Assembly: GCF_900079725.1 (NCBI RefSeq)
Contig: NZ_LT599032.1
Location: 2,502,253 to 2,566,252, forward strand
Reading direction: 5' to 3'
Source of the DNA: an uncultured Dysgonomonas sp.
Lineage (GTDB): Bacteria > Bacteroidota > Bacteroidia > Bacteroidales > Dysgonomonadaceae
Length of the DNA stretch: 64,000 nt
Each line of letters opens with the position of its first letter. The first letter of the stretch is position 1. The translations under genes and the position numbers were made by a program. Below the pieces are notes generated by a model that was not told the DNA's origin, did not search any database, and worked only from the letters and a program-made list of their open reading frames with translations. Below are positions 1 to 64,000 of this stretch, piece after piece.

Positions 1-340
1 GTCCTTCATAGAATGTTTCCATATCTTCTACCGAAAAACGTTTTGATAAACCTAACGAAACTGTCATCTGTTTAGGCTGACCGTTCATAGCATAAATATC
101 AGAAAAATTGACAATAGCCGACTTATATCCAAGATGTTTCAATGGCACATACATCAGGTCGAAATGAATACCTTCAAGTAAGAGATCAGTAGTTACCAAT
201 GTCTTTTTATTGCCATAAGACAAAACTGCGGCGTCATCCCCTACCCCTTTCTCAGAGCTGGTATTCTTAAGTTCAATATTTTTTGTCAGGTGATCGATAA
301 GACCAAATTCACCCAAGCTTGCTATTTCTGTTCGTTTCAT
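1..340 (-). CDS. thiL: Thiamine-monophosphate kinase ThiL (N-terminal part, runs off the left edge)
   Basis: ThiL phosphorylates thiamine phosphate to thiamine diphosphate with ATP, the last step of cofactor synthesis in the cytoplasm. Only the first 113 codons are in the window; the ATG lies at 338-340 on the minus strand and the frame is open to base 1. The translation shows LGEFGLIDHL at residues 9-18, the acidic GVGDDAAVL segment at 32-40 (Mg/ATP-binding aspartates of the PurM/AIR-synthase fold) and TTDLLLEGIHFD shortly after, all in the order found in ThiL. A Bacteroidetes -7 box (TACCTTTG, minus strand 364-371) sits just upstream and supports this start. The ATP-binding C-terminal half is not visible, so completeness cannot be judged. 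Confidence 0.9.
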   Translation of the reverse strand, partial: MKRTEIASLGEFGLIDHLTKNIELKNTSSEKGVGDDAAVLSYGNKKTLVTTDLLLEGIHFDLMYVPLKHLGYKSAIVNFSDIYAMNGQPKQMTVSLGLSKRFSVEDMETFYEG

Positions 341-363
341 TCCTTCAGATTTTGAATAATATA

Positions 364-371
364 CAAAGGTA
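364..371 (-). promoter_or_regulatory. Bacteroidetes -7 promoter box for thiL
   Basis: On the minus strand this reads TACCTTTG, an exact match to the primary-sigma -7 element TAnnTTTG of Bacteroidetes, 23 bases before the thiL ATG. A second CAAAGGTA lies in the repeat at 388-395. No clear -33 TTTG was identified. Confidence 0.55.
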
Positions 372-380
372 GATATATAA

Positions 381-400
381 AAGGTAACAAAGGTAACAAC
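381..400. repeat. GTAAC-rich dispersed intergenic repeat, copy 1a
   Basis: Reads AAGGTAACAAAGGTAACAAC, two direct GGTAACAA units followed by CATTTTCATTT. The same layout with small changes recurs at 25210-25236, and a related form at 503-540, 5314-5335 and 24881-25030. All copies are intergenic. The unit contains CAAAGGTA, the reverse complement of the -7 box TACCTTTG, so some copies may double as promoters. Confidence 0.55.
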
Positions 401-502
401 ATTTTCATTTTTTATATTCTGTTACTTTTGAGTCTTCCATCTATTATCTGAAAGACAAGATATCTTCATATATCCAATGCTCAGATCCACCTCAGCATTT
501 CT

Positions 503-540
503 AAAAAAGTAACAAAAGTAACACTTGTTACACATTTGCT
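503..540. repeat. GTAAC-rich dispersed intergenic repeat, copy 1b
   Basis: Two direct AAAAGTAAC units followed by a CTTGTTACACATTT segment. Nearly the same arrangement is found at 24881-24916, 24 kb away, with only a few substitutions. The repeat is non-coding and lies between thiL and the lipoprotein gene. Confidence 0.55.
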
Positions 541-681
541 TCATTGCTATTTTTTATAACTCCTTGCAATTAAAAAAGCGATTAATTAAGATATCATATA
601 CTATATAGATAAAATATCTTGCTCATTATCAATTTTTTTTTGAATTATATATTGAAGTCGTCCAGACCTTTTATTATCATA

Positions 682-809
682 TCTTTTTGTCATGCTGACG
701 ATAGGAAGCATCTCGTTTTTCGAGAGATATTTGGCTACACTTCGCTCCGCCGATTTTGACTCCGTCGATTTTCAATTCAATTCACTCTGTTCAAAATGAC
801 AAAGAGGAT
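682..809. repeat. Palindrome-ended REP/MITE-like element
   Basis: The left end reads TCTTTTTGTCATGCTGA and the right end AAAATGACAAAGAGGA; the termini TCTTTTTGTCAT and ATGACAAAGAGGA are inverted copies of each other. The interior carries further GAAGCATCTCG / CGAGAGATATT pairing and CTCCG blocks. The TCATGCTGA...GAAGCATC core resembles the TCATACTGA...GAAGTATC core of the hairpins at 9652-9710 and 10493-10545, so these look like diverged members of one family. No ORF is inside. Confidence 0.55.
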
Positions 810-900
810 ATTTGTTTCATAATGTTATCAGATTCAAAAAGTCTAGACGCCTTCATTAAAAAATAATGGCATTATAAGCAAATAGTATTGTTTATAATAT

Positions 901-908
901 TATCTTTG
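901..908 (+). promoter_or_regulatory. -7 promoter box for the lipoprotein gene
   Basis: TATCTTTG, an exact TAnnTTTG match, 34 bases upstream of the ATG at 943. Confidence 0.5.
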
Positions 909-942
909 TAAGAAATGTACGGTAACCGAAGAATGCCTTAAG

Positions 943-1734
943 ATGCCTAAAAGTCTGTCTCTATTTATTATTTTTATCTGCTTGCTTGCAGGATTTTCGT
1001 CATGCAGCGACGACGAAAACACCGAAGAACTTAAAGTTAGCCTGACCTCAGCCAAACTGAAGCTCGCCGAAAACCAAGTTATTGAAATTATCAGTGGGAA
1101 TGGTGAATACACGATTGTATCTGATAATAAAGATATTGTTGATGCTACAATCGAAGCTGGCAATATATACTTATCTCCTAAAAAACTAGGATCTGCAAAG
1201 CTAACCTTAAAAGATAAGCTCAATAAGGAGATAGTGATTGATATCACAGTCATAGACCGTTACCTTATACTTTTCACAAATCTGCGGGAAGCTATTGTTG
1301 TCGCTAACAGTGACAGAAAAGAAGAGATAGCAGACGATATATTGAAAAATGCTTTCCTGCCTAAAGCTTATGCCTACAAATTGATTGCTAATCAAGAGAA
1401 GGAGTTTTCCGTTCACCAAAATAGCAGCACTTCAACTGTAGCAAAAGGAACCTATTCATTCAATACCGATAATGGTCTCTATTATATGAAACTCTATTAT
1501 GATAATAATGAGTTTATATATGAGATCTCTTCTGAGGGCGATGCAGCAATGTTCTATCAATATTTCAATAGAGGAATAGGATACAACAAAACATCTGTTC
1601 CTGTGCAAAGACACATAAAACTGACTGAAGACCTGACTCAAAAATATAAAGAAAAATACCCTGATGCCGGAATAGAGTCTACCAAAATAGAAATAATAGC
1701 AACAATACACGAAAGGATATCTGCACTGGAGTAA
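943..1734 (+). CDS. Predicted surface lipoprotein, function unknown
   Basis: A 263-residue secreted lipoprotein of unknown role. A hydrophobic signal (residues 5-19) ends in the lipobox FSSC; the cysteine is followed by SDDEN, an acidic stretch like the export signal that sends Bacteroidetes lipoproteins to the outer face of the outer membrane. Residues about 30-100 resemble a short bacterial Ig-like (BIg2-type) domain: alternating beta-strands with SLTSAKLKLAENQ and a closing KEIVIDITVID. The C-terminal 160 residues match nothing I recognise. It has its own promoter box and a strong terminator, so it is probably transcribed alone. The Ig-like call is from pattern only. Confidence 0.75.
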   Translation: MPKSLSLFIIFICLLAGFSSCSDDENTEELKVSLTSAKLKLAENQVIEIISGNGEYTIVSDNKDIVDATIEAGNIYLSPKKLGSAKLTLKDKLNKEIVIDITVIDRYLILFTNLREAIVVANSDRKEEIADDILKNAFLPKAYAYKLIANQEKEFSVHQNSSTSTVAKGTYSFNTDNGLYYMKLYYDNNEFIYEISSEGDAAMFYQYFNRGIGYNKTSVPVQRHIKLTEDLTQKYKEKYPDAGIESTKIEIIATIHERISALE

Positions 1735-1764
1735 TAACTTCATTTTTTCCACATACTTCTTCAT

Positions 1765-1800
1765 GGGTTGCCATAGTTTTTATGGCAGCCCTCTTTTTTG
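1765..1800 (+). terminator. Rho-independent terminator after the lipoprotein gene
   Basis: Stem GGGTTGCCATA / TATGGCAGCCC (one G-T wobble) with a GTTTT loop, followed by TCTTTTTTG. It lies 30 bases after the stop codon. Confidence 0.85.
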
Positions 1801-1843
1801 ATAAAAAATATCTATATTTACCATCGCAAAATAGTATTCATGC

Positions 1844-2578
1844 ATGGAAAGGGATAAAAAAGAAAGGAGATCGCGGCGCACCAACATCGTTTTGGAGAAA
1901 GATATTATGGAGGCTGCAAAGTCAGTGATAGAAGAAGAAGGTTTTGCAAAAACTACACTTTCGGCTATAATACAGAAAGCAAATATAGAACCGAATGTCT
2001 TTTACAAACGGTTCGAAAACCTGGAAAACCTATTCGAGCAGTTCACCCGGAAACATGATTACTGGATAAGCGATATTATGGATATGCAATCCGAAAAAGA
2101 CGATTATATGGAATATTCATATAACCTCATGGCCGGAGTTGTAGAATCGTTATACGACAACAAGAGTATGCAGCAAATACTTATCTGGGATATCTCGGTG
2201 GATAATCCCATCACACGGGAATCTGCTATGGCCAGAGAAACAACCTCACAAAAGCTCATAGACAAATACAACGATATATTTAAAAATTCGGGCTTCAACT
2301 TCGACGTATTCAGTGCACTTGTTATCGGAGGTATTTATTACCTTGTTCTCCGGCGTCACCGGGGTTCCTTTTGCGGAGTGGATTTTTCTACCGAGGAAGG
2401 ACGGGAGAAGCTGCTGAATACAATAAAAAGCCTTATCATAAAAATATACAATTCATTGGAGGAAGATATGAAGGTAGCTAAGATAGTTTCCAATATGAAG
2501 GAGGAAGGTCTAGACAATCAGACAATTGCGAAATATACAGGGTTAACTTCTGATGAAATATCAAGAATCGCTAAGTAA
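1844..2578 (+). CDS. TetR/AcrR-family transcriptional regulator with an extra C-terminal HTH-like tail
   Basis: A one-component repressor candidate of 244 residues. Residues 14-60 are the TetR DNA-binding domain: an alpha-helical segment beginning IVLEKDIMEAAKSVI, then the HTH KTTLSAIIQKANI and PNVFYKRFENLENLF. The middle is a helical ligand-binding domain with no assignable effector. After residue 212 comes KIVSNMKEEGLDNQTIAKYT and GLTSDEISRI, a small helix-turn-helix tail that typical TetR proteins lack. It lies 60 bases upstream of an MFS efflux gene on the same strand, so control of that pump is the natural inference. The start has an upstream in-frame context consistent with ATG at 1844. 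Confidence 0.85.
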   Translation: MERDKKERRSRRTNIVLEKDIMEAAKSVIEEEGFAKTTLSAIIQKANIEPNVFYKRFENLENLFEQFTRKHDYWISDIMDMQSEKDDYMEYSYNLMAGVVESLYDNKSMQQILIWDISVDNPITRESAMARETTSQKLIDKYNDIFKNSGFNFDVFSALVIGGIYYLVLRRHRGSFCGVDFSTEEGREKLLNTIKSLIIKIYNSLEEDMKVAKIVSNMKEEGLDNQTIAKYTGLTSDEISRIAK

Positions 2579-2595
2579 CTCCTAAATATTAATCT

Positions 2596-2603
2596 TACCT
2601 TTG
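2596..2603 (+). promoter_or_regulatory. -7 promoter box for the MFS gene
   Basis: TACCTTTG, exact TAnnTTTG, 36 bases upstream of the MFS start codon, so the transporter has its own promoter besides any read-through from the TetR gene. Confidence 0.5.
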
Positions 2604-2638
2604 GCGACTTAATTTTACATTCTTCAATTCGGTTTATA

Positions 2639-3841
2639 ATGAAAACAACTACCCAGACCGGAACGGCCTTCACCATCCTTTCGCTTTTGGCAGTATGTCA
2701 CATGCTCAACGATATGCTCCAGTCTATCATTTCAGCGGTATACCCTTTACTGAAAGATTCACTGTTGCTGAATTTTACACAGATAGGACTGATAACATTA
2801 GTATTTCAGCTATCATCATCTTTGTTTCAGCCCGTTGTTGGCCTCATCACTGATAAGAAACCACAGCCCTATTCCCTGCCCATCGGTATGACATTTACCA
2901 TGATAGGAATACTGTCCCTGTCGCTTGCCAACGATTTCATACATGTACTGATTGCCGTATTCCTCACCGGACTCGGCTCTTCTATATTCCATCCCGAAGC
3001 TTCCCGGCTTGCCTATATGGCTTCGGGCGGAAAACACGGGCTGGCGCAATCCCTGTTTCAGGTAGGAGGAAATTTCGGTTCATCTGTAGGCCCTTTACTG
3101 GCATTGTGGATAATAACTCCATACGGACAACGGAATATCGGGTGGCTATCTATCATCGCGCTTGTTTCTATCGGGGTAATGCTTGTTATCAGCAAATGGT
3201 ACAAAGCCAACCTGTACAGGCTGAAACCCACACCTAAAACAGATGGAAGCACTCCGGAAAAAACTTCCGGCTATTCTACCCGGAAAGTAGCCTTTGCCAT
3301 CTCTATACTACTCATACTTATCTTCTCCAAATATGTATATATGGCAAGCCTCAGCAGCTATTATATGTTTTACCTGATAGACAAATTCAGTGTATCGGTC
3401 CATGATGCACAGCTATACCTGTTTGCATTCTTGTTTGCCGTGGCACTGGGTACTATCATAGGAGGGCCTGTAGGCGACCGCATCGGACGTAAATATGTAA
3501 TCTGGGCATCTATCCTCGGCACTGCGCCGTTCGCCCTTATTATGCCGCATGTAGGCCTTATGTGGACATGTATATTAAGTATCTTTATCGGATTGATATT
3601 ATCCTCGGCCTTCTCAGCTATTCTGGTCTATGCGCAGGAACTTGTTCCAGGTAAAGTGGGCCTGATAGGCGGCCTGTTCTTTGGGCTGGCATTCGGTATT
3701 GCGGGAGTAGCGTCTGCCATACTGGGCAAGGTAGCTGACGAAACAAGCATACAGCATGTATATGATATTTGTGCATACCTGCCGTTGATAGGATTAGTCG
3801 CAGCTTTTTTGCCTAATACAAAAAAAACGGAAAAAGCCTAG
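2639..3841 (+). CDS. MFS efflux transporter, fosmidomycin-resistance (Fsr) family
   Basis: Inner-membrane major-facilitator drug/proton antiporter of 400 residues with about 12 hydrophobic segments. The N-terminus (CHMLNDMLQSIISAVYPLL), the motif-A-like VVGLITDKKPQP after TM2, the GLGSSIFHPEASRLA segment and FQVGGNFGSSVGPLLA are characteristic of the Fsr branch. A second motif-A copy (GPVGDRIGRKYV) opens the C-terminal half. Substrate is unknown; family members export fosmidomycin or other small toxic compounds. The gene follows a TetR regulator by 60 bases, the usual regulator/pump arrangement. Length is normal and no key part is missing. Confidence 0.9.
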   Translation: MKTTTQTGTAFTILSLLAVCHMLNDMLQSIISAVYPLLKDSLLLNFTQIGLITLVFQLSSSLFQPVVGLITDKKPQPYSLPIGMTFTMIGILSLSLANDFIHVLIAVFLTGLGSSIFHPEASRLAYMASGGKHGLAQSLFQVGGNFGSSVGPLLALWIITPYGQRNIGWLSIIALVSIGVMLVISKWYKANLYRLKPTPKTDGSTPEKTSGYSTRKVAFAISILLILIFSKYVYMASLSSYYMFYLIDKFSVSVHDAQLYLFAFLFAVALGTIIGGPVGDRIGRKYVIWASILGTAPFALIMPHVGLMWTCILSIFIGLILSSAFSAILVYAQELVPGKVGLIGGLFFGLAFGIAGVASAILGKVADETSIQHVYDICAYLPLIGLVAAFLPNTKKTEKA

Positions 3842-3879
3842 AGCGAGTTTAAATTTTATAACTTATACAAGCAGACCTC

Positions 3880-5295
3880 TTAATACTTGAGATTCTTGAA
3901 CAAAGTTCGAGCTTCCCTAGCCTTATTGAGATAAGCAAGCAACATATCGCGGTCGAAATAAGCCGATGACTGAGGGGTATAAATAAGCTCAAATAATGAA
4001 AGTAGTTCCTTGTCTGTAAACTGGTCGAGTATGATATTGAATTCGACCTCATCTCCCAGTTCGAAATATAGCAGGGCTAAACGTTGCTTCACCGCCAGAT
4101 TGGTAGGATCGAGTTCGAGCAGCTTCTCTGTATAAAAAGCAGCCTGCTGATAATCTTCTTCCTTTATATATACCATAGCCAGTCTATCCAGTAACTGGAA
4201 GTTTTCTTTATTCTGGGAGTAAATACTTAGGTAATAAAGTTCGGCTTCTTTATACTCCTCACGCAGAAACTCAACCTCTCCGGCAACCATATTCAGATCC
4301 AGCGAATAAGGATTATCCTTTAATCCCGTTTCAACTATTGCCAATGTCTTCTGATAATCTCCCTTTCCCAGATAAAGGTAAGCCCGTTTGGATAGTAATT
4401 CGGTGGTCTCACCCTCTATATCTTCATATTTCTGTAAGCAGGCCAATGCTTCATCATACATTTCCAACGATTCATAGCATTCTGCAAGCAGGAAATGGAT
4501 GGAAGTATCATCCGGATCGGAAAGCAACAAGTCGTTGAATATCTCGATAGCCTCCCCTACTCTGTCTACCAGAGACAAACAGTGAGCCTTCAATTTCAGT
4601 ACATTGCTATCTGCATCATTAATAGTAAGCGCAAAATCGAAAGCATCGATAGCCTTTTCGAATTGCTCCTTCAGAGAGTATAGTTTTCCGAGGCTTACCC
4701 AGGCTTCGTAGGTGTATGGTTCTATATCGAGTATCTTATTTGTAGCATCTATGGCTGCCTCAAAGTCTCCCAGCATCTCATGGGCATAAGCCAGGTCAGA
4801 CAGCACTTCTATATTTTCTGGATTGTACTTCAGGCTTTCCTGCAGATACAACACGGCTTCTTTAAAACAATCGGCCTCTACGTGAAGAAATCCGAGTTCG
4901 GCAAGCATATTATCCAGCGGTTCGTCTTCTTCTTTCTCGAGCAACTCCTCCGACAGCGCAAAGGCATCCTGATACTGCTCCAGTTGCAAATAACACTCGA
5001 TCTTTAACAGATAAAGGTCAAAATCATATTCGGATGAAGAATCCAGAAGCTCCAGAGCCAACTCGTATTCACCATCATAAACAGCCAGCTTTGCCTTCTT
5101 TATAAGCAAAGGAGTATTGCCCGGATGTATAGCCAGTCCGGCATTTATTATTTCGCGGGCGGTATCCAGTTCCTCTATAGAATCGAAGTATTCGGCCAGA
5201 TCGCTGAATTCGTCCGCATCGAAATAGGGGTTTTTACCCGATTCATGGGCTTGCTGATATCGTTTTACAAGTGATGATATATCTTTATCCGGCAT
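3880..5295 (-). CDS. Tetratricopeptide-repeat protein
   Basis: A 471-residue soluble protein built almost wholly of TPR helices, with no signal peptide. Repeats of about 34 residues with the W/L-G-Y-A-P pattern run from residue 25 to about 440 (for example AEYFDSIEELDTAREIINAG, AYAHEMLGDFEAAIDATNKI, LGKLYSLKEQFEKAIDAFDF). It is strongly acidic. Such proteins act as protein-protein scaffolds; no catalytic domain is present and no partner is indicated. Bacteroidales genomes carry a similar housekeeping TPR protein, but I cannot name a function. A -7 box at 5323-5330 on the minus strand supports the start. It is convergent with the MFS gene, 38 bases apart. Confidence 0.85.
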   Translation of the reverse strand: MPDKDISSLVKRYQQAHESGKNPYFDADEFSDLAEYFDSIEELDTAREIINAGLAIHPGNTPLLIKKAKLAVYDGEYELALELLDSSSEYDFDLYLLKIECYLQLEQYQDAFALSEELLEKEEDEPLDNMLAELGFLHVEADCFKEAVLYLQESLKYNPENIEVLSDLAYAHEMLGDFEAAIDATNKILDIEPYTYEAWVSLGKLYSLKEQFEKAIDAFDFALTINDADSNVLKLKAHCLSLVDRVGEAIEIFNDLLLSDPDDTSIHFLLAECYESLEMYDEALACLQKYEDIEGETTELLSKRAYLYLGKGDYQKTLAIVETGLKDNPYSLDLNMVAGEVEFLREEYKEAELYYLSIYSQNKENFQLLDRLAMVYIKEEDYQQAAFYTEKLLELDPTNLAVKQRLALLYFELGDEVEFNIILDQFTDKELLSLFELIYTPQSSAYFDRDMLLAYLNKAREARTLFKNLKY

Positions 5296-5313
5296 TCGGT
5301 GTTGTTTTAATCT

Positions 5314-5335
5314 TAAAAGGTTACAAAGGTAACAC
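5314..5335 (-). promoter_or_regulatory. Promoter box inside a GTAAC-repeat copy, TPR gene
   Basis: On the minus strand the segment contains TACCTTTG (5323-5330), 28 bases upstream of the TPR start. It sits inside AAAAGGTTACAAAGGTAACAC, whose GGTTACAAAGGTAAC form is a member of the dispersed GTAAC repeat seen at 381-400 and 25210-25236. Confidence 0.5.
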
Positions 5336-5403
5336 TATATCAGTTAGTAGCCAACAGCTTTGGCTTCTATACTCAAAAGGAAACATTAGGGACGACTATT
5401 AAA

Positions 5404-5985
5404 TCAGAACATCCTCTTCTCCGTATATGTTTCAAATATAATTTCAAATTCTTTCTGAGTGATAATATCCTTTTCTTTAAGATATTTCAATCTGTTCAAA
5501 AGGTCTTCTTTCGTGATATCCTCATTCATATCTATATATCTGTCCAATTGATATTTCTTTGCAGTTTTCACTACTTCATCTATAAACTCGGTCACTTCCT
5601 TTTCGTCTGGTTTGTTGCGATAAAAAGAAATATTACGATAACCTTCAAGTATCACATCATCCTGCATCGGATGCAAAAGTCCAAGAATTGCAACTATCCA
5701 GAAACCTCCGCATGCAATTACTGTCGATTTCATATCTAACGTTTCGGGATTATTGATAATAAAATACATCGCAATAATAAAAAAGGGCGCAACGATAAAG
5801 AAATACCAGATAAGCTTTGCAAATATATTACTATCTGCCTGATAACTCTTTTTAAAACCGATTTCTTCAATCGGTATCTCGTAACGGTTCAGCTTTCCTC
5901 CCTCTTTTGTTTCTACTTCAATACGATTTGGGTGCAGCCTGAACTTGCGGTAATCCAAAACTTTCCGTTGATAAAATTCTTTCAT
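5404..5985 (-). CDS. Two-TM membrane protein with a C-terminal SHOCT-like module
   Basis: A 193-residue protein of unknown function. Residues 1-50 form a basic/acidic cytoplasmic segment with beta-like character (FRLHPNRIEVETKEGGKLN), followed by two membrane spans at about 57-78 and 88-104. After a cytoplasmic stretch (about 105-155), residues 155-185 read ITKEDLLNRLKYLKEKDIIT and then QKEFEIIFE, the short helix-turn-helix layout of SHOCT modules, which are found at ends of many small bacterial membrane proteins. The gene stands alone between the TPR gene and glnS. The SHOCT assignment is by eye and the cellular role is open. Confidence 0.7.
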   Translation of the reverse strand: MKEFYQRKVLDYRKFRLHPNRIEVETKEGGKLNRYEIPIEEIGFKKSYQADSNIFAKLIWYFFIVAPFFIIAMYFIINNPETLDMKSTVIACGGFWIVAILGLLHPMQDDVILEGYRNISFYRNKPDEKEVTEFIDEVVKTAKKYQLDRYIDMNEDITKEDLLNRLKYLKEKDIITQKEFEIIFETYTEKRMF

Positions 5986-6094
5986 ATTATCTTCTTACAA
6001 GTATAACAGCATCTTCTGAAAAACGATTGCGCCCCTTACGTTAATTATCATTATTAAACGTAAAGAACGCAATCTTAAATATAGATAAAGTTTT

Positions 6095-7789
6095 TTATTT
6101 ATCTTTTGCTTTTGCCCACGAATCTTTAAGCGATACGGTACGGTTGAATACCATATTGTTATCAGTAGTATCTTTGTCTACACAGAAATAGCCTGTACGC
6201 TGAAACTGGAACTTATCTCCCACTTTGGCCTCTTTCAGATATGATTCCATCTTGCACCCTGTAAGAACACGAAGCGAATCGGGGTTCAGCAGTTCGGTCA
6301 GATCCCGTCCATCATCGGCCGGATTCTCTACTATGAACAAACGATCATAAAGACGTACTTCGGCATCGAAACAATCTTCGGTAGATACCCAATGGATAGT
6401 CCCTTTCACTTTTCGTCCGCTCTCGGGCATACCACTTTTGGTCTGTGGATCGTATTCGGCATATACCTCTGTCACATTTCCGTCTTCATCTTTCTTACAG
6501 CCTGTGCATTTTACTATATATGCATTTTTGAGGCGAACCTCATTGCCCGGTGTCAGGCGGAAATACTTTTTAGGAGCATCTTCCATAAAATCGTCCCTTT
6601 CGATAAACAATTCACGGGAGAAGAGTATATTATGGCTTCCTGCCGTTTCATCCTCCGGATTGTTTTGAGCATCCATTACTTCGGTCTGCCCCTCAGGATA
6701 ATTTGTTATAACCAGTTTCACAGGGTCTAGTACAGCCGATACGCGGGTCGATTTTTTATTCAGGTCTTCACGTACCGCATATTCCAAAAGGCTTATATCG
6801 TTTATCCCGTCGTATTTGGTATAGCCTATACGGTCTATCAGGTTGTGAATAGACTCGGGAGTGTATCCCCTGCGACGGAATCCGACAAGAGTAGGCATGC
6901 GCGGGTCGTCCCAGCCGGTAAGTATTTTTTCTTCCACCATACGTCTCAGATTACGTTTACTAAGCAGGGTATAGGTAAACTGCAACTTGTTGAATTCATA
7001 CTGACGCGGGCGGTATGTATCGGTAGCAAGCTGATCGATAAACCAGTCGTATAGGGGACGGTGTACCTCAAACTCAAGGGTACAGATAGAATGCGTCACC
7101 CCTTCGAAATAGTCACATTGCCCATGTGCGAAATCGTACATCGGATAGGCCTGCCATGTGGTTCCCGTACGGTGATGCGGGTGCTTGATGATACGATATA
7201 TGATGGGGTCACGAAAATGCATATTCGACGAGGCCATATCTATCTTGGCACGAAGCACCATACTCCCCTCCTCGAATACTCCTTCATTCATCTTGTGGAA
7301 CAAATCGAGGCTTTCTTCGATAGGGCGGTCACGATAAGGGCTGTTAACTCCCGGTTGCGTAGGGGTCCCCTTCTGTCTGGCTATTTCTTCCGCCGATTGT
7401 TCGTCAATATAGGCTTTGCCTTCTTTTATCAGTTGTACGGCAAAATCCCATAATTTACCAAAATAGTCGGATGCATAGTAAACATTAGGCCATTCGTAAC
7501 CCAGCCATTTTATATCCTCCATAATGGAATCTACATACTCCACATCTTCCTTTACAGGATTGGTATCATCGAAACGAAGGTTGCAAACGCCTCCATATTC
7601 TTTGGCAATGCCGAAATCTATACAGATGGCTTTTGCATGACCAATATGCAGATAACCGTTCGGTTCGGGTGGGAAACGGGTCTGGACACGGCCGTCGTTT
7701 TTACCTGTAGCCAAGTCGTTTTCCACTGCCGCCTCTATAAAATTGAGGCTCTTTTTCGGTTCTTCTGCATTTAATATATTCTCAGACAT
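6095..7789 (-). CDS. glnS: Glutamine--tRNA ligase
   Basis: Cytoplasmic class I aminoacyl-tRNA synthetase that charges tRNA-Gln with glutamine. The 564-residue protein has the HIGH motif in PEPNGYLHIGHAKAI (HIGH at residues 48-51), the PYRDRPIEESLDLF region of the acceptor-binding domain, the KMSKS-like LLSKRNLRRM near residue 285, and the two anticodon-binding beta-barrels after about residue 340. Length matches bacterial GlnRS. Presence of GlnRS, rather than only the GluRS/GatCAB route, is usual in Bacteroidetes. It precedes a small lipoprotein gene that ends 30 bases upstream of its start codon and could be co-transcribed. Confidence 0.97.
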   Translation of the reverse strand: MSENILNAEEPKKSLNFIEAAVENDLATGKNDGRVQTRFPPEPNGYLHIGHAKAICIDFGIAKEYGGVCNLRFDDTNPVKEDVEYVDSIMEDIKWLGYEWPNVYYASDYFGKLWDFAVQLIKEGKAYIDEQSAEEIARQKGTPTQPGVNSPYRDRPIEESLDLFHKMNEGVFEEGSMVLRAKIDMASSNMHFRDPIIYRIIKHPHHRTGTTWQAYPMYDFAHGQCDYFEGVTHSICTLEFEVHRPLYDWFIDQLATDTYRPRQYEFNKLQFTYTLLSKRNLRRMVEEKILTGWDDPRMPTLVGFRRRGYTPESIHNLIDRIGYTKYDGINDISLLEYAVREDLNKKSTRVSAVLDPVKLVITNYPEGQTEVMDAQNNPEDETAGSHNILFSRELFIERDDFMEDAPKKYFRLTPGNEVRLKNAYIVKCTGCKKDEDGNVTEVYAEYDPQTKSGMPESGRKVKGTIHWVSTEDCFDAEVRLYDRLFIVENPADDGRDLTELLNPDSLRVLTGCKMESYLKEAKVGDKFQFQRTGYFCVDKDTTDNNMVFNRTVSLKDSWAKAKDK

Positions 7790-7819
7790 ACAGTTAGATA
7801 TATGTTAATTTTATTATTA

Positions 7820-8080
7820 TCAATTGTTTTGAACTTCACCATGCATATAGGTATTGTATGCACTTTGAAACTCGTCATATTTTTCTGTTCCTTTATAACG
7901 GGATAAAATCTCCTGCGATTCTTTATATGCCCTTTCGGCTTCTTCCAAATCACCTTCTTTTACATATTCTATCGATTCTTTATTCAATTGAGCCGCTTTC
8001 TTGGCATCGCTGTCCAGAGAGGAGCAGGCTGTGAATAAAATAACGAGAGAGATAAAAGTCAGTAAAAATGCAAGTTTCAT
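7820..8080 (-). CDS. Small lipoprotein, unknown function
   Basis: An 86-residue predicted lipoprotein. The hydrophobic signal (residues 3-17) ends in the lipobox LFTAC with Cys19, followed by SSLDSDAKKA. The remaining 65 residues are a charged amphipathic helix pair (QLNKESIEYVKEGDLEEAER), TPR-like in spacing but too short to be a TPR domain. No enzyme or transport motif is visible. It lies just upstream of glnS on the same strand, so transcription into glnS is possible. No function can be assigned. Confidence 0.75.
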   Translation of the reverse strand: MKLAFLLTFISLVILFTACSSLDSDAKKAAQLNKESIEYVKEGDLEEAERAYKESQEILSRYKGTEKYDEFQSAYNTYMHGEVQNN

Positions 8081-8601
8081 ATAAAAAATAAATTAGGGTA
8101 CAAAGATAATTCTTTAGTAATAAGTTAGAAGTAATAAACAGTAAGTTTTTTAGACATTGTGTCAGGATCAGAAAAAAATGAGAGATATTTAGAACCTGAC
8201 GAATATTTTTCTATGAGTATTAATCAGTTTTCTTGCATAGATGTAACAATGCGCTGTCGGATACCTTTATCCTCACAGGCAATGTGAAAGAAGCTGGTGA
8301 ATATTAACTAAAATACTGTCACCCAGATATTAAGTATTACAGATAGGATGCCATCTTTATTGAAACTGACATTTCCTATTAAGCAAATACCGGCTTATAT
8401 ATTGATCGTTAAACAAGGAAAGATTATTGCCAAATGGGAGCATATAGGAGAGGAACAGTAAATTGAATTAGATAGAATATTGAGAAACCGATAAGAAATA
8501 GAAAAAAGGGATATTCATATTCTTATAAACTTTATCTCATCGTATTCACTTTATCTCCTATTTTGTATCTTTACTGCTTAATTAAAAACACAACATAAGA
8601 G
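8081..8601. other. Gene-free region with a probable gene remnant
   Basis: Five hundred and twenty bases between a leftward lipoprotein gene and galE. The only coding-like signal is a broken reading frame at about 8240-8461, described separately. Near the right end, TTTTGTATCTTTA at 8561-8573 is one mismatch from TAnnTTTG and may serve galE. Confidence 0.6.
8240..8461 (+). pseudogene. Possible degraded thioredoxin-like / DoxX-associated C-terminal fragment
   Basis: In one frame the segment reads SDTFILTGNVKEAGEY, a stop (8305-8307), then LKYCHPDIKYYR and another stop; shifting frame at about 8342 continues DRMPSLLKLTFPIKQIPAYI and then LIVKQGKIIAKWEH to a stop at 8459-8461. The PAYILIVKQGKIIAKW ending has the strand-turn-strand shape of thioredoxin-fold C-termini. 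One stop and one frameshift would have to be repaired to give a continuous protein. This is a reading by eye; it may be chance. Confidence 0.35.
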
Positions 8602-9636
8602 ATGAAAGGGAAAATACTTGTAACGGGAGGAGCCGGATATATTGGCTCGCACACTGTTGTAGAACTGCAAAATGCAGGGTATTCGGTTGTTATAATAGAC
8701 AACTTATCCAATTCTACAGCCGACTCCATTGACGGAATAGAACGGATCACAGGCATCAGGCCTGTTTTTGAAAAACTGGATTGTAACGACCTCGAAGGGC
8801 TGAAAAAACTATTTACTACTCATCCCGACATCAAAGGAATCATCCATTTTGCAGCAAGTAAAGCTGTAGGTGAATCGGTACAAAAACCATTACTTTATTA
8901 CAGGAATAACCTGAATTCCCTTATTAATCTGCTCGATCTTATGCCACAGTTTGGCGTTAAGAATATCGTTTTCTCATCGTCTTGTACTGTATACGGAGAA
9001 CCGGATGTGAACCCTATTGATGAAACTGCCCCTGTAAAACCGGCAGAATCGCCATACGGAAACACAAAACAAATCAATGAGGAAATAATCAAGGATTTTG
9101 TTCGTTCAGGAGCCGATATCAAAAGTATCATCCTGCGCTACTTCAACCCGATAGGCGCCCACCCTTCTGCCGAAATAGGCGAATTGCCGAATGGTGTTCC
9201 TCAAAATCTTGTTCCTTATATCACACAGACAGCTATCGGTGTACGCCAGCAAATGAGCGTATTCGGAGACGATTACAATACACCTGACGGTTCTTGTATC
9301 CGCGATTTTATCAATGTGGTAGACCTTGCCAAAGCGCATGTAATAGCTATCGACCGTATGTTGGGAGAGAAATCGGAAGAGAAAGTAGAAATTTTCAATC
9401 TGGGAACAGGCCGTGGAGTTTCTGTTCTTGAACTTATCAATGTATTTGAAAAAGTGTCGGGAGTAAAGCTTAACTATAAAATTGTAGGACGCCGCGAGGG
9501 GGATATAGAAAAAATATGGGCCGAACCTAAACATGCTAATACAGTACTTGGATGGACTGCAAAAGAAAACATTGAGAATACAATGGATTCGGCATGGAAA
9601 TGGCAATTAAAGCTGAGAGAGAAAGGGATTATGTAA
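8602..9636 (+). CDS. galE: UDP-glucose 4-epimerase
   Basis: Interconverts UDP-glucose and UDP-galactose with bound NAD, supplying the Leloir pathway and surface-glycan precursors. The 344-residue protein opens with the Rossmann motif TGGAGYIGSH (8-17). The short-chain dehydrogenase triad is present: SSSCTVYG (Ser125-127) and YGNTK (Tyr152, Lys156). NxxGP-type substrate contacts include YFNPIGAHPSAEIGE and the C-terminal GRREGDIEKIWAEP loop. Length and motif order match GalE closely. It is followed by a hairpin that could terminate transcription. The paralogous nucleotide-sugar epimerases are less likely because of the ARG-GD(I/V) C-terminal signature. Confidence 0.95.
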   Translation: MKGKILVTGGAGYIGSHTVVELQNAGYSVVIIDNLSNSTADSIDGIERITGIRPVFEKLDCNDLEGLKKLFTTHPDIKGIIHFAASKAVGESVQKPLLYYRNNLNSLINLLDLMPQFGVKNIVFSSSCTVYGEPDVNPIDETAPVKPAESPYGNTKQINEEIIKDFVRSGADIKSIILRYFNPIGAHPSAEIGELPNGVPQNLVPYITQTAIGVRQQMSVFGDDYNTPDGSCIRDFINVVDLAKAHVIAIDRMLGEKSEEKVEIFNLGTGRGVSVLELINVFEKVSGVKLNYKIVGRREGDIEKIWAEPKHANTVLGWTAKENIENTMDSAWKWQLKLREKGIM

Positions 9637-9651
9637 ATATTCTATCTCCTT

Positions 9652-9710
9652 ATCATACTGAACGGAGTGAAGTATCTTTTTTACGGGGATATTTCACTCC
9701 GTTGAACATA
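9652..9710. repeat. Hairpin repeat, copy A (upstream of the fibre-like gene)
   Basis: A 16-base stem (AACGGAGTGAAGTATC pairing with GATATTTCACTCCGTT, one wobble) with an 11-base loop occupies 9661-9703. The 39-base core is identical to copy B at 10499-10537 except for one loop base. The TCATACTGAAC lead-in links it to the element at 682-809. It also could act as the galE terminator. Confidence 0.75.
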
Positions 9711-9777
9711 ATACAAATCTCTCTTTCATTTATTATTACATTCGTTTTGTATAACTTAATTCTAAAAAACAAATACT

Positions 9778-10488
9778 ATGAGAAAGATCTTATCAATTGT
9801 GTGCTTACTATTCTTTTTTGTAATAAACATATTAGCACAAGACCAGACTATAGAAGGTAATTTAATTACATCAGGAGACATTAATGTAGGTAATAATGTA
9901 CCAAATAAATGGGGAATCGGTGCTAAAATACATTTAAGAGGTACCACTTTAAGTAATGATCCTATATGGATAGCTAAATATACACCCAAACAAGAAACAA
10001 CGGATTTAAGGATTAACGTTGGGGATGGATATTCAGTCGAAGACCGCTTGGTTATTGGTACTACTGAATGGAATACAGCTATATTTCAGGAATGGTTTGT
10101 TGTAAGAATGGATGGAAATGTAGGTATCGGAACTGCTCAACCAACTTCAACTCTCGATGTGAATGGCCGAATTAAAAGCAGCTCTCTTGATGTTAGCCAA
10201 TTAATTCGCGCCAAGGAAGTAAAAATTCAAATACCAGACTGGAGTGACTTTGTCTTTGCCCCTGATTATAATCTTCCCAGCCTCACAGAAGTAGAACAAC
10301 ATATCAAAGAAAAGCAACATTTACCGGATATTCCATCAGAAAAAGAAGTAAAGGAAAATGGTATTGATTTGGGAGTAATGCAGGCCAAGCTTTTACAAAA
10401 AATAGAAGAATTGACTTTATATGTCATCGAACAAGATAAGAAAATAGTAGAATTACAGCAAAAATTAGACGAATTGAAAAAAGATTGA
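9778..10488 (+). CDS. Secreted fibre-like protein with a C-terminal trimer/chaperone-type domain
   Basis: A 236-residue exported protein. Residues 1-20 are a signal peptide ending ILAQ. The middle (about 30-135) is beta-rich with repeated GNVGIGT-type text (MDGNVGIGTAQPTSTLDVNG), typical of Bacteroidetes proteins related to phage tail fibres. From about residue 158 the segment WSDFVFAPDYNLPSLTEVEQ, HLPDIPSEKEV and NGIDLGVMQAKLLQ is a widespread Bacteroidetes C-terminal block, ending in a coiled coil (ELTLYVIEQDKKIVELQQKL). It resembles the trimerising intramolecular-chaperone ends of fibre proteins but lacks an obvious S74 Ser/Lys dyad. Surface adhesion is a guess. The gene sits exactly between two near-identical hairpins. 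Confidence 0.75.
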   Translation: MRKILSIVCLLFFFVINILAQDQTIEGNLITSGDINVGNNVPNKWGIGAKIHLRGTTLSNDPIWIAKYTPKQETTDLRINVGDGYSVEDRLVIGTTEWNTAIFQEWFVVRMDGNVGIGTAQPTSTLDVNGRIKSSSLDVSQLIRAKEVKIQIPDWSDFVFAPDYNLPSLTEVEQHIKEKQHLPDIPSEKEVKENGIDLGVMQAKLLQKIEELTLYVIEQDKKIVELQQKLDELKKD

Positions 10489-10492
10489 ATAT

Positions 10493-10545
10493 AACAAGCG
10501 GAGTGAAGTATCTTTTTTATGGGGATATTTCACTCCGTTTAGGAT
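10493..10545. repeat. Hairpin repeat, copy B (downstream of the fibre-like gene)
   Basis: Stem CGGAGTGAAGTATC / GATATTTCACTCCG at 10499-10537, 11 bases after the fibre gene stop. It matches copy A at 38 of 39 core positions, same orientation. It may terminate both the fibre gene and the convergent AraC gene. Confidence 0.75.
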
Positions 10546-10556
10546 GTCAGAAATAT

Positions 10557-11417
10557 TTACTCCACCGGAATATATATTTCCGTTTTCAATTTATCAGGCG
10601 CGGTACTTTCCGGATTATTCACATATTTCTCAAATAAAGGGGCATTCCGTACCTGATATCCACCTTCCGGAATCCATTTCCCGTAAATAGTATCATAAAC
10701 ACTGCCTAACTGGTCGTAAGGTCCCTGATAATGAAATACCGCATACTTCCCTCCCTCTATTTCTTTAACACCTATTTCTCCTTTTGCTACAGCCGGTTTA
10801 TGTATTACAAGGCATATATCTGTCCGTAGTTTATGCGATTCGGTCACTTTAGGATCATCATAATAAAAACAAATATGCTCTATGCCTGCCGAAAACAGTT
10901 TGTTCTCTTTTACAAACTGCCAGAGACGTTTCCATGTACCGGGAAAATCGAGGGAAGAATACTCCCCGAATAGCCGGATATAAATAGCTTGTTTAGCTTC
11001 TACCTCCTGTATTTTCGGAGCTTTGAGATTCAGGTTCTCATTAATTAGTAATGGTTTCATAATAGTGTAACTTTTATTGTTTCTATAATCTGTAGGTGAA
11101 ATATTATAGAACTGCCGGAAAACCTTGGTCAGCGAAGAAGGTGTGGCATATCCTACATTGTAGGCAATATCCTGTACAGGAAGCTCTGTGTACCTCAACA
11201 GCCGGGCTGCAGTCTCGACCCGTATACGTACAACAAAAGCGCCTATCGGTTCACCTACAATAGCTCTGAATATACGATGGAAATGGTATACTGAAAAGTT
11301 GGAAACTTCGGCCAGTTTATTCAGATCCATTTCTTCATCCAGATTGCTACCGATATACTCGATAACGGTATTGATACGTTTGGCATATTCTTCTCTGGTA
11401 ATTGTTTTCTGTTCCAT
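10557..11417 (-). CDS. AraC-family regulator with a GyrI-like effector domain
   Basis: A 286-residue transcription factor. Two helix-turn-helix motifs fill residues 10-110 (MDLNKLAEVSNFSVYHFHRI and the second HTH VQDIAYNVGYATPSSLTKVF with the AraC signature FRQFYNISPTDYR). Residues about 125-286 are a GyrI/BacR-like small-molecule-binding domain (KQAIYIRLFGEYSSLDFPGT, EGGKYAVFHYQGPYDQLGSV). The order N-terminal HTH plus C-terminal GyrI-like is that of SoxS/Rob-type regulators, which answer to cationic drugs or amphipathic compounds. The inducer and target here are unknown; no efflux gene is directly adjacent. The convergent hairpin at 10499-10537 lies past its stop. Confidence 0.9.
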   Translation of the reverse strand: MEQKTITREEYAKRINTVIEYIGSNLDEEMDLNKLAEVSNFSVYHFHRIFRAIVGEPIGAFVVRIRVETAARLLRYTELPVQDIAYNVGYATPSSLTKVFRQFYNISPTDYRNNKSYTIMKPLLINENLNLKAPKIQEVEAKQAIYIRLFGEYSSLDFPGTWKRLWQFVKENKLFSAGIEHICFYYDDPKVTESHKLRTDICLVIHKPAVAKGEIGVKEIEGGKYAVFHYQGPYDQLGSVYDTIYGKWIPEGGYQVRNAPLFEKYVNNPESTAPDKLKTEIYIPVE

Positions 11418-11697
11418 AGTCTATAAATGTTTCGGTACAAAATTATGCACCATTCATTTTATTATCTTTTCCAATCTTGCTAACTTACGGAATGGATATA
11501 TTCTGGTAAATGAGTAATTAGATCACTTAGCAAATATATTTTGTTAGATCATAATTTCCAATATTCCATTTCATTTTCATTATATACAAAGTATTTGTGT
11601 AAAACTCTCTTTATTAATCTTTTTTGTTAAATAGAATTATTTATTTAATTTTAGAACGTCTTAGAACATCCATTAATTTATTAAATCAATTAATATT

Positions 11698-12318
11698 ATG
11701 AGAATTATTAGAAATTCTATTGTGCTGCTTATCGGTCTGATAAGTAGTGTAAGCATGTTCGCACAACTTCCTGTATCCTTTGGTGTAAAAGCCGGAATGA
11801 ATTTATCGGAGATACAAAAAATAGATGACAATGTTAAGGTAGGCTTCAATATTGGTCTAACTGCAGAGCTTGCATTGCCAAGTAGTTTTTACCTGATGTC
11901 GGGTTTGGAGTTTACAACCAAAGGAGCTAAAGGTAAAGAGGTGAATGTCGTACTCCCTGCCGGAAGTAATCCTATGACAAGTAAAATTACATATAATGCT
12001 ATGTACCTTCAGCTACCTATACATGTAGGATATAAACTGGATCTGGTACCCGGTACTAAACTCATATTCCGTGCAGGACCGTATCTGGCTTACGGCGTAG
12101 GAGGAAAAATAAAATGGGACGTAGAAGGTATTGAAGATCAGGATATCTTTAATGATGACAGTAACCGTTTCGATTTTGGAATAGGTGGAGCTGTAGGCGT
12201 CGAATTCTTAAATAAGATAAGCGTTAGCCTGGGTGCTGATCAGGGTTTAACAAAAATATTTAAAGATACCAGTACAAAGAACCGGAGCGCATATATCAGC
12301 GTAGGATATAAATTCTGA
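11698..12318 (+). CDS. Outer-membrane beta-barrel protein (PorT/OmpW-like family)
   Basis: A 206-residue exported barrel. A signal peptide (residues 1-22, ending SMFAQ) is followed by FGVKAGMNLSEI, the opening strand common in Bacteroidetes outer membrane beta-barrel (PorT-family) proteins. Alternating aromatic strands follow, with YLQLPIHVGYKLDL and LIFRAGPYLAYGVGG in the middle, and the last strand ends AYISVGYKF with the terminal Phe required for Bam recognition. Ligand or cargo is unknown. It stands alone: 280 bases of AT-rich sequence upstream, and a bidirectional terminator downstream shared with punA. Confidence 0.85.
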   Translation: MRIIRNSIVLLIGLISSVSMFAQLPVSFGVKAGMNLSEIQKIDDNVKVGFNIGLTAELALPSSFYLMSGLEFTTKGAKGKEVNVVLPAGSNPMTSKITYNAMYLQLPIHVGYKLDLVPGTKLIFRAGPYLAYGVGGKIKWDVEGIEDQDIFNDDSNRFDFGIGGAVGVEFLNKISVSLGADQGLTKIFKDTSTKNRSAYISVGYKF

Positions 12319-12341
12319 TAGAATTCTGTAAACTTATATAA

Positions 12342-12380
12342 AAAATAACAGGGGGTTCAAATTGAACCCCCTGTTATTTT
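12342..12380. terminator. Bidirectional terminator between the barrel gene and punA
   Basis: A perfect long inverted repeat (AATAACAGGGGGTTCAA against TTGAACCCCCTGTTATT) lies between two convergent genes, touching the punA stop codon. Runs of T follow on both strands, stronger on the minus strand. Confidence 0.9.
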
Positions 12381-13196
12381 CTAATTTATCTTCTTTATTA
12401 CTTCCTGCATAATATATGCCATCTTCGGCTGGGCTATTTTAGCAGCTTCCTGCACATCTTCGTGTGTTACCTCCACTATCTTCCCTATCACACCCAGATC
12501 GGTGATTATAGAGAATGCCAGCACCTTCATTTTGGCATGATTGGCTACAATAACCTCCGGTACGGTGGACATACCTACGGCGTCGCCGCCTATAATGCGA
12601 AACCAGTTATATTCGGCCGGGGTTTCGAATGTCGGGCCCTGAGTCCCTACATAAACCCCATGTTGCAGTTTTATGTTGTTTTCTTTGGCTATCTGCATAG
12701 CTAACAAACGAAGTTCCTTGTTGTATGCATCGCTCATATCGGGGAAACGTACGCCGAGTTCTTTATAATTCTTTCCACGCAGCGGATGTTCGGGAAAAGT
12801 ATTGATATGATCGTCGATAAGCATAATATCACCTATGTCGAAGCTGCCGTTCATTCCACCGGCTGCATTGGATACAAAAAGATATTTAATACCCAGTGCC
12901 TGAAATACCCGGATAGGAAATGTTACTTCCTGCATGCTATAGCCTTCGTAATAATGAAAGCGGCCCTGCATGGCTATTACATCTTTACCTCCGAGTTTAC
13001 CAAAAATAAGTTTACCACTGTGCCCTTCTACTGTAGAAACAGGGAAGTTCGGTATGTTTTCGTATGGGATATCTTTTTTGTCACTTATCTCGTGTACCAG
13101 TTCGCCAAGTCCTGTACCCAGTATGATTGCGATATTGGGAATAGTCTGTACTCTACTTCTTATAAAGCCTGCGGTTTCCTGAATTTTCTCTAACAT
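12381..13196 (-). CDS. punA: Purine-nucleoside phosphorylase (trimeric, PNP-I type)
   Basis: Phosphorolyses inosine and guanosine to free base plus ribose 1-phosphate for purine salvage. The 271-residue protein carries the trimeric-PNP features: ILGTGLGEL (phosphate-binding, about 25-33), VEGHSGKL with the catalytic-loop His, GRFHYYEGY, VSNAAGGMN, the base-site GPTFETPAEYNWFR and MSTVPEVIVA (phosphate/ribose contacts) and the late ITDLG. Length fits. The start codon lies 44 bases inside the 3' end of lpxK in another frame, so translation is probably coupled. It is the last gene of the sppA-lpxK-punA set and ends at a strong terminator. Confidence 0.95.
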   Translation of the reverse strand: MLEKIQETAGFIRSRVQTIPNIAIILGTGLGELVHEISDKKDIPYENIPNFPVSTVEGHSGKLIFGKLGGKDVIAMQGRFHYYEGYSMQEVTFPIRVFQALGIKYLFVSNAAGGMNGSFDIGDIMLIDDHINTFPEHPLRGKNYKELGVRFPDMSDAYNKELRLLAMQIAKENNIKLQHGVYVGTQGPTFETPAEYNWFRIIGGDAVGMSTVPEVIVANHAKMKVLAFSIITDLGVIGKIVEVTHEDVQEAAKIAQPKMAYIMQEVIKKIN

Positions 13197-14253
13197 GTTT
13201 ATATATTTTTTCTTTAAAATCGTCCTCTTTATCTAAGAATGTGACTTCGATAGGCAAAAAGTACATATACCTTTTTACATCTTCATCTATATTTTCATTC
13301 AATACAAGGCGTGTAGCGTCTTTTTCTGTCACCAGAATAATCTTATTTTCAGATGGTATCCCTGCAAATTTATTAATAATATACTGGATGTCTTTTGCTT
13401 TGAAACTATAATGATCAGGGTAAGTTATGGTATCTACTTTATCTGTATATTCCTCCAGTTTCTTTAATATCATCTTCGGTGAGGCTATTCCGGTAGCCAG
13501 TAAAATATGCTTATCTTTCAGGATATCTAACGGTTGCTCGACGGCAAAATCCTTAAATACGGGTTGTAATTGTTTATAAGCAAATTGTGTAAAATATAAT
13601 CCCTGATAGGGAAAAGCGTTTATATCGTGCGAAATAATACGGTAGTCGATTGGCTGCATATCACCGGGACATTTAGTTACGATTATCATATTCGCATTTA
13701 CAAGAGCCGATGCAGGCTCCCTCAATCGTCCGGCAGGAAGCATTTCATCTTCATATACAGGACGGTTAAAATCGGATAAGATAATAGTATAAGAAGGTTT
13801 TACATACCTGTGCTGAAAAGCATCATCCAACAAAATCACTTCGGGAGGGTTTTCCAATGCCAGCATTTCTTTAATACCTCTTCTCCTGTTACCATCGACT
13901 GCAACTATAGCATCCGGAAATTTTTGTTTTATCTGAAACGATTCATCACCCAAATCACGGCTGTCAGAATCTTCTGTAGCCAGCACAAAGCCTTTCGATT
14001 TTCGTTTATATCCGCGACTGAGCACTCCTACTCTGTATTTTTGCTGCAACAGGCGTACAAGATATTCGGTATGGGGAGTTTTTCCCGTTCCTCCTACTGT
14101 GACATTGCCTATGCAGATAACAGGAATATCAAATTCTTCGTGTTTGAGTATTCCCCAGTCGAAAAATTTGTTGCGTATAAATACAATCAGTCTGTACAAC
14201 CATGAAAACGGCAGCAACCATTTGTTGATATGTACAGGCTGATTCTTTATCAT
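13153..14253 (-). CDS. lpxK: Tetraacyldisaccharide 4'-kinase LpxK
   Basis: Adds the 4'-phosphate to the lipid A disaccharide on the inner face of the cytoplasmic membrane. The 366-residue protein has an N-terminal membrane-associated helix (LLPFSWLYRLIVFIRN), the Walker A motif GGTGKTP at residues 54-60, VLSRGYKRKSKG, the Walker B-like VILLDDAFQHRYV and the VTEKDATRL segment near residue 310. It overlaps punA by 44 bases and starts 55 bases after sppA. Length is normal. Lipid A synthesis agrees with a Gram-negative envelope. Confidence 0.95.
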   Translation of the reverse strand: MIKNQPVHINKWLLPFSWLYRLIVFIRNKFFDWGILKHEEFDIPVICIGNVTVGGTGKTPHTEYLVRLLQQKYRVGVLSRGYKRKSKGFVLATEDSDSRDLGDESFQIKQKFPDAIVAVDGNRRRGIKEMLALENPPEVILLDDAFQHRYVKPSYTIILSDFNRPVYEDEMLPAGRLREPASALVNANMIIVTKCPGDMQPIDYRIISHDINAFPYQGLYFTQFAYKQLQPVFKDFAVEQPLDILKDKHILLATGIASPKMILKKLEEYTDKVDTITYPDHYSFKAKDIQYIINKFAGIPSENKIILVTEKDATRLVLNENIDEDVKRYMYFLPIEVTFLDKEDDFKEKIYKHVRENSGNRRLYKK

Positions 14254-14259
14254 TTTTTT

Positions 14260-14288
14260 AGCCCCTCCAACCTCCCCAAAGGGAGGCT
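14260..14288. repeat. Short GC-rich hairpin between sppA and lpxK
   Basis: CCTCCC-CAAA-GGGAGG at 14271-14286, extended by AGCC/GGCT-type pairing. It resembles short CCTCC/GGAGG palindromes scattered in Bacteroidetes genomes. There is no T-run in the direction of transcription, so a full terminator is unlikely. Confidence 0.4.
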
Positions 14289-14308
14289 ATAGAGAGAGTA
14301 TATATTTT

Positions 14309-16063
14309 TTACTTAATATCTATATCGTAAGGCATACGTGCCTGGATAAAGTCCTGCTCTTTTATTTCCTTGATTGTTTTGAACAGTTGATAGTCACTAC
14401 CAAGATACTCTTTCATAGCCCGTGTGGTCAGTTCTTCTTTCTGATCGCTAAGGAAGGATTCAAAGAAATCCCTTTTCTTAGGAAAACTGTTTAAAGAATA
14501 ATCTTCGAGGTTTGCCAGTTTTGCTGCTTCTTCAATAGCTTTGTCTATACCTCCCAATTCGTCTACCAAACCTATTTTTACAGCCTGGTTACCTGTCCAT
14601 ACACGTCCCTGTGCAATAGAATCGAGGGAATTTTTAGCAATACCACGACCGTCCGAACAACGAGTAAGGAACAGATCGTATCCGCGCTCTATATAATTTT
14701 GAAGTATAGCCTTTTCATCATCACGCATCGGACGTGTGAGATCGCCAAAATCGGCGTGTTTATTTGTCTTCACATTATCAAATGTCAGACCTACCTTCTT
14801 GGTAAGGCCTTCTACATTCGGGAACATACCGAATATACCGATAGAACCTGTCAATGTATTTGGCTGGGCTATAATTTTGGAAGCATTACATGAGATATAA
14901 TATCCTCCCGAAGCCGCATAATCTCCCATAGATACTACTACAGGTTTCTTCTCTTTCAGGTCGGTAACAGCTTTCCAAATCTGCTCAGAAGCATAAGCGC
15001 TACCTCCGGGAGAATTTACACGGAATACAACAGCTTTTACTTTGTCGTTGTCTTTCAGTTTTTCCAGTTCTTTTACAAAGCGTTTGCTTGTAATACCATC
15101 CGTACCCGAACCATCTGTTATAGAACCTTCAGCATATAATACAGCTATGATATCTTTCGATTTGCTTTTGTTTTCGAACGGTACGGTAGTCATATCCTTC
15201 ACCGAAGCCAGACGCACGTCTTTAGCCTTTTCTACTCCTGTGAGCAATGTTTTCAGATATTCCCTTACTCCCGTTTCATACATCAGTGTATCCACCAGAC
15301 CATCCTGCACACATACTTCAGATTTTTTGAAAAGGGCAAGTGAATCTGTAATTACATTTAATTTTTCTACAGAGATATCTCTCGAAGCCGATATTTCACT
15401 TGTGATGGTCGACCACATATCACCTATATAAGAAGATACCTGCTCACGATTGGCATCACTCATTTTATCAAGCATAAAGGGTTCTACCGCGGATTTGAAT
15501 GTACCTACTTTGAATATCTGCATCTCTATACCTATTTTATCCAGCAATCCTTTGTAAAACATAGGTGAAGCTGAAAGCCCGTGCAAATCGAGATGACCTT
15601 CCGGATTCATTATTAATTTATCAGCTACAGACGAAAGATAGTAACAACCCTGTGTATATACATCACTGTATGCAACAATAAATTTTCCGCTTTCTTTGAA
15701 ATCTACCAACTGATCTCTTATCTCTTTAAGAGAAGCACCGGATGCGGAAAAAGCACCCGCATTTATATATATACCTTTTATATTATCATTTTCCTTTGCC
15801 TTTTTTATAGACGAAACAATATCATCAAGTCCAAGTTGTGGTTCGCTATTTTGATTCAGCATAGCGAGTAAAGGATTTTCTTCTTCTACCCTTTCAGACA
15901 ATATGCCTTCGAGTTTCAATGTCAACACTGTATTATCTTTCAATGTATAACTCTCTTTGGCCGACATTGCTGCCAAAACAATAAAAAATATAAGGAAACA
16001 AATTCCTAATACTATCGAACAGCCTAAAATAGAGGCTAATAAACTTTTAAAAAACTCTTTCAT
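14309..16063 (-). CDS. sppA: Signal peptide peptidase SppA, 67K type
   Basis: Inner-membrane serine/lysine protease that degrades released signal peptides on the periplasmic side. The 584-residue, double-domain form is anchored by one N-terminal membrane helix (about 9-33). The catalytic lysine is Lys190 in FKVGTFKSAVEPF (first domain) and the nucleophile Ser385 in MGDYAASGGYYIS (second domain), the same split arrangement as E. coli SppA. VNSPGGSAYASE and LTGSIGIFG complete the S49 signature. It begins the leftward sppA-lpxK-punA set, and its upstream region is the AT-rich, DnaA-box-like stretch proposed as the origin. Confidence 0.95.
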   Translation of the reverse strand: MKEFFKSLLASILGCSIVLGICFLIFFIVLAAMSAKESYTLKDNTVLTLKLEGILSERVEEENPLLAMLNQNSEPQLGLDDIVSSIKKAKENDNIKGIYINAGAFSASGASLKEIRDQLVDFKESGKFIVAYSDVYTQGCYYLSSVADKLIMNPEGHLDLHGLSASPMFYKGLLDKIGIEMQIFKVGTFKSAVEPFMLDKMSDANREQVSSYIGDMWSTITSEISASRDISVEKLNVITDSLALFKKSEVCVQDGLVDTLMYETGVREYLKTLLTGVEKAKDVRLASVKDMTTVPFENKSKSKDIIAVLYAEGSITDGSGTDGITSKRFVKELEKLKDNDKVKAVVFRVNSPGGSAYASEQIWKAVTDLKEKKPVVVSMGDYAASGGYYISCNASKIIAQPNTLTGSIGIFGMFPNVEGLTKKVGLTFDNVKTNKHADFGDLTRPMRDDEKAILQNYIERGYDLFLTRCSDGRGIAKNSLDSIAQGRVWTGNQAVKIGLVDELGGIDKAIEEAAKLANLEDYSLNSFPKKRDFFESFLSDQKEELTTRAMKEYLGSDYQLFKTIKEIKEQDFIQARMPYDIDIK

Positions 16064-16620
16064 CTCGTAGTTTTTATATTTAAATAAGTAACAAAATTAT
16101 ATATTTATCTGGTAATATGCTATTTAAAATCTATAAATCATTAAAATTTATAATTATTGATTGTATGTTGATAACCTGTTGATAACTGTTGATATATTTT
16201 TTATTTAAAAATCATGGTTTATTGGAACTAATCATCATATATGAAATAAGTCGCAAATAACAATTAAAAATCACATCAATTTATTAGGACACATTTCAAA
16301 GGATTATTAACAGTGATAAACAAAACAAGAACAAATTATTTTTCAACAAATATAGTTATCAACATTGTTTTAATAAAGTTCACAATACGCTATATACAAA
16401 TAATTTGCCTAATTTTATACCGGTTAATAACTCACAATCTTATGCAAACAGATTTTTAATAATGAAATATGCAAGCTTTTTCTAAAAAAACAATGAACAC
16501 AATTAACAGCCTATAATGACCAATATGATTTTTTTTAAAGTTTTAAACAAAAAGAATAATATTAATATAATTTGATAATAACTCCGTAATCCGAAAAATA
16601 TAGAGATACAACAAGAATAT
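16064..16620. other. Putative chromosomal replication origin (oriC)
   Basis: Gene-free, extremely AT-rich 557 bases between divergent sppA and an SGNH hydrolase gene. TGTTGATAA occurs at 16166-16174 and 16177-16185, and TGTTGATAT at 16187-16195, at 11- and 10-base spacing (one helical turn). The inverted form TTATCAACA is at 16356-16364, with TTATTAACA at 16304-16312. TTATCAACA is one base from the classical DnaA box TTATCCACA. G/C strand bias on sampled lines differs on the two sides (see findings), and two parS sites lie 31 kb away. dnaA itself is not here, and no experiment supports the call. Confidence 0.6.
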
Positions 16621-17355
16621 ATGAATAAAGGAAAATTTTTCAGAATTATTTTAGCCTTGTCAATAATATTGAATATTGCGACAGTAGCTTATATCGGTAT
16701 CAACTATTATATAAACAGAAAAAACGGCAATATTTTTAAATTGAATGCTTATGCTTGGGCCAACAGCCAGTTGGAAGACCCCGAACCGGGTGAAAACCGG
16801 GTAGTATTTATAGGTAATTCCATTACTGAAAACTGGGTACACCTGAGATATAAGTTTTTTAAGGACAACAATTATACCTGCCGTGGCATTGGCGGGCAGA
16901 CCAGTCCCCTGCTTTTGCTTCGTTTCCGTCGGGATGTCATAGAACTTAAACCCAACGTAGTGGTTATAAATGCAGGCATAAACGATATAGCCGAGAATAC
17001 GGGTGAATATGATTCTGTATTCACAATGGATAATATAAAATCCATGGCGCAACTGGCACAAATAAACGGGATAAAGGTTATACTGACATCTGTACTGCCT
17101 TCGAGCGGATATGGATGGAAAGGGCATATAAGGAATATTACGCAGAAAATAAAAGACCTGAATGTAGAAATAAAGGCTTATGCCGAAGAAAACGACTATG
17201 GATATGTAGATTACTATACTGCTATGGTGAATGATGAAGACAGAGGAATGAAAGAAGGGTATAGTTTCGATAGCCAACATCCAAGCGAAAAAGGCTATTC
17301 GGTTATGGAACCTCTAATACAGAAAGCTATTAATGATGTATTGAATCAAAAATGA
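16621..17355 (+). CDS. SGNH/GDSL-family hydrolase, membrane-anchored
   Basis: An esterase/lipase-type or carbohydrate-deacetylase enzyme of 244 residues. An N-terminal membrane anchor (about 7-30) is followed by the SGNH blocks: I, VVFIGNSIT with nucleophile Ser67; II, RGIGGQTSPLLLLRF (oxyanion Gly); III, VINAGINDI (Gly-x-Asn-Asp); V, FDSQHPSEKGY with Asp217 and His220. The IGGQTS block places it near the platelet-activating-factor acetylhydrolase/sialate-esterase-like set seen in Bacteroidetes glycan metabolism. The substrate is unknown. A paralogue lies two genes downstream, separated by a small barrel protein; the three probably form a unit with 7 bases between the first two. Confidence 0.9.
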   Translation: MNKGKFFRIILALSIILNIATVAYIGINYYINRKNGNIFKLNAYAWANSQLEDPEPGENRVVFIGNSITENWVHLRYKFFKDNNYTCRGIGGQTSPLLLLRFRRDVIELKPNVVVINAGINDIAENTGEYDSVFTMDNIKSMAQLAQINGIKVILTSVLPSSGYGWKGHIRNITQKIKDLNVEIKAYAEENDYGYVDYYTAMVNDEDRGMKEGYSFDSQHPSEKGYSVMEPLIQKAINDVLNQK

Positions 17356-17362
17356 AAACGAT

Positions 17363-17875
17363 ATGAAAAGAGCATTTTTATTATTTTCCTTACTGGCGAG
17401 TATGACGGTTGCCGGATTTTCTCAACAGTTCGATCCGTCGAAACTGTCCGTCGGAGGTAATTTCAGTTTACAGTTTGGTGACTATACTGTTGTGGGTATT
17501 TCCCCGCAGGTAGGATATGATTTTTCCAAATATCTCACTGCAGGAGCAGGTTTCGGATATACTTATTTTAAAGATAAGCATTATGATTATAAATGGAATA
17601 ACAGTTATCTGAGTTTCGATGTATTCGGACGTTTTTATCCTGTCGAATATCTGGTTATCAGTGTACAACCTGAGATCAGCCGTATGTGGCAGAATATAAA
17701 ATATAATGACGGTATGGAATTCAGTGAAAGTAAATTTGTACCTTCGTTCCTCATTGGTGGAGGTGTGCGCCTTGGCGGTATGATGGCCATGATACAATAC
17801 GATGTGGTGCAGGATAAAAATTCACCTTATGGAGATAATATATTTTATAGTGTGGGATATACATTCAGATTTTAA
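17363..17875 (+). CDS. Small outer-membrane beta-barrel protein
   Basis: A 170-residue exported barrel with signal peptide 1-20 (ending GFSQ). It has about eight amphipathic strands, including LSVGGNFSLQFGDYTVVGIS, VGYDFSKYLTAGAGFGYTYF and a final DNIFYSVGYTFRF ending in Phe. This is the usual eight-stranded OmpX/porin-like family of Bacteroidetes. It starts 7 bases after the SGNH hydrolase gene and lies between the two hydrolase paralogues. A structural or small-molecule-passage role is possible; no specific function is visible. Confidence 0.8.
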   Translation: MKRAFLLFSLLASMTVAGFSQQFDPSKLSVGGNFSLQFGDYTVVGISPQVGYDFSKYLTAGAGFGYTYFKDKHYDYKWNNSYLSFDVFGRFYPVEYLVISVQPEISRMWQNIKYNDGMEFSESKFVPSFLIGGGVRLGGMMAMIQYDVVQDKNSPYGDNIFYSVGYTFRF

Positions 17876-17963
17876 GCTCATATTTAGTAAGTAAAACACC
17901 TAAATATAGATATATCATTAAATCCTTTTAAATCACTTATATATAATAAAACTTAAATTAATC

Positions 17964-18653
17964 ATGAAGAAACTTATTTTAATGGCTTCGTTTTTTTCTC
18001 TGTTCAGCCTGTTTTCTAACGCCCAGAATTTTAATGAATTGATAAATTTGAAAAGGTATGCTAAAGCTAATAGCGAATTAGCTGCACCTGCTAAAGGTGA
18101 AAACAGAGTTGTATTCATAGGTAATTCTATTACCGACGGATGGGCGTCTCAGCGTCCCGATTTTTTCAAATCCAATAATTATGTGGGTAGGGGAATAGGT
18201 GGTCAGACCAGTCCGCAACTTTTATCCCGTTTCCGTCAGGATGTTATTAACCTGAAGCCTGCGGCTGTTGTAATTAATATAGGTACAAATGATGTGGCTG
18301 GAAATACAGGGCCTTACGATGCTGATTTTACACTCGGTAATATAAAATCAATGGCAGAACTGGCGAATGCCAATGGAATAAAGGTTATCCTGTCATCAGT
18401 AACTCCGGCAGGAGAATATCCATGGAGAAAAGAGATTAAGGAAGTACCTCTTAAAATTGCTGCATTGAATGCCGGTATTAAGGAATATGCCTCATCTAAT
18501 GGATTTGCTTATATAGATTACTACACTCTCCTGAAAGATGAAAACAGAGCTATGATCGCCGAATACACTACCGATGGTGTACACCTTACAAAAGAAGGTT
18601 ATGCTGTAATGGAAAAGGCAGCAAAGACTGTGATAGATGAAGTACTGAAATAG
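17964..18653 (+). CDS. SGNH/GDSL-family hydrolase, secreted
   Basis: A 229-residue paralogue of the hydrolase at 16621. It has a cleavable signal peptide (residues 1-21, ending NAQ) instead of a membrane anchor. Catalytic blocks: VVFIGNSITDGW with Ser55, GIGGQTSPQLLSRF, VINIGTNDVAGN, and GVHLTKEGY with Asp204 and His207. The two enzymes share long stretches around every block and the lead-in ANSxLxxPxxGENRVVFIGN, so they came from one duplication. This copy is probably free in the periplasm or exported further, so the pair may act on the same substrate in different places. A terminator follows. Confidence 0.9.
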   Translation: MKKLILMASFFSLFSLFSNAQNFNELINLKRYAKANSELAAPAKGENRVVFIGNSITDGWASQRPDFFKSNNYVGRGIGGQTSPQLLSRFRQDVINLKPAAVVINIGTNDVAGNTGPYDADFTLGNIKSMAELANANGIKVILSSVTPAGEYPWRKEIKEVPLKIAALNAGIKEYASSNGFAYIDYYTLLKDENRAMIAEYTTDGVHLTKEGYAVMEKAAKTVIDEVLK

Positions 18654-18674
18654 TTTGGATATATAATATGAATG

Positions 18675-18708
18675 AGCCTTTTAATTATAAGATTAAGAGG
18701 CTTTTTTA
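18675..18708 (+). terminator. Rho-independent terminator after the SGNH hydrolase
   Basis: AGCCTTTTAAT pairs with ATTAAGAGGCT (one wobble), followed by TTTTTTA, 21 bases past the stop codon. Confidence 0.8.
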
Positions 18709-18759
18709 TGTAATAAAGTTTAAGATTAACAATATTAAAAGCGATAAATAAAAAAATAG

Positions 18760-18767
18760 TAACTTTG
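18760..18767 (+). promoter_or_regulatory. -7 promoter box for ychF
   Basis: TAACTTTG, exact TAnnTTTG, 26 bases before the ychF start codon and after the terminator of the previous unit. Confidence 0.6.
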
Positions 18768-18793
18768 TACCCAAAATAATTTAAAACTGAATA

Positions 18794-19897
18794 ATGGCAT
18801 TACAATGTGGTATAGTAGGCCTTCCGAATGTAGGAAAATCTACTCTTTTCAATTGCTTGTCGAATGCGAAGGCACAATCGGCAAATTTTCCGTTCTGTAC
18901 TATCGAACCGAATGTAGGTGTTATTACCGTACCTGATGAAAGGTTGAACAAACTTTCGGAACTGGTAAAACCTAACCGTATAGTGCCTACTACTGTCGAA
19001 ATAGTGGATATAGCAGGTCTTGTAAAAGGTGCGAGCAAAGGAGAAGGATTAGGGAATAAGTTCCTTGCCAATATCCGCGAAACAGATGCCATATTGCATG
19101 TTCTTCGTTGCTTCGATGATGATAATATTACACATGTAGATGGTAGTGTAAATCCTGTTCGTGATAAGGAGATTATAGATATAGAGTTGCAATTAAAGGA
19201 CTTGGAAACTATCCAATCCCGTATACAAAAAGTAGAAAAGCAAGCTAAAACAGGAGGTGACAAGGATGCTAAACGTGCTTATGATATCCTATTACAGTTT
19301 AAAGAAGCCTTGGAACAAGGCAAATCTGCCCGCACAGTAAAATTCGATAACAAAGAAGATGAAAAAATAGCCCGGGAAGTTTATTTGCTTACCTACAAGC
19401 CTGTACTCTATGTATGTAATGTAGACGAAGCCAGTGCTGTATCGGGTAATAAATATGTGGAGCAAGTACGTGAATCGGTGAAAGACGAAGATGCTGAAAT
19501 ACTGATTGTAGCTGCAAAGATAGAATCGGAAATAGCTGAATTTGAATCATATGAAGAGCGTGAAATGTTCCTTTCCGAAATAGGGTTGCAAGAATCCGGA
19601 GTGGCACGCCTTATTAAGTCGGCTTATAAATTATTAGGCTTACAGACATATTTCACAGCCGGAGTTCAGGAAGTACGTGCATGGACATTTACAGCAGGAT
19701 GGAAAGCTCCTCAATGTGCAGGCGTAATACATACCGATTTTGAAAAAGGATTTATCCGTGCAGAGGTAATTAAGTATAACGATTTTATTACTCTGGGTTC
19801 CGAAGCTGCAGTAAAAGAAGCCGGAAAGATGAATGTGGAAGGTAAAGAATACATCGTTCAGGACGGAGATATAATGCATTTCCGATTTAATGTGTAA
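18794..19897 (+). CDS. ychF: Redox-regulated ATPase YchF (Obg-family OLA1 homologue)
   Basis: A universally conserved ribosome-associated P-loop protein of 367 residues that hydrolyses ATP rather than GTP. It begins ALQCGIVGLPNVGKSTLFNC with the P-loop GLPNVGKS at 8-15; G3 is DIAGLVKGASKGEGLGNKFL; the G4 position reads NVDE instead of NKxD, the change that gives ATP preference. The coiled coil lies at about 130-200, and the C-terminal TGS domain contains FFTAGVQEVRAWT and YIVQDGDIMHFRFNV. Length is standard. A downstream glycosyltransferase gene begins 17 bases after its stop. Confidence 0.97.
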   Translation: MALQCGIVGLPNVGKSTLFNCLSNAKAQSANFPFCTIEPNVGVITVPDERLNKLSELVKPNRIVPTTVEIVDIAGLVKGASKGEGLGNKFLANIRETDAILHVLRCFDDDNITHVDGSVNPVRDKEIIDIELQLKDLETIQSRIQKVEKQAKTGGDKDAKRAYDILLQFKEALEQGKSARTVKFDNKEDEKIAREVYLLTYKPVLYVCNVDEASAVSGNKYVEQVRESVKDEDAEILIVAAKIESEIAEFESYEEREMFLSEIGLQESGVARLIKSAYKLLGLQTYFTAGVQEVRAWTFTAGWKAPQCAGVIHTDFEKGFIRAEVIKYNDFITLGSEAAVKEAGKMNVEGKEYIVQDGDIMHFRFNV

Positions 19898-19914
19898 AAG
19901 ATAACCTTAAGGTT

Positions 19915-20736
19915 ATGATAATAAACTATGATTCTCCAGGTCAGTTATGCAACAGAATATGGTCATTGTTACCCTCTATTGCTTACGGGCTCGAATATAA
20001 AGAGAAAGTCCTTGCGATAAATCTCGATAAGTATTCGGTAGACTTTGAGAATCTGAATAGTAATAAATATATCCGGTTTGCTTCCCGGAAACTTGTCCAA
20101 AGATTCCTTTTATCTATGAAAGCGAGAGGATATATACAGAACGGAAAGCCTAATATTTTTTCGAAGCTGTTTAAGCTCAATCTGATAGAAGGTTGGTCGA
20201 ATCGTTTGGGCAATGAACAATTAGTAATAAGACATTCCGATGAAATAAGGAAGATATTCACATTCAGGAGTGAAGTGACAGATACGGTAGACACTGTATT
20301 TTCAAAATTCAATGATACTATTATCATTGGTGTGCATATTCGCAGGGGCGATTATGCTGAATGGAATAATGGCATTTATTATTATACTGATGCAGAATAT
20401 CTTCATGTAATGAAGAGCATAGAGAAGCAATTTGAAGATAAGGGAAAGAATATAAAATTCCTGTTATGCTCGAATGAAAAAATTGATCTTCAGTATTTCA
20501 AAGAATTGGATTGCTTTATAATACCAGATTCGTCAGGTCCTAAAGATTTGTATGCTTTGTCGAAGTGTTTATATATAACAGGCCCGCCGAGTTCATATTC
20601 GCAGTGGGCTTCCTATTTAGGAAAGAAGCCTCTCAGGCTGATACTAAAAGCTAATGAAAACGTCTTATTATCCGAGTTTTCGCAGATTATAGCATTGAAT
20701 AAATTAGAAAACGGAGACGTTATTAATATAGATTAA
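19915..20736 (+). CDS. Glycosyltransferase family 11-like protein (alpha-1,2-fucosyltransferase fold)
   Basis: A 273-residue cytoplasmic glycosyltransferase candidate. The start NYDSPGQLCNRIWSLLPSIA resembles the GDP-sugar-binding lead of fucosyltransferase-fold enzymes (cf. GGLGNQ), and residues 139-151 contain GVHIRRGDYAEWN, the HxRRGDY motif that binds GDP-fucose in GT11 and NodZ-type enzymes. The later FLLCSNEKIDLQYFKEL and TGPPSSYSQWASYLG (the conserved SSFSxWA-type segment) fit the family. The sugar donor is inferred from the fold only. It is close behind ychF, away from any capsule locus, so its acceptor cannot be guessed. Confidence 0.75.
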   Translation: MIINYDSPGQLCNRIWSLLPSIAYGLEYKEKVLAINLDKYSVDFENLNSNKYIRFASRKLVQRFLLSMKARGYIQNGKPNIFSKLFKLNLIEGWSNRLGNEQLVIRHSDEIRKIFTFRSEVTDTVDTVFSKFNDTIIIGVHIRRGDYAEWNNGIYYYTDAEYLHVMKSIEKQFEDKGKNIKFLLCSNEKIDLQYFKELDCFIIPDSSGPKDLYALSKCLYITGPPSSYSQWASYLGKKPLRLILKANENVLLSEFSQIIALNKLENGDVINID

Positions 20737-20760
20737 ATAAACCTTAAAATAGCACATAAT

Positions 20761-21195
20761 ATGATTAGTCCAGCAGACAAAAAAGATTACCCGGTGCTGA
20801 TAGCTGTATGGGAAAGTGCTGTAAAAGCTACTCATGATTTTCTGTCAGACGAAGATTTTGAATTTTATAAAAAACATATACCCATCTATTTTGAGCATGT
20901 GTCGTTATATAAATATAAAGATGACAAGGGTATTGTTAAAGCATTTCTTGGAGTGGCGGACAATAGCATCGAAATGTTATTTGTAGATAATGAAAGCCGC
21001 GGATCAGGTATAGGCAAGATATTACTGGACTATGCCGTAAATAAGCTGAATGCCAGAAATGTAGATGTAAATGAACAGAATAAGCAGGCCTTAGATTTCT
21101 ATTATCATTTTGGTTTTAAAGAAGTAAGCCGCGACGAATATGATGGCGAAGGAAAAGGTTATCCTATCTTGCATTTAGTTAAGCCGGAAGAATAA
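20761..21195 (+). CDS. GNAT-family N-acetyltransferase
   Basis: A 144-residue acetyl-CoA-dependent acetyltransferase. The N-terminal helix pair (KDYPVLIAVWESAVKATHDF) is followed by beta-strands ending EMLFVDNESRGSGIGKILLD, where RGSGIGK is the pyrophosphate-binding Q/RxxGxG/A motif. The C-terminal NEQNKQALDFYYHFGF segment is the GNAT motif B. The THDFLSDEDF element is typical of the YjaB-like branch. The acceptor amine is unknown. It starts 24 bases after the glycosyltransferase gene and may be co-transcribed with it. Confidence 0.85.
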   Translation: MISPADKKDYPVLIAVWESAVKATHDFLSDEDFEFYKKHIPIYFEHVSLYKYKDDKGIVKAFLGVADNSIEMLFVDNESRGSGIGKILLDYAVNKLNARNVDVNEQNKQALDFYYHFGFKEVSRDEYDGEGKGYPILHLVKPEE

Positions 21196-21309
21196 TAAAG
21201 AGAAAAAATTAGTTTACTTTGTACATCATTTGTTTACTTATAAATGGATGTTGCATATATAAAAAATAATAAAAAGGTCTGGGACCTTAATGTTTTAAAT
21301 ACCTGAGAT

Positions 21310-21963
21310 ATGGCTCAAAAAAATAAAATCACTACGGTATTGTTCGGTTTAGATGGGGTTGTTGTAGACACAGAACATGATTATGACAAGTTTTGGAGTA
21401 AAATAGCACAAGACAATGAACTGAAAATAAATAACTTTCCTGATATAATAAAAGGAATGACCCTAAATTCGATTATAGAGCTTTATTTTGCTATCTCCAG
21501 CCCCGAAGAAAAACAGGCTATAAGACAGGCATGCTCTGATATGGAACAATCTATCGATTATAAAAAGATAGTTATTCCTGGTGTACTCGATTTTATTCAA
21601 TATATCAAAAAAGAAGGTTATAAGGTAGGTTTGGTAACCAGTTCCCCTGCCAGCAAAGTAAAAGTTGCACTTGCTCAGTTGTCATTAGAGGATGCGTTTG
21701 ATACGGTGATTACATCCGATAGCATAAAGAAAGGTAAACCAGATCCTATGGGATATGTTTTAGCAAAGAACAACTTAGGTGTTTTGTCTTCCGAATGTGC
21801 TGTATTTGAAGATTCTTTTACAGGTATTAAAGCTGCTACATATGCATTTATGCGTGTGATAGGTATTTCCACCACATTATCGGCCGATTATCTGAAAGAT
21901 TATACTTATGCCGTTGTATCTGACTTTTCGGATACAGATAAATTGAAAACACTTTTGGGATAA
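21310..21963 (+). CDS. HAD-superfamily protein (beta-phosphoglucomutase-like) lacking the nucleophilic Asp
   Basis: A 217-residue protein of the HAD subfamily I with an alpha-helical cap (about 20-85). Motif I, normally F-D-x-D-G, reads LFGLDGVVVDTE here: Gly13 replaces the Asp that forms the phospho-aspartate, while Asp15 is kept. The codon is GGT, one transition from GAT. Motif II (LVTSSPASK), motif III (KKGKPDPMGY) and motif IV (VFEDSFTGIKAA) are intact. With no nucleophile the usual phosphatase or mutase chemistry should fail, unless a sequencing error explains the base. The protein could retain ligand binding. It is followed by a strong terminator. Confidence 0.85.
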   Translation: MAQKNKITTVLFGLDGVVVDTEHDYDKFWSKIAQDNELKINNFPDIIKGMTLNSIIELYFAISSPEEKQAIRQACSDMEQSIDYKKIVIPGVLDFIQYIKKEGYKVGLVTSSPASKVKVALAQLSLEDAFDTVITSDSIKKGKPDPMGYVLAKNNLGVLSSECAVFEDSFTGIKAATYAFMRVIGISTTLSADYLKDYTYAVVSDFSDTDKLKTLLG

Positions 21964-21988
21964 AAACAATAATTAGATATATGATTGA

Positions 21989-22018
21989 AGAGTACCTGTG
22001 TGTAGTGTACTCTTTTTT
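21989..22018 (+). terminator. Rho-independent terminator after the HAD gene
   Basis: AGAGTAC pairs with GTACTCT around an 11-base loop, followed by TTTTT, 26 bases past the stop. Confidence 0.8.
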
Positions 22019-22062
22019 CATTTTATACTTTGAATATTTGAATAGATAGCTATTTTCTAATA

Positions 22063-22088
22063 TTTCAAAGAACAATAAGCTGACAGCT
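22063..22088. repeat. TTTCAAAGA...AAGCT dispersed repeat, copy 1
   Basis: TTTCAAAGAACAATAAGCTG followed by ACAGCT. Similar segments lie at 25285-25310 and 56359-56384, all just past the 3' ends of genes. Confidence 0.4.
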
Positions 22089-22142
22089 CTATACTGACAA
22101 CTCATTATATTGATAAAATTTTTCTGACAAAATACAAAATAC

Positions 22143-23459
22143 CTAGATTTTCTTATTTTCTGGGAAATAAATATCGAATCTTGTCCATCCATTCTCAGAT
22201 TTCAGATCGAATTTACAGTTGTGATTTATCAGTACCTCACGTACGAACATCAAACCTATCCCCTGCCCTGACGACTTTGTAGTAAAGAATGGTGTAAAAA
22301 GCTTTTGTTTTACATCATCAGGTATTTCGGGACCATTATTTGCAATTTGGATAGATAAAGGGTTCGATCGCGTGGCTATTCGTATCTCCCCATTCTCCCT
22401 GATAGCTTCATAAGCGTTTTTAATCACATTTACGAGCACTTGTTCAAATTGTATACCATCCAAGCGGATAATGTTATTATCTTCCGTTAAATCCAATTTA
22501 AGGCCTATATTGCGGTGTTTACATTCGAGCCGTGTAAGTGCATCTACCGAACGTGCGAGTTCATTGAGGTCTGTTTCTGTCAGGGAAGGCTCAGGGATTT
22601 TAACCACTTCGGCAAAGTTGCTGATAAAGTAACCCAGATGCCTGCACCTGTCGAAAGATGCATCTACCGCAGGAAGCACATCTGCCAGTTCGTTATCATC
22701 ATTTTGTCGTAGGATATCCGATATTACATTCAAAGTAGAACTGACAGCACCTACCGAATTATTTACTTCATGCGCCATCATACGGATAATGTTTTCGTAC
22801 GATTTCTTTTCTATTTCCAGCAATTCATGGGTGAGTTCTTCTATCAGTATAAATGGATGGGAAAAGCCCCTGTCGATAAATGAAGAGCGTATGCAGCGGT
22901 ACATGGTGATACCCGAACTCCTGATAACTACATCTTCACTTGCTTTAAGCATTTCCAGCTGACTGCCTATGCTGATACCCGAATCTGAAAGTTTCTTCCC
23001 TTTTACTTCGTTTATATTATTAATGTCGAGTAAACGCAGGCCTGAAGGATTGATCTCGGAAATATGGTCGTCAAAATCAAGGATAATTACTCCCTGTGGC
23101 GATGCCTGAATAAGCAGATCCAGAAAGTGGTTCTTTTCCCTTACCTGTAAGCGTTCGTCTTTCAACTGGTCCATCATTTTGTTGAAGATCGAAATCAGTT
23201 TATTGGCTTCACTATCGGAGATAAGGCGTAAGCGTGTCGAAAAATCCTGTTCTTTCAGCAGTTCCATCCCATCAGCTATTATCTGGTAGGGTTTTATCAG
23301 CCGGTAATATAAAATTACGAACAAGATAATAGCCAGAATGGCCACACCCTCTATTATCATAAATTTATATATATCCGTTTTATAAAAAAGGAACCCGATG
23401 GAAAGCAGTGCTCCAAATACCAATATAACCAATAGCCAAAAGAGAATTTTCGATTTCAT
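22143..23459 (-). CDS. Sensor histidine kinase (NtrY-like) of the export-locus two-component pair
   Basis: A 438-residue inner-membrane kinase. Two membrane helices (about 5-24 and 32-52) enclose a very short loop, so it probably senses something in or near the membrane. A HAMP-like linker (about 50-105) leads to a PAS-like domain (110-200). The phospho-acceptor is His230 in MMAHEVNNSVGAVSSTLN. The ATPase domain has N box VLVNVIKNAYEAI, G1 IQIANNGPEIPDD and G2 SSGQGIGLMFV. Its start lies 4 bases from the stop of the NtrC-type regulator gene, so the pair is translated from one message, and both adjoin the ABC export locus. Confidence 0.93.
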   Translation of the reverse strand: MKSKILFWLLVILVFGALLSIGFLFYKTDIYKFMIIEGVAILAIILFVILYYRLIKPYQIIADGMELLKEQDFSTRLRLISDSEANKLISIFNKMMDQLKDERLQVREKNHFLDLLIQASPQGVIILDFDDHISEINPSGLRLLDINNINEVKGKKLSDSGISIGSQLEMLKASEDVVIRSSGITMYRCIRSSFIDRGFSHPFILIEELTHELLEIEKKSYENIIRMMAHEVNNSVGAVSSTLNVISDILRQNDDNELADVLPAVDASFDRCRHLGYFISNFAEVVKIPEPSLTETDLNELARSVDALTRLECKHRNIGLKLDLTEDNNIIRLDGIQFEQVLVNVIKNAYEAIRENGEIRIATRSNPLSIQIANNGPEIPDDVKQKLFTPFFTTKSSGQGIGLMFVREVLINHNCKFDLKSENGWTRFDIYFPENKKI

Positions 23460-23463
23460 ACGA

Positions 23464-24828
23464 TTATTGTTCGTTGCTGCTTATACCATATTTTTCCATA
23501 CGCCTGTATAGAGCCTGACGTGTCAGTCCCAGAGCCATTGCCACTTTAGAATGATTGTTCCCATATAGCTCTATCGCTTTCAAAATCATGTTTTTTTCCA
23601 GTTCTTCCAGAGGGTAAACAGAATCGGGTAATCCGGCGGAAGGACCGGGTATTTCCGTATATTGTTCTTTAAAATCCTTATCAGTAATAAGATCTTTACC
23701 CGATACAAGTATAACGCGGTCGACCAGGTTTTTCAATTCGCGGATGTTTCCCGGATAAGGAAGCCTTTGCAGGTAATTCATTGCATCGGATGAAATTTCT
23801 ATACTATCCAGTCCGTTCAGTTCTGCTTGTTTCTTTGCAAAATGATTGACCAGTAAAGGAATGTCTTCTATACGTTCACGCAACGAAGGCACACGAATAG
23901 TAATTAAATTGATACGATAAAACAGGTCTTCGCGGAAAGTACCTTTCGATACCATTTCGGCCAGATTTCTGTTTGTCGCACTTATTACCCGTATATCTAC
24001 CTGCTTTTGTTTGCTATCGCCGAGCGATTCGAACGTTTTATCCTGTAATACCCGCAGCAGTTTTACCTGGCAGGTGGCATCCAGCTCTCCTATTTCATCC
24101 AGGAAGATACTCCCTTTATTCGCCAGCTCGAAGCGCCCTACCCTATCGTAATGCGCATCTGTAAAGGCTCCTTTCTTATGACCAAACATCTCGCTTTCGA
24201 ACAATGATTGGGAAATACCTCCCAGATTGACTTTTACAAATGGGTTTTTACTGCGGTTACTATTTTCATGTATTGCCTCGGCTATCAGTTCTTTACCTGT
24301 CCCACTCTCGCCTGTTATCAGTACAGATGCATTGGTTTTGGCTATACGCGAAATGGTATTGAATACATTTTGTAAGAGTGGTGACCTGCCTATAATTCTG
24401 TCGCTTCGGAAAGCCTTTATTGTTGGAGTGATGTCGGTTTCCGTTTCTTTTTCTGTTTCTTCTTTTAGCTGTATGGCAGTTTGTATGGTATTCAGCAAAG
24501 CCAGATTATTCCAGGGTTTGGTTACAAAATCGAATGCACCTGCTTGTATTCCTTTTACTGCCAGACTGATAGAACCCCATGCCGTAATCAGTATCACAGG
24601 TACATCAGGTGCGAATATTTTCACTTGCCGAAGTAGTGTAAGGCCTTCTTCGCCACTGGTACCTTTTGTATAATTCATATCCATCAGGATGAGGTCGGGT
24701 AGGGTAGTGCGCACAAAGTCAATGGCTTCCTGCGAGGAAGCAACATTTGCTGTCTTATATCCGGCCCGGTTAAGAACCAGAGTCAGTGAAGAACGTATGG
24801 CAGCATCATCGTCGCAAATTAATATCAT
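23464..24828 (-). CDS. Sigma-54-dependent response regulator (NtrC family)
   Basis: A 454-residue activator of RpoN-RNA polymerase. The receiver domain (1-115) has the acidic pair DDD at 6-8, phospho-acceptor Asp50 (LILMDMNY) and Lys104. The AAA+ domain has Walker A GESGTGKE at 173-180, the sigma-54-contacting loop GAFTDA at 220-225, Walker B GSIFLDEIGE, and the arginine-finger region YRLEDLFYR-like (FREDLFYRIN). A Fis-type HTH ends the protein (HSKVAMALGLTRQALYRRME). Its target is probably the adjacent export operon. A 500-base repeat-filled gap separates it from tolC, so it has its own transcript with the kinase. Confidence 0.95.
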   Translation of the reverse strand: MILICDDDAAIRSSLTLVLNRAGYKTANVASSQEAIDFVRTTLPDLILMDMNYTKGTSGEEGLTLLRQVKIFAPDVPVILITAWGSISLAVKGIQAGAFDFVTKPWNNLALLNTIQTAIQLKEETEKETETDITPTIKAFRSDRIIGRSPLLQNVFNTISRIAKTNASVLITGESGTGKELIAEAIHENSNRSKNPFVKVNLGGISQSLFESEMFGHKKGAFTDAHYDRVGRFELANKGSIFLDEIGELDATCQVKLLRVLQDKTFESLGDSKQKQVDIRVISATNRNLAEMVSKGTFREDLFYRINLITIRVPSLRERIEDIPLLVNHFAKKQAELNGLDSIEISSDAMNYLQRLPYPGNIRELKNLVDRVILVSGKDLITDKDFKEQYTEIPGPSAGLPDSVYPLEELEKNMILKAIELYGNNHSKVAMALGLTRQALYRRMEKYGISSNEQ

Positions 24829-24880
24829 AGATTATCTTTTTTGAATCAGTAAAAATAATTATTTCCAGTATATTGAATCG

Positions 24881-25060
24881 AAAAAAGTAACAAAAGTAAC
24901 ACCTTTTACACATTTTGAATGGTTGTTACTTTTTGGTTTTCTTACATCAGATCATTTTCAACTAAAAAAGTAACACATTTTTCGGTCAACTGTTTCTTGC
25001 TATCTCAAAAAGTAACAAAAGTAACAGGATCTTGTCTATTATTCTACTGTTACTTTTTCA
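24881..25060. repeat. Cluster of GTAAC-rich repeats
   Basis: AAAAAAGTAACAAAAGTAAC at 24881-24900, then inverted TGTTACTTTTT at about 24924, AAAAAAGTAACACATTTTT at 24964, AAAAAGTAACAAAAGTAACA at 25007-25026, and inverted CTGTTACTTTTTC at 25047. Direct and inverted copies alternate, so transcripts could fold. The first copy is close to an exact match of 503-540. Confidence 0.65.
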
Positions 25061-25100
25061 TTATTAAATTATCAAAGAACGATACATATGACTATAGATA

Positions 25101-25200
25101 AACCCGCTGGCGCGAACTTGTAGTCTGTGTATTGCTCAATAGAGCAACAGATTCGAAGTCTGCACGAGCCTGAGGGCAACCACAAGGGATTGGCGCTACA
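25101..25200. repeat. Structured GC-richer palindromic element
   Basis: Begins CCCGCTGGCGCGAACTTGTA and ends GGGATTGGCGCTACA, much richer in GC than its surroundings. The centre is the hairpin TTGCTC-AATA-GAGCAA (25132-25147), flanked by TCTG/CAGA. The GCTGGCGCGAACTTGTA lead recalls the GCTGGCGCGA palindromic units repeated in many Bacteroidetes genomes, known to me from memory. No protein or tRNA fold fits. Confidence 0.5.
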
Positions 25201-25209
25201 TGATTCCTC

Positions 25210-25236
25210 AAAAGGTAACAAAGGTTACACATTTTC
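25210..25236. repeat. GTAAC-rich dispersed repeat, copy 2a
   Basis: AAAAGGTAACAAAGGTTACA followed by CATTTTCATTT. It matches 381-411 closely, 25 kb away. Confidence 0.55.
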
Positions 25237-25284
25237 ATTTATTTGCTAATATGCTAATTCTCAAATTTGCTAACTAATTGATTT

Positions 25285-25310
25285 TTTCAAAGAGCTATAA
25301 GCTAACGGCT
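25285..25310. repeat. TTTCAAAGA...AAGCT dispersed repeat, copy 2
   Basis: TTTCAAAGAGCTATAAGCTA followed by ACGGCT, just past the tolC stop codon. Compare 22063-22088 and 56359-56384. Confidence 0.4.
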
Positions 25311-25331
25311 TACTGTATAGATAAACCTTAT

Positions 25332-26816
25332 TTATTTTGTTGCACTTTCATAGTCAACCGAAATCTCTCTGTCACTGATGAAGTCATACAGGGTAAGACT
25401 TCTTATCTGATAATAGTAAGACCATAGTTGATACATCTGCTCTATATAATTCCTGCGTGCTTCGTCCTTCGACGATTGTGAATCGTTCAGGTTCAATACA
25501 TCTATTTTTCCCAATACAAATGCTTCGATAGACGTATTGTAACGCTGTTGGGCTATTTTGTCGGTCTCTTTGGCCAGTTCGAGTTGTTTCGACTGGCTGT
25601 TGAAATTCTGTACCCGCAGAAATACATTCTGATTAAAGTCCATTTGCTCTTTTTCTATCCGCGAGTTTTCCACATCGCGTTCCGCTTCGGCAATCTTTAC
25701 CTTTCCTTTTCCCTTCCCCCAGTCGAGGATAGGTATTTTTATGCCTACATTGACTATCTGGTTGCTGCGCCAGTTGTTACTGTTGAATGCACGGGAGAAT
25801 GTATCTTCCTGACCCGACATACCAAAGGATACAAACAGTTTTGCATTCCAGCGGTCGGCCTTTGCCTGACTTACGTCGCGGTTAGCTTCGAGCATCCTTT
25901 TCTGTACATTCTGGGTAAATGAATTGTTTTCCCGGGCCAAAGCTATTACCTGTGCATATGATAGTACGGGCAATTGATTCGCCAGCGATTCGGGTATTAT
26001 AGGTTCCAATATAATATCTTCTCCATAATTAAGGAAAGAACGCAGTTGAAACATACGTGCATTGAGTGAAGCCTGAGCATCGGTGAGGTACGATTCGGCT
26101 TTCAGTAGCGATACTTTTAGCTGTAACAAATCGTTTTCTGAAATCTGTCCTATTTTTCGTTTGGCTTCGGCTATCGTATACAGCTTCTCCGAATTTTTTA
26201 GGTTTTGCTGTGCTATTTCCATATTTATCTGTCCTAGAAGCAGGTTGAAATAGTACTGTATAGCCGTATTGGAAACTTCCTCCATATCTCCTATAAGCTT
26301 TTGCTGTGCTTCCTTATATTTCACAGGCTCTATGCGTTGGAGCCACTTTACACGGTTGAACCCGAAAATAGGTTGCTCTAATGTAATGGATGCTGGTATG
26401 CCCATATAGCGTGTAGAGCCTCCTTCCCCATATTGCTGTAAGCGCTCAAAACTGCTTTCTACAGACAGAATACCTCCCGTAAGAGGAATATTCTGCGATA
26501 TAGCTAGTCCTCCGTCTATCCGGCTGTAATCATTGCTTACATAGGTGTATGTTCCGTCTGTATTTTGGAACTGGTTGTACGACTTTGAATAATAGGGTAG
26601 GGTAGAGTTGAGGGTTACTTCGGGCAACAACTCGGCTTTATAGGTACGGTAGCCCCAGTAACTGGACTTGTACTGGTTGCGTGCCACCACTGCATCTACC
26701 GAATTGGATACACTGCGGTTAATGGCATCCGTCAGGCTGATGGCGATAGTGTCCTGTGCAGTCAGCCCGGCAGATAACCAAAGAGAAATTGCTATGGTAG
26801 AAAGAGTTCTTTTCAT
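25332..26816 (-). CDS. TolC-family outer-membrane efflux protein
   Basis: Outer-membrane channel and periplasmic tunnel of a tripartite exporter, 494 residues. Signal peptide 1-20 (ending GLTAQ). Two homologous halves of long coiled-coil helices and short barrel strands follow; the N-terminal half has ISLTDAINRSVSNSVDAVVA and the VVARNQYKSSYWGYRTYKAE lead, the C-terminal half has IPILDWGKGKGKVKIAEAER, the GxxDWG-type turn seen in this family. It is the last gene of the export operon, 12 bases after the final permease. One TolC serves six permeases. Length is typical. Confidence 0.92.
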   Translation of the reverse strand: MKRTLSTIAISLWLSAGLTAQDTIAISLTDAINRSVSNSVDAVVARNQYKSSYWGYRTYKAELLPEVTLNSTLPYYSKSYNQFQNTDGTYTYVSNDYSRIDGGLAISQNIPLTGGILSVESSFERLQQYGEGGSTRYMGIPASITLEQPIFGFNRVKWLQRIEPVKYKEAQQKLIGDMEEVSNTAIQYYFNLLLGQINMEIAQQNLKNSEKLYTIAEAKRKIGQISENDLLQLKVSLLKAESYLTDAQASLNARMFQLRSFLNYGEDIILEPIIPESLANQLPVLSYAQVIALARENNSFTQNVQKRMLEANRDVSQAKADRWNAKLFVSFGMSGQEDTFSRAFNSNNWRSNQIVNVGIKIPILDWGKGKGKVKIAEAERDVENSRIEKEQMDFNQNVFLRVQNFNSQSKQLELAKETDKIAQQRYNTSIEAFVLGKIDVLNLNDSQSSKDEARRNYIEQMYQLWSYYYQIRSLTLYDFISDREISVDYESATK

Positions 26817-26828
26817 AATCGTATATTT

Positions 26829-28100
26829 TTATTCATCTTTCAATGCTTCGGCAGGTTGTATATCCGATGCTCTTTTTGCCGGATACCACACTGCAGCGAT
26901 AGCAATTATGCATAGAAAAAAGAATGTGATACTATAATTTATAATGTATTGTACTGGTTCGGCAGAAGTATCGCCCCTATTGGGAGTAGGTATTTCCATA
27001 TCTTTCAGTATATCTACCAACGAGATATTTATACATATAGCAACAGCTATAATGCTGGCTATAACTATTAAAAGGATAGTTTCCAGAGGGAATAACCATC
27101 TTATATTTCTTCGGGTAGAGCCCAGTGCCAGCCTTAATCCTATTTCGCTGCGCCGCGCCTGCACTCTGAACCAGAAAGTGCCCACAACACCCAGAAATAT
27201 ATTTACAATCAGAAAAGCTGTGATAGAATATATGCTTTTGAGGTTGCTGTCGTATTCCCATCCTTTCATATATTCATCCCTTATATCGGTCATCGATTGT
27301 ACCGATGATAAATAGTAGTGCCCCAGTGCAAGCTGGCTTTGCATAGCTTTGGTAAACCGTTTTGCAAAATCTTTGTCGGCTTCCGGTTTCACCCGTACAC
27401 AGAGTTCGCCTGTGCCAAGCCTTTTGTCATCTTTTTTCAAAGGGGAGTATATTATTGCTTCATACTCGGCATACTCGCTCCATTTCGATCTCGAAGCTAC
27501 TCCTACCACTTTGTGTGTCCTGTCGGGGTCTACGGTATCGCCGATTCTTCCCATAGTGAATTTTTCCACCTTATTAGCCGGCCTTTTCAGGAAGGTATTG
27601 CTTTCATCGGCACTGATAACAACTATATTTTCGCCTACTATATTATCCCAGTTGTAAGCATTTCCGTGTTCTATCTTTATTTTGAATACATCAAAATATT
27701 CAGGTGTTACGAATTTTGCTCTCGCATTTTGGTCTACCGTATCTATAAAAACACCTCCACCCGAATAAGACTGGGAGTATGGTATAGATGCTATAGACAG
27801 GCTTACATGTTCTATTTCGGGATATTGTTTTATGCGGTCTACTATAGACCATATATTATAAGTCTCTGTCTCAGCCGTATTATCATTATCTTCTGTTTGT
27901 TCTTCTTTTTCTTTCTCTCTTATGTTGATACGGTAGACGTGTTTTGTGTCAAATCCCGTATGCTCCATATTCCGTTGAAAAAGAAACGTTATATAATCGG
28001 TACAAAACCACAGGATACAAAAAACCAATATAAGTTCGATAAGTATCCAGATATTTATTTTCCGCTCATTAAATATTATTTTAAAGATATGCTTAACCAT
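26829..28100 (-). CDS. FtsX/MacB-type ABC permease, type A, pair 1
   Basis: A 423-residue inner-membrane permease. One membrane helix near the N-terminus (about 18-40) is followed by a roughly 240-residue periplasmic domain and three C-terminal helices (about 290-400). The cytoplasmic coupling segment ARRSEIGLRLALGSTRRN and the end YPAKRASDIQPAEALKDE are FtsX-family hallmarks. I place the start at the internal Met (MVKHIFKII) because it aligns with the starts of the two sister proteins and leaves a 4-base gap after the preceding gene; the longer reading would overlap it by 29 bases. Role: mechanotransmission-type export partnered with the type B protein encoded just upstream. Confidence 0.9.
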   Translation of the reverse strand: MVKHIFKIIFNERKINIWILIELILVFCILWFCTDYITFLFQRNMEHTGFDTKHVYRINIREKEKEEQTEDNDNTAETETYNIWSIVDRIKQYPEIEHVSLSIASIPYSQSYSGGGVFIDTVDQNARAKFVTPEYFDVFKIKIEHGNAYNWDNIVGENIVVISADESNTFLKRPANKVEKFTMGRIGDTVDPDRTHKVVGVASRSKWSEYAEYEAIIYSPLKKDDKRLGTGELCVRVKPEADKDFAKRFTKAMQSQLALGHYYLSSVQSMTDIRDEYMKGWEYDSNLKSIYSITAFLIVNIFLGVVGTFWFRVQARRSEIGLRLALGSTRRNIRWLFPLETILLIVIASIIAVAICINISLVDILKDMEIPTPNRGDTSAEPVQYIINYSITFFFLCIIAIAAVWYPAKRASDIQPAEALKDE

Positions 28101-28104
28101 ATTC

Positions 28105-29352
28105 TTATGTATTTTTCTTGTTAATGGAATCAACTATGTTTTTTTTAGATGCCCGGTACGCAGGCAGGCCTGCAGAAAGTAAATTGAGCAGGAAGCATGC
28201 AATGAACACTCCTAAAAACACAGGTATGGAAATAAGAGCATTTATGGGGATTGTACTGTCAGTGCCTATATCCAACAGCCACTCTTTAAGTGCTGTTACT
28301 GTTATATACGAAAGTAACAACCCGATGATGCCGCCGATAAGCGATGTAATGAAATTCTCATATAATATCTGGATGAGAATTATATATTTCTTTGCCCCAA
28401 AAGCTTTTCTTACACCAATTTCTTCGGTACGTCTGTTTACGCGCGACATGCTGAAACTGGATAAGTTGACAGCCGGTATCAGTAATAACATACTGAATAT
28501 AAATATCATTTTTTTATTAGTTTTTTCTACATCAGGTCCTTCATTAGACCATTTGTTCAGTATTTGTAATCTGTGATTATATGGGCCTAAGAAAGTAAGA
28601 TTCCATTCTGCATCGGCTGCATTATACTTACGTTCGGCAGCCCTGACTTCCTCTTCGGCTTTAGGCATATCACTTTTGTCTTTCATCAGAAACAGGACGA
28701 AATATAGGCGATGTTCATAGCCTTTCTTCGTAGTGTATGGAATATAGGCTTCTCCGTATGCAAATTTGAAAGCCTGTGATACATTTTTTACGATACCTGT
28801 AATCTTATAGGATTTAAAGTCTATTTCTATTTCCTGTCCTAAGGCTTCATTATTGCCGAATAGCTTTTTTGCAAGATTTTCTGTTATTATGGCATTTTGT
28901 ATCCCTGAAGCAAATTCTTCCTGAGTGAACGGTTTTCCGGCTGTAAAGTTAAATGACATTATTCGCCAGTATGCGGCATCGACCTGCTGTACTTTTGTAA
29001 GTATCTGTCCTTCGCTTTGCCTTGAGTTTACCATGAATTCAGTGTCAGAAACATTTATGGCTGATATATATTCAGGACTTTGGAGGTCGGATAAATAATT
29101 TTTGTACAATTCATACGAGACGTTGTCGCTCTGCATCCATTCTGTATTTTTACCGTTCTTCACTGAGTTTTTTATATACATTGTTCTATTCCGGTTGACT
29201 TCGGGAGCAACACTTACATGTTTTATTGCTTCTGTAACTACCACGGCCATAATCATCATGATAGCAAGTGCAGTACCTGTAATAGTGATAATGCTGATAA
29301 ACTTATTCTGCTTCAGTATCTTTATCGCCTGTTTGAAATATATTTTATACAT
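28105..29352 (-). CDS. FtsX/MacB-type ABC permease, type B, pair 1
   Basis: A 415-residue permease with TM1 at about 17-38, a periplasmic MacB-like domain (about 45-280) and three C-terminal helices. Its coupling segment RRTEEIGVRKAFGAKKYIIL and ending LPAYRASKKNIVDSINKK differ from type A and are shared by all three type B proteins. The periplasmic text PFTQEEFASGIQNAIITENL and SYKITGIVKNVSQAFKFAYG recurs with substitutions in the sisters. It starts 13 bases after the type A gene of pair 2 and precedes its own type A partner by 4 bases. Confidence 0.9.
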   Translation of the reverse strand: MYKIYFKQAIKILKQNKFISIITITGTALAIMMIMAVVVTEAIKHVSVAPEVNRNRTMYIKNSVKNGKNTEWMQSDNVSYELYKNYLSDLQSPEYISAINVSDTEFMVNSRQSEGQILTKVQQVDAAYWRIMSFNFTAGKPFTQEEFASGIQNAIITENLAKKLFGNNEALGQEIEIDFKSYKITGIVKNVSQAFKFAYGEAYIPYTTKKGYEHRLYFVLFLMKDKSDMPKAEEEVRAAERKYNAADAEWNLTFLGPYNHRLQILNKWSNEGPDVEKTNKKMIFIFSMLLLIPAVNLSSFSMSRVNRRTEEIGVRKAFGAKKYIILIQILYENFITSLIGGIIGLLLSYITVTALKEWLLDIGTDSTIPINALISIPVFLGVFIACFLLNLLSAGLPAYRASKKNIVDSINKKNT

Positions 29353-29365
29353 AATCCTTTATTTT

Positions 29366-30637
29366 TTATTCATCTCTCAGTGCTATTGCCGGCTGTATTT
29401 TCGATGCCCTCCTTGCTGGATACCATACGGCAGCAATAGCTATTACGGCCAGTATGATAAATGTAAGCCCGTAATTGATGAAATATTGCGATATGTGTAT
29501 AGGATTCCATTCCCTGTTGATAGATGGTACTCCTATATCTTTTAATACGTCTACTAACGTGACATTTATGCAAATAACTGTGGCTATAATACTTGCCAGA
29601 AACAGTAGAATCAACGTTTCGGTCATAAACAATCTCTTCACCCTATTGTGAGATGCACCCAGCGCAATACGCAATCCTATCTCGCTCCTGCGGGATTGTA
29701 TACGGAACCAGAATGTACCTACAACAGCGAGGAATATATTAATAAGCAGAAATGCACTGATAGAATAGATGCTTTTCAGGTTATTATCCCAACCATTCCA
29801 TTTTATATAATCGCTGCGTATATCTCTGAAAGATTGTACCGATGACAGGAAGTAGGGTCCTACACCAATCTGTTCCTGCATGTTTTTAGAGAATCTTTCT
29901 TCAAAGCCCTTCGCTGTTCCTGGTTTTACGCGGACACTGATTTCTATGGAAGGTGTATAAAGCAGATCGCCTTCATCTCTTTTCAGAGGTATATATACCA
30001 TCGTGTTATATGCATCGAACTGGCTTCTCTTCGATTTATTGGCAACCCCTGTTACCTTCAAACGTAAATAATCCTGGCTGTTATGATCTCCATAATTTAT
30101 TGTATCTATTTGAAATACGCTTTTTTTTAGGAGTATGTCATCCATATTTCCGGAAATTACTGCTTCATTCATATTGTTTCCTGAAAAACTCTTTCCTTTT
30201 TCCATATTGATTCCGAATACATCGAAAAATTCCGGAGTAACAGTTTTTTTCTGAGGATAATCTATTACCGTATCTATAAAGAATTCCCGGCTCATCCATG
30301 AACCTGAATGAGGTACTGCAGCAGAGGATATACAGGCATTCTCTATTTCGGGATATGCTTTTATGCGGTCGAAAATAGTCCATATATTTTCAAATAATTC
30401 AGCCTTTTTTTCTTCGTCATCCGAATCAATCGCTGACTGCCCTTCATCTTTTATCCCCAGATTTATAGCATAGACTTGTTCTATATCGAATCCCTCCGGT
30501 TCCATATATTTCTTGGCTAGAAAATAAATGTAATCGACACAAAACCACATGATACAAAAGACCAGAATAAGCTCGATCAATATCCATATATTCACCTTTC
30601 TTTCTGTCCAGATTATTTTTAGAGTATGAAGTATCAT
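29366..30637 (-). CDS. FtsX/MacB-type ABC permease, type A, pair 2
   Basis: A 423-residue type A permease. TM1 lies at about 19-38 (LIELILVFCIMWFCVDYIYF); the periplasmic domain carries SGSWMSREFFIDTV and KTVTPEFFDVFGINMEKG; the coupling segment is SRRSEIGLRIALGASHNRVK and the end YPARRASKIQPAIALRDE. Its start is 2 bases after the type B gene of the same pair (30640-31896). The three A proteins agree best in membrane and coupling parts and least in the periplasmic domain, as expected of a duplicated exporter changing its cargo. Confidence 0.9.
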   Translation of the reverse strand: MILHTLKIIWTERKVNIWILIELILVFCIMWFCVDYIYFLAKKYMEPEGFDIEQVYAINLGIKDEGQSAIDSDDEEKKAELFENIWTIFDRIKAYPEIENACISSAAVPHSGSWMSREFFIDTVIDYPQKKTVTPEFFDVFGINMEKGKSFSGNNMNEAVISGNMDDILLKKSVFQIDTINYGDHNSQDYLRLKVTGVANKSKRSQFDAYNTMVYIPLKRDEGDLLYTPSIEISVRVKPGTAKGFEERFSKNMQEQIGVGPYFLSSVQSFRDIRSDYIKWNGWDNNLKSIYSISAFLLINIFLAVVGTFWFRIQSRRSEIGLRIALGASHNRVKRLFMTETLILLFLASIIATVICINVTLVDVLKDIGVPSINREWNPIHISQYFINYGLTFIILAVIAIAAVWYPARRASKIQPAIALRDE

Positions 30638-30639
30638 AT

Positions 30640-31896
30640 TTATGCATTTTTTTGATTAAGAGAATCTACTATTTTCATTGTGGAAGCACGGTATGCAGGT
30701 AGGCCGGCCGATAAAAGGTTGAGAAAGAAACATGCTGCGAATACCCCGAGGAATACAGGTAATGAGACTAAAGCACCTATTGGTATACTACTGTCGGTAC
30801 CAATATCGAGCAACCATTGTTTGAGCCATATTACTACCAGATAGGAAAGAATCAGGCCGATAATACCACCAATGAAAGAAGTAATCAGATTTTCATATAT
30901 TACCTGAATAAGTATCACATACTTCTTTGCACCGAACGCCTTTCGGATACCGATCTCTTCGGTGCGTCTTTTTATACGCGACATACTGAAACTCGAAAGG
31001 TTGACGGCAGGTATAAGCAAGAGAATCAATATGATAAAAACCATTTTTCGTGTTGCTTTTCCGTCCTCCGGATCTTCATTCGAATACCGGGCCAGTTGCA
31101 TTTGCTTATGGTCGTATGGCCCTCTCAGAGTCAGATCCCATTCATTGTCCACAGCGTTGAATTTACGTTCGGCGGCCCTGAACTCTTCCCTTAGCAAATC
31201 AAAATCTGCCTTGTCTTTCATCAGAAAAAGTATAAGAACCTGCCTGCTTTCATATCCGCTTTTAGATGTATAAGGAATATAAATTTCGCCATATGCGTAG
31301 GTGAAGGCCTGTGATACATCTTGTATAATACCTATAACTTTATATTCTTTAAAGTCTATTTCTATATTTTTCCCTATTGGATTTGTATTACCGAATACTT
31401 TTGTCGCCATGCTTTCTGTAATTACAGCATTTCTTATACCCGAGTTAAATTCTTCCTGACTGAATGGTCTACCTTCGACGAACGAGAAAGAAAGCACTTT
31501 CCAGAAGTCGGCATTTGTCAGTTTTGTTTTGGCCAGAAAGCGCTGGTTATTGTTGTCTTCCTTCACCATATACTGGTCTCCACTCCATGTATTATCTATG
31601 ATGGCAGTATATTCCGGACTTTTTACCTCCGACAGGTAATTCTTATAGACGTCATATGGGAGATTACCGCTCCACATACGGTCTTTCTTTTCTTTACCGT
31701 ATTTGGTGAAATGTTTTATATACATCGTCCTGTCTCTGTTGATTTCGGGAGCGATACTAATATTCTTTATGGAATCGGTTACTACGATCACCATTATCAT
31801 CATAATAGCGAGCGCTGTGCCTGTAATGGTTATAATACTCACAAACTTATTTAGTTTGAGTATTTCTATAGCTTGTTTGAAGTAGGTTTTATACAC
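30640..31896 (-). CDS. FtsX/MacB-type ABC permease, type B, pair 2
   Basis: A 418-residue type B permease: TM1 at about 17-38, large periplasmic domain, three late membrane spans. The coupling segment KRRTEEIGIRKAFGAKKYVI matches that of the pair 3 sister, and the end is AGLPAYRASTMKIVDSLNQK. It begins 23 bases after the type A gene of pair 3 and ends 2 bases before the type A gene of pair 2. It has no fused ATPase, unlike true MacB, so it must use the separate ATPase encoded upstream. Confidence 0.9.
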   Translation of the reverse strand: MYKTYFKQAIEILKLNKFVSIITITGTALAIMMIMVIVVTDSIKNISIAPEINRDRTMYIKHFTKYGKEKKDRMWSGNLPYDVYKNYLSEVKSPEYTAIIDNTWSGDQYMVKEDNNNQRFLAKTKLTNADFWKVLSFSFVEGRPFSQEEFNSGIRNAVITESMATKVFGNTNPIGKNIEIDFKEYKVIGIIQDVSQAFTYAYGEIYIPYTSKSGYESRQVLILFLMKDKADFDLLREEFRAAERKFNAVDNEWDLTLRGPYDHKQMQLARYSNEDPEDGKATRKMVFIILILLLIPAVNLSSFSMSRIKRRTEEIGIRKAFGAKKYVILIQVIYENLITSFIGGIIGLILSYLVVIWLKQWLLDIGTDSSIPIGALVSLPVFLGVFAACFFLNLLSAGLPAYRASTMKIVDSLNQKNA

Positions 31897-31919
31897 GGCT
31901 TCTATCTTTATATTGTTTT

Positions 31920-33179
31920 TTACTCATCCCTCAGTGCTTCTGTTGGCTGTATATCCGATGCTTTTTTTGCAGGATACCATACGGCAACAACTGCTATCAG
32001 AGCAAGGAAGAGGAATGTTAATCCATAGTTTATAAAATATTGCAAAATGCCTGCGCTTTCTCCTTCCCTGTTAGGTATAGGTACATTGATGTCTCTGATC
32101 ACATCTGTTACCGATACATTCACGCAGATTATAGTTGCTACGATACTTGCCAAAAAAAGCAGTAAGACGGTTTCCAATACAAACATATTTTTTACATTCG
32201 ATTTCGATGCTCCTAAAGCGATACGCAATCCTATCTCACTTCTGCGCGATTGTATGCGAAACCAGAATGTACCTATTATGCCGAGGAATATATTTACAAT
32301 AAGAAAAGCGGTAATGGAATAAATACTCTTGAAATTATTATCATATCCATTCCAACTCATATATTGCTCCCTGTCTTCTTCTATCGGTATTACTGACGAG
32401 AGGTAATAGTGTCCTACTTCCAGTTGGTTTCGCATATCTTTAGTAAATTTCTCTTCGAAATTCTTATCGGCTTCCGGTTTTACTCTCACACACACTTCCC
32501 TGTATTCTGCTACATAATGGTGGTCCTTTTTCATAGGTCTGTAGAGGACGGCACTATAATTCTCATATTCATTTCTTTTGGTTTTAGCAGCTGTTCCTAT
32601 AACAGTCTCTTCGTGTTCTCCTCCGGGGTTTGTACATTTTACTTCTTGTGGAAGTTTATTTGCTATCAGTCCGTCCCGTCCGGGGCTTATTATGATAGGC
32701 CTGCCTACAATTACGTTATCCCAACTGAAGGGAGTGCCCGAAAGGACATCTATTTTGAATACATTGAAAAATTCGGGAGTTATCGTTTTAAATTGAAAAT
32801 ACACACTTACCGAATCTATCATCATATCTCCATTCGACCACGAACCGGAATAGGGATAGGCAGAACTGGAATAACTTAGATACTCTATTGCCGGATAGCT
32901 TTTTATGCGATCATAAATAGTCCATATATCGTCCCTCATCTCATTTTTCTTTTCTTCATCCGATGAGGCCCATATTTCGCGTCCTTCTCCTTTCAGATCT
33001 ATTCCTATCCGGTATGTATGCTCTATATCGAATCCCCGGGGTTCAAGATATCGCTTTGTCATAAAGTATAAATAATCGGTACAAAACCACAATATGCAAA
33101 ACACGAGAATCAGTTCCAGTAATATCCATGCATTTACCTTACGTTCTGTCCAAATCAGTTTTAAAATGTGCTTTATCAT
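31920..33179 (-). CDS. FtsX/MacB-type ABC permease, type A, pair 3
   Basis: A 419-residue type A permease. TM1 is about 16-37 (LLELILVFCILWFCTDYLYF); the periplasmic part contains YSGSWSNGDMMIDSVSVYFQ and KTITPEFFNVFKIDVLSG; the coupling segment is SRRSEIGLRIALGASKSNVK; the end is YPAKKASDIQPTEALRDE. It starts 2 bases after the type B gene of its pair. It is intact and of usual length. Confidence 0.9.
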   Translation of the reverse strand: MIKHILKLIWTERKVNAWILLELILVFCILWFCTDYLYFMTKRYLEPRGFDIEHTYRIGIDLKGEGREIWASSDEEKKNEMRDDIWTIYDRIKSYPAIEYLSYSSSAYPYSGSWSNGDMMIDSVSVYFQFKTITPEFFNVFKIDVLSGTPFSWDNVIVGRPIIISPGRDGLIANKLPQEVKCTNPGGEHEETVIGTAAKTKRNEYENYSAVLYRPMKKDHHYVAEYREVCVRVKPEADKNFEEKFTKDMRNQLEVGHYYLSSVIPIEEDREQYMSWNGYDNNFKSIYSITAFLIVNIFLGIIGTFWFRIQSRRSEIGLRIALGASKSNVKNMFVLETVLLLFLASIVATIICVNVSVTDVIRDINVPIPNREGESAGILQYFINYGLTFLFLALIAVVAVWYPAKKASDIQPTEALRDE

Positions 33180-33181
33180 CG

Positions 33182-34432
33182 TTATAAGTTATTTCGGTTA
33201 AGAGAATCTACTATATTGACCTTAGAGGCTCTGTAAGCCGGAATACCAGCCGAGAGAAGGTTCAGGATCAGGCATACGAGAAATACAGCAAGGAATACCG
33301 GAAACGATACTAACGTTTCCACTGGGATAGAACTATCTTCTCCTATATCCAGCAGCCATTTCTTCAGCCACATTACCACAGCAAAAGAGAAGATAAGTCC
33401 TATGATGCCCCCTATAAGAGATGTAATGAGGTTTTCGTATAGTACCTGCATCAATATGACATATTTTTTTGCTCCGAATGCTTTTCTTATTCCTATTTCT
33501 TCTGTCCGCCTTTTTATTCGCGAAAGGCTAAAGCTGGATAGGTTTATGGCCGGTATGATTAATAAGATGGCTAAAACAAACACAATTTTCCTTATATTTC
33601 CCTTGATGTCCGGATCTTTGAGTGAGTTAGTCATTTTATGTACTGCGTGGCTATACGGACCTAAAAGTGTAAGGCTCCATTCTTCGTCTGTAGCATTGTA
33701 TTTCCGTTCGGCTGCACGTACTTCTTCTACAATGGAGTCAAAGTCTTTTTTGCTTTTTGCCAAAAATAAAATCTGAAAAGATCCCTGTTCGTATGCAGAG
33801 CGCGATGTATATGGGATATAGATGTCTGTAGAGGCATATTGGAATATTTGTGATACATCTTTCACTATTCCCACTATGGTGTACGGTTTAAAATCGATGT
33901 GAATGGTTTTTCCTAAAGCATCTTGATTCCCGTAAAGTGCTTTTGCGGTTTTTTCTGTTACAACGGCCTTTTTCAGACCGGATTTAAAATCCTCTTCACT
34001 GAATGAGCTACCCTGGGTAAAGGAAAAAGACATGATTTTCCAAAAATTTGCATCCGTCGATTTCAACTCAAAAGGCATTCGTTCCATCAGGTCTTCAGAT
34101 GTTGTGACTTGACTTTTGTTCCATGCATCAGCTTGTATGCTTATCAATTCAGGAGACTTCATTTCCGATAGATAATCTTTGTATACCTGGTAACTGATAT
34201 TACCATTGCTTTGCCTTCCTTTGTTCTTTTTCTGTTCTTTTATTTCGCCGCGGATATACATTGTTCTGTCGCGGTTGATTTCGGGTGCAACACTTATATT
34301 TTTGATAGATTCGCTGACTATGAGAACCATAATCATCATAATAGCCAATGCAGTTCCCGCAATAGTTATTATACTGATAAACTTGTTCTGTTTCAGCATT
34401 GCAATGGCTTGTTTGAAATAGATTTTATACAT
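33182..34432 (-). CDS. FtsX/MacB-type ABC permease, type B, pair 3
   Basis: A 416-residue type B permease and the first permease transcribed, 79 bases after the ATPase gene. TM1 lies at about 17-38, followed by a periplasmic domain with QGSSFSEEDFKSGLKKAVVT and PYTIVGIVKDVSQIFQYAST, then three membrane spans. Coupling segment KRRTEEIGIRKAFGAKKYVI; end AGIPAYRASKVNIVDSLNRN. It most resembles the pair 2 type B protein in its coupling and membrane parts. Confidence 0.9.
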   Translation of the reverse strand: MYKIYFKQAIAMLKQNKFISIITIAGTALAIMMIMVLIVSESIKNISVAPEINRDRTMYIRGEIKEQKKNKGRQSNGNISYQVYKDYLSEMKSPELISIQADAWNKSQVTTSEDLMERMPFELKSTDANFWKIMSFSFTQGSSFSEEDFKSGLKKAVVTEKTAKALYGNQDALGKTIHIDFKPYTIVGIVKDVSQIFQYASTDIYIPYTSRSAYEQGSFQILFLAKSKKDFDSIVEEVRAAERKYNATDEEWSLTLLGPYSHAVHKMTNSLKDPDIKGNIRKIVFVLAILLIIPAINLSSFSLSRIKRRTEEIGIRKAFGAKKYVILMQVLYENLITSLIGGIIGLIFSFAVVMWLKKWLLDIGEDSSIPVETLVSFPVFLAVFLVCLILNLLSAGIPAYRASKVNIVDSLNRNNL

Positions 34433-34511
34433 GATATGTGGTTTTCAATTGTCGGATAATCATATTAATACGAATTTGTTATTACCTGTATTTCTGTTGC
34501 CGGATAAAGGT

Positions 34512-35180
34512 CTATTCAACTCTTCTGCCATCAAAGAAGCGGATAATCCGTTTTGTGGTTTTGGCGATATGTTCATCATGCGTTACCATCACTATGGTTG
34601 TGCCTTCGTTGTTCAGTTCAAATAACAGGTCCATGATTTCAGCACCCATCTTGCTGTCCAGATTTCCGGTAGGCTCATCGGCAAGTATGATCTGCGGGTC
34701 GCCGATAATAGCACGGGCGATAGCAACACGTTGACATTGTCCGCCCGATAGTTGCGACGGGAAGTGTTTCATACGGTGCGATAGACCGACTTTCTCCAAT
34801 ACTTTTTTAGCCATTTCGCGTCGGCTGCTATCTCCCGATTTGCGATAAAGAAGGGGGAGTTCCACATTGTCGAGAACATTAAGCGAGTTTATCAGATGGA
34901 AACTTTGAAATACAAAACCCAGAGTTTTATTCCGGAACTCCGCCATCTCTTTATCTTTCATATTATGAGTTTCGGTATTGCCTATAAGCACTTTACCCTC
35001 GCTGGGTACATCGAGCAGTCCCATGATGTTCAGCATTGTACTTTTTCCACATCCAGAAGGCCCCATTACAGAAAGGAAATCTCCTTTTTGCACTTCCAGA
35101 TTTACATTTTCCAATGCTACTGTCTCGACCTCTTTTGTACGGTAGATCTTTGTTATACCTTGTAAGTTGATGATTGACAT
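34512..35180 (-). CDS. ABC-transporter ATPase (LolD/MacB type) of the export locus
   Basis: The only ATPase for six permeases, 222 residues. Walker A is GPSGCGKSTML (about 40-50), Q loop VFQSFHLINSL, ABC signature LSGGQCQRVAIARA, Walker B IILADEPTGNLD, and H loop MVTHDEHIA. The GNLD after Walker B and the LINSLNVLDNVELPL segment place it with LolD/MacB/FtsE-like ATPases that drive FtsX-type permeases. It lies 33 bases after the adaptor gene. In Cys position of the signature, LSGGQC replaces the more usual LSGGQQ, a tolerated change. Confidence 0.95.
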   Translation of the reverse strand: MSIINLQGITKIYRTKEVETVALENVNLEVQKGDFLSVMGPSGCGKSTMLNIMGLLDVPSEGKVLIGNTETHNMKDKEMAEFRNKTLGFVFQSFHLINSLNVLDNVELPLLYRKSGDSSRREMAKKVLEKVGLSHRMKHFPSQLSGGQCQRVAIARAIIGDPQIILADEPTGNLDSKMGAEIMDLLFELNNEGTTIVMVTHDEHIAKTTKRIIRFFDGRRVE

Positions 35181-35213
35181 AATTTTATGAATTATAGGTT
35201 ATTGATTTCTTGT

Positions 35214-36458
35214 TTATTTTATCTTTATTGATTTCTTACCCTTATATTGGCTCATATCAGAGACAATTACCTGTTCTCCCTGATTTAATCCATTGATCAC
35301 TTCTACATATTCGAAGCTGCTCTCTCCCAGTTTCACTTTACGAATTTCCGCCTGCCCGTCTTTTACTACCCATAGCTCATATTCTCCTGCACCGATATAG
35401 TAGGATGCATTTGGTATGCGCAAGGCATCTTCCTGAATGCCATGCGATACAAATACGTCGGTTTTCAGTCCGCTTCGCAGGCGTGAATTCCCTGCATCTT
35501 TCAGCATAACTATGAATTGGATAACCCCGTTTTTTACGGATGGCGTAATGTTGACTACGGTCCCTTCCAGTTGCAATTGTCCGATTTTGATGATTGCTTT
35601 TGCTCCTGTGCTTAATTTTTCGGCGTAGCTATCTGCTATATCGGCTTCTACCTTAAAGTGGCTTAAATCGGATATAATTGCTATTTGCGTGCCTGCTGAT
35701 ACCTGCGAACCAATCTGATTGTTTACATAAGTCAGGGTTGCCTTTTGCGGCGACAGTATCCGGGCATCCTTTAGCAGACGTGCACTTTCGGCCAGCGATT
35801 TTTCAAAAATGCTTATTTCCAGTTCCTGTACTTTTGTTTCTGCAGAAGCATTTTTCTTCTGATTTTCTATTTGTTGTTTCAGCTGTTGAAGCTCGAGTTT
35901 GGCTACTTCATAGTTCAATGCTGCCTGACGCACTTTATCTGTTGTGCTTGCTCCTATACTGTCTAGGTATTGTTCATTTTTGAGTTCGGTCTGCATCTGT
36001 TTCAGGTTCATGTCTTTCACCTGCATCTGCATTTGCAGTTCCGATATTTTGTTTTCGAGGGTAATCTTCGATTGAATTAGCTTGCTGGCCTTCATCTCTT
36101 TCTCGTCCAGCTTTTGGTTATAGTCCGTTTCTACGGAAGCCAGTTCCAGTTTGAGAATTGGTTCACCGGCGAGTACTGAATCCCCTGCATTTTTATATAC
36201 TTCGAGTATCCGGCTGTTGATGGGGGAAACGATAATTTCTTCGGTCAGAGGAATCACTTTACCGGATGCATTTACTGTTACTTCTATTGTACCTTTATCC
36301 ACTGTACCTATCGTTATACTTTTATAGGAGAGTGTGCTTTCCAGTATATTCATTAAGAAAATAATAACAATTATTATTGCCAGTGCAATGATTCCATACC
36401 GGAGTATTAATTTCCGTTTTTCTTTTCGCTGTATACTGAGTGGTATTTCCCTGTCCAT
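35214..36458 (-). CDS. HlyD/AcrA-type periplasmic adaptor of the export locus
   Basis: Membrane-fusion protein of 414 residues linking permeases to TolC. One N-terminal membrane helix (about 19-41) is followed by a lipoyl half-motif (SGKVIPLTEEIIVSPINSRI, GDSVLAGEPILKLE), a long coiled-coil hairpin (about 105-215; LQMQMQVKDMNLKQMQTELK), the second lipoyl half (ILSPQKATLTYVNNQIGSQV) and beta-barrel and membrane-proximal domains. Being first in the message, it is next to the only visible promoter candidate, which lies between 36483 and 36567. Family fit is good; the substrate is unknown. Confidence 0.93.
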   Translation of the reverse strand: MDREIPLSIQRKEKRKLILRYGIIALAIIIVIIFLMNILESTLSYKSITIGTVDKGTIEVTVNASGKVIPLTEEIIVSPINSRILEVYKNAGDSVLAGEPILKLELASVETDYNQKLDEKEMKASKLIQSKITLENKISELQMQMQVKDMNLKQMQTELKNEQYLDSIGASTTDKVRQAALNYEVAKLELQQLKQQIENQKKNASAETKVQELEISIFEKSLAESARLLKDARILSPQKATLTYVNNQIGSQVSAGTQIAIISDLSHFKVEADIADSYAEKLSTGAKAIIKIGQLQLEGTVVNITPSVKNGVIQFIVMLKDAGNSRLRSGLKTDVFVSHGIQEDALRIPNASYYIGAGEYELWVVKDGQAEIRKVKLGESSFEYVEVINGLNQGEQVIVSDMSQYKGKKSIKIK

Positions 36459-36490
36459 TTTTGAAATTATTTAGTATTCCGTATTTTATT

Positions 36491-36509
36491 CATCAATGAA
36501 TATGCCAAT
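36491..36509 (-). promoter_or_regulatory. Sigma-54-like promoter upstream of the export operon
   Basis: On the minus strand the segment contains TGGCATATTCATTGAT. Against the RpoN consensus TGGCACG-N4-TTGCW the -24 TGGCA and the -12 TTG match with exact spacing, but the highly conserved C at -12 is A. It would start transcription about 25 bases before the adaptor gene. The operon neighbours an NtrC-type activator, which makes a sigma-54 promoter expected. The -12 mismatch keeps confidence low. Confidence 0.35.
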
Positions 36510-36551
36510 AGGTCAATATGTTTATTTTCAATGTTTTGATGATATTCAGAT

Positions 36552-36567
36552 TGTCCGTTTTCGGACA
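36552..36567. promoter_or_regulatory. 16-base palindrome, candidate activator-binding site
   Basis: TGTCCG-TTTT-CGGACA, a perfect inverted repeat, about 94 bases before the adaptor start codon and 45 bases upstream of the sigma-54-like -24 element. A further GTACGGAA lies 7 bases away. It is in the 267-base divergent region between the export operon and the VWA gene. Natural candidate ligand: the Fis-type HTH of the regulator at 23464-24828. Confidence 0.45.
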
Positions 36568-36725
36568 GTTGTGTACGGAAAGTAATATTCGGGCCAGCAT
36601 GTTTTATTGCTATTTTCTTTTATTGGATGCTTTATATTTAACTTTCCTCATTATATTTATGGAATTTATATCAAAACGCAATCTATCTTATAAACTACTT
36701 AGTCATTAATCTAATTATTTATGCT

Positions 36726-38537
36726 ATGGGACTACAAACAAAACGACACATTATCCTGTTTTTAACCAGCTGTTTTTTCATGTTCTCTTATACTATACAT
36801 GCCATTACTGTAACAGGTACAGTGCGAGAAGATAATGGAGATGAGCTGATAGGTGTATCGGTGATGGTGAAAGGTACTACAAAGGGCACGGTAACAGATG
36901 TTAATGGAGAATATACCATCGAAGCTAATATAGGAGATCAGCTTCAATTCAGTTATCTGGGATTTATATCACAAACAATTAAGGTAACCGGATCAAAACA
37001 TGATGTAGTGCTAAAAGAAGACAGTAAATCGCTTGATGAGATGGTAGTAGTAGGTTATGGGGTATTATCTTCGGATAGCTATTCTTCATATTCCTATAGC
37101 GAACCTGCACCTCCTGTCTATTTTGATAATACCGAAAGTTACAGGGCATTTACTGATAATAAGTTTGTCAGGGTTTCTACTGAGCCTCTTTCTACTTTCT
37201 CCATAGATGTGGATAAGGCTTCGTATAGTAATATGCGTCGTTTCATAAATAAGGGTGAAGTGCCTCCTGCAGATGCCATCCGTGTAGAAGAGTTGGTAAA
37301 TTACTTTAAATATGATTATCCCAAGCCTGAAGGGGATGACCCTGTAGCATTCGGGATAGAGGTAGGAAAATGTCCATGGGATGGTAAGCACCGTTTGGTA
37401 AAAATAGGTTTGAAAGCCCGTGAGATAGATACGGATAACCTGCCTGCAACCAATTTTGTATTCCTGATTGATGTTTCGGGTTCGATGGATTGGGATGGCA
37501 AGCTCGATCTGGTAAAATCATCTATGAAGCTTCTGGTAAATAACCTTCGCCCTATCGACCGTGTTGCCATAGTGGTATATGCGGGCGCAGCAGGACAGGT
37601 ATTGCCTTCTACTCCAGGTAGTGAGAAGTCTAAGATATTGGAGTCTCTCAACGGCTTGACAGCAGGTGGTTCTACAGCAGGTGGCGAAGGAATAGTACTT
37701 GCTTACAAAATTGCGAAAGAGAACCTTATAGAAGGAGGAAATAACCGTATAATCCTTTGCACAGACGGGGATTTTAATGTAGGTGTATCTAGTAACGACG
37801 GATTGGAGAAGCTGATCGAGAATGAACGTAAATCGGGTGTATTCTTATCTATACTCGGTTATGGAATGGGAAACTATAAGGATGATAAAATGCAGGTACT
37901 TGCTCAGGCTGGGAATGGCAATCATGCTTATATAGATAATATGCAGGAAGCAAATAAAGTTTTAGTTTCGGAGTTTGGAGGGACTATGTTTACTGTGGCT
38001 AAAGATGTCAAGTTACAGATAGAGTTTAATCCCCTGAAAGTTGATTCCTATAGGCTGATAGGTTATGAAACCCGTCTGTTGGAGAAAGAAGACTTTAACA
38101 ACGACCAGAAAGATGCCGGAGATATGGGTATGGGACATACTGTGACAGCTTTCTACGAGGTAATACCTGCCAAAGAGAAGAAGGATAAGAAGAGTAAGGG
38201 AGAAGATACGTCTGTAGATCCGCTTAAATATCAGACAATGTCTCCTACAGGTTCGGATGAGCTGCTGACAGTTAAATTAAGGTACAAACACCCCGAGAGT
38301 GAGGAGAGCAAGCTAATGTCTGTGCCTGTGATAGATGATGGTCTGGATAATGTTTCTGAAGACTTCAAATTCGGCTCTGCGGTGGCTATGTTCGGTATTA
38401 TGCTTCGTGATGATAAACAACATGGTTCAAGTGACCTATATAAGGTTATTTCACGGGCCAGATCGGGTTATGGAAAAGATGAGGATGGGTATCGAAGAGA
38501 GTTTGTTCGATTGGTACAGTCGCTAACCGGAGAGTGA
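36726..38537 (+). CDS. VWA-domain protein with CarboxypepD-regulatory-like N-terminus (YfbK-like)
   Basis: A 603-residue exported protein. Signal peptide 1-26 (ending IHA). Residues 27-97 are a carboxypeptidase-regulatory-like beta-sandwich (VTGTVREDNGDELIGVSVMV, then GTVTDVNGEYTIEA), and the linker LDEMVVVGYG looks exactly like the start of SusC-type TonB-receptor plugs, but no barrel follows. Residues 135-235 match the vWF_A N-terminal YfbK segment; the VWA domain begins near 240 with an intact MIDAS (DVSGS: Asp249, Ser251, Ser253; AGGSTAGGEG; CTDGDFNVG). A DUF3520-like C-terminus follows. Metal-dependent protein binding at the cell surface or in the periplasm is inferred. It is transcribed away from the export operon. 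Confidence 0.9.
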   Translation: MGLQTKRHIILFLTSCFFMFSYTIHAITVTGTVREDNGDELIGVSVMVKGTTKGTVTDVNGEYTIEANIGDQLQFSYLGFISQTIKVTGSKHDVVLKEDSKSLDEMVVVGYGVLSSDSYSSYSYSEPAPPVYFDNTESYRAFTDNKFVRVSTEPLSTFSIDVDKASYSNMRRFINKGEVPPADAIRVEELVNYFKYDYPKPEGDDPVAFGIEVGKCPWDGKHRLVKIGLKAREIDTDNLPATNFVFLIDVSGSMDWDGKLDLVKSSMKLLVNNLRPIDRVAIVVYAGAAGQVLPSTPGSEKSKILESLNGLTAGGSTAGGEGIVLAYKIAKENLIEGGNNRIILCTDGDFNVGVSSNDGLEKLIENERKSGVFLSILGYGMGNYKDDKMQVLAQAGNGNHAYIDNMQEANKVLVSEFGGTMFTVAKDVKLQIEFNPLKVDSYRLIGYETRLLEKEDFNNDQKDAGDMGMGHTVTAFYEVIPAKEKKDKKSKGEDTSVDPLKYQTMSPTGSDELLTVKLRYKHPESEESKLMSVPVIDDGLDNVSEDFKFGSAVAMFGIMLRDDKQHGSSDLYKVISRARSGYGKDEDGYRREFVRLVQSLTGE

Positions 38538-38608
38538 TATTCTTTAATTAGCTTATATAAAGATAGTTATCGTAATGGTGACTCTCTTTCTTATTTATAT
38601 TTTATATC

Positions 38609-38640
38609 AAAAAAAGACACCCACATTTCTGTAAGTGTCT
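38609..38640 (-). terminator. Rho-independent terminator of the tRNA operon
   Basis: On the minus strand AGACACTTACA-GAAA-TGTGGGTGTCT (11-base stem with two G-T wobbles) runs into seven Ts. It lies 10 bases after tRNA-Gly. Confidence 0.9.
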
Positions 38641-38649
38641 CTTCATCAG

Positions 38650-38722
38650 AGCGGAAGACGGGGCTCAAACCCGCGACCCTCAGCTTGGAAGGCTAATGCT
38701 CTATCAACTGAGCTACTTCCGC
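38650..38722 (-). tRNA. tRNA-Gly (anticodon TCC)
   Basis: The minus strand folds into a full cloverleaf: acceptor GCGGAAG / CTTCCGC, D stem GCTC/GAGC, anticodon stem TTAGC / GCTGA with loop CTTCCAA (anticodon TCC), T stem GCGGG with loop TTTGAGC. The discriminator base is T as usual for Gly. CCA is not encoded. It reads GGA (and probably other GGN) codons. It is second in a two-tRNA operon, 8 bases after tRNA-Tyr. Confidence 0.96.
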
Positions 38723-38730
38723 AAAGTATG

Positions 38731-38813
38731 TGGGCAGTGAAGGATTCGAACCTCCGAAGACGTAAGTCAGCTGAGTTACAGTCAGCCCCAGTTGGCCACT
38801 TTGGTAACTGCCC
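38731..38813 (-). tRNA. tRNA-Tyr (anticodon GTA)
   Basis: The minus strand folds into a class II tRNA of 83 bases: acceptor GGGCAGT / ACTGCCC, anticodon stem GCTGA / TCAGC with loop CTGTAAC (anticodon GTA), a long variable arm around CTTACGTCTTCG, and T loop TTCGAAT. Discriminator A; CCA not encoded. It is first in the operon with tRNA-Gly. Confidence 0.96.
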
Positions 38814-38849
38814 TTTTATCTTTAGCGAATGCAAAGGTAATATATTTAT

Positions 38850-39347
38850 TTATTCCTCCAAATTTCTACGATAAAAATCTATCATTTTTAGTGCTGTAAT
38901 GGCGCATTCATCCCCTTTGTTGCCATGACGACCACCGGCACGTTCTTCAGCTTGCTGCATGTTGTCGGTAGTTAACAGTCCGAATATGAACGGTATATCG
39001 TAACGGATATTCATATCGGCAATGCCCTGCGTTACACCGCTGCAAACATAGTCGAAATGCGGAGTATCTCCTCTGACTACACAGCCCAATGCGATTACTG
39101 CATCTATTCCTTTATTTTCTACCATATGTTTCGAGCCGAATATCAGTTCGAAGCTTCCCGGAACAAAATCAATCAGGATATTTTCTTTTTTTACTCCATG
39201 CTTTATCAGTGTATTGAAAGCACCCTGGAGTAGGGGAGTGGTTACCGTTTCGTTCCATTCCGAAACCACGATTCCTATTTTCATATCTTCGCCGTTAGGA
39301 ACTGTTTCGGGATTATAAGATGATAAGTTGTGATATGCTGTTGCCAT
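38850..39347 (-). CDS. ribH: 6,7-dimethyl-8-ribityllumazine synthase
   Basis: Condenses the ribityl-aminouracil intermediate with dihydroxybutanone phosphate, the next-to-last step of riboflavin synthesis; the protein forms capsids or pentamers in the cytoplasm. The 165-residue sequence has [51 protein letters not shown] with catalytic His97, and [18 protein letters not shown], all family signatures. Length is normal. No other rib gene and no FMN riboswitch are adjacent. The start ATG is followed by the usual Bacteroidetes N-terminus [11 protein letters not shown]. Confidence 0.96.
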
Positions 39348-39435
39348 AATTATTCTGTTTGTTTTAATTTATTGATAAAGATATTCAATGTTGATGATAT
39401 AATGCAAACTGTAAGGTGATTAAATATTATCTTTT

Positions 39436-39969
39436 TTATCTAAATATTTCATTTACAGTTCTATGTATTTTTATTATTTCTTTCATCGGGATACTGTCTT
39501 TTGATATCAGCTGCTCATTATTGTCAATCTCGAAGATAATCAGACTCTCTTCCCTGTCCGGGTCATCACCTTCCTGTTGGCTATCAGATGCATATAAGAT
39601 ATTTAAATTGATATAGCGGATATCTTTCCTGTTATCTTTAAATAGCTTATAGTCGAAGTAGTGTGTAAGGGAATTTTTCGTTATAATGAATATTTCTTTT
39701 CCATGTTTATTCCAAAGATATAATCTCAGAAAGAATGTGGATATCCCCCAGAAAATAAGCAGTGAAAATAAGAACCCGAATGCAGGTGGGTCTCCGTCTG
39801 CTACGAATATGCAAAAGACAATTACAGGTAATGCATACCCTATTATGGTGAGGATCAAGAGGAAATTGATAGATGCATTATTCCTTTCTCTTCGTCTGAT
39901 TTCCAGATAAATGGAATCATCCGTTTTTAAGGTATAATACTTCTTGCCCTTTCCTCCCGATTTACTCAC
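39436..39969 (-). CDS. Two-TM membrane protein, unknown function
   Basis: A 177-residue protein. A basic N-terminus (KSGGKGKKYYTLKTDDSIYL) is followed by two membrane spans, about 33-57 and 63-85. The C-terminal 90 residues are soluble with beta-strand character and an acidic patch (DSQQEGDDPDREESLIIFEI), resembling bacterial PH-like or YcxB-type domains attached to two spans. It lies 13 bases before deoC-side sequence: its own stop is close to ribH and its start is 13 bases from the deoC stop, so it may be the last gene of the deoC message. No motif gives a function. Confidence 0.65.
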   Translation of the reverse strand: MSKSGGKGKKYYTLKTDDSIYLEIRRRERNNASINFLLILTIIGYALPVIVFCIFVADGDPPAFGFLFSLLIFWGISTFFLRLYLWNKHGKEIFIITKNSLTHYFDYKLFKDNRKDIRYINLNILYASDSQQEGDDPDREESLIIFEIDNNEQLISKDSIPMKEIIKIHRTVNEIFR

Positions 39970-39982
39970 TTGGATAATATGA

Positions 39983-40876
39983 TTATTTGATATCTTCCAA
40001 TAAATTATCGGCCAAACGGCTTGCCCCTATACGGAAATACTCATTATTCAAATATTCTTCGCCTAAGACCTCTTTTACAATCGTGTAATACTTGACAGCA
40101 TCTTGGGTAGTAGAAATTCCTCCCGATGCTTTAAAACCGGCTTTCCGGCCTGTTTTCGCCGTGTATTCCCTGATGGCTGTACACATTACATATGCGGCTT
40201 CCAAAGTGGCTCCTTCGTAACCTTTGCCTGTGGATGTTTTGATAAAGTCAGCTCCCGAATATAGGGCCAGGAGGGATGCTTTCATTATGTTTCTGGCAGA
40301 TTTCAGCGCCCCTGTTTCCAGTATGACCTTTAATTTTGCTTCACGGCAGGCGTGTTTTATTTCATCTATTTCCTCGCTCAGTTCCTCATAGTTTTCATCT
40401 AAGAAAAAGCCCAGATTGAGAACGATATCAATTTCGTCTGCGCCACTGGCTACCGCGAGTGCTGTTTCGGCTATTTTCACTTCTGTAAATGTCTGTGACG
40501 AAGGAAATCCTCCGGCAACAGAAGCGATTTTTACATCGGCGGTAAGAGCTTCCTTTACAGTCTCGATGAAATTAGGATATACACAGATAGCTGCTACATT
40601 GGCTACATCGGATGCTCCATCCTGTTCATTCACCTTTTCGGTAAACTTCCAGATGTCTTCACGTGTATCTGTTGCGTTTAGCGAGGTAAGGTCTATGCAC
40701 GAGTATAGTCTTTTATATACCTCTTTATTGTTATTCTGAGCGAATTTCTTGTTTATTATTTCCTCTACTTTTTCAGCTATATCAGCATCTTTGAGGTCTG
40801 TTTTATACTTCTTTAGTGTATCAGTATATTTATTTATTTCTGCCATATTGTTATATTTAAAAATTTCATATTTCAA
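39983..40876 (-). CDS. deoC: Deoxyribose-phosphate aldolase
   Basis: Splits 2-deoxyribose 5-phosphate into acetaldehyde and glyceraldehyde 3-phosphate during deoxynucleoside salvage. The 297-residue class I aldolase shows CVYPNFIETV (phosphate-side loop), ASVAGGFPSSQTF, GADEIDIVLNLG with the catalytic Asp, KVILETGAL, and the Schiff-base Lys in GADFIKTSTGKGYEGAT, with the helper Lys in GFKASGGIST. The long form with an N-terminal extension of about 45 residues is common in Bacteroidetes. It fits with punA elsewhere in the window for nucleoside breakdown. Confidence 0.96.
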   Translation of the reverse strand: MKYEIFKYNNMAEINKYTDTLKKYKTDLKDADIAEKVEEIINKKFAQNNNKEVYKRLYSCIDLTSLNATDTREDIWKFTEKVNEQDGASDVANVAAICVYPNFIETVKEALTADVKIASVAGGFPSSQTFTEVKIAETALAVASGADEIDIVLNLGFFLDENYEELSEEIDEIKHACREAKLKVILETGALKSARNIMKASLLALYSGADFIKTSTGKGYEGATLEAAYVMCTAIREYTAKTGRKAGFKASGGISTTQDAVKYYTIVKEVLGEEYLNNEYFRIGASRLADNLLEDIK

Positions 40877-40959
40877 GATTTACAAAATCGGATGTTTCTT
40901 CACTCTTTCAGTGTAAATAATTTGTTTTACTTACCAAAGCAATAGATAACTCTACGATC

Positions 40960-41286
40960 TTATTTCAATTTTTCATTATTCTTATGCCTGTCTTTATCCC
41001 TGTTTGTTTTCTTTTCCAGATTTTTTTGAAAAGCCTCTGTCAGGTTTATCCCTGTCTGGTTTGCTAAACATATAAGTACCCAAAGTACATCGGCCATTTC
41101 GTCTCCCAGATTTTTGTCGAGATCAGATTTTTTGAATGACTGATCGCCATATGTGCGCGCCATAATACGTGCCAGTTCACCGACCTCTTCAGTGAGGATG
41201 GTCATATTTGTGAGTTCGCTGAAATAGCGTACTCCAATTGTTTTTATCCAGTTATCAACCTCCAGTTGAGCTTCTTCTATTGTCAT
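40960..41286 (-). CDS. MazG-like nucleotide pyrophosphohydrolase
   Basis: A 108-residue all-alpha NTP pyrophosphatase that hydrolyses (often non-canonical) nucleoside triphosphates to monophosphates. The metal-binding motif is EEVGELARIMAR (ExxE) followed by LGDEMADVLWVLI (ExxD). It is the short single-domain form. The start overlaps the stop of dtd by one base (TAATG), so the two are translationally coupled. Substrate preference cannot be read from sequence. A role in house-cleaning of nucleotides fits the tRNA-proofreading neighbour only loosely. Confidence 0.88.
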   Translation of the reverse strand: MTIEEAQLEVDNWIKTIGVRYFSELTNMTILTEEVGELARIMARTYGDQSFKKSDLDKNLGDEMADVLWVLICLANQTGINLTEAFQKNLEKKTNRDKDRHKNNEKLK

Positions 41287-41738
41287 TATTCTTTTACTTT
41301 AGAGTCTATCCATATCGTTACAGGCCCGTCATTTATGAGTTCTACCTGCATATCTGCCCCAAATTCGCCTGTTCCTATATCTTTATTCAGCTTTTCACTT
41401 AGAGTCTTGCAAAACGCCTCATAAAGCGGAATTGCTATATCCGGTTTTGATGCACGGATGTAAGACGGGCGATTACCTTTCTTAGTCGATGCATGCAGCG
41501 TGAATTGCGAGACCACCAGTATATCAGCTTTTGTATCCAATGCAGAGAGATTCATCACACCGTCTTTGTCATTAAAGATACGAAGGTTTGTTATTTTATT
41601 ACAGAGCCATTCTATATCCTCTTTGTTGTCGTTGTCTTCTATCCCGAGTAAGATAAGGAGTCCTTTTCCTATCTGAGATTTTGTGCTGTTTTCTATTGTT
41701 ACAGATGCTTTTGTAACACGTTGGATTAGTACTCTCAT
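41286..41738 (-). CDS. dtd: D-aminoacyl-tRNA deacylase
   Basis: Removes D-amino acids (for example D-Tyr) and glycine mischarged on tRNA-Ala, in the cytoplasm. The 150-residue protein begins MRVLIQRVTKASV, contains the SQFTLHAST motif (catalytic threonine region) and the NDGPVTIWIDS motif carrying the cross-subunit Gly-cisPro dipeptide that selects against L-residues. Length is standard. It overlaps its neighbours on both sides by one base (TAATG), between a glycosyltransferase and a MazG-like gene. Confidence 0.97.
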   Translation of the reverse strand: MRVLIQRVTKASVTIENSTKSQIGKGLLILLGIEDNDNKEDIEWLCNKITNLRIFNDKDGVMNLSALDTKADILVVSQFTLHASTKKGNRPSYIRASKPDIAIPLYEAFCKTLSEKLNKDIGTGEFGADMQVELINDGPVTIWIDSKVKE

Positions 41739-42817
41739 TAGTTTGGTTGGCTGCTGTTAATTACTTCTTCTAGTTTAGCTACAAAATTACTAAAGGAATG
41801 TTTTTTACCAAAGTTGAGAGCTTTTTCTCCCATTTTTTTGACGAGGCCGGGATCATCGTAGAACATCATCATCTTTTTCTTCAAATCCTTATAGTCTCCG
41901 GTTTTGTATATAAAGCCAAAACCTTCAGATTCTATATCTATTCCCATTAATGTATTATCGGACATTATGATGGGCATTCCCATTGCCAGAGCATCTACAA
42001 AGCTGGTTAATCCGCAAAGGACGTCACTTTCTATGTTTATCGGAATTACCATTATATCTGTTTTGGATAACAGGCTGATATTATCTACATTGGATATGGT
42101 ATCCCCAATTTGGGATGATGTTATTATTTCAAATTTATCGTTGCTAAAATATTTTTGTTCAGGTGTACATGTACTGTCGCAAACGATAATGACATTTGCA
42201 TCTAGCTCAGAAGCAGCTGATAAGAAGGCATTATTGTCTCTTCTTGTTTTACCGTTTGATACAAATATAAGTTCATTGGGGCTTTCTATGTGTCGGTTAC
42301 TTACATTTTTATTTTTCCAGTAATTATAGAAGTTAAGATCCGGACCCCAAAAGGCATATTCGGCTATTGGTCTAAAATCGGGCCTCATATCTAAGACAGG
42401 CTTACTTATAAAAATCATTTTATCATAAGATTCGGAATAGGGGATATAGGCCCCGGGATGATGTAATACTGCTATCATGATAGGGTTGCATAATCCCTTC
42501 TTTTTGCTTTTGGCGAAAAAATATGTTTGACTCAGGTCTGTTTGTGAGGAGTAGACTACGTCGTAATTTTTATATTTCCGGAATATTTTTCCAAAATATA
42601 TCTTTTTTTGAACTTTGTATATTAATTTCTTTATTATATTCTTTTTTCCTTTTATTTGTGGGTGGTTCATATCTATGAATTCAACATGATGTCCCTTTTC
42701 TCTCAATTCGCAGACTCCCCAGAGATGGTTGCTTGGATAGCGCTTGTTCTTGACCTGATTGTATGCCGATTCATCGCAAGAATAGTTATTTATATATAGA
42801 ATTTTCAACTTTTTCAT
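41738..42817 (-). CDS. Glycosyltransferase (GT-B, GT1/GT4-like)
   Basis: A 359-residue GT-B enzyme. The N-terminal domain starts LKILYINNYSCDESAYNQVK and includes GHHVEFIDMNHP. The C-terminal nucleotide-sugar domain has ELIFVSNGKTRRDNNAFLSA, VDALAMGMPIIMSDN (the EAxAxGxPxI-type donor site, here DALAMG) and IESEGFGFIYKTGDYKDLKK. The donor Glu is Asp in this protein, so activity is likely but unproven. It is first in a tightly overlapped message with dtd and mazG-like genes, an unusual pairing. Donor and acceptor are unknown. Confidence 0.8.
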   Translation of the reverse strand: MKKLKILYINNYSCDESAYNQVKNKRYPSNHLWGVCELREKGHHVEFIDMNHPQIKGKKNIIKKLIYKVQKKIYFGKIFRKYKNYDVVYSSQTDLSQTYFFAKSKKKGLCNPIMIAVLHHPGAYIPYSESYDKMIFISKPVLDMRPDFRPIAEYAFWGPDLNFYNYWKNKNVSNRHIESPNELIFVSNGKTRRDNNAFLSAASELDANVIIVCDSTCTPEQKYFSNDKFEIITSSQIGDTISNVDNISLLSKTDIMVIPINIESDVLCGLTSFVDALAMGMPIIMSDNTLMGIDIESEGFGFIYKTGDYKDLKKKMMMFYDDPGLVKKMGEKALNFGKKHSFSNFVAKLEEVINSSQPN

Positions 42818-42889
42818 TTATACGAGTATAGTCGCTTTTTTAGTTTCACAAAGCTAATAAAGACTTTTAAAATATTACTTCGAAAATAC

Positions 42890-42930
42890 GAAAAAGGCTG
42901 CCAGTTTTACTTTTTGGACAGCCTCTTTTA
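42890..42930 (-). terminator. Terminator after the HdeD-like gene
   Basis: On the minus strand AGGCTG-T-CCA pairs with TGG-CAGCCT around an A-rich loop, followed by TTTTTCG. It lies 20-30 bases past the stop at 42953. Confidence 0.75.
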
Positions 42931-42952
42931 TAGTTGGAAGTTTTATAATGAC

Positions 42953-43543
42953 TTAATCCCTTTTTTCTAGTTCATCCATTTCTTTATGCAAAGATTTCAG
43001 TTTAAATCCTAAATATATGCGGAAGAAACCGTAGGAAATAAATGAAATGCTGACTAAGGCTATGATGAAACCGGTAGTAAATGCAGGGCTCATAATAAAG
43101 ATAAACGACATAATAACTCCGAGTACAGCTAATGTCATCAACCATCCCCATCCTTTTACGCCATTGCGTTGCAGTTCGGCTGCCGAGCCTATTGCCCATA
43201 TAGATTGGAACATAACCCAGAATCCGACGAAATAAGTTAATACCAATGCAATAACTTCTACAGGCATGGCGACAAGGATAAGCCCGAAAATAAGGTCTAT
43301 AATACCGCTAATAAGAGTCCATCCCCATCCCTTGAGTACTTTTTTGTTGGATAGCGCAAAGGCGATTTCGAAGATACCACTGACAAAGAATGTGATGGCA
43401 AAGACCAGAGTGAGCGCCACTAATGTGGTTAACGGTGTAATCAAAGACCATATACCAAGAGCTACCGCGAGTACTCCTACTAATATTGAAACCCACCAAA
43501 ATTTTACTGCTTGTTTCGCTGAATAGAATAAATCATTTTTCAT
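42953..43543 (-). CDS. HdeD/DUF308-family membrane protein
   Basis: A 196-residue inner-membrane protein with six hydrophobic segments in three pairs (about 15-33, 38-58, 73-90, 97-118, 130-148, 155-175), the DUF308 repeat layout of E. coli HdeD. Typical text is WWVSILVGVLAVALGIWSL, WGWTLISGIIDLIFGLILVA and GWGWLMTLAVLGVIMSF. HdeD helps acid tolerance in E. coli at high cell density; a stress role here is inference from family only. It stands alone with its own terminator. Confidence 0.85.
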   Translation of the reverse strand: MKNDLFYSAKQAVKFWWVSILVGVLAVALGIWSLITPLTTLVALTLVFAITFFVSGIFEIAFALSNKKVLKGWGWTLISGIIDLIFGLILVAMPVEVIALVLTYFVGFWVMFQSIWAIGSAAELQRNGVKGWGWLMTLAVLGVIMSFIFIMSPAFTTGFIIALVSISFISYGFFRIYLGFKLKSLHKEMDELEKRD

Positions 43544-43804
43544 AATTCTGTAAGTTTAGATTGTTTTTATACTGAATGTTTTCTTAAAAAACCCAGTTTT
43601 AAGATAAACAATTAACATATCCAAAGAGTTCTAAATGAAGATTCGAATGGTAATATATTCAAATGAATGAATTATGTTCTCTGATCTCAAAAATGGAGTC
43701 ATCAGATTGATGGATATATCAAATGTATCCTCTCTGGCTACAAGATAAATATACATAAATACTTACATATGAGTATATTGTAATATTATTTGTTTGCGTC
43801 TCTG

Positions 43805-44299
43805 CTACTTTAGCTTATTCTTTATCTTTTTATGACTCTCTATTATTGATTTTAGAATATTCAAGTCTTCCTTTGATATTTTACTTTTCGGAATTACATA
43901 TGCGATATATCTGCTAGGATATAATAATATCCAACTCTTGGTTTCTGCAATCATATATACTTTATCCCACGTAAAGTTAGAATTAAATGACTCTCCTTTA
44001 GATTCTACAATCTCATTATCGAAAGTATAAGTAATGGTTTCTTTAATCCTGGAATCATTAAAATAGTTCCTTCTAAATAAAAAATATGTCAAGGCAGGAA
44101 AAAAGATTATAAAAATAACACCAAAATAGAGAGCAGAGATATCTGCATATCCTAATATATAGAAGAAAATAGATAATAGGCCTACAAAAGAAAGGAGCCA
44201 CATACTCCATTTTTTGAAGAGTAGATAATAGTTCACTTTTAAATACTCGTTTAGACTTAATTGTGTTGTTACAATAATTTTATCCATGTTGTTTTCCAT
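43805..44299 (-). CDS. YcxB-like membrane protein
   Basis: A 164-residue protein. Residues 1-30 are cytoplasmic (VTTQLSLNEYLKVNYYLLF, the usual YcxB lead), followed by two membrane spans at about 33-51 and 55-76. The soluble C-terminus (about 85-150) has TYTFDNEIVESKGESFNSNF and WDKVYMIAETKSWILLY, the PH-like fold text of YcxB C-terminal domains. Function is unknown for the family. An in-frame ATG four codons downstream (MDKIIV) is an equally plausible start. Neighbours give no hint. Confidence 0.75.
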   Translation of the reverse strand: MENNMDKIIVTTQLSLNEYLKVNYYLLFKKWSMWLLSFVGLLSIFFYILGYADISALYFGVIFIIFFPALTYFLFRRNYFNDSRIKETITYTFDNEIVESKGESFNSNFTWDKVYMIAETKSWILLYPSRYIAYVIPKSKISKEDLNILKSIIESHKKIKNKLK

Positions 44300-44385
44300 A
44301 TTTATACAAATATAGTATTGGGATATAAATTATTTAAACTTTTTTGGGACAAAATGAGATTTTTATACCTTCTTAAATTATCAAT

Positions 44386-45459
44386 TCAGATAATCCATTT
44401 GTTAAGTACAGGTATCTTCTTGATTATGAGAACAACTCCAAGAGATGCTATATATACGAGGATGGAAAGTACAGGTACGGATAGGATGGCAGGGAAAGTT
44501 CCTGTGTTTATATTCAGAATATTGAGTATTATATTGAAAAAATCATGTACAAGATATATGCCTAGTCCACAGTTTGCAAGGGTAGTTATATACTTATTGT
44601 TCGTATATTTTAGCAATTTAGGGCTATTGTTGATTATGTCTTTTACAAAGACGAATATAAAGAATGCCGATAGCATGGTATTGGGGCCCGTTCTGTCGAA
44701 AAATTGAGTGGCCGGGCCTCCGTTAGCCACCCCGACAATGGTAGAGACAGCATATGTTCCTATTAATGATGCAATTCCCAAAGTGTATAATACAATTTTT
44801 TCTTTTTTTGTCAGATCGAATTTGTAGAAAAAGTATCCTGCGATAAAATATCCTGTATATGAAAATAACTCGCTTATATTGAAGCTGACATGTACCTGAA
44901 AACGAGCATCTATTGTAGGGATTACAGAGCCGAATATAAAGTAGAGGATTAGGAAGTAGATATAATGTTCTTTTTTTGCATTTGCCGTGAAAATACGGAG
45001 TAGGGGAGTGAGTATATACATTGCCAGCAACGGATACATGAACCATAGATGGTGCCATGGAGTACCCAGGAATATTTCTTCATAGATACGGTGGAAATCG
45101 TCACCTGAAATGGGTTTTATATCCAGAAAAGAAGCTACCAAAGGCGAAAGTAGGCGATAAGCCACGCTCCAGAATATAAGAGCACATAATATACGGGGTA
45201 TTGTTTTGGTATACAGCTTTTTAATTGTTGTATGATAGGTGGGATCGAGAAATATCATCCCACTTAGCATAAAGAATACAGGGACACACCATCTTAGGCA
45301 GGCTACAAATATATTTATTGTGTGCCATTCGGCAGGGTTTTCCTGAAATGACGTAAACCAGCGATTAGTCGTTATATGAAATACTATAATAGCGAATATT
45401 GTGAATACTCTTAGTACATCTGCAAACAAGATTCTATCCTTATGTTTATTCTCTATCAT
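44386..45459 (-). CDS. Membrane-bound acyltransferase (AT3/OafA-WecH family)
   Basis: A 357-residue integral membrane enzyme with about ten spans that transfers acyl groups (usually acetyl) to surface sugars. The N-terminus RILFADVLRVFTIFAIIVFH contains the conserved R/D...H of acyltransferase-3 proteins (D13-R17, His27-type positions); WCVPVFFMLSGMIFLDP, HHLWFMYPLLAMYILTPLLR and the late GIYLVHDFF match the family. The acceptor is unknown. It is not in a polysaccharide cluster. Length is normal for the class without a C-terminal SGNH domain. Confidence 0.88.
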   Translation of the reverse strand: MIENKHKDRILFADVLRVFTIFAIIVFHITTNRWFTSFQENPAEWHTINIFVACLRWCVPVFFMLSGMIFLDPTYHTTIKKLYTKTIPRILCALIFWSVAYRLLSPLVASFLDIKPISGDDFHRIYEEIFLGTPWHHLWFMYPLLAMYILTPLLRIFTANAKKEHYIYFLILYFIFGSVIPTIDARFQVHVSFNISELFSYTGYFIAGYFFYKFDLTKKEKIVLYTLGIASLIGTYAVSTIVGVANGGPATQFFDRTGPNTMLSAFFIFVFVKDIINNSPKLLKYTNNKYITTLANCGLGIYLVHDFFNIILNILNINTGTFPAILSVPVLSILVYIASLGVVLIIKKIPVLNKWII

Positions 45460-45505
45460 AATTCGGGTAGTATTGGTAGTGGCCTACTGGCAAAGATAAA
45501 AATAT

Positions 45506-47305
45506 TTAATTGTTTTTTTCTTCGAAATACTTTCTTATCAATGCAGTCTTGAACTTTCCTATAATTTTTTCAAGTTCTCTGTCTTCTGCCAGTTTTATTC
45601 TTTTTACGCTCCGAAACTCTCTGAGAAGTAGTCTTTTAGTTTCGTCTCCGATACCTTTTATATTGTCTAGCTCTGATTTCACCTGACTTTTGCTCCGTTG
45701 ATTTCGGTGGAAGGTAATACCAAATCTATGAGCTTCATCTCTAAGATGTTGAAGTACTTTGAGCGATTCTGAATTTTTATCAAGATAGAGAGGTATTGAA
45801 TCTTCAGGATAGTAAATCTCTTCCAAACGTTTGGCAATACCTACTATTGCAACCTTTCCATATATCCCTAATGCTTTAAGAGATTCACATGCAGCACTTA
45901 ATTGTCCTTTACCTCCATCTATTACAATGAGTTGGGGTAGGGGAATTTCCTCTTCCAGCAATCTGCGATAGCGACGATAAACGACTTCGCGCATGGTAGA
46001 GAAATCATCGGGGCCTTCAACTGTTTTTACATTAAAGTGGCGGTAGTCTCTTTTCGATGGTTTTCCCATTTTGAAGACGACGCAAGCTGACACCGGATTC
46101 GTTCCCTGTATATTTGAGTTATCGAAACACTCTATATGTGTAGGTAACTCTTTGAGGTTTAGGTCTTTCTGTATTTCTTTCAGTATTCTTACACTACGCT
46201 GTTCAGGGTTAAGGCTTTCTGCTTTTTTTAATTTGTCTATTTTGTACTGTCTTACGTTTTGTGTCGAAAGAAGCAACAATTTTTTCTTATCTCCACGCTG
46301 CGGAATCATGAATTCTACCCCTTCAAGTGCAAGGTCGGGATAAAATGGGACAACAATTTCTTTAGCCTTCGAGCCGAACCGTTCTCTTACTTCTATAATA
46401 CCCAGACCGAGAAGTTCTTCCTTCTCTTCTTCCAACCGCTTACGATATTCGAACGTATAGGCTTGTATTATTGCTCCGTTATGTACGTTCAGATAATTGA
46501 TATAGGCAGCACCTTCATCTTCATCGTAACTATACACATCTATATTATAATTTATGTTGCTTACAACTGTCGATTTATTTTTGAAGTTTTCTACAAGCAA
46601 ATATTTTTCTTTCAATTTATTCGCTTCTTCAAATTCTTGATTCTCGGCAAGTTCAAGCATTTTGGCATAGATCTCATCGCTTACGATATTTGTATTTCCT
46701 TTTAGTATCTCTTTTATCGATTCTACATTTTTAATATAATTTTCAGACGTCTGCAATCCTACACATGGGCCAAGGCATCTTTTTATATGATATTCCAGAC
46801 AAACCTTATATTTTCCCTCTGCAATCTTTTCCGGGGTCAAATTTAACGAGCAGGTACGAATAGGATATAATTTATGAACAAATTCCAAAAGAGTTTTTAC
46901 GCTTAATACATTTGTATAAGGTCCAAAGTATTGTGAGCCATCTTTCGAAATTTTTCTGGTTAGTTCTACTCTTGGGTAATATTCATTCCGGATAACAATT
47001 GACGGGTAAGATTTGTCATCCTTGAGCATTACATTGTAACGCGGCTGAAATTCTTTTATCAGATTGTTCTCGAGTAGGAGAGTGTCTTCTTCCGTATCTA
47101 CAATAATATATTTTATGTCCCGTATTTTGCTGACAAGTATCCTTGTCTTTGGACTATCATGATTTTTTGTAAAGTACTGCGAAACTCTTTTTTTTAGATT
47201 TTTTGCTTTACCTACATATATAATAATTCCCTTGTCATCAAAATATTGATAACAGCCGGGTTTTTCCGGAATATTTTGTATTATATTTTTGAGGTATTCA
47301 TTCAT
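45506..47305 (-). CDS. uvrC: Excinuclease ABC subunit C
   Basis: Makes both incisions in nucleotide-excision repair. The 599-residue protein has the N-terminal GIY-YIG nuclease (PEKPGCYQYFDDKGIIIYVG, residues 14-33; KRVSQYF), the cysteine cluster CLEYHIKRCLGPCVG, the UvrB-binding UVR motif (LAENQEFEEANKLKEKY), the RNase H-like C-terminal nuclease (CFDNSNIQGTNPVSACVVF, VIDGGKGQLSAA) and a final helix-hairpin-helix (LDNIKGIGDETKRLLLREF). It starts 2 bases after apt. UvrA is encoded 9 kb away in this window. Confidence 0.97.
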   Translation of the reverse strand: MNEYLKNIIQNIPEKPGCYQYFDDKGIIIYVGKAKNLKKRVSQYFTKNHDSPKTRILVSKIRDIKYIIVDTEEDTLLLENNLIKEFQPRYNVMLKDDKSYPSIVIRNEYYPRVELTRKISKDGSQYFGPYTNVLSVKTLLEFVHKLYPIRTCSLNLTPEKIAEGKYKVCLEYHIKRCLGPCVGLQTSENYIKNVESIKEILKGNTNIVSDEIYAKMLELAENQEFEEANKLKEKYLLVENFKNKSTVVSNINYNIDVYSYDEDEGAAYINYLNVHNGAIIQAYTFEYRKRLEEEKEELLGLGIIEVRERFGSKAKEIVVPFYPDLALEGVEFMIPQRGDKKKLLLLSTQNVRQYKIDKLKKAESLNPEQRSVRILKEIQKDLNLKELPTHIECFDNSNIQGTNPVSACVVFKMGKPSKRDYRHFNVKTVEGPDDFSTMREVVYRRYRRLLEEEIPLPQLIVIDGGKGQLSAACESLKALGIYGKVAIVGIAKRLEEIYYPEDSIPLYLDKNSESLKVLQHLRDEAHRFGITFHRNQRSKSQVKSELDNIKGIGDETKRLLLREFRSVKRIKLAEDRELEKIIGKFKTALIRKYFEEKNN

Positions 47306-47307
47306 TT

Positions 47308-47859
47308 CTATATGGAAAACTGTATCAAAGCTTTTATATCTACATCTTCTGGAAATAATGTTCTTCCTTTTAGTTCTTCCAGCTCTATAATGAAATTTAC
47401 ATAGATGTTTTTTACTCCCATTCTTTTCACCAAATTATAAGCGGCAAACATGGTTCCTCCTGTCGCAAGCAGATCATCGTGTATAAGGACAACATCATCT
47501 TCAGATAATGAATCTTTATGAATCTGAATTTTATCCACACCATATTCTTTCGCATACTCTTCTTCGTACACTTCCGCCGGAAGTTTCCCGGGTTTTCTTA
47601 TAGGTACAAATCCTGCTCCGAGTTCAAGTGCCATTATGGGGCCCATAATAAATCCCCTCGATTCTATCCCTACTACTTTCGTGATACCTTTCCCTTTATA
47701 TTCTTCCAGAAGGACATCTGTTAATATAGATAGAGATTCTTTGGTGTTGAATAATGGTGTTACATCTTTAAACTGGATTCCGGGAATTGGAAAATCAGGG
47801 ATGTTTCTTACTGTATTCCTTAAGAAAGTTAGCTTTTGCTCTTTTGTGAATTGCTCCAT
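47308..47859 (-). CDS. apt: Adenine phosphoribosyltransferase
   Basis: Salvages adenine to AMP with PRPP. The 183-residue protein has the apt N-terminus (IRNIPDFPIPGIQFKDVTPL-type), VVGIESRGFIMGPIMALELG, the hood RKPGKLPAEVYEEEYAKEYG and the PRPP loop VVLIHDDLLATGGTM. Length is typical. It is the middle gene of mnmG-apt-uvrC, with 2 bases to uvrC. The 88-base gap before it holds two parS palindromes, where ParB spreading could affect its transcription. Confidence 0.97.
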   Translation of the reverse strand: MEQFTKEQKLTFLRNTVRNIPDFPIPGIQFKDVTPLFNTKESLSILTDVLLEEYKGKGITKVVGIESRGFIMGPIMALELGAGFVPIRKPGKLPAEVYEEEYAKEYGVDKIQIHKDSLSEDDVVLIHDDLLATGGTMFAAYNLVKRMGVKNIYVNFIIELEELKGRTLFPEDVDIKALIQFSI

Positions 47860-47880
47860 TTTTATTGTTAAATATTTACA

Positions 47881-47896
47881 TGTTCCACGTGGAACA
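47881..47896. other. parS centromere site 1
   Basis: TGTTCCACGTGGAACA, a perfect 16-base palindrome. It matches the ParB-binding parS pattern (TGTTNCACGTGNAACA) at every fixed position. Forty-four bases from an identical copy, in the mnmG-apt gap. Confidence 0.88.
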
Positions 47897-47924
47897 TTAT
47901 TTTTTTTGACTGAAAATTTTGCTT

Positions 47925-47940
47925 TGTTCCACGTGGAACA
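47925..47940. other. parS centromere site 2
   Basis: A second TGTTCCACGTGGAACA, identical in all 16 bases to the site at 47881-47896. It ends 8 bases from the mnmG stop codon. No parA or parB gene is in the window. Confidence 0.88.
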
Positions 47941-47947
47941 TCTTGTT

Positions 47948-49822
47948 TTATCTACCCAAAAGTACCAATAATATTGATATGTCGTTTGGTGAAACTCCCG
48001 GAATTCGGCTTGCCTGAGCGATTGTTTCAGGGCCTATTTTTGCTAGCTTTTGGCGTGCTTCGGTGGAAAGGGAGAGTATAGCTTCGTAATTAAATTTCCC
48101 TTTTATCTGGATGTTTTCGAGACGTGAAATCTTATCAGCAATCAATTGCTCTCTCTTAATATAGCCGTCATACTTAATGATTATTTCGCAGGCCTCTTTG
48201 ATTTCTTCTTTTCTGTTTGGGATTTTATCCAGCTCTGTTTTGAAAGCAGGAACTAGTTCTGCTATGCTGTCTATAGATACCTGCGGGCGTGTGATTACAT
48301 CTTTCAGTTTCAAGCCATGCTTCAATGGGCTAGTGCCCAGTTTTTCCAACCCTTCATTTATGTACTCTGGCTTCAAAGAGTAGTTGGCGGTGAAATCGAT
48401 AATTCGCTTCATCTCTTCTCTCTTATGATTCAGGAGATCGATCCTCTCTCTCTTTGCCAAGCCGATATTGTAACCTTTTTCGGTAAGGCGTGCGTCTGCA
48501 TCGTCTTGACGAAGCAATATTCTATACTCCGCACGCGAGGTAAACATACGGTATGGTTCATCGACACCTTTGGTTACCAAATCATCGATTAATACGCCGA
48601 TGTATGCCTCGTCTCTTTTCAGGATGAATTCGTTTCCTCCTTGTGTTTTTATATGGGCATTTATCCCCGCTATCAACCCTTGACCGCCTGCCTCTTCATA
48701 TCCGGTAGTCCCATTTATCTGTCCTGCGAAAAACAGATTGTTGATTAGCTTCGTTTCCAATGTATGTTTTAGTTGTGTGGGATCGAAAAAGTCATATTCG
48801 ATTGCATAGCCGGGTCTGTAAATATGTATATTCCTGAATGCCGGAATTCTTTGTAAGGCCTCGATCTGAGTATGGAGTGGGAGAGAGGACGAAAATCCAT
48901 TCAGATAGTATTCCTGTGTGTTTTCCCCTTCCGGTTCCAAGAATAATTGGTGTGAAGTTTTCTCCGCGAATGTTACAACCTTTGTTTCTATACTTGGGCA
49001 ATAGCGTGGCCCTATACTTTTTATCTGCCCGTTGTAAAGTGGAGAATCATCCAATCTATCGCGTAAAGTGGAATGCACATCTTCGTTGGTGTAAGTAATC
49101 CAACAGCTAAGTTGTTTTAATGTGCGGGGTGCGAAGTCGAGGTATGAGAACTTGTGGAAATCATCATCGCCCTTTTGTTCTTCCATTAAACTGAAATCGA
49201 CGCTTCTTCCGTCTATTCTGGCGGGAGTACCTGTTTTCATCCTGTCGGTAGTGAATCCGAATTCTCTCAATTGTTCAGTGATTCCGAATGATGCCGGTTC
49301 AGAAACACGTCCTCCTCCGAGTTGCGTTTTGCCTATATGCATTAGTCCGTTCAGAAATGTGCCGTTTGTGAGAACTACCGATTTTGCCGAGAAATTTACA
49401 CCCATTGCAGTCTTCACTCCTGTTACAGTTTTGTTTTCTATAATCAGCGAGGTTACTGTGTCTTGCCATACAAAAAGGTTATCGGTGTTTTCGATGATCC
49501 CTCTCCATTTAAGTATGAATTGCGCACGGTCGCTTTGTGCCCGTGGACTCCACATGGCAGGACCTTTCGATTTGTTCAGCATGCGGAATTGGATAGCAGT
49601 TGTATCCGTGACAATTCCCATCTGTCCCCCGAGGGCATCTATTTCCCGCACTATTTGCCCTTTTGCGATGCCACCTACTGCGGGGTTGCAACTCATCTGG
49701 GCGATTTTGTTCATGTCCATTGTTATCAGCAGGGTTTTAGATCCCATGTTGGCCGCAGCGGCTGCAGCTTCGCAACCGGCATGGCCTGCCCCGACAACAA
49801 TTACGTCATATTTGAAGTTCAT
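47948..49822 (-). CDS. mnmG: tRNA uridine-5-carboxymethylaminomethyl modification enzyme MnmG (GidA)
   Basis: FAD- and NADH-dependent enzyme that, with MnmE, modifies U34 of several tRNAs. The 624-residue protein begins YDVIVVGAGHAGCEAAAAAA (FAD site), then MSCNPAVGGIAKGQIVREID, GTPARIDGRSVDFS and the C-terminal helical domain ending ISILLVLLGR, with AQASRIPGVSPNDI. Length is standard. It heads the mnmG-apt-uvrC set. gidA-type genes sit near origins in many bacteria, in keeping with the parS sites just downstream. Confidence 0.97.
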   Translation of the reverse strand: MNFKYDVIVVGAGHAGCEAAAAAANMGSKTLLITMDMNKIAQMSCNPAVGGIAKGQIVREIDALGGQMGIVTDTTAIQFRMLNKSKGPAMWSPRAQSDRAQFILKWRGIIENTDNLFVWQDTVTSLIIENKTVTGVKTAMGVNFSAKSVVLTNGTFLNGLMHIGKTQLGGGRVSEPASFGITEQLREFGFTTDRMKTGTPARIDGRSVDFSLMEEQKGDDDFHKFSYLDFAPRTLKQLSCWITYTNEDVHSTLRDRLDDSPLYNGQIKSIGPRYCPSIETKVVTFAEKTSHQLFLEPEGENTQEYYLNGFSSSLPLHTQIEALQRIPAFRNIHIYRPGYAIEYDFFDPTQLKHTLETKLINNLFFAGQINGTTGYEEAGGQGLIAGINAHIKTQGGNEFILKRDEAYIGVLIDDLVTKGVDEPYRMFTSRAEYRILLRQDDADARLTEKGYNIGLAKRERIDLLNHKREEMKRIIDFTANYSLKPEYINEGLEKLGTSPLKHGLKLKDVITRPQVSIDSIAELVPAFKTELDKIPNRKEEIKEACEIIIKYDGYIKREQLIADKISRLENIQIKGKFNYEAILSLSTEARQKLAKIGPETIAQASRIPGVSPNDISILLVLLGR

Positions 49823-49933
49823 ATTTTTTTCTTTGGATAAAATTAATTCGGATGCAAAGTTAGTATTTTATTGTATTTCTTGCGATAATTACTTTATGCT
49901 TATGAATGTGCCATCATTAGATATGATGGCTAT

Positions 49934-50671
49934 TTAAATATTATTGGCATTTTCCAACGCCTGTTTAACTTTTTCGGGATCGGTCAGAAGCATGCTATAT
50001 TCTTCTTCTTCGTTTGTAAAAACAGGTGATTTGTATTGCATCCCTCCGTTGTACCTGCTTCGGAACGAACCATGAAATTCTTTTAAATCGGTAGCTTTAA
50101 CCAGCTCCGAAATATTGTTTTCCGTGATGCCTCCTCCGGGCATGATTATTATCCTTTGGTCAGCCTGACCGATTAATTTCTTTAATATCTCTTTTCCTTC
50201 TGGCGCAGATTCCATCCCGCCTGATGTAAGTATGCGGTCACATCCCAATCCTATAATATCTTCTAACGAATCGAACAAATTATTACATCTGTCAAAAGCA
50301 CGGTGAAAAGTAGTAGTCATATTGTATTTATGCGCAATGTTTACTAATTCTTGATTTCGTTTTTTATCGATGCTTCCATCCGGATTCAATATTCCGAATA
50401 CAACACCATCACATTTGGCTTGTCCGCAATGATGAATGTCTTGTTTCATTATTTCAAACTCCAGATCGCTATACAGAAAGTCTCCTTCACGCGGACGGAT
50501 AAGTACATTTAATTGAATATTAATTAGTTGCCTTGTATTTTGCATCTGTGATAGGGAAGGGGTAGTCCCTCCTTCGCTCAGATTATCACATAATTCGACT
50601 CTGATTGCTCCTCCTTTTTGTCCATTTATAGCCGATTGCGTTGAATTGGCGCAAACTTCAAGTGTAATCAT
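49934..50671 (-). CDS. cutC: CutC-family protein
   Basis: A 245-residue TIM-barrel protein named for copper homeostasis in E. coli, though its biochemical activity is not settled. It starts LEVCANSTQSAINGQKGGA, with the family block RVELCDNLSEGGTTPS, then INIQLNVLIRPREGDFLYSD, CDGVVFGILNPDGSID, TTFHRAFDRCN, ILTSGGMESAPEG and IIIMPGGGITENN. All conserved blocks are present. It is a single gene between mnmG and the YgiQ-type gene. Confidence 0.93.
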   Translation of the reverse strand: MITLEVCANSTQSAINGQKGGAIRVELCDNLSEGGTTPSLSQMQNTRQLINIQLNVLIRPREGDFLYSDLEFEIMKQDIHHCGQAKCDGVVFGILNPDGSIDKKRNQELVNIAHKYNMTTTFHRAFDRCNNLFDSLEDIIGLGCDRILTSGGMESAPEGKEILKKLIGQADQRIIIMPGGGITENNISELVKATDLKEFHGSFRSRYNGGMQYKSPVFTNEEEEYSMLLTDPEKVKQALENANNI

Positions 50672-50725
50672 ATGATTGTTTTTTAATTAAATGTTTGATA
50701 TTCAGATGTTTGACTGTTTAAATCT

Positions 50726-52552
50726 TTAATAAATAGATAACTTTTTCAATAAATCCTCCCTTTTCAACTTCTTCAATGACTTGATAATCTGAGGTCTATA
50801 GTTTTTGTCGTACCAGAAAAAGTATTGGCGCTGAGCCAGCTTTTGCTCTTTGGTTCGTGCCGTATATACTTTTTCGAGTGTATAAGGATGATAACCGGTA
50901 TAATAAATTTCTGTAGCCACTGTCATTGGCGAAGGTGTAAAGTCCTGAACCTGTTCCAGTTTAAAGCCCAAAGGCTTTGTCTCGGAGGCTAGCTCCGCCA
51001 TATCTATTTCTGTACAAGCCGGATGGGATGATATAAAATAAGGGATAAGCTGCTGTTTTAATCCGCTTTCGGAATTAATCTTATCGAATATTCTCTTAAA
51101 TGTATGAAACTGCGAGAAGCTTGGTTTGCGCATACAGTTTAGCACCTTGTCGGATGTATGTTCCGGAGCCACTTTTAGTCTGCCGGAGACGTGATTTAAT
51201 ATCAGCTCCTTCGTGTATTTGTCGGATATTTTGTTTAACCGGTCATCGTCATTCCGGTGTAACAACATGTCATAGCGCACTCCACTGCCGATAAATGATT
51301 TCTTGATTTTCGGCAGGGAATCCACAGCTTTATAAATATCCAAAAGGTGTGAATGGTCTACATCGAGGTTTTTGCATATCTTCGGATGAATACATGAGGG
51401 GCGTTTGCATTTAGCGCAAATGTTTTCATCCCTGCCTTTCATTTTATACATGTTTGCCGAAGGGCCTCCCAGATCACTTAAATATCCCTTGAAATCTGGC
51501 ATTTCCGTGATTTGTTTTACCTCGTTGAGTATCGATTTTTTCGAGCGGGAGGCAATGAATTTTCCCTGATGTGCCGATATGGTACAAAAGGCACATCCAC
51601 CGAAACATCCCCGGTGCATATTTACCGAGAATTTTATCATCTCAAAAGCCGGAATGGTTTTTCCTTTGTATTTCGGATGGGGCAGGCGGGTATATGGCAG
51701 ATCGAACGAGGCATCTATCTCTTTTTCAGACATGGGAGGGTAGGGAGGGTTGATTATTACCGCCTTTTCATCGTATATCTGTATAATGCGCGAAGCATTC
51801 ATCATATTCGATTGCTCTTCTACAATGCGAAAATTGCCTGCTTGTTTAAGTTTATCGGCAAGGCACTCTTCATGGGAAGCCAAATAGATATCTTTTCCGT
51901 CTGTTTGCTGTTTTAAAGCGTTTTTAGCACATAGATATGCCGTTTGTGGCATATCTCTTAATTCATCGAGAGATTTGCCGTTCTTGAGCTCCGAAACTAT
52001 CTTTTTCAATGGATTCTCACCCATGCCATATACCAGCAGATCCGCTTTTGAGTCGATAAGTATAGATTTATATAATTTATCATCCCAGTAATCGTAGTGC
52101 GTTACCCTGCGTAAGGATGCCTCTATTCCCCCTAATAATACAGGTACATCGGGAAAAAGCTCTTTCAGAATATTGCAATAGACAATGGAGGCCCTGTCGG
52201 GGCGCATCCCTGCCTTTCCATCAGGCGTATAGGCATCGTCGGAGCGCAGTCGCTTGTTCGCCGTATAGTGGTTTATCATCGAGTCCATTGCTCCGGCTGT
52301 TACCCCGAAGAAAAGGCGCGGTTTACCCAGTTTTTTGAAGTCGCGCAGATCGTCCCGCCAGTTCGGCTGTGGTATGATGGCTACCTTCAGCCCTTCGGCT
52401 TCAAGCATGCGTCCTATGACTGCTGCTCCAAAAGACGGGTGGTCTATATATACGTCTCCTGAGAAAAGGATAACATCCAGTTCGTCCCATCCTCTGAGTT
52501 CCACTTCTTTTTTTGTGGTCGGTTGCCAGTCGGTCAGTCGGTATTCTTTCAT
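50726..52552 (-). CDS. ygiQ: YgiQ-family radical SAM protein
   Basis: A 608-residue radical SAM protein with a 4Fe-4S site in MHRGCFGGCAFCTISAHQG (CxxxCxxC) and a second cysteine group, CAKCKRPSCIHPKIC, typical of YgiQ. The N-terminal domain begins MKEYRLTDWQPTTKKEVELR and has the VYIDHPSFGAAVIGRMLEAE cobalamin-like fold. Reaction is unknown. I choose the ATG at 52550-52552 rather than an upstream TTG because the TTG is part of a -7 box (TACCTTTG, minus strand) and the chosen start matches relatives. The message may be nearly leaderless. Confidence 0.93.
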   Translation of the reverse strand: MKEYRLTDWQPTTKKEVELRGWDELDVILFSGDVYIDHPSFGAAVIGRMLEAEGLKVAIIPQPNWRDDLRDFKKLGKPRLFFGVTAGAMDSMINHYTANKRLRSDDAYTPDGKAGMRPDRASIVYCNILKELFPDVPVLLGGIEASLRRVTHYDYWDDKLYKSILIDSKADLLVYGMGENPLKKIVSELKNGKSLDELRDMPQTAYLCAKNALKQQTDGKDIYLASHEECLADKLKQAGNFRIVEEQSNMMNASRIIQIYDEKAVIINPPYPPMSEKEIDASFDLPYTRLPHPKYKGKTIPAFEMIKFSVNMHRGCFGGCAFCTISAHQGKFIASRSKKSILNEVKQITEMPDFKGYLSDLGGPSANMYKMKGRDENICAKCKRPSCIHPKICKNLDVDHSHLLDIYKAVDSLPKIKKSFIGSGVRYDMLLHRNDDDRLNKISDKYTKELILNHVSGRLKVAPEHTSDKVLNCMRKPSFSQFHTFKRIFDKINSESGLKQQLIPYFISSHPACTEIDMAELASETKPLGFKLEQVQDFTPSPMTVATEIYYTGYHPYTLEKVYTARTKEQKLAQRQYFFWYDKNYRPQIIKSLKKLKREDLLKKLSIY

Positions 52553-52561
52553 AATCAGCCA

Positions 52562-52569
52562 CAAAGGTA
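52562..52569 (-). promoter_or_regulatory. -7 promoter box for the YgiQ-family gene
   Basis: Reads TACCTTTG on the minus strand, exact TAnnTTTG, ending only 9 bases before the chosen ATG. Transcription would begin within a few bases of the start codon. Confidence 0.55.
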
Positions 52570-52682
52570 TTGCTTTTTCCAGATTTATGATTCAAATATG
52601 AGTATTCTTAACTTTTTAGTTCGTTGTTGAACATTTCCATTTATCTTTATCCCTTCCAAAATTAGTCATATAAAGCAAGGAA

Positions 52683-53408
52683 ATGTACATTGAGCATCTA
52701 CCACATCCACTTTTAAGCAGATATATCGAAACCTATTGGTCTTCGACAGATTTTGCTGAGAACGAGATTAAGCGGCGTATATTGCCTGATGGTTGCGTAG
52801 ATATTATATTTTCATTTCACCGGCAGTCTCTCCCTCACATTGTGGGTACTATGACTACTTTTCTGGAAATAGCATATCTGGGAGAGGTCAGGTTTATAGG
52901 GATTCGCTTCAAACCGGGAGGAATAACGGCTTTTACCCGTGTGCCTGTAAACGAATTTACTGATTCGCGGGTCGAACTTTTCTCTACGGAATCGGTATTT
53001 GATAAGTCTTTCGGTGAAGATATTCCCTGGGAAAGGAGTACAACAGATATTATCTCTTTTGTGGATAACTATTTATTAAGCCGGCTTCCGAAATTGTCTC
53101 CGTTGGATGAAAGGATTGATTATGCCATATCGCTGATAAAACAAAGTAAGGGAAACATATCGATACCGATTATTGCAGAAAAGGCTTGTCTGAGCAAACG
53201 GCAATTTGAACGCAGGTTTCTGGCCGATATAGGAATCTCTCCAAAAGCATTCAGCCGTATTTTCAAATTCAGGAATACCCGCCAATTTTTAAAGTCAGGA
53301 ATTAATCAAAGTCTTTTTAACACAGCAGTTGATTGTGGTTATTATGATCATGCTCATTTGATAAAAGAGTTTAAACGGCTCTCCGGGTCTTTGCCTTCGG
53401 AACTGTAA
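52683..53408 (+). CDS. AraC-family transcriptional regulator (DUF6597-type N-terminus)
   Basis: A 241-residue regulator. Residues 1-130 form the sensor domain with HPLLSRYIETYWSSTDF, RRILPDGCVDIIFSF and IGIRFKPGGITAFTRVPVNE, the pattern of DUF6597-type AraC proteins. Two HTH motifs occupy 145-241: ISIPIIAEKACLSKRQFERR and FNTAVDCGYYDHAHLIKEFK with the closing FKRLSGSLPSE. It lies 90 bases before a VOC-family gene on the same strand, a common pairing; control of that gene is a fair inference, the ligand is not known. Confidence 0.9.
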   Translation: MYIEHLPHPLLSRYIETYWSSTDFAENEIKRRILPDGCVDIIFSFHRQSLPHIVGTMTTFLEIAYLGEVRFIGIRFKPGGITAFTRVPVNEFTDSRVELFSTESVFDKSFGEDIPWERSTTDIISFVDNYLLSRLPKLSPLDERIDYAISLIKQSKGNISIPIIAEKACLSKRQFERRFLADIGISPKAFSRIFKFRNTRQFLKSGINQSLFNTAVDCGYYDHAHLIKEFKRLSGSLPSEL

Positions 53409-53498
53409 GATTGTCGTTTTTTTACACAAATCCTATGATCTATATTCTCTACTTTTGATGATGATTTCCAAATACATATAAACTTAAAATTAGAGAAT

Positions 53499-53894
53499 AT
53501 GATATTAAATGATTCTACTCCGAACCTGATGGTCAGGAACGTTCGTCAGACAGTTGATTTTTATACAACAATTCTCGGTTTCAAACTTGTTGATTCCGTT
53601 TCCGAATCGGGAAACGATTTGGTATTTGCAATCGTACAGTCCGGAAATGTTATGTTTATGTTTCAGGAAGAAAACAGCCTGAAAGAAGAATATCCACAGC
53701 TCGCAAAATTTCCGCAAGGTGGGGGATTGACCTTCTACATTCATGTATCCGATATTCATGGGTTGTATGGAAAGTTCAAAGAAAAGGTCACTATTGCAAA
53801 AGAAATGCATGAGACATTCTATGGATCTACCGATTTCGCAATTGAGGACTGTAACGGTTATATTCTGACTTTTTCTCAGGAAAATACAAAATAG
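53499..53894 (+). CDS. VOC (glyoxalase/bleomycin-resistance fold) protein
   Basis: A 131-residue vicinal-oxygen-chelate protein. Strand/helix text TPNLMVRNVRQTVDFYTTIL opens the first beta-alpha-beta-beta-beta module, and GGGLTFYIHVSDIHGLYGKF the second. The end YGSTDFAIEDCNGYILTFSQ is the usual glyoxalase-fold closing strand. Metal ligands at the expected places are partly replaced, as in binding-only members. Function may be detoxification or drug binding; sequence does not tell. It follows an AraC regulator by 90 bases. Confidence 0.88.
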   Translation: MILNDSTPNLMVRNVRQTVDFYTTILGFKLVDSVSESGNDLVFAIVQSGNVMFMFQEENSLKEEYPQLAKFPQGGGLTFYIHVSDIHGLYGKFKEKVTIAKEMHETFYGSTDFAIEDCNGYILTFSQENTK

Positions 53895-53957
53895 TGTAGG
53901 TTTTTCTTAAATAATAGGCTAAGAAATTCGTTTTATCAAGAGTTAACAAAAACATTG

Positions 53958-53965
53958 TATATTTG
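53958..53965 (+). promoter_or_regulatory. -7 promoter box for the BamA/TamA-like gene
   Basis: TATATTTG, exact TAnnTTTG, 20 bases before the chosen ATG at 53985. This argues against an upstream ATG at 53955, which would lie before the promoter box. Confidence 0.6.
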
Positions 53966-53984
53966 TAAAACGTTAATATTCTTG

Positions 53985-56285
53985 ATGAGAAAACTTACAT
54001 TTATATCTTTTGTCTTTATCCTTGCGGCATGTAATACTACTAAGAACATTCCGGAAGGACGCTATCTGTTGGATAGTTATCAGATCAAGCATGACACTAA
54101 AAATGCTACGGCCGATTTAGAAGATTTCGTTCGTCAGCAGCCTAACACGAGTCTTCCTTTGCTTGGAAAAGTCCGTCTGGGCATATATAATATGGCCGGA
54201 CAGGATACAAGTAAGTGGATAAACCGTACTATACAAAAGCTGGGACAGGCTCCCGTCTTGTATAGTGCATCGCAGACAATCATGTCGCAAAATCAGTTGA
54301 AGAAGCAATTGAATAACCAGGGCTATCTGAATGCCGAAGCTGATACTACCCTGAAAGTGAAAGGGAAGAAAATGTCTGTTACCTATAATCTGAAAGGAGG
54401 TATTCCATATCGTGTCCGTAACTATACGCACCAGATAGGTGATACGACTATGGCCCGTATTATGGGTAAGATACCTATCGAGCCCCTGTTGAAAAAGGGA
54501 GATATGTTCGATATGGACATGTTGGAGGAAGAGCGTCTGCGGGTAAATACCATTATGCGTAATGTGGGCTATTCGACTTTCTCGAAGGAGTATGTATATT
54601 TCCGTGCCGATACTACACTTAATTCGCATGAAGTGGATTTATATCTCGATATTTATCCGAATAAGGACAGTTTGCCTTATCCTCGCTACAAACTGAATAA
54701 TATTACGATTATTTCAGGGATCAATTCTATTGATAATGTATCCGGTTCGGGAGGGCAAATAAATACGAACCGCTGGTTTTACAGGAATGCCGATACGACG
54801 GACTATTATGGGACTAAGATAATACGTGGAAGAAATAAGTTCCTGCGGAATTCAGCTGTGTTACGCAACAATTATTTGAAGAAGGGAGCATATTATTCCG
54901 ATTACAATATAACCCGTACCTACGAAGCCTATACAAATATGGAGGCTATTAAACAGGTGAATATTACGACTCAGCCTTCGCCCGAAGATAGTACGCGCCT
55001 GCTAGATGCTACAATTATACTGCTTCCTGCCAATGCTCACTGGTTCAAAGCCGGGCTGGACGGAACGAATACCGCCGGAGATATAGGTATTGCCCCAAGT
55101 ATTTCATACCAGCATCAGAACTTGTTTAACGGGTCGGAACAATTGAGTATCAAGCTAAAAGGTGCTTATGAGTTCATCGCCGGAGACAAGAGCGGGGATG
55201 TAATGAGTAGCAACTTTTATGAATACGGAATAGAAACAGGCCTAACCTTCCCTCAGTTTCTCTTCCCCTGGTTAAAGAAAAACTGGAGAGAGCTGCCATC
55301 TTCCAGTACTCGGTTTACTGTGGGATTGAATAATCAGCACAGGCAGGAGTATACCCGACAGTTTTTTAACTTAGGTGTAAATTATAGCTGGAATACATAT
55401 AAAAACAGACTCCGCCACGGTTTGGATTTACTCGATGTAAACTATATCCGTATGCCGTGGGTATCAGATTATTTCCAGAAGAATTACCTCGATTCTACTA
55501 ATAATGTCTTGTTGAGGGAGAGTTATAGCGACAAGCTGGTGGCACGTACTGCTTATACCGTTACTTTGGTAAACGGACGCCGCTTCACTGGTCTGTATCC
55601 TACCTATTCATTACGGATGTCGGTAGAAGTAGCAGGGGCTTTACCTCGTCTGGCGACGACAATCGGCGGGGCAAAAGAGAATGAATTCGGGGAAAAGATG
55701 ATTTTGGGTGTAGCATATGCAGAATATGTAAAAGGAAGTGTGGATTATTCTCACACATTTTATTTTTCGAAGAAACATTCAGTCGCTTATCATCTGGGAC
55801 TGGGACTTGCGCAACCTTACGGTAATTCCGGAATCTTGCCTTTCGAACGACGTTTCTTTTCGGGAGGGGCTAACAGTGTAAGGGGATGGAGTACCCGCTC
55901 GTTGGGTCCCGGGTCATATAAACGTCAGGGAAATAGCGATTTTGTAAACCAGGCCGGAGATATGAAACTTGAGTTCAATATTGAGAATAGGATGAAGGTA
56001 ACCGACCTTTTCGAATTTGCCCAATTCATCGATGCCGGGAATATATGGACACTAATCAATTATGAGGAGCAGCCCGGAGGACAATTCAAGTTCAAGTCGT
56101 TCTATAAAGAAATTGGTGTGTCTTATGGGCTCGGTTTACGCATGGATTTAAGCTTCCTGCTTCTCCGTTTCGACGCGGGGATGAAAGCCTATGACCCGGG
56201 GAGGGACCAGTCGGATCGCTTTATCTTGTTCAAGCCAAGGCTGAATAATATGGCATGGCACTTCGGGATAGGATATCCATTCTGA
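53985..56285 (+). CDS. BamA/TamA-family outer-membrane protein with a lipoprotein signal
   Basis: A 766-residue outer-membrane protein of the Omp85 superfamily. Signal peptide with lipobox ILAAC (Cys16), so the periplasmic part is lipid-anchored, a Bacteroidetes feature. Residues 25-420 hold POTRA-like modules (QTIMSQNQLKKQLNNQGYLN, YYSDYNITRTYEAYTNMEAI). The C-terminal 16-strand barrel (about 430-766) contains the lid-lock motif FFSGGANSVRGWSTRSLGPG and ends WHFGIGYPF with terminal Phe. Roles in the family are insertion or translocation of outer-membrane proteins or lipids. The start at 53985 is chosen because the lipobox then sits 16 residues in and a promoter box precedes it. Confidence 0.92.
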   Translation: MRKLTFISFVFILAACNTTKNIPEGRYLLDSYQIKHDTKNATADLEDFVRQQPNTSLPLLGKVRLGIYNMAGQDTSKWINRTIQKLGQAPVLYSASQTIMSQNQLKKQLNNQGYLNAEADTTLKVKGKKMSVTYNLKGGIPYRVRNYTHQIGDTTMARIMGKIPIEPLLKKGDMFDMDMLEEERLRVNTIMRNVGYSTFSKEYVYFRADTTLNSHEVDLYLDIYPNKDSLPYPRYKLNNITIISGINSIDNVSGSGGQINTNRWFYRNADTTDYYGTKIIRGRNKFLRNSAVLRNNYLKKGAYYSDYNITRTYEAYTNMEAIKQVNITTQPSPEDSTRLLDATIILLPANAHWFKAGLDGTNTAGDIGIAPSISYQHQNLFNGSEQLSIKLKGAYEFIAGDKSGDVMSSNFYEYGIETGLTFPQFLFPWLKKNWRELPSSSTRFTVGLNNQHRQEYTRQFFNLGVNYSWNTYKNRLRHGLDLLDVNYIRMPWVSDYFQKNYLDSTNNVLLRESYSDKLVARTAYTVTLVNGRRFTGLYPTYSLRMSVEVAGALPRLATTIGGAKENEFGEKMILGVAYAEYVKGSVDYSHTFYFSKKHSVAYHLGLGLAQPYGNSGILPFERRFFSGGANSVRGWSTRSLGPGSYKRQGNSDFVNQAGDMKLEFNIENRMKVTDLFEFAQFIDAGNIWTLINYEEQPGGQFKFKSFYKEIGVSYGLGLRMDLSFLLLRFDAGMKAYDPGRDQSDRFILFKPRLNNMAWHFGIGYPF

Positions 56286-56358
56286 TTTATTTATACTTAA
56301 ACAAGCTTCAGTTATACCTTGTATTTTATTACTTATCTCTTTGGACAGAAACATAAAC

Positions 56359-56384
56359 TTTCAAAGAGTTATCGGCTAAAAGTT
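56359..56384. repeat. TTTCAAAGA...GGCTA dispersed repeat, copy 3
   Basis: TTTCAAAGAGTTATCGGCTA followed by AAAGTT, in the gap after the Omp85 gene. It is more diverged than the copies at 22063 and 25285. Confidence 0.3.
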
Positions 56385-56518
56385 CCTATGCATAGATCTT
56401 TTATGTATAAATTATATTTATTTCTGAGAATTTCGGATATTTTAGATTCCTTTAAATTAGCCAACTAAGGTAATGCGCTTATTTTTTCGTAATTTTGTAT
56501 CCATTTTTTGAAGAGATT

Positions 56519-59305
56519 ATGTCAGAAGAGAAAAATATATTTATAAAAGGCGCACGGGTAAACAATCTGAAAAACATTGATGTAGAAATACCCCGTAATA
56601 AATTTGTCGTAATTACAGGACTATCCGGTTCGGGTAAGTCTTCGCTTGCATTCGATACGCTCTATGCAGAAGGCCAACGCCGCTATGTGGAAAGTTTATC
56701 GTCGTATGCCCGTCAGTTTCTCGGCCGTATGAATAAACCTGAGAGTGACTATATCAAAGGCATTCCGCCGGCTATTGCAATCGAGCAACGGGTAAGCGCC
56801 CGCAACCCGCGTTCCACGGTGGGTACTTCGACAGAGATATATGAATATTTGCGGTTGCTCTTTGCCCGTATAGGGAAGACTATTTCTCCCGTATCGGGGC
56901 AGGAGGTGAAGAAGCATCAGGTGAGCGATATTGTCGAAAAAATGCAGTCGTATCCGGAAGATATAAGGCTTGCAATTCTGACTAAAATAATTCTCCGCGA
57001 CGGCAGGTCTTTGAATGAACAACTCGAAATTTTACAGAAGGAAGGTTTCTCTAGAGTAGAGATATCCGGTAAATTTGAACGGATTGAGGATGTTCTTGCA
57101 TCCAACACCAAATATAAAGCGGACGAACTACTTCTGCTTATCGACCGCCTTACCTGCGATAAAGACGCGGCCAACATCAGCCGTTTCTCGGAATCCATAG
57201 AAACCGCTTTCTTCGAAGGAGAGGGTGACTGTGTGATTCGTTTCTATATAGGGGATAAAGTTGAAAGTTTCGATTTTTCGAGGCATTTCGAGGCTGATGG
57301 CATTCAGTTTGAAGAACCGTCCGACCTGATGTTCAGTTTCAATAGCCCGGTAGGAGCTTGCCCCGTTTGTGAAGGCTTTGGCCGTGTGATGGGGATAGAT
57401 GAAGATCTTGTGATTCCTAATAAAAGCCTGTCTGTATATGAAGACGCTGTAGTCTGCTGGAAAGGCGAGAAAATGAGCGAATGGAAGATGGAGTTTATCC
57501 ATGCTGCTTCTAAACATAATTTCCCTGTTCACCGTCCTTATTTCGAATTATCGGATAGCGAGAGGGATTTGCTCTGGCATGGTGCGAGAGGCTTGCACGG
57601 CATAGACGATTTCTTCAAAATGGTGGAAGAAAACCAGTATAAGATACAATACCGTGTAATGCTTGCCCGTTACCGGGGAAAAACGACTTGTCCGGCTTGC
57701 AAAGGTTCGCGGCTGAAACCTCAGGCATTGTACGTAAAAGTAGGCGGTAAGACTATTGCCGACCTCGTATTGATGCCTATATCCGAACTGAAAGTATTTT
57801 TTGATTCCCTTGATCTCAATGAAACGGATGCAGCTATCGCTAAGCGCCTGTTAACCGATATAAATATCCGCATCCTGTATCTTATGAATGTTGGCTTGGG
57901 ATACCTTACTTTAAATCGTTTGTCGAATTCCCTCTCTGGAGGAGAGAGCCAGCGTATCAACCTGGCCACGTCGCTGGGAAGCAGTCTTGTGGGTTCGCTT
58001 TATATACTCGATGAACCGAGTATAGGATTGCATTCCCGTGATACCGATTTATTGATTAACGTATTGCAGGAGCTCAAGTCGATAGGGAATACGGTCGTTG
58101 TGGTAGAGCACGATGAAGAGATTATACGTGCAGCCGACTATATTATCGATATAGGGCCCAAAGCCGGCCGTTTAGGCGGTGAAATCGTATATCAGGGAGA
58201 TGTGGCCGGCCTGCAGAAGCATACCGAAAGTTATACTGTCCGCTATCTGAATGGAGAAGAAAAGATAGATGTTCCAAAAGTAAGGCGCAAGTGGAATAAT
58301 TTCATAGAGATAAAAGGTGCACGGCAAAATAATCTGAAAAATATCAATGTGAAGTTCCCGCTAAATGTAATGACTGTGGTTACGGGTGTCAGCGGTTCCG
58401 GTAAATCATCATTGGTCTGTGATGTTTTCTATACCGCCTTGGAGCGTCATTATAAGGGTAAGGGTGATCAGATAGTTCAATACAATGGGTTGGAAGGTGA
58501 CCTGAAGCTGATAAAGGATATAGAAATGGTAGACCAGAATGCTATCGGGCGTTCCTCCCGTTCTAATCCTGTGACCTATATAAAAGCTTATGATGAGATC
58601 CGCAAGTTATTTGCAGAGCAGCCTCTGGCAAAACAATTACACTTTACTCCGGCTTTCTTCTCCTTCAATGTAGAAGGCGGAAGATGCGAGGAATGTGCAG
58701 GGGAAGGTAAGATACTGGTAGAGATGCAGTTTATGGCGGATGTACTACTCGAATGTGATGTATGCAAGGGAAGACGTTTCAAGCAGGATGTATTGGATGT
58801 ACAATACAGGGGAGCGAGTATCCACGATGTACTGGAAATGACAATAGATCAGGCTATCGAATTCTTTGAAGAAGGAAAAGGCAACACGGAAAAGAAAATA
58901 GTGAAACGCCTGAAACCATTGCAGGATGTAGGGCTTGGATATGTAAAATTAGGACAGTCGTCTTCATCCCTTTCAGGTGGGGAAAACCAGCGCGTGAAAC
59001 TGGCGTTCCACCTTGTAGACGAGAAGCCGGAGCCTACTCTTTTTATATTCGATGAGCCTACTACAGGATTACATTTCCATGATATAAAAACCCTGTTGAA
59101 AGCGTTCGATTCGCTGATAAAAAGGGGGCATACCATTGTTATCATTGAGCATAACATGGATGTTATCAAATGTGCCGATCATATTATTGATATAGGTCCC
59201 GAAGGGGGAAAAGAAGGTGGCTATGTGGTCTGTGAAGGTACTCCTGAGAAGATTGCTAAATGTGAGAAGTCATATACCGGACGTTTCCTTAAGGAGAAAC
59301 TTTAA
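56519..59305 (+). CDS. uvrA: Excinuclease ABC subunit A
   Basis: DNA-damage recognition ATPase of nucleotide-excision repair, 928 residues. Two ABC modules: Walker [20 protein letters not shown] (first) and [20 protein letters not shown] (second); signatures [16 protein letters not shown] and [15 protein letters not shown]; Walker [14 protein letters not shown] and [13 protein letters not shown]. Zinc sites are [21 protein letters not shown] and CEECAGEGK...CDVCKGRR. I start at [16 protein letters not shown], because the eight codons upstream are not part of the family. uvrC is in the same window at 45506. Completes with uvrB, which is not here. Confidence 0.97.
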
Positions 59306-59348
59306 TAACTATAACAGTAAATCTGATTCTTTCTTTCGGATTAATTAC

Positions 59349-59356
59349 TATATTTG
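59349..59356 (+). promoter_or_regulatory. -7 promoter box for the toxin-antitoxin operon
   Basis: TATATTTG, exact TAnnTTTG, 43 bases before the antitoxin ATG and immediately before the palindrome at 59358-59379, so a repressor bound there would block transcription. Confidence 0.6.
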
Positions 59357-59357
59357 T

Positions 59358-59379
59358 ACCAATATGGTACCGTATTGGT
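59358..59379. promoter_or_regulatory. Palindromic operator of the toxin-antitoxin operon
   Basis: A 22-base inverted repeat, arms ACCAATA and TATTGGT around GGTACC, with one mismatched pair. It overlaps the transcription start predicted from the -7 box. Phd/YefM antitoxins repress their own operon by binding palindromes at this position. Confidence 0.65.
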
Positions 59380-59399
59380 GCGCAAAAATCTTATATATT

Positions 59400-59633
59400 A
59401 TGTTAGTAATAAGTAGTAGAGAATTCAGAGACAAACAAGCCGAATATATGGACAGAGCCGATAGGGGCGAACAAATCATTGTTCAACGGGGACGTGACAA
59501 GGCGTATGCGATTACTCCCGTGAAGTCTTCTGATATATATATAAATACACCGGTATTGTCCGAAGACTTTGTATCCGGAGAACAAATCAAAGAACAAGTA
59601 CATCAACACATCGATAAATTATTTTCTAAATAG
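59400..59633 (+). CDS. Antitoxin of the Phd/YefM family
   Basis: A 77-residue antitoxin. The N-terminal fold has VISSREFRDKQAEYMDRADR, GEQIIVQRGRDKAYAITPVK, the DNA-binding and dimerising Phd/YefM core; the C-terminal tail (LSEDFVSGEQIKEQVHQHID) is the toxin-neutralising, flexible part. The true start is the ATG at 59400-59402; a longer reading from 59217 runs inside uvrA in another frame and lacks sense. The stop TAG is followed at once by the GTG of the toxin gene, so the two are translationally coupled. It has its own promoter box and palindromic operator. Confidence 0.9.
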   Translation: MLVISSREFRDKQAEYMDRADRGEQIIVQRGRDKAYAITPVKSSDIYINTPVLSEDFVSGEQIKEQVHQHIDKLFSK

Positions 59634-59951
59634 GTGAAAGTAGTTTATCACAGGAATGTAGCCGAGTATTTAAACGAACTGGTCGACATCCTTTACGACA
59701 AAGAATATTTTGGTTTTAAGGAGTTTGCATACGATTATGTCGATTGGATATTTGAGCAGATAGAATTGTCTATCCATAGAAAGGTAAAGAAACAGGCACC
59801 GAGACATTTCGAGAAATATAGTCAGGGATTATCTTATGTTGTCTACAAAAGAAATAGCAATACATCCTGGTATGTATTCTTTTTAAAGCAAGAGGATACA
59901 TACCTGATTTTCTATATTGGGAATAATCATAATTGTGCACAGTATTTCTAG
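59634..59951 (+). CDS. RelE/ParE-superfamily toxin
   Basis: A 105-residue toxin. The fold text KVVYHRNVAEYLNELVDILY (first strand and helix), YDYVDWIFEQIELSIHRKVK, then the strand-rich GLSYVVYKRNSNTSWYVFFL and EDTYLIFYIGNNHNC fits the RelE/ParE superfamily, which either cleaves ribosome-bound mRNA or inhibits gyrase. Which activity cannot be told by sequence. It starts with GTG directly after the antitoxin stop (TAG-GTG), a low-rate start that would keep toxin below antitoxin. No promoter of its own is seen. Confidence 0.85.
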   Translation: MKVVYHRNVAEYLNELVDILYDKEYFGFKEFAYDYVDWIFEQIELSIHRKVKKQAPRHFEKYSQGLSYVVYKRNSNTSWYVFFLKQEDTYLIFYIGNNHNCAQYF

Positions 59952-59996
59952 CTGCTTATCCCTAAAATTTTAGATTTAAGTCCAATCGATATAGCT

Positions 59997-60527
59997 TTAA
60001 ACACTTTCCAATAACAATTCATATAATCTGAACCATTTCAGATGTTCATATCCCAGTTGTAAATCGACCGTGGCTATATATGTATAGCCTAGTTTTTCAT
60101 ATAATGATATGGCTGCTGTATTGTTTTCGGAGACATCCAACCGGATTGATCTCATTTTTTGCTGAATTGCATATTCCTTTGCAAAAGTCATAAGTTTAAA
60201 CGCTACACCTTTTTGTATAAAATGTGGATGTACTACAAGAGTGTGTACTACAAATACATCTTTGTAATCCGCAGATACCTTCCAGTATGCTTCTTCATAG
60301 GCTGTTTCCGGCTTATGGTTCAGAATAATGCTGCCGGCTATCCTGCCGGCGGTTTTTAAGACAAACAGGCTGTCGTCTTCAACTCCGGTAAGTGCTGTCT
60401 GCCGTATAGGGTAAATATGTTTTATCCAGCCGGGATAATTGATGTTCGATTCCAGATAATCATTCAAATCGTTGTATAGATCTTCCAGTTCATCTATATC
60501 GTTTATTGTCCCTTTTTCTATAATCAT
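59997..60527 (-). CDS. GNAT-family N-acetyltransferase
   Basis: A 176-residue acetyltransferase. It opens IIEKGTINDIDELEDLYNDL, has VFVVHTLVVHPHFIQKGVAF (beta4 and the acetyl-CoA pyrophosphate loop, here FIQKGVAFKLM in place of Q/RxxGxG/A) and RLDVSENNTAAISLYEKLGY, the GNAT B motif. The acetyl-CoA loop is slightly unusual, GVAF for GIGK, so binding should be weaker or altered. It starts 14 bases after a SPOUT methyltransferase gene. Substrate unknown. Confidence 0.85.
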   Translation of the reverse strand: MIIEKGTINDIDELEDLYNDLNDYLESNINYPGWIKHIYPIRQTALTGVEDDSLFVLKTAGRIAGSIILNHKPETAYEEAYWKVSADYKDVFVVHTLVVHPHFIQKGVAFKLMTFAKEYAIQQKMRSIRLDVSENNTAAISLYEKLGYTYIATVDLQLGYEHLKWFRLYELLLESV

Positions 60528-60541
60528 GCGTCTTTTACTCT

Positions 60542-61333
60542 TTAAAAACCACGTTGTCTCATAGCCTCAAAGGTGAGAACGGCAGTGGAAACGGAGACAT
60601 TCAGCGAATCTATTTTTCCCCGCATCGGTATTTTTATCCTTGCGTCCGCATTCGTGAGCCAGAAATCAGTCAGTCCGTCCGCTTCCGTACCCATTACTAT
60701 AGCCGACGGAATAGAAAAATCCGTATCCTGATACCATTGTGAAGCCTGCAACTCGGCGGCAAACGATTTTATTTTCTTATCCCGGAGGAAATCCAGAGCC
60801 TCCTGTGACGAGCACACTGCCGTTTGCACGGTGAAAAGGCAGCCTACACTGGAACGTATAGCATTGGGGTTGTACAGGTCGGTGGCAGGGTCGCAGATGA
60901 TAACGGCATCAGCCTGCGCCGCATCGGCCGTACGGAGTATTGCCCCCAGGTTACCGGGTTTCTCTACCGATTCGAGTATGATAATAAAAGGAGTTTCAGA
61001 TAGTTTCAGATCGTTTAAAGTATGGTTTTTCGGTCTGGCAAGAGTCAGTAGCCCGTCCGAACCTTCACGGTATGCAATCTTTTCGAATACCGTCTCCGAT
61101 ACTTCGAACAGTTTGTTTTCACCGATAGAATCGAGAACATCGGGATAATCAGTCTTCCGGAATAATTCCGGGCAGACATATACCGAATTTATCTCATAAT
61201 CAGCCGTCATGGCTAGGCTCAATTCCCTTGCTCCTTCTATCAGGAAGAGGTTTTGCTCCTTGCGCTCTTTGCTTTTTGCAAGTTTTACAATATTCTTTAT
61301 TCTTGGGTTTTGCAGGCTGGTTATTTTTTCCAT
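60542..61333 (-). CDS. TrmH-family (SPOUT) RNA 2'-O-methyltransferase
   Basis: A 263-residue SAM-dependent methyltransferase acting on the ribose of rRNA or tRNA. Residues 1-95 are the RNA-binding substrate domain (ITSLQNPRIKNIVKLAKSKE, FLIEGARELSLA). The knotted catalytic part has motif 1 VEKPGNLGAILRTADA, motif 2 AIVMGTEADGL and motif 3 IPMRGKIDSLNVSVSTAVLT. This is the RlmB/TsnR-like branch. The exact target site is not predictable. It precedes the GNAT gene by 14 bases and may be co-transcribed. Confidence 0.92.
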   Translation of the reverse strand: MEKITSLQNPRIKNIVKLAKSKERKEQNLFLIEGARELSLAMTADYEINSVYVCPELFRKTDYPDVLDSIGENKLFEVSETVFEKIAYREGSDGLLTLARPKNHTLNDLKLSETPFIIILESVEKPGNLGAILRTADAAQADAVIICDPATDLYNPNAIRSSVGCLFTVQTAVCSSQEALDFLRDKKIKSFAAELQASQWYQDTDFSIPSAIVMGTEADGLTDFWLTNADARIKIPMRGKIDSLNVSVSTAVLTFEAMRQRGF

Positions 61334-61414
61334 TTGTTTCTTATATCCTTTTCATTTTTAATCGGGTTGCCATAAAAGGCAAAGACAAAAATAACAACTA
61401 AGGCGGTTATTTTG

Positions 61415-61422
61415 TACCTTTG
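61415..61422 (+). promoter_or_regulatory. -7 promoter box for the M15-like lipoprotein gene
   Basis: TACCTTTG, exact TAnnTTTG, 29 bases before the ATG at 61452. It overlaps a GTG that could be mistaken for a start. Confidence 0.55.
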
Positions 61423-61451
61423 TGCCGGAAAAATCAAAATTAAGGAGATTT

Positions 61452-62111
61452 ATGAGATATATGTGGATACTTTCAATCGGTATTCTATCTATGATAAGTT
61501 GTAGCTCGAAAGGGCAGAGCGACGAGGAAAAGCCAGTAGCTGAAGTAAGGAAATATAGCCGTTTTAACGGGAATTACAATAAAACGTTTGCCGATTTGCA
61601 GGATGTCCAGATTGAAGCAGCCATGGCAAATGGGGTAGGCCCCCTGGTTTCCAGAGCCGATACAGCCTTGTATGAAGGACAATTGGTACGTATACCGAAT
61701 GAGCTGGACATATACAAGGTGGATAAGCTGAAGCACTCGATGCCTTTCCTCGTACCGAAAGCGGCAACCCTGTTGTCGGATATCTGCCTTAATTTCAGGG
61801 ATTCGCTTATCAGCAAAAAAATGGTCTTATATAAGCCGATTGTTACCAGTATTACACGTACGGATGACGATGTAAAAGGACTTTCGAGGCGTAACAGGAA
61901 TACGAGCGACAACTCGACACACCGCTATGCCACGACATTCGATATTGCCTGGACACGGTTCGAGAAGGTAAATCCATCAGATCCGCGTACTCTTGACGAT
62001 GGCAGGCTAAAAGCCGTACTGGGACAGGTCCTTCACGACCTGCGGCAACGCGACAGATGTTATGTGAAGCACGAGAGAAAACAGTCTTGTTTTCATATAA
62101 CGGTAAGGTAA
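61452..62111 (+). CDS. Lipoprotein with an M15-peptidase-like (DUF5715-type) domain
   Basis: A 219-residue exported lipoprotein. The signal ends with the lipobox SMISC (Cys17). Three residues fall in the pattern of zinc ligands in M15 D,D-carboxypeptidases: His157 and Asp164 in STHRYATTFDIAW (compare SxHxxGxAxD) and His215 in CFHITVR near the C-terminus. The Gly of the usual motif is Ala159-160. I place it with the DUF5715-type proteins of Bacteroidetes. A peptidoglycan-trimming role is inferred, not shown. The start is the ATG at 61452, which has AAGGAG four bases upstream, one of few Shine-Dalgarno-like sites in the window; truA follows by 75 bases. Confidence 0.8.
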   Translation: MRYMWILSIGILSMISCSSKGQSDEEKPVAEVRKYSRFNGNYNKTFADLQDVQIEAAMANGVGPLVSRADTALYEGQLVRIPNELDIYKVDKLKHSMPFLVPKAATLLSDICLNFRDSLISKKMVLYKPIVTSITRTDDDVKGLSRRNRNTSDNSTHRYATTFDIAWTRFEKVNPSDPRTLDDGRLKAVLGQVLHDLRQRDRCYVKHERKQSCFHITVR

Positions 62112-62186
62112 ACAATATACTAATGTGGCAATATGCCGATGAACTAATTGGCACATTGGCATATTAATCTATTAATACATTAAAAA

Positions 62187-62948
62187 ATGCGTTACTTAAT
62201 ATATTTATCATACAACGGGGAAAACTATTGTGGATGGCAGATACAGCCAAATGGCGTATCGGTGCAGGAAACAATAGAAAAAGCGTTGTCCACCTTGCTG
62301 CGTGTGCCGGTATCTATTGTGGGCGCCGGGCGTACGGATGCAGGTGTACATGCCCGTATGATGACAGCGCATTTCGACAGCGAACAGGAAATTACGGATC
62401 TGCTATTGCTGGCAAATAAACTGAATAGCCTGTTGCCAAAAGATATTGCCATACAAAAAGTAATAGACGTAAAGCCGGATGCCCACGCGCGTTTCGATGC
62501 CGCATCGAGGCTGTACAGATATTATATTACAACCGAAAAAGACCCTTTTCTGCACCATCTGAAATATAAGATATACGGAAATCCGGATATAGAAGCAATG
62601 AATGCCTGTGCAAAGGTATTATTCGATTACGAGGATTTTACCAGCTTCAGTAAGCTGCATACCGATGTGAAAACGAATAACTGCACGATTATGCTTGCCC
62701 GGTGGGAACAGGCCGGGAACGATTATATATTCACCATCAAGGCAAACCGTTTTTTGCGTAATATGGTACGTTCCCTCGTGGGAACACTGCTTGAAGCGGG
62801 ACGCGGAAAGATAACCACAGATGATTTCCGGCGCATTATTGAAGCTAAAGACAGGTGTAAAGCCGGGACTTCTGTTCCGGGACATGCCCTCTTTCTGGAA
62901 GAAATAGAATATAATAACGATATATTTAAAGACGATGAGGATATCTAA
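62187..62948 (+). CDS. truA: tRNA pseudouridine(38-40) synthase
   Basis: Converts uridines 38-40 of tRNA anticodon arms to pseudouridine. The 253-residue protein starts [20 protein letters not shown], has the catalytic Asp51 in [12 protein letters not shown], the [12 protein letters not shown] segment, DFTSFSKLH and the closing [20 protein letters not shown]. Length is standard. The nhaA start codon lies 14 bases inside its 3' end in another frame, so the two are coupled. Confidence 0.97.
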
Positions 62949-64000
62949 CCTTTTAAGTGGCAGAACGCTGCGTAGATTTATGGAGAGTGAAAAGTCGGGA
63001 GGACTTACTCTCATCGTATGCACATTAATATCGATACTGCTGGCCAACTCCAGTATAGGGGAAGGTTATCGCGGGATATGGGATTTTCATGCAGGCAGCC
63101 ATACTGTCGCAGAATGGATAAACGACGGATTGATGGCTATTTTCTTCCTTTTGGTAGGATTGGAACTGATCCAGGAGATTTATGAAGGTGAGTTGTCGAA
63201 TATAAAAAGGGCCATGCTGCCCATTTCGGGGGCATTGGGAGGAATGTTGATTCCCGCGGCAATGTATATGTCCCTCAACTTCGGAACGGATACACACGCC
63301 GGATTTGGGATACCTATGGCAACGGATATTGCTTTTGCTCTTGGTGTACTGTCTTTGCTTGGCAACCGCGTACCTGTTTCGCTGAAAGTATTTCTTACTG
63401 CTCTGGCTGTTATCGACGATTTGGGAGCTATAATCGTTATCGCTATATTTTACACGACGTCACTGGCGTGGGTGTACCTGATTATCGCATTGGGCATGTT
63501 TGTGTTATTGCTCACCCTGAATAAGAAATTCAAAGTAACCAATCTTATCCCTTATCTTATAGGCGGTCTCATTATGTGGTATTGTATGCTTCACTCGGGT
63601 GTGCATGCGACTATTGCAGGGGTATTGCTCGCCATAACAATCCCGTTCAAAAGAGGGGACGCGAAATGCTTGTCGAACAGGATGCAGCATGCTTTGCACT
63701 ATCCGGTCGCATTCTTCGTATTACCGGTATTCGCTTTAGCAAATACAGCTATGGTAATAGAGGGCAACTGGGACCAGTCGATAGGGGAGCCGTTCGCAGT
63801 GGGTATCCTCTTAGGTCTGATTGTTGGCAAGCCTTTAGGTATAACACTATTCAGCTTTATATCGGTGAAAACAGGCTTATGCTCACTTCCGAGGGGTGTG
63901 AACTGGAAAGCATTGCTGGGAGCAGGTATGCTGGGAGGTATAGGATTCACTATGTCTATATTTATTACTTTACTGGCATTCAAAGGAAATGTGCATTATA
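62935..64000 (+). CDS. nhaA: Na+/H+ antiporter NhaA (3' end beyond the right edge)
   Basis: Inner-membrane antiporter that exchanges two protons for one sodium ion, for pH and Na+ homeostasis. The first 355 codons are present and the frame is open to base 64000. The N-terminus [20 protein letters not shown] is the family lead. Asp131 in [11 protein letters not shown] and the ion-binding pair Asp161-Asp162 in [16 protein letters not shown] correspond to Asp133, Asp163 and Asp164 of E. coli NhaA. The later [13 protein letters not shown] and [18 protein letters not shown] segments fit. The ATG at 62935-62937 overlaps truA by 14 bases. Confidence 0.95.

Follow-up and report, generated by a model that had tools for sequence, protein, structure and literature searches.

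A probable chromosomal replication origin in the gap between sppA and an SGNH hydrolase gene of Dysgonomonas

Does the gene-free gap between sppA and a GDSL/SGNH hydrolase gene hold the replication origin of a Dysgonomonas chromosome whose one full-length dnaA gene, coding for a canonical domain IV, lies 1.1 Mb away (1,420 kb, minus strand)? The window considered here, i.e. the whole stretch of 64,000 nucleotides that was analysed, comprises bases 2,502,253-2,566,252 of a single 5,219,467-base contig, and the gap occupies its positions 16064-16620 (contig 2,518,316-2,518,872; 557 bases; no strand assigned). The original prediction had named this gap as a probable replication origin, and it is supported by a corrected skew switch, tandem boxes that are unique in the genome, the orientation of the 16S genes, conservation in relatives and the behaviour of three other complete genomes. 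Taking these sequence comparisons together, we put the probability that the gap is the chromosomal oriC at roughly 95%.

Anatomy of the gap and its boxes

The description of the gap as gene-free, AT-rich and divergently flanked was borne out in each part: it lacks any gene of annotated size, has an AT content of 79.0% against 61.1% for the whole window, and lies between sppA on the minus strand (14309-16063; Peptidase_S49) and the GDSL/SGNH hydrolase gene on the plus strand (16621-17355). A second GDSL/SGNH hydrolase gene (17964-18653) is also close to the gap, and the two such genes are separated by a small outer-membrane-barrel-like gene (17363-17875), whose Pfam score is below the cut-off. 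No terminators were found, and an Rfam search gave a single match, sub-threshold and outside the gap. When 100-bp windows at least 150 bp apart were ranked by stability across the 64 kb, the least stable of all was found to start at 16074, left of the boxes, and the fourth least stable at 16522-16621 (no strand assigned), the candidate unwinding region. Two of the four least stable windows hence flank the box cluster, one at each end, in the manner of the AT-rich unwinding DNA of an origin.

The 9-mers from which the prediction had started are all in place: TGTTGATAA at 16166 and 16177, TGTTGATAT at 16187, TTATCAACA at 16356 and TTATTAACA at 16304. Counting both strands, the gap contains three exact copies of TGTTGATAA (0.024 expected) and six sites that differ from it by no more than one base (0.65 expected), with none of 2000 dinucleotide shuffles of the gap reaching either count. 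Over the whole 64 kb window the word TGTTGATAW shows a mild enrichment (5 against 2.3 expected), so the weight lies on the clustering. The gap has no exact copy of the E. coli box, TTATCCACA, which occurs elsewhere in the window as four single exact copies, at 3105, 37208, 47531 and 53060. A tandem pattern of two box words 0-5 bases apart, TGTTGATAN{0,5}TGTTGATA, has its sole occurrence in the 5,219,467-base genome in the gap. As a profile of the gap (R1, below) likewise matches once in the genome, a check for a rival box cluster elsewhere came back empty.

The conserved element spans 16164-16531 on the plus strand (positions 4-371 of R1). In an alignment of 28 sequences (A4), every column of which was scanned on both strands for TGTTNATAA, the ten top places are 16166+, 16177+, 16304-, 16340-, 16356-, 16368+, 16422+, 16454+, 16491- and 16500-, with a mean match of 6.07-7.64 of 8 against a median of 2.68 over all places; the box sites shade into an eleventh place, 16514- (5.93 of 8), and the cut at ten is our own choice. 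Their pooled consensus is TGTT[G/A]ATAA, i.e. TTAT[C/T]AACA, and the layout of about ten such sites is fixed across the aligned genomes. The gap thus presents a cluster of DnaA-box-like words both by its beyond-chance 9-mers in 557 bases and by its ten conserved places.

From left to right, the plus-strand box 1 (TGTTGATAA, 16166-16174; TGTTNATAA matched at at least 7 of 8 positions in 25 of the 28 aligned sequences), box 2 (TGTTGATAA, 16177-16185; 15 of 28) and the lineage-specific box 3 (TGTTGATAT, 16187-16195; 12 of 28) are followed on the minus strand by box 4 (TGTTAATAA, 16304-16312; 24 of 28), box 5 (TGTTGAAAA, 16340-16348; 21 of 28) and box 6 (TGTTGATAA, 16356-16364; 26 of 28), the last being the best conserved site. 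The plus-strand boxes 7 (TTTTAATAA in the window, 16368-16376) and 8 (GGTTAATAA in the window, 16422-16430) read TGTTGATAA in four and eight of the 28 aligned sequences, respectively, and box 9 (TTTTAATAA, 16454-16462, plus strand) is conserved in position with a weak word. The right end is formed by a tandem pair on the minus strand: box 10 (TGTTCATTG in the window, 6 of 8 positions, 16491-16499), which reads TGTTGATAA in two of the 28, and box 11 (TGTTAATTG in the window, 6 of 8 positions, 16500-16508). Between boxes 3 and 4 lies a conserved block, CATATATGAAATAAGTCGCAAATAACAATTAAAAATCACA (16236-16275, plus strand); these 40 bases match no box, can be recognised by eye in 14 of 16 aligned genus-mates, L106 and L107 being the exceptions, and are not kept outside the genus. 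The block is perhaps a site for another protein.

The stretch adjoining the tandem pair (16510-16533, plus strand) was examined for a basal unwinding system, scored as at least three in-phase DnaA-trios beside the box pair. In the window it gives a run of 2, which is at chance level (shuffled mean 2.26), and runs of at least 3 occur in 4 of 14 sequences of the window's genus against 11 of 13 from other genera, L135 being left out of the count because the box pattern used did not match it. In those 11 sequences a T recurs every third base after the right-end tandem pair, in runs of 3 to 7. A DnaA-trio-like right end is evident in the relatives and not in the window.

We considered whether the change of the box from TTATCCACA to TTATCAACA might be due to a change in the recognition helix of DnaA, taking the contact residues from the accessible portion of a published account (PMC5043019). 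The helix motif reads KNHA or RNHA in seven Dysgonomonadaceae, RDHT in E. coli and KDHA in two Bacteroides (4 of 15 DnaA loci gave none in our script), and this explanation was rejected as the two Bacteroides with KDHA have the same box type. The window's chromosome also encodes six ORFs of 249 aa with weak Bac_DnaA matches, five of them equal in score (at 1136714, 1488309, 1527781, 2448971, 3664612 and 4414586), which appear to be IstB-type transposon ATPases, i.e. repeated insertion sequences.

Strand composition around the gap and in other genomes

The gap had further been said to separate regions of opposite GC skew regardless of gene direction. The five hand counts of G and C on 60-base lines behind this statement are all exact; the sign change itself does not hold on raw counts, with G exceeding C in 396 of 789 such lines right of the gap against 92 of 267 left of it. 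Within the window, raw skew mostly reflects the direction of the genes, and between about 22 and 36 kb it returns to negative values. Across the chromosome, the raw cumulative GC skew (40 stretches and the window) reaches a broad minimum some 340 kb left of the gap, in the stretch at 2.18 Mb, and was therefore rejected as a sole locator. Gene-strand bias was also rejected as a locator: its best axis lies elsewhere, and 48% of the coding length is leading with the gap as origin.

A compositional switch emerges after correction for gene strand. For this, third-codon GC skew was computed with each gene classed as leading or lagging under every candidate origin, the data being 1145 ORFs in 1,640,957 of 5,219,467 bases (31% of the chromosome), sampled more densely round the candidate (16 of the 20 stretches of one sampling set lie at 2,195-2,690 kb). 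On a 20-kb whole-genome grid, with the terminus constrained to lie 30-70% of the way round, the best origin is at 2,520,000 (score 454.8). A 1-kb grid places it at 2,518-2,520 kb, i.e. inside the gap or no more than about 1.2 kb from it, and a gene bootstrap (200 rounds, terminus fixed) at 2,515-2,520 kb. Shuffling genes within strands gave a maximal score of 18.3 in 100 trials against 439.2 observed, though these scores are inflated as bases were treated as independent, making the bootstrap the fairer guide. The best fitted terminus, at 5.16 Mb, renders the two arms about equal, and positions from 4.8 Mb to 0.06 Mb score nearly equally. Thus, of the skew check that had been proposed for the gap, the strand-corrected form yields a switch at 2,518-2,520 kb, whereas raw cumulative skew does not place the origin; the switch in strand composition that marks an oriC is seen in the corrected skew and not in raw skew alone. 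Further, each of the four 16S genes is directed away from the gap, with those at 0.314 and 1.916 Mb on the minus strand and those at 3.277 and 4.261 Mb on the plus strand.

In all of three other complete genomes the element lies at the skew switch or at most 10 kb away. All four complete genomes were sampled more densely round the candidate, and the runs in the other genomes, being centred on the element, test it more than they constitute a blind search. For two genomes of other genera, G042 and G004, 20 stretches each were used, 8 of them round the element, with an origin grid over the whole genome. In G042 the best origin is at 972-974 kb and the element at 971.9-972.3 kb, with a low score (47.2) and a bootstrap range of 967-1,032 kb. 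In G004 the best origin is 4-10 kb left of the element, which is 4.2 units below the best score; here the bootstrap range is 1,643-1,653 kb and the element is at 1,652.5-1,652.8 kb. In Bacteroides fragilis Q1F2 (twelve 6-kb stretches, 6 round the element) the optimum of 4,490-4,495 kb contains the element (4,493 kb), and dnaA is at 3,645 kb. The coincidence of the element with the composition switch, to within 10 kb, is thus common to four complete genomes.

The skew resolves position to a few kb, and the best position in G004 is 4-10 kb left of the element; both would be accommodated if the true origin were a few kb off and the gap a DnaA-titrating or regulatory box cluster, comparable to datA and DARS of E. 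coli. We consider this very unlikely: in the window's genome (G000), G042 and B. fragilis the element falls within the best skew interval or borders on it, the tandem pattern has no second copy in the genome, and the 49 genomes matched by R1 have a single match each.

Conservation of the element and exchange of its neighbours

sppA or a relative of it is present in 60 of 61 genomes of the family, and 30 loci were taken for comparison, the best sppA relatives (77-87% identical) being those of genus-mates. All 16 genus loci with enough upstream DNA, the window included, carry the box series at nearly fixed spacings; box words are degenerate in some of them, and to the left of the boxes conservation is partial. 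One more genus locus (L095) ends at a contig edge. No box series was found in 13 sppA loci of other genera (L118 among them having only 315 bases), which contain single words only, one of them exact (L111).

R1, a sequence-only profile built from the 16 genus gaps, matches 49 of the 61 family genomes exactly once each, and these cover 10 of 12 genera. The matches are mostly full length, with shorter ones in G043 (contig edge) and G052 (part) and a weak one in G060. The element is thus one per chromosome and conserved in relatives, as an oriC would be. A second profile, R2, built from 28 sequences, recovered it in all seven R1 misses that were re-tested (cut at a contig edge in G013), bringing the total to 56 of 61; under R2, G017, G027, G003 and G002 each have an additional partial match at chance level. 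The R1 search gave no match in the remaining five (G026, G029, G033, G054 and G059), of which G029 belongs to the window's own genus. R2 also detects the element in three of three Bacteroides (E 6e-19 to 1e-21), and 8 of 12 further named Bacteroidales possess it. Across 14 further genomes, E was at most 1.1e-8 in seven (Phocaeicola, Mediterranea, Muribaculaceae, Marinilabiliaceae, a Dysgonomonadaceae MAG and two Bacteroidales MAGs), one Prevotella gave a weak match (E 5.7e-5), and six gave chance-level matches or none. The four of the 12 Bacteroidales without a convincing match, namely a Paludibacteraceae MAG and MAG 45-6 (none) and Prevotella UBA4330 and Prevotellaceae SUG1800 (chance level), may reflect MAG gaps, true losses or the reach of the model. 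Pedobacter, Sphingobacterium and a Cyclobacteriaceae MAG yielded chance-level partial matches only, and one Flavobacteriales MAG no match.

The neighbours show a different pattern. In a survey of 47 element loci with flanks of about 1.5 kb or less, sppA is the left-hand neighbour in each of the 16 loci from the window's genus, with an SGNH hydrolase on the right in 10 of these; outside the genus nadA is directly right of the element in 23 of 31 loci, and 8 of 31 have neither sppA nor nadA. The weak Prevotella match also adjoins nadA, which supports it as a true orthologue. The nadA gene of the window's genome (at 387 kb) is 2.13 Mb away from the gap, and that of G004 is 192 kb away from the element. 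With nadA as the neighbour outside the genus and sppA inside it, the module persists while its neighbours change. In 23 of the 47 loci (L147, L275, L285, L145 and others) the element ends about 30-100 bases before nadA, so that the nadA promoter may share sequence with the opening region. We consider it likely that the Bacteroidales share an ancestral origin module of about 370 bases, with about ten TTAT[C/T]AACA boxes in a fixed layout and an ancestral place upstream of nadA, and that in the Dysgonomonas lineage the nadA neighbour was lost and sppA gained with the module still acting as origin. Its identity would accordingly reside in the module itself and not in its neighbours or in dnaA.

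The same survey bears on the proposal that the boxes are an operator or promoter region of sppA or the SGNH hydrolase gene, i.e. repeats bound by a transcription factor. The gap does lie between divergent genes, sppA adjoins it in 16 of 16 genus loci and promoter-like matches exist in it; however, these are at chance level (10 found, 8.0 expected), the layout is kept in the 31 of 47 loci without sppA in their flanks of about 1.5 kb, 23 of which have nadA instead, as well as in L098, where other ORFs separate the element from sppA, and the element tracks the skew switch rather than a gene. Such a role is hence highly improbable. The short direct repeats of the gap, 10-11 bases apart, are reminiscent of iterons and might suggest that an integrated plasmid or conjugative element, and not the chromosome, has its origin here. 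This reading can practically be dismissed, given that 56 of 61 family genomes each carry the element as one strong match, that its layout recurs in Bacteroides, that in four complete genomes it coincides with the skew switch or lies close to it, and that it has no adjacent Rep gene of the kind that accompanies plasmid iterons, Pfam showing no replication-initiator (Rep) or integrase family among the 12 neighbouring proteins (10557-21963).

Proposed working and comparison with known origins

If the gap is the chromosomal origin, its anatomy and established knowledge of origins suggest how it might work. DnaA, encoded 1.1 Mb away, would bind the approximately ten TTAT[C/T]AACA boxes, which are arranged, from left to right, as a direct cluster, a central inverted set, a direct set past the centre and, at the right end, a tandem inverted pair. 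From this right-end pair it would oligomerise into the adjacent AT-rich DNA (about 16510-16620) and open it, whereupon the helicase would be loaded at the opened stretch and replication would proceed bidirectionally, with termination predicted between about 4.8 Mb and the contig start. We know of no Bacteroidales origin sequence that has been dissected experimentally, and the gap offers a compact target for footprinting and mini-chromosome tests. A profile that locates the origin by sequence would also give skew plots, and growth-rate estimates made from coverage, a fixed reference point in many Bacteroidales, including draft genomes.

E. coli oriC shares with the gap the presence of several 9-base boxes, in either orientation, next to an AT-rich unwinding region; it differs in its neighbours and layout, and the best boxes of the gap are one base off TTATCCACA. 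The BUS of Bacillus subtilis, as set out in the available part of its description (PMC8287927), resembles several Dysgonomonadaceae genera in its tandem boxes, short spacer, base fixed at every third position and AT-rich DNA. The window is unlike it in having trios at chance level, many more boxes on both strands and no adjacent dnaA. A literature search for DnaA-trio and oriC in Bacteroid- organisms found no papers.

Within the Bacteroidetes, the origin of Blattabacterium Bge was likewise placed by GC skew, but this organism, unlike Dysgonomonas, is an endosymbiont without dnaA and DnaA boxes, going by the accessible text (PMC2768785). In a paper on Porphyromonas gingivalis, in the portion available, oriC is set in the figures at the first base of dnaA (PMC5771137). 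An oriC away from dnaA is described as common in Bacteroidetes, with citation of DoriC, in the available sections of the Prevotella intermedia OMA14 report (PMC4755523), making Bacteroidetes origins hard to place by annotation. According to the same sections, the predicted oriC of P. intermedia OMA14 is similar to the gap in its GC-skew transition, several DnaA boxes and distance from dnaA; it was obtained using Ori-Finder with the E. coli box and one mismatch (PMC4755523), whereas the TTAT[C/T]AACA word and the layout of the gap come from a comparison of many genomes. Among the literature matches listed, we recognised none on a Bacteroidales-wide origin module, an oriC-nadA link or an exchange of nadA for sppA. 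Thus, while it was already known that oriC is commonly away from dnaA, what appears to be new here is the proposed module common to Bacteroidales and the exchange of nadA for sppA beside it.
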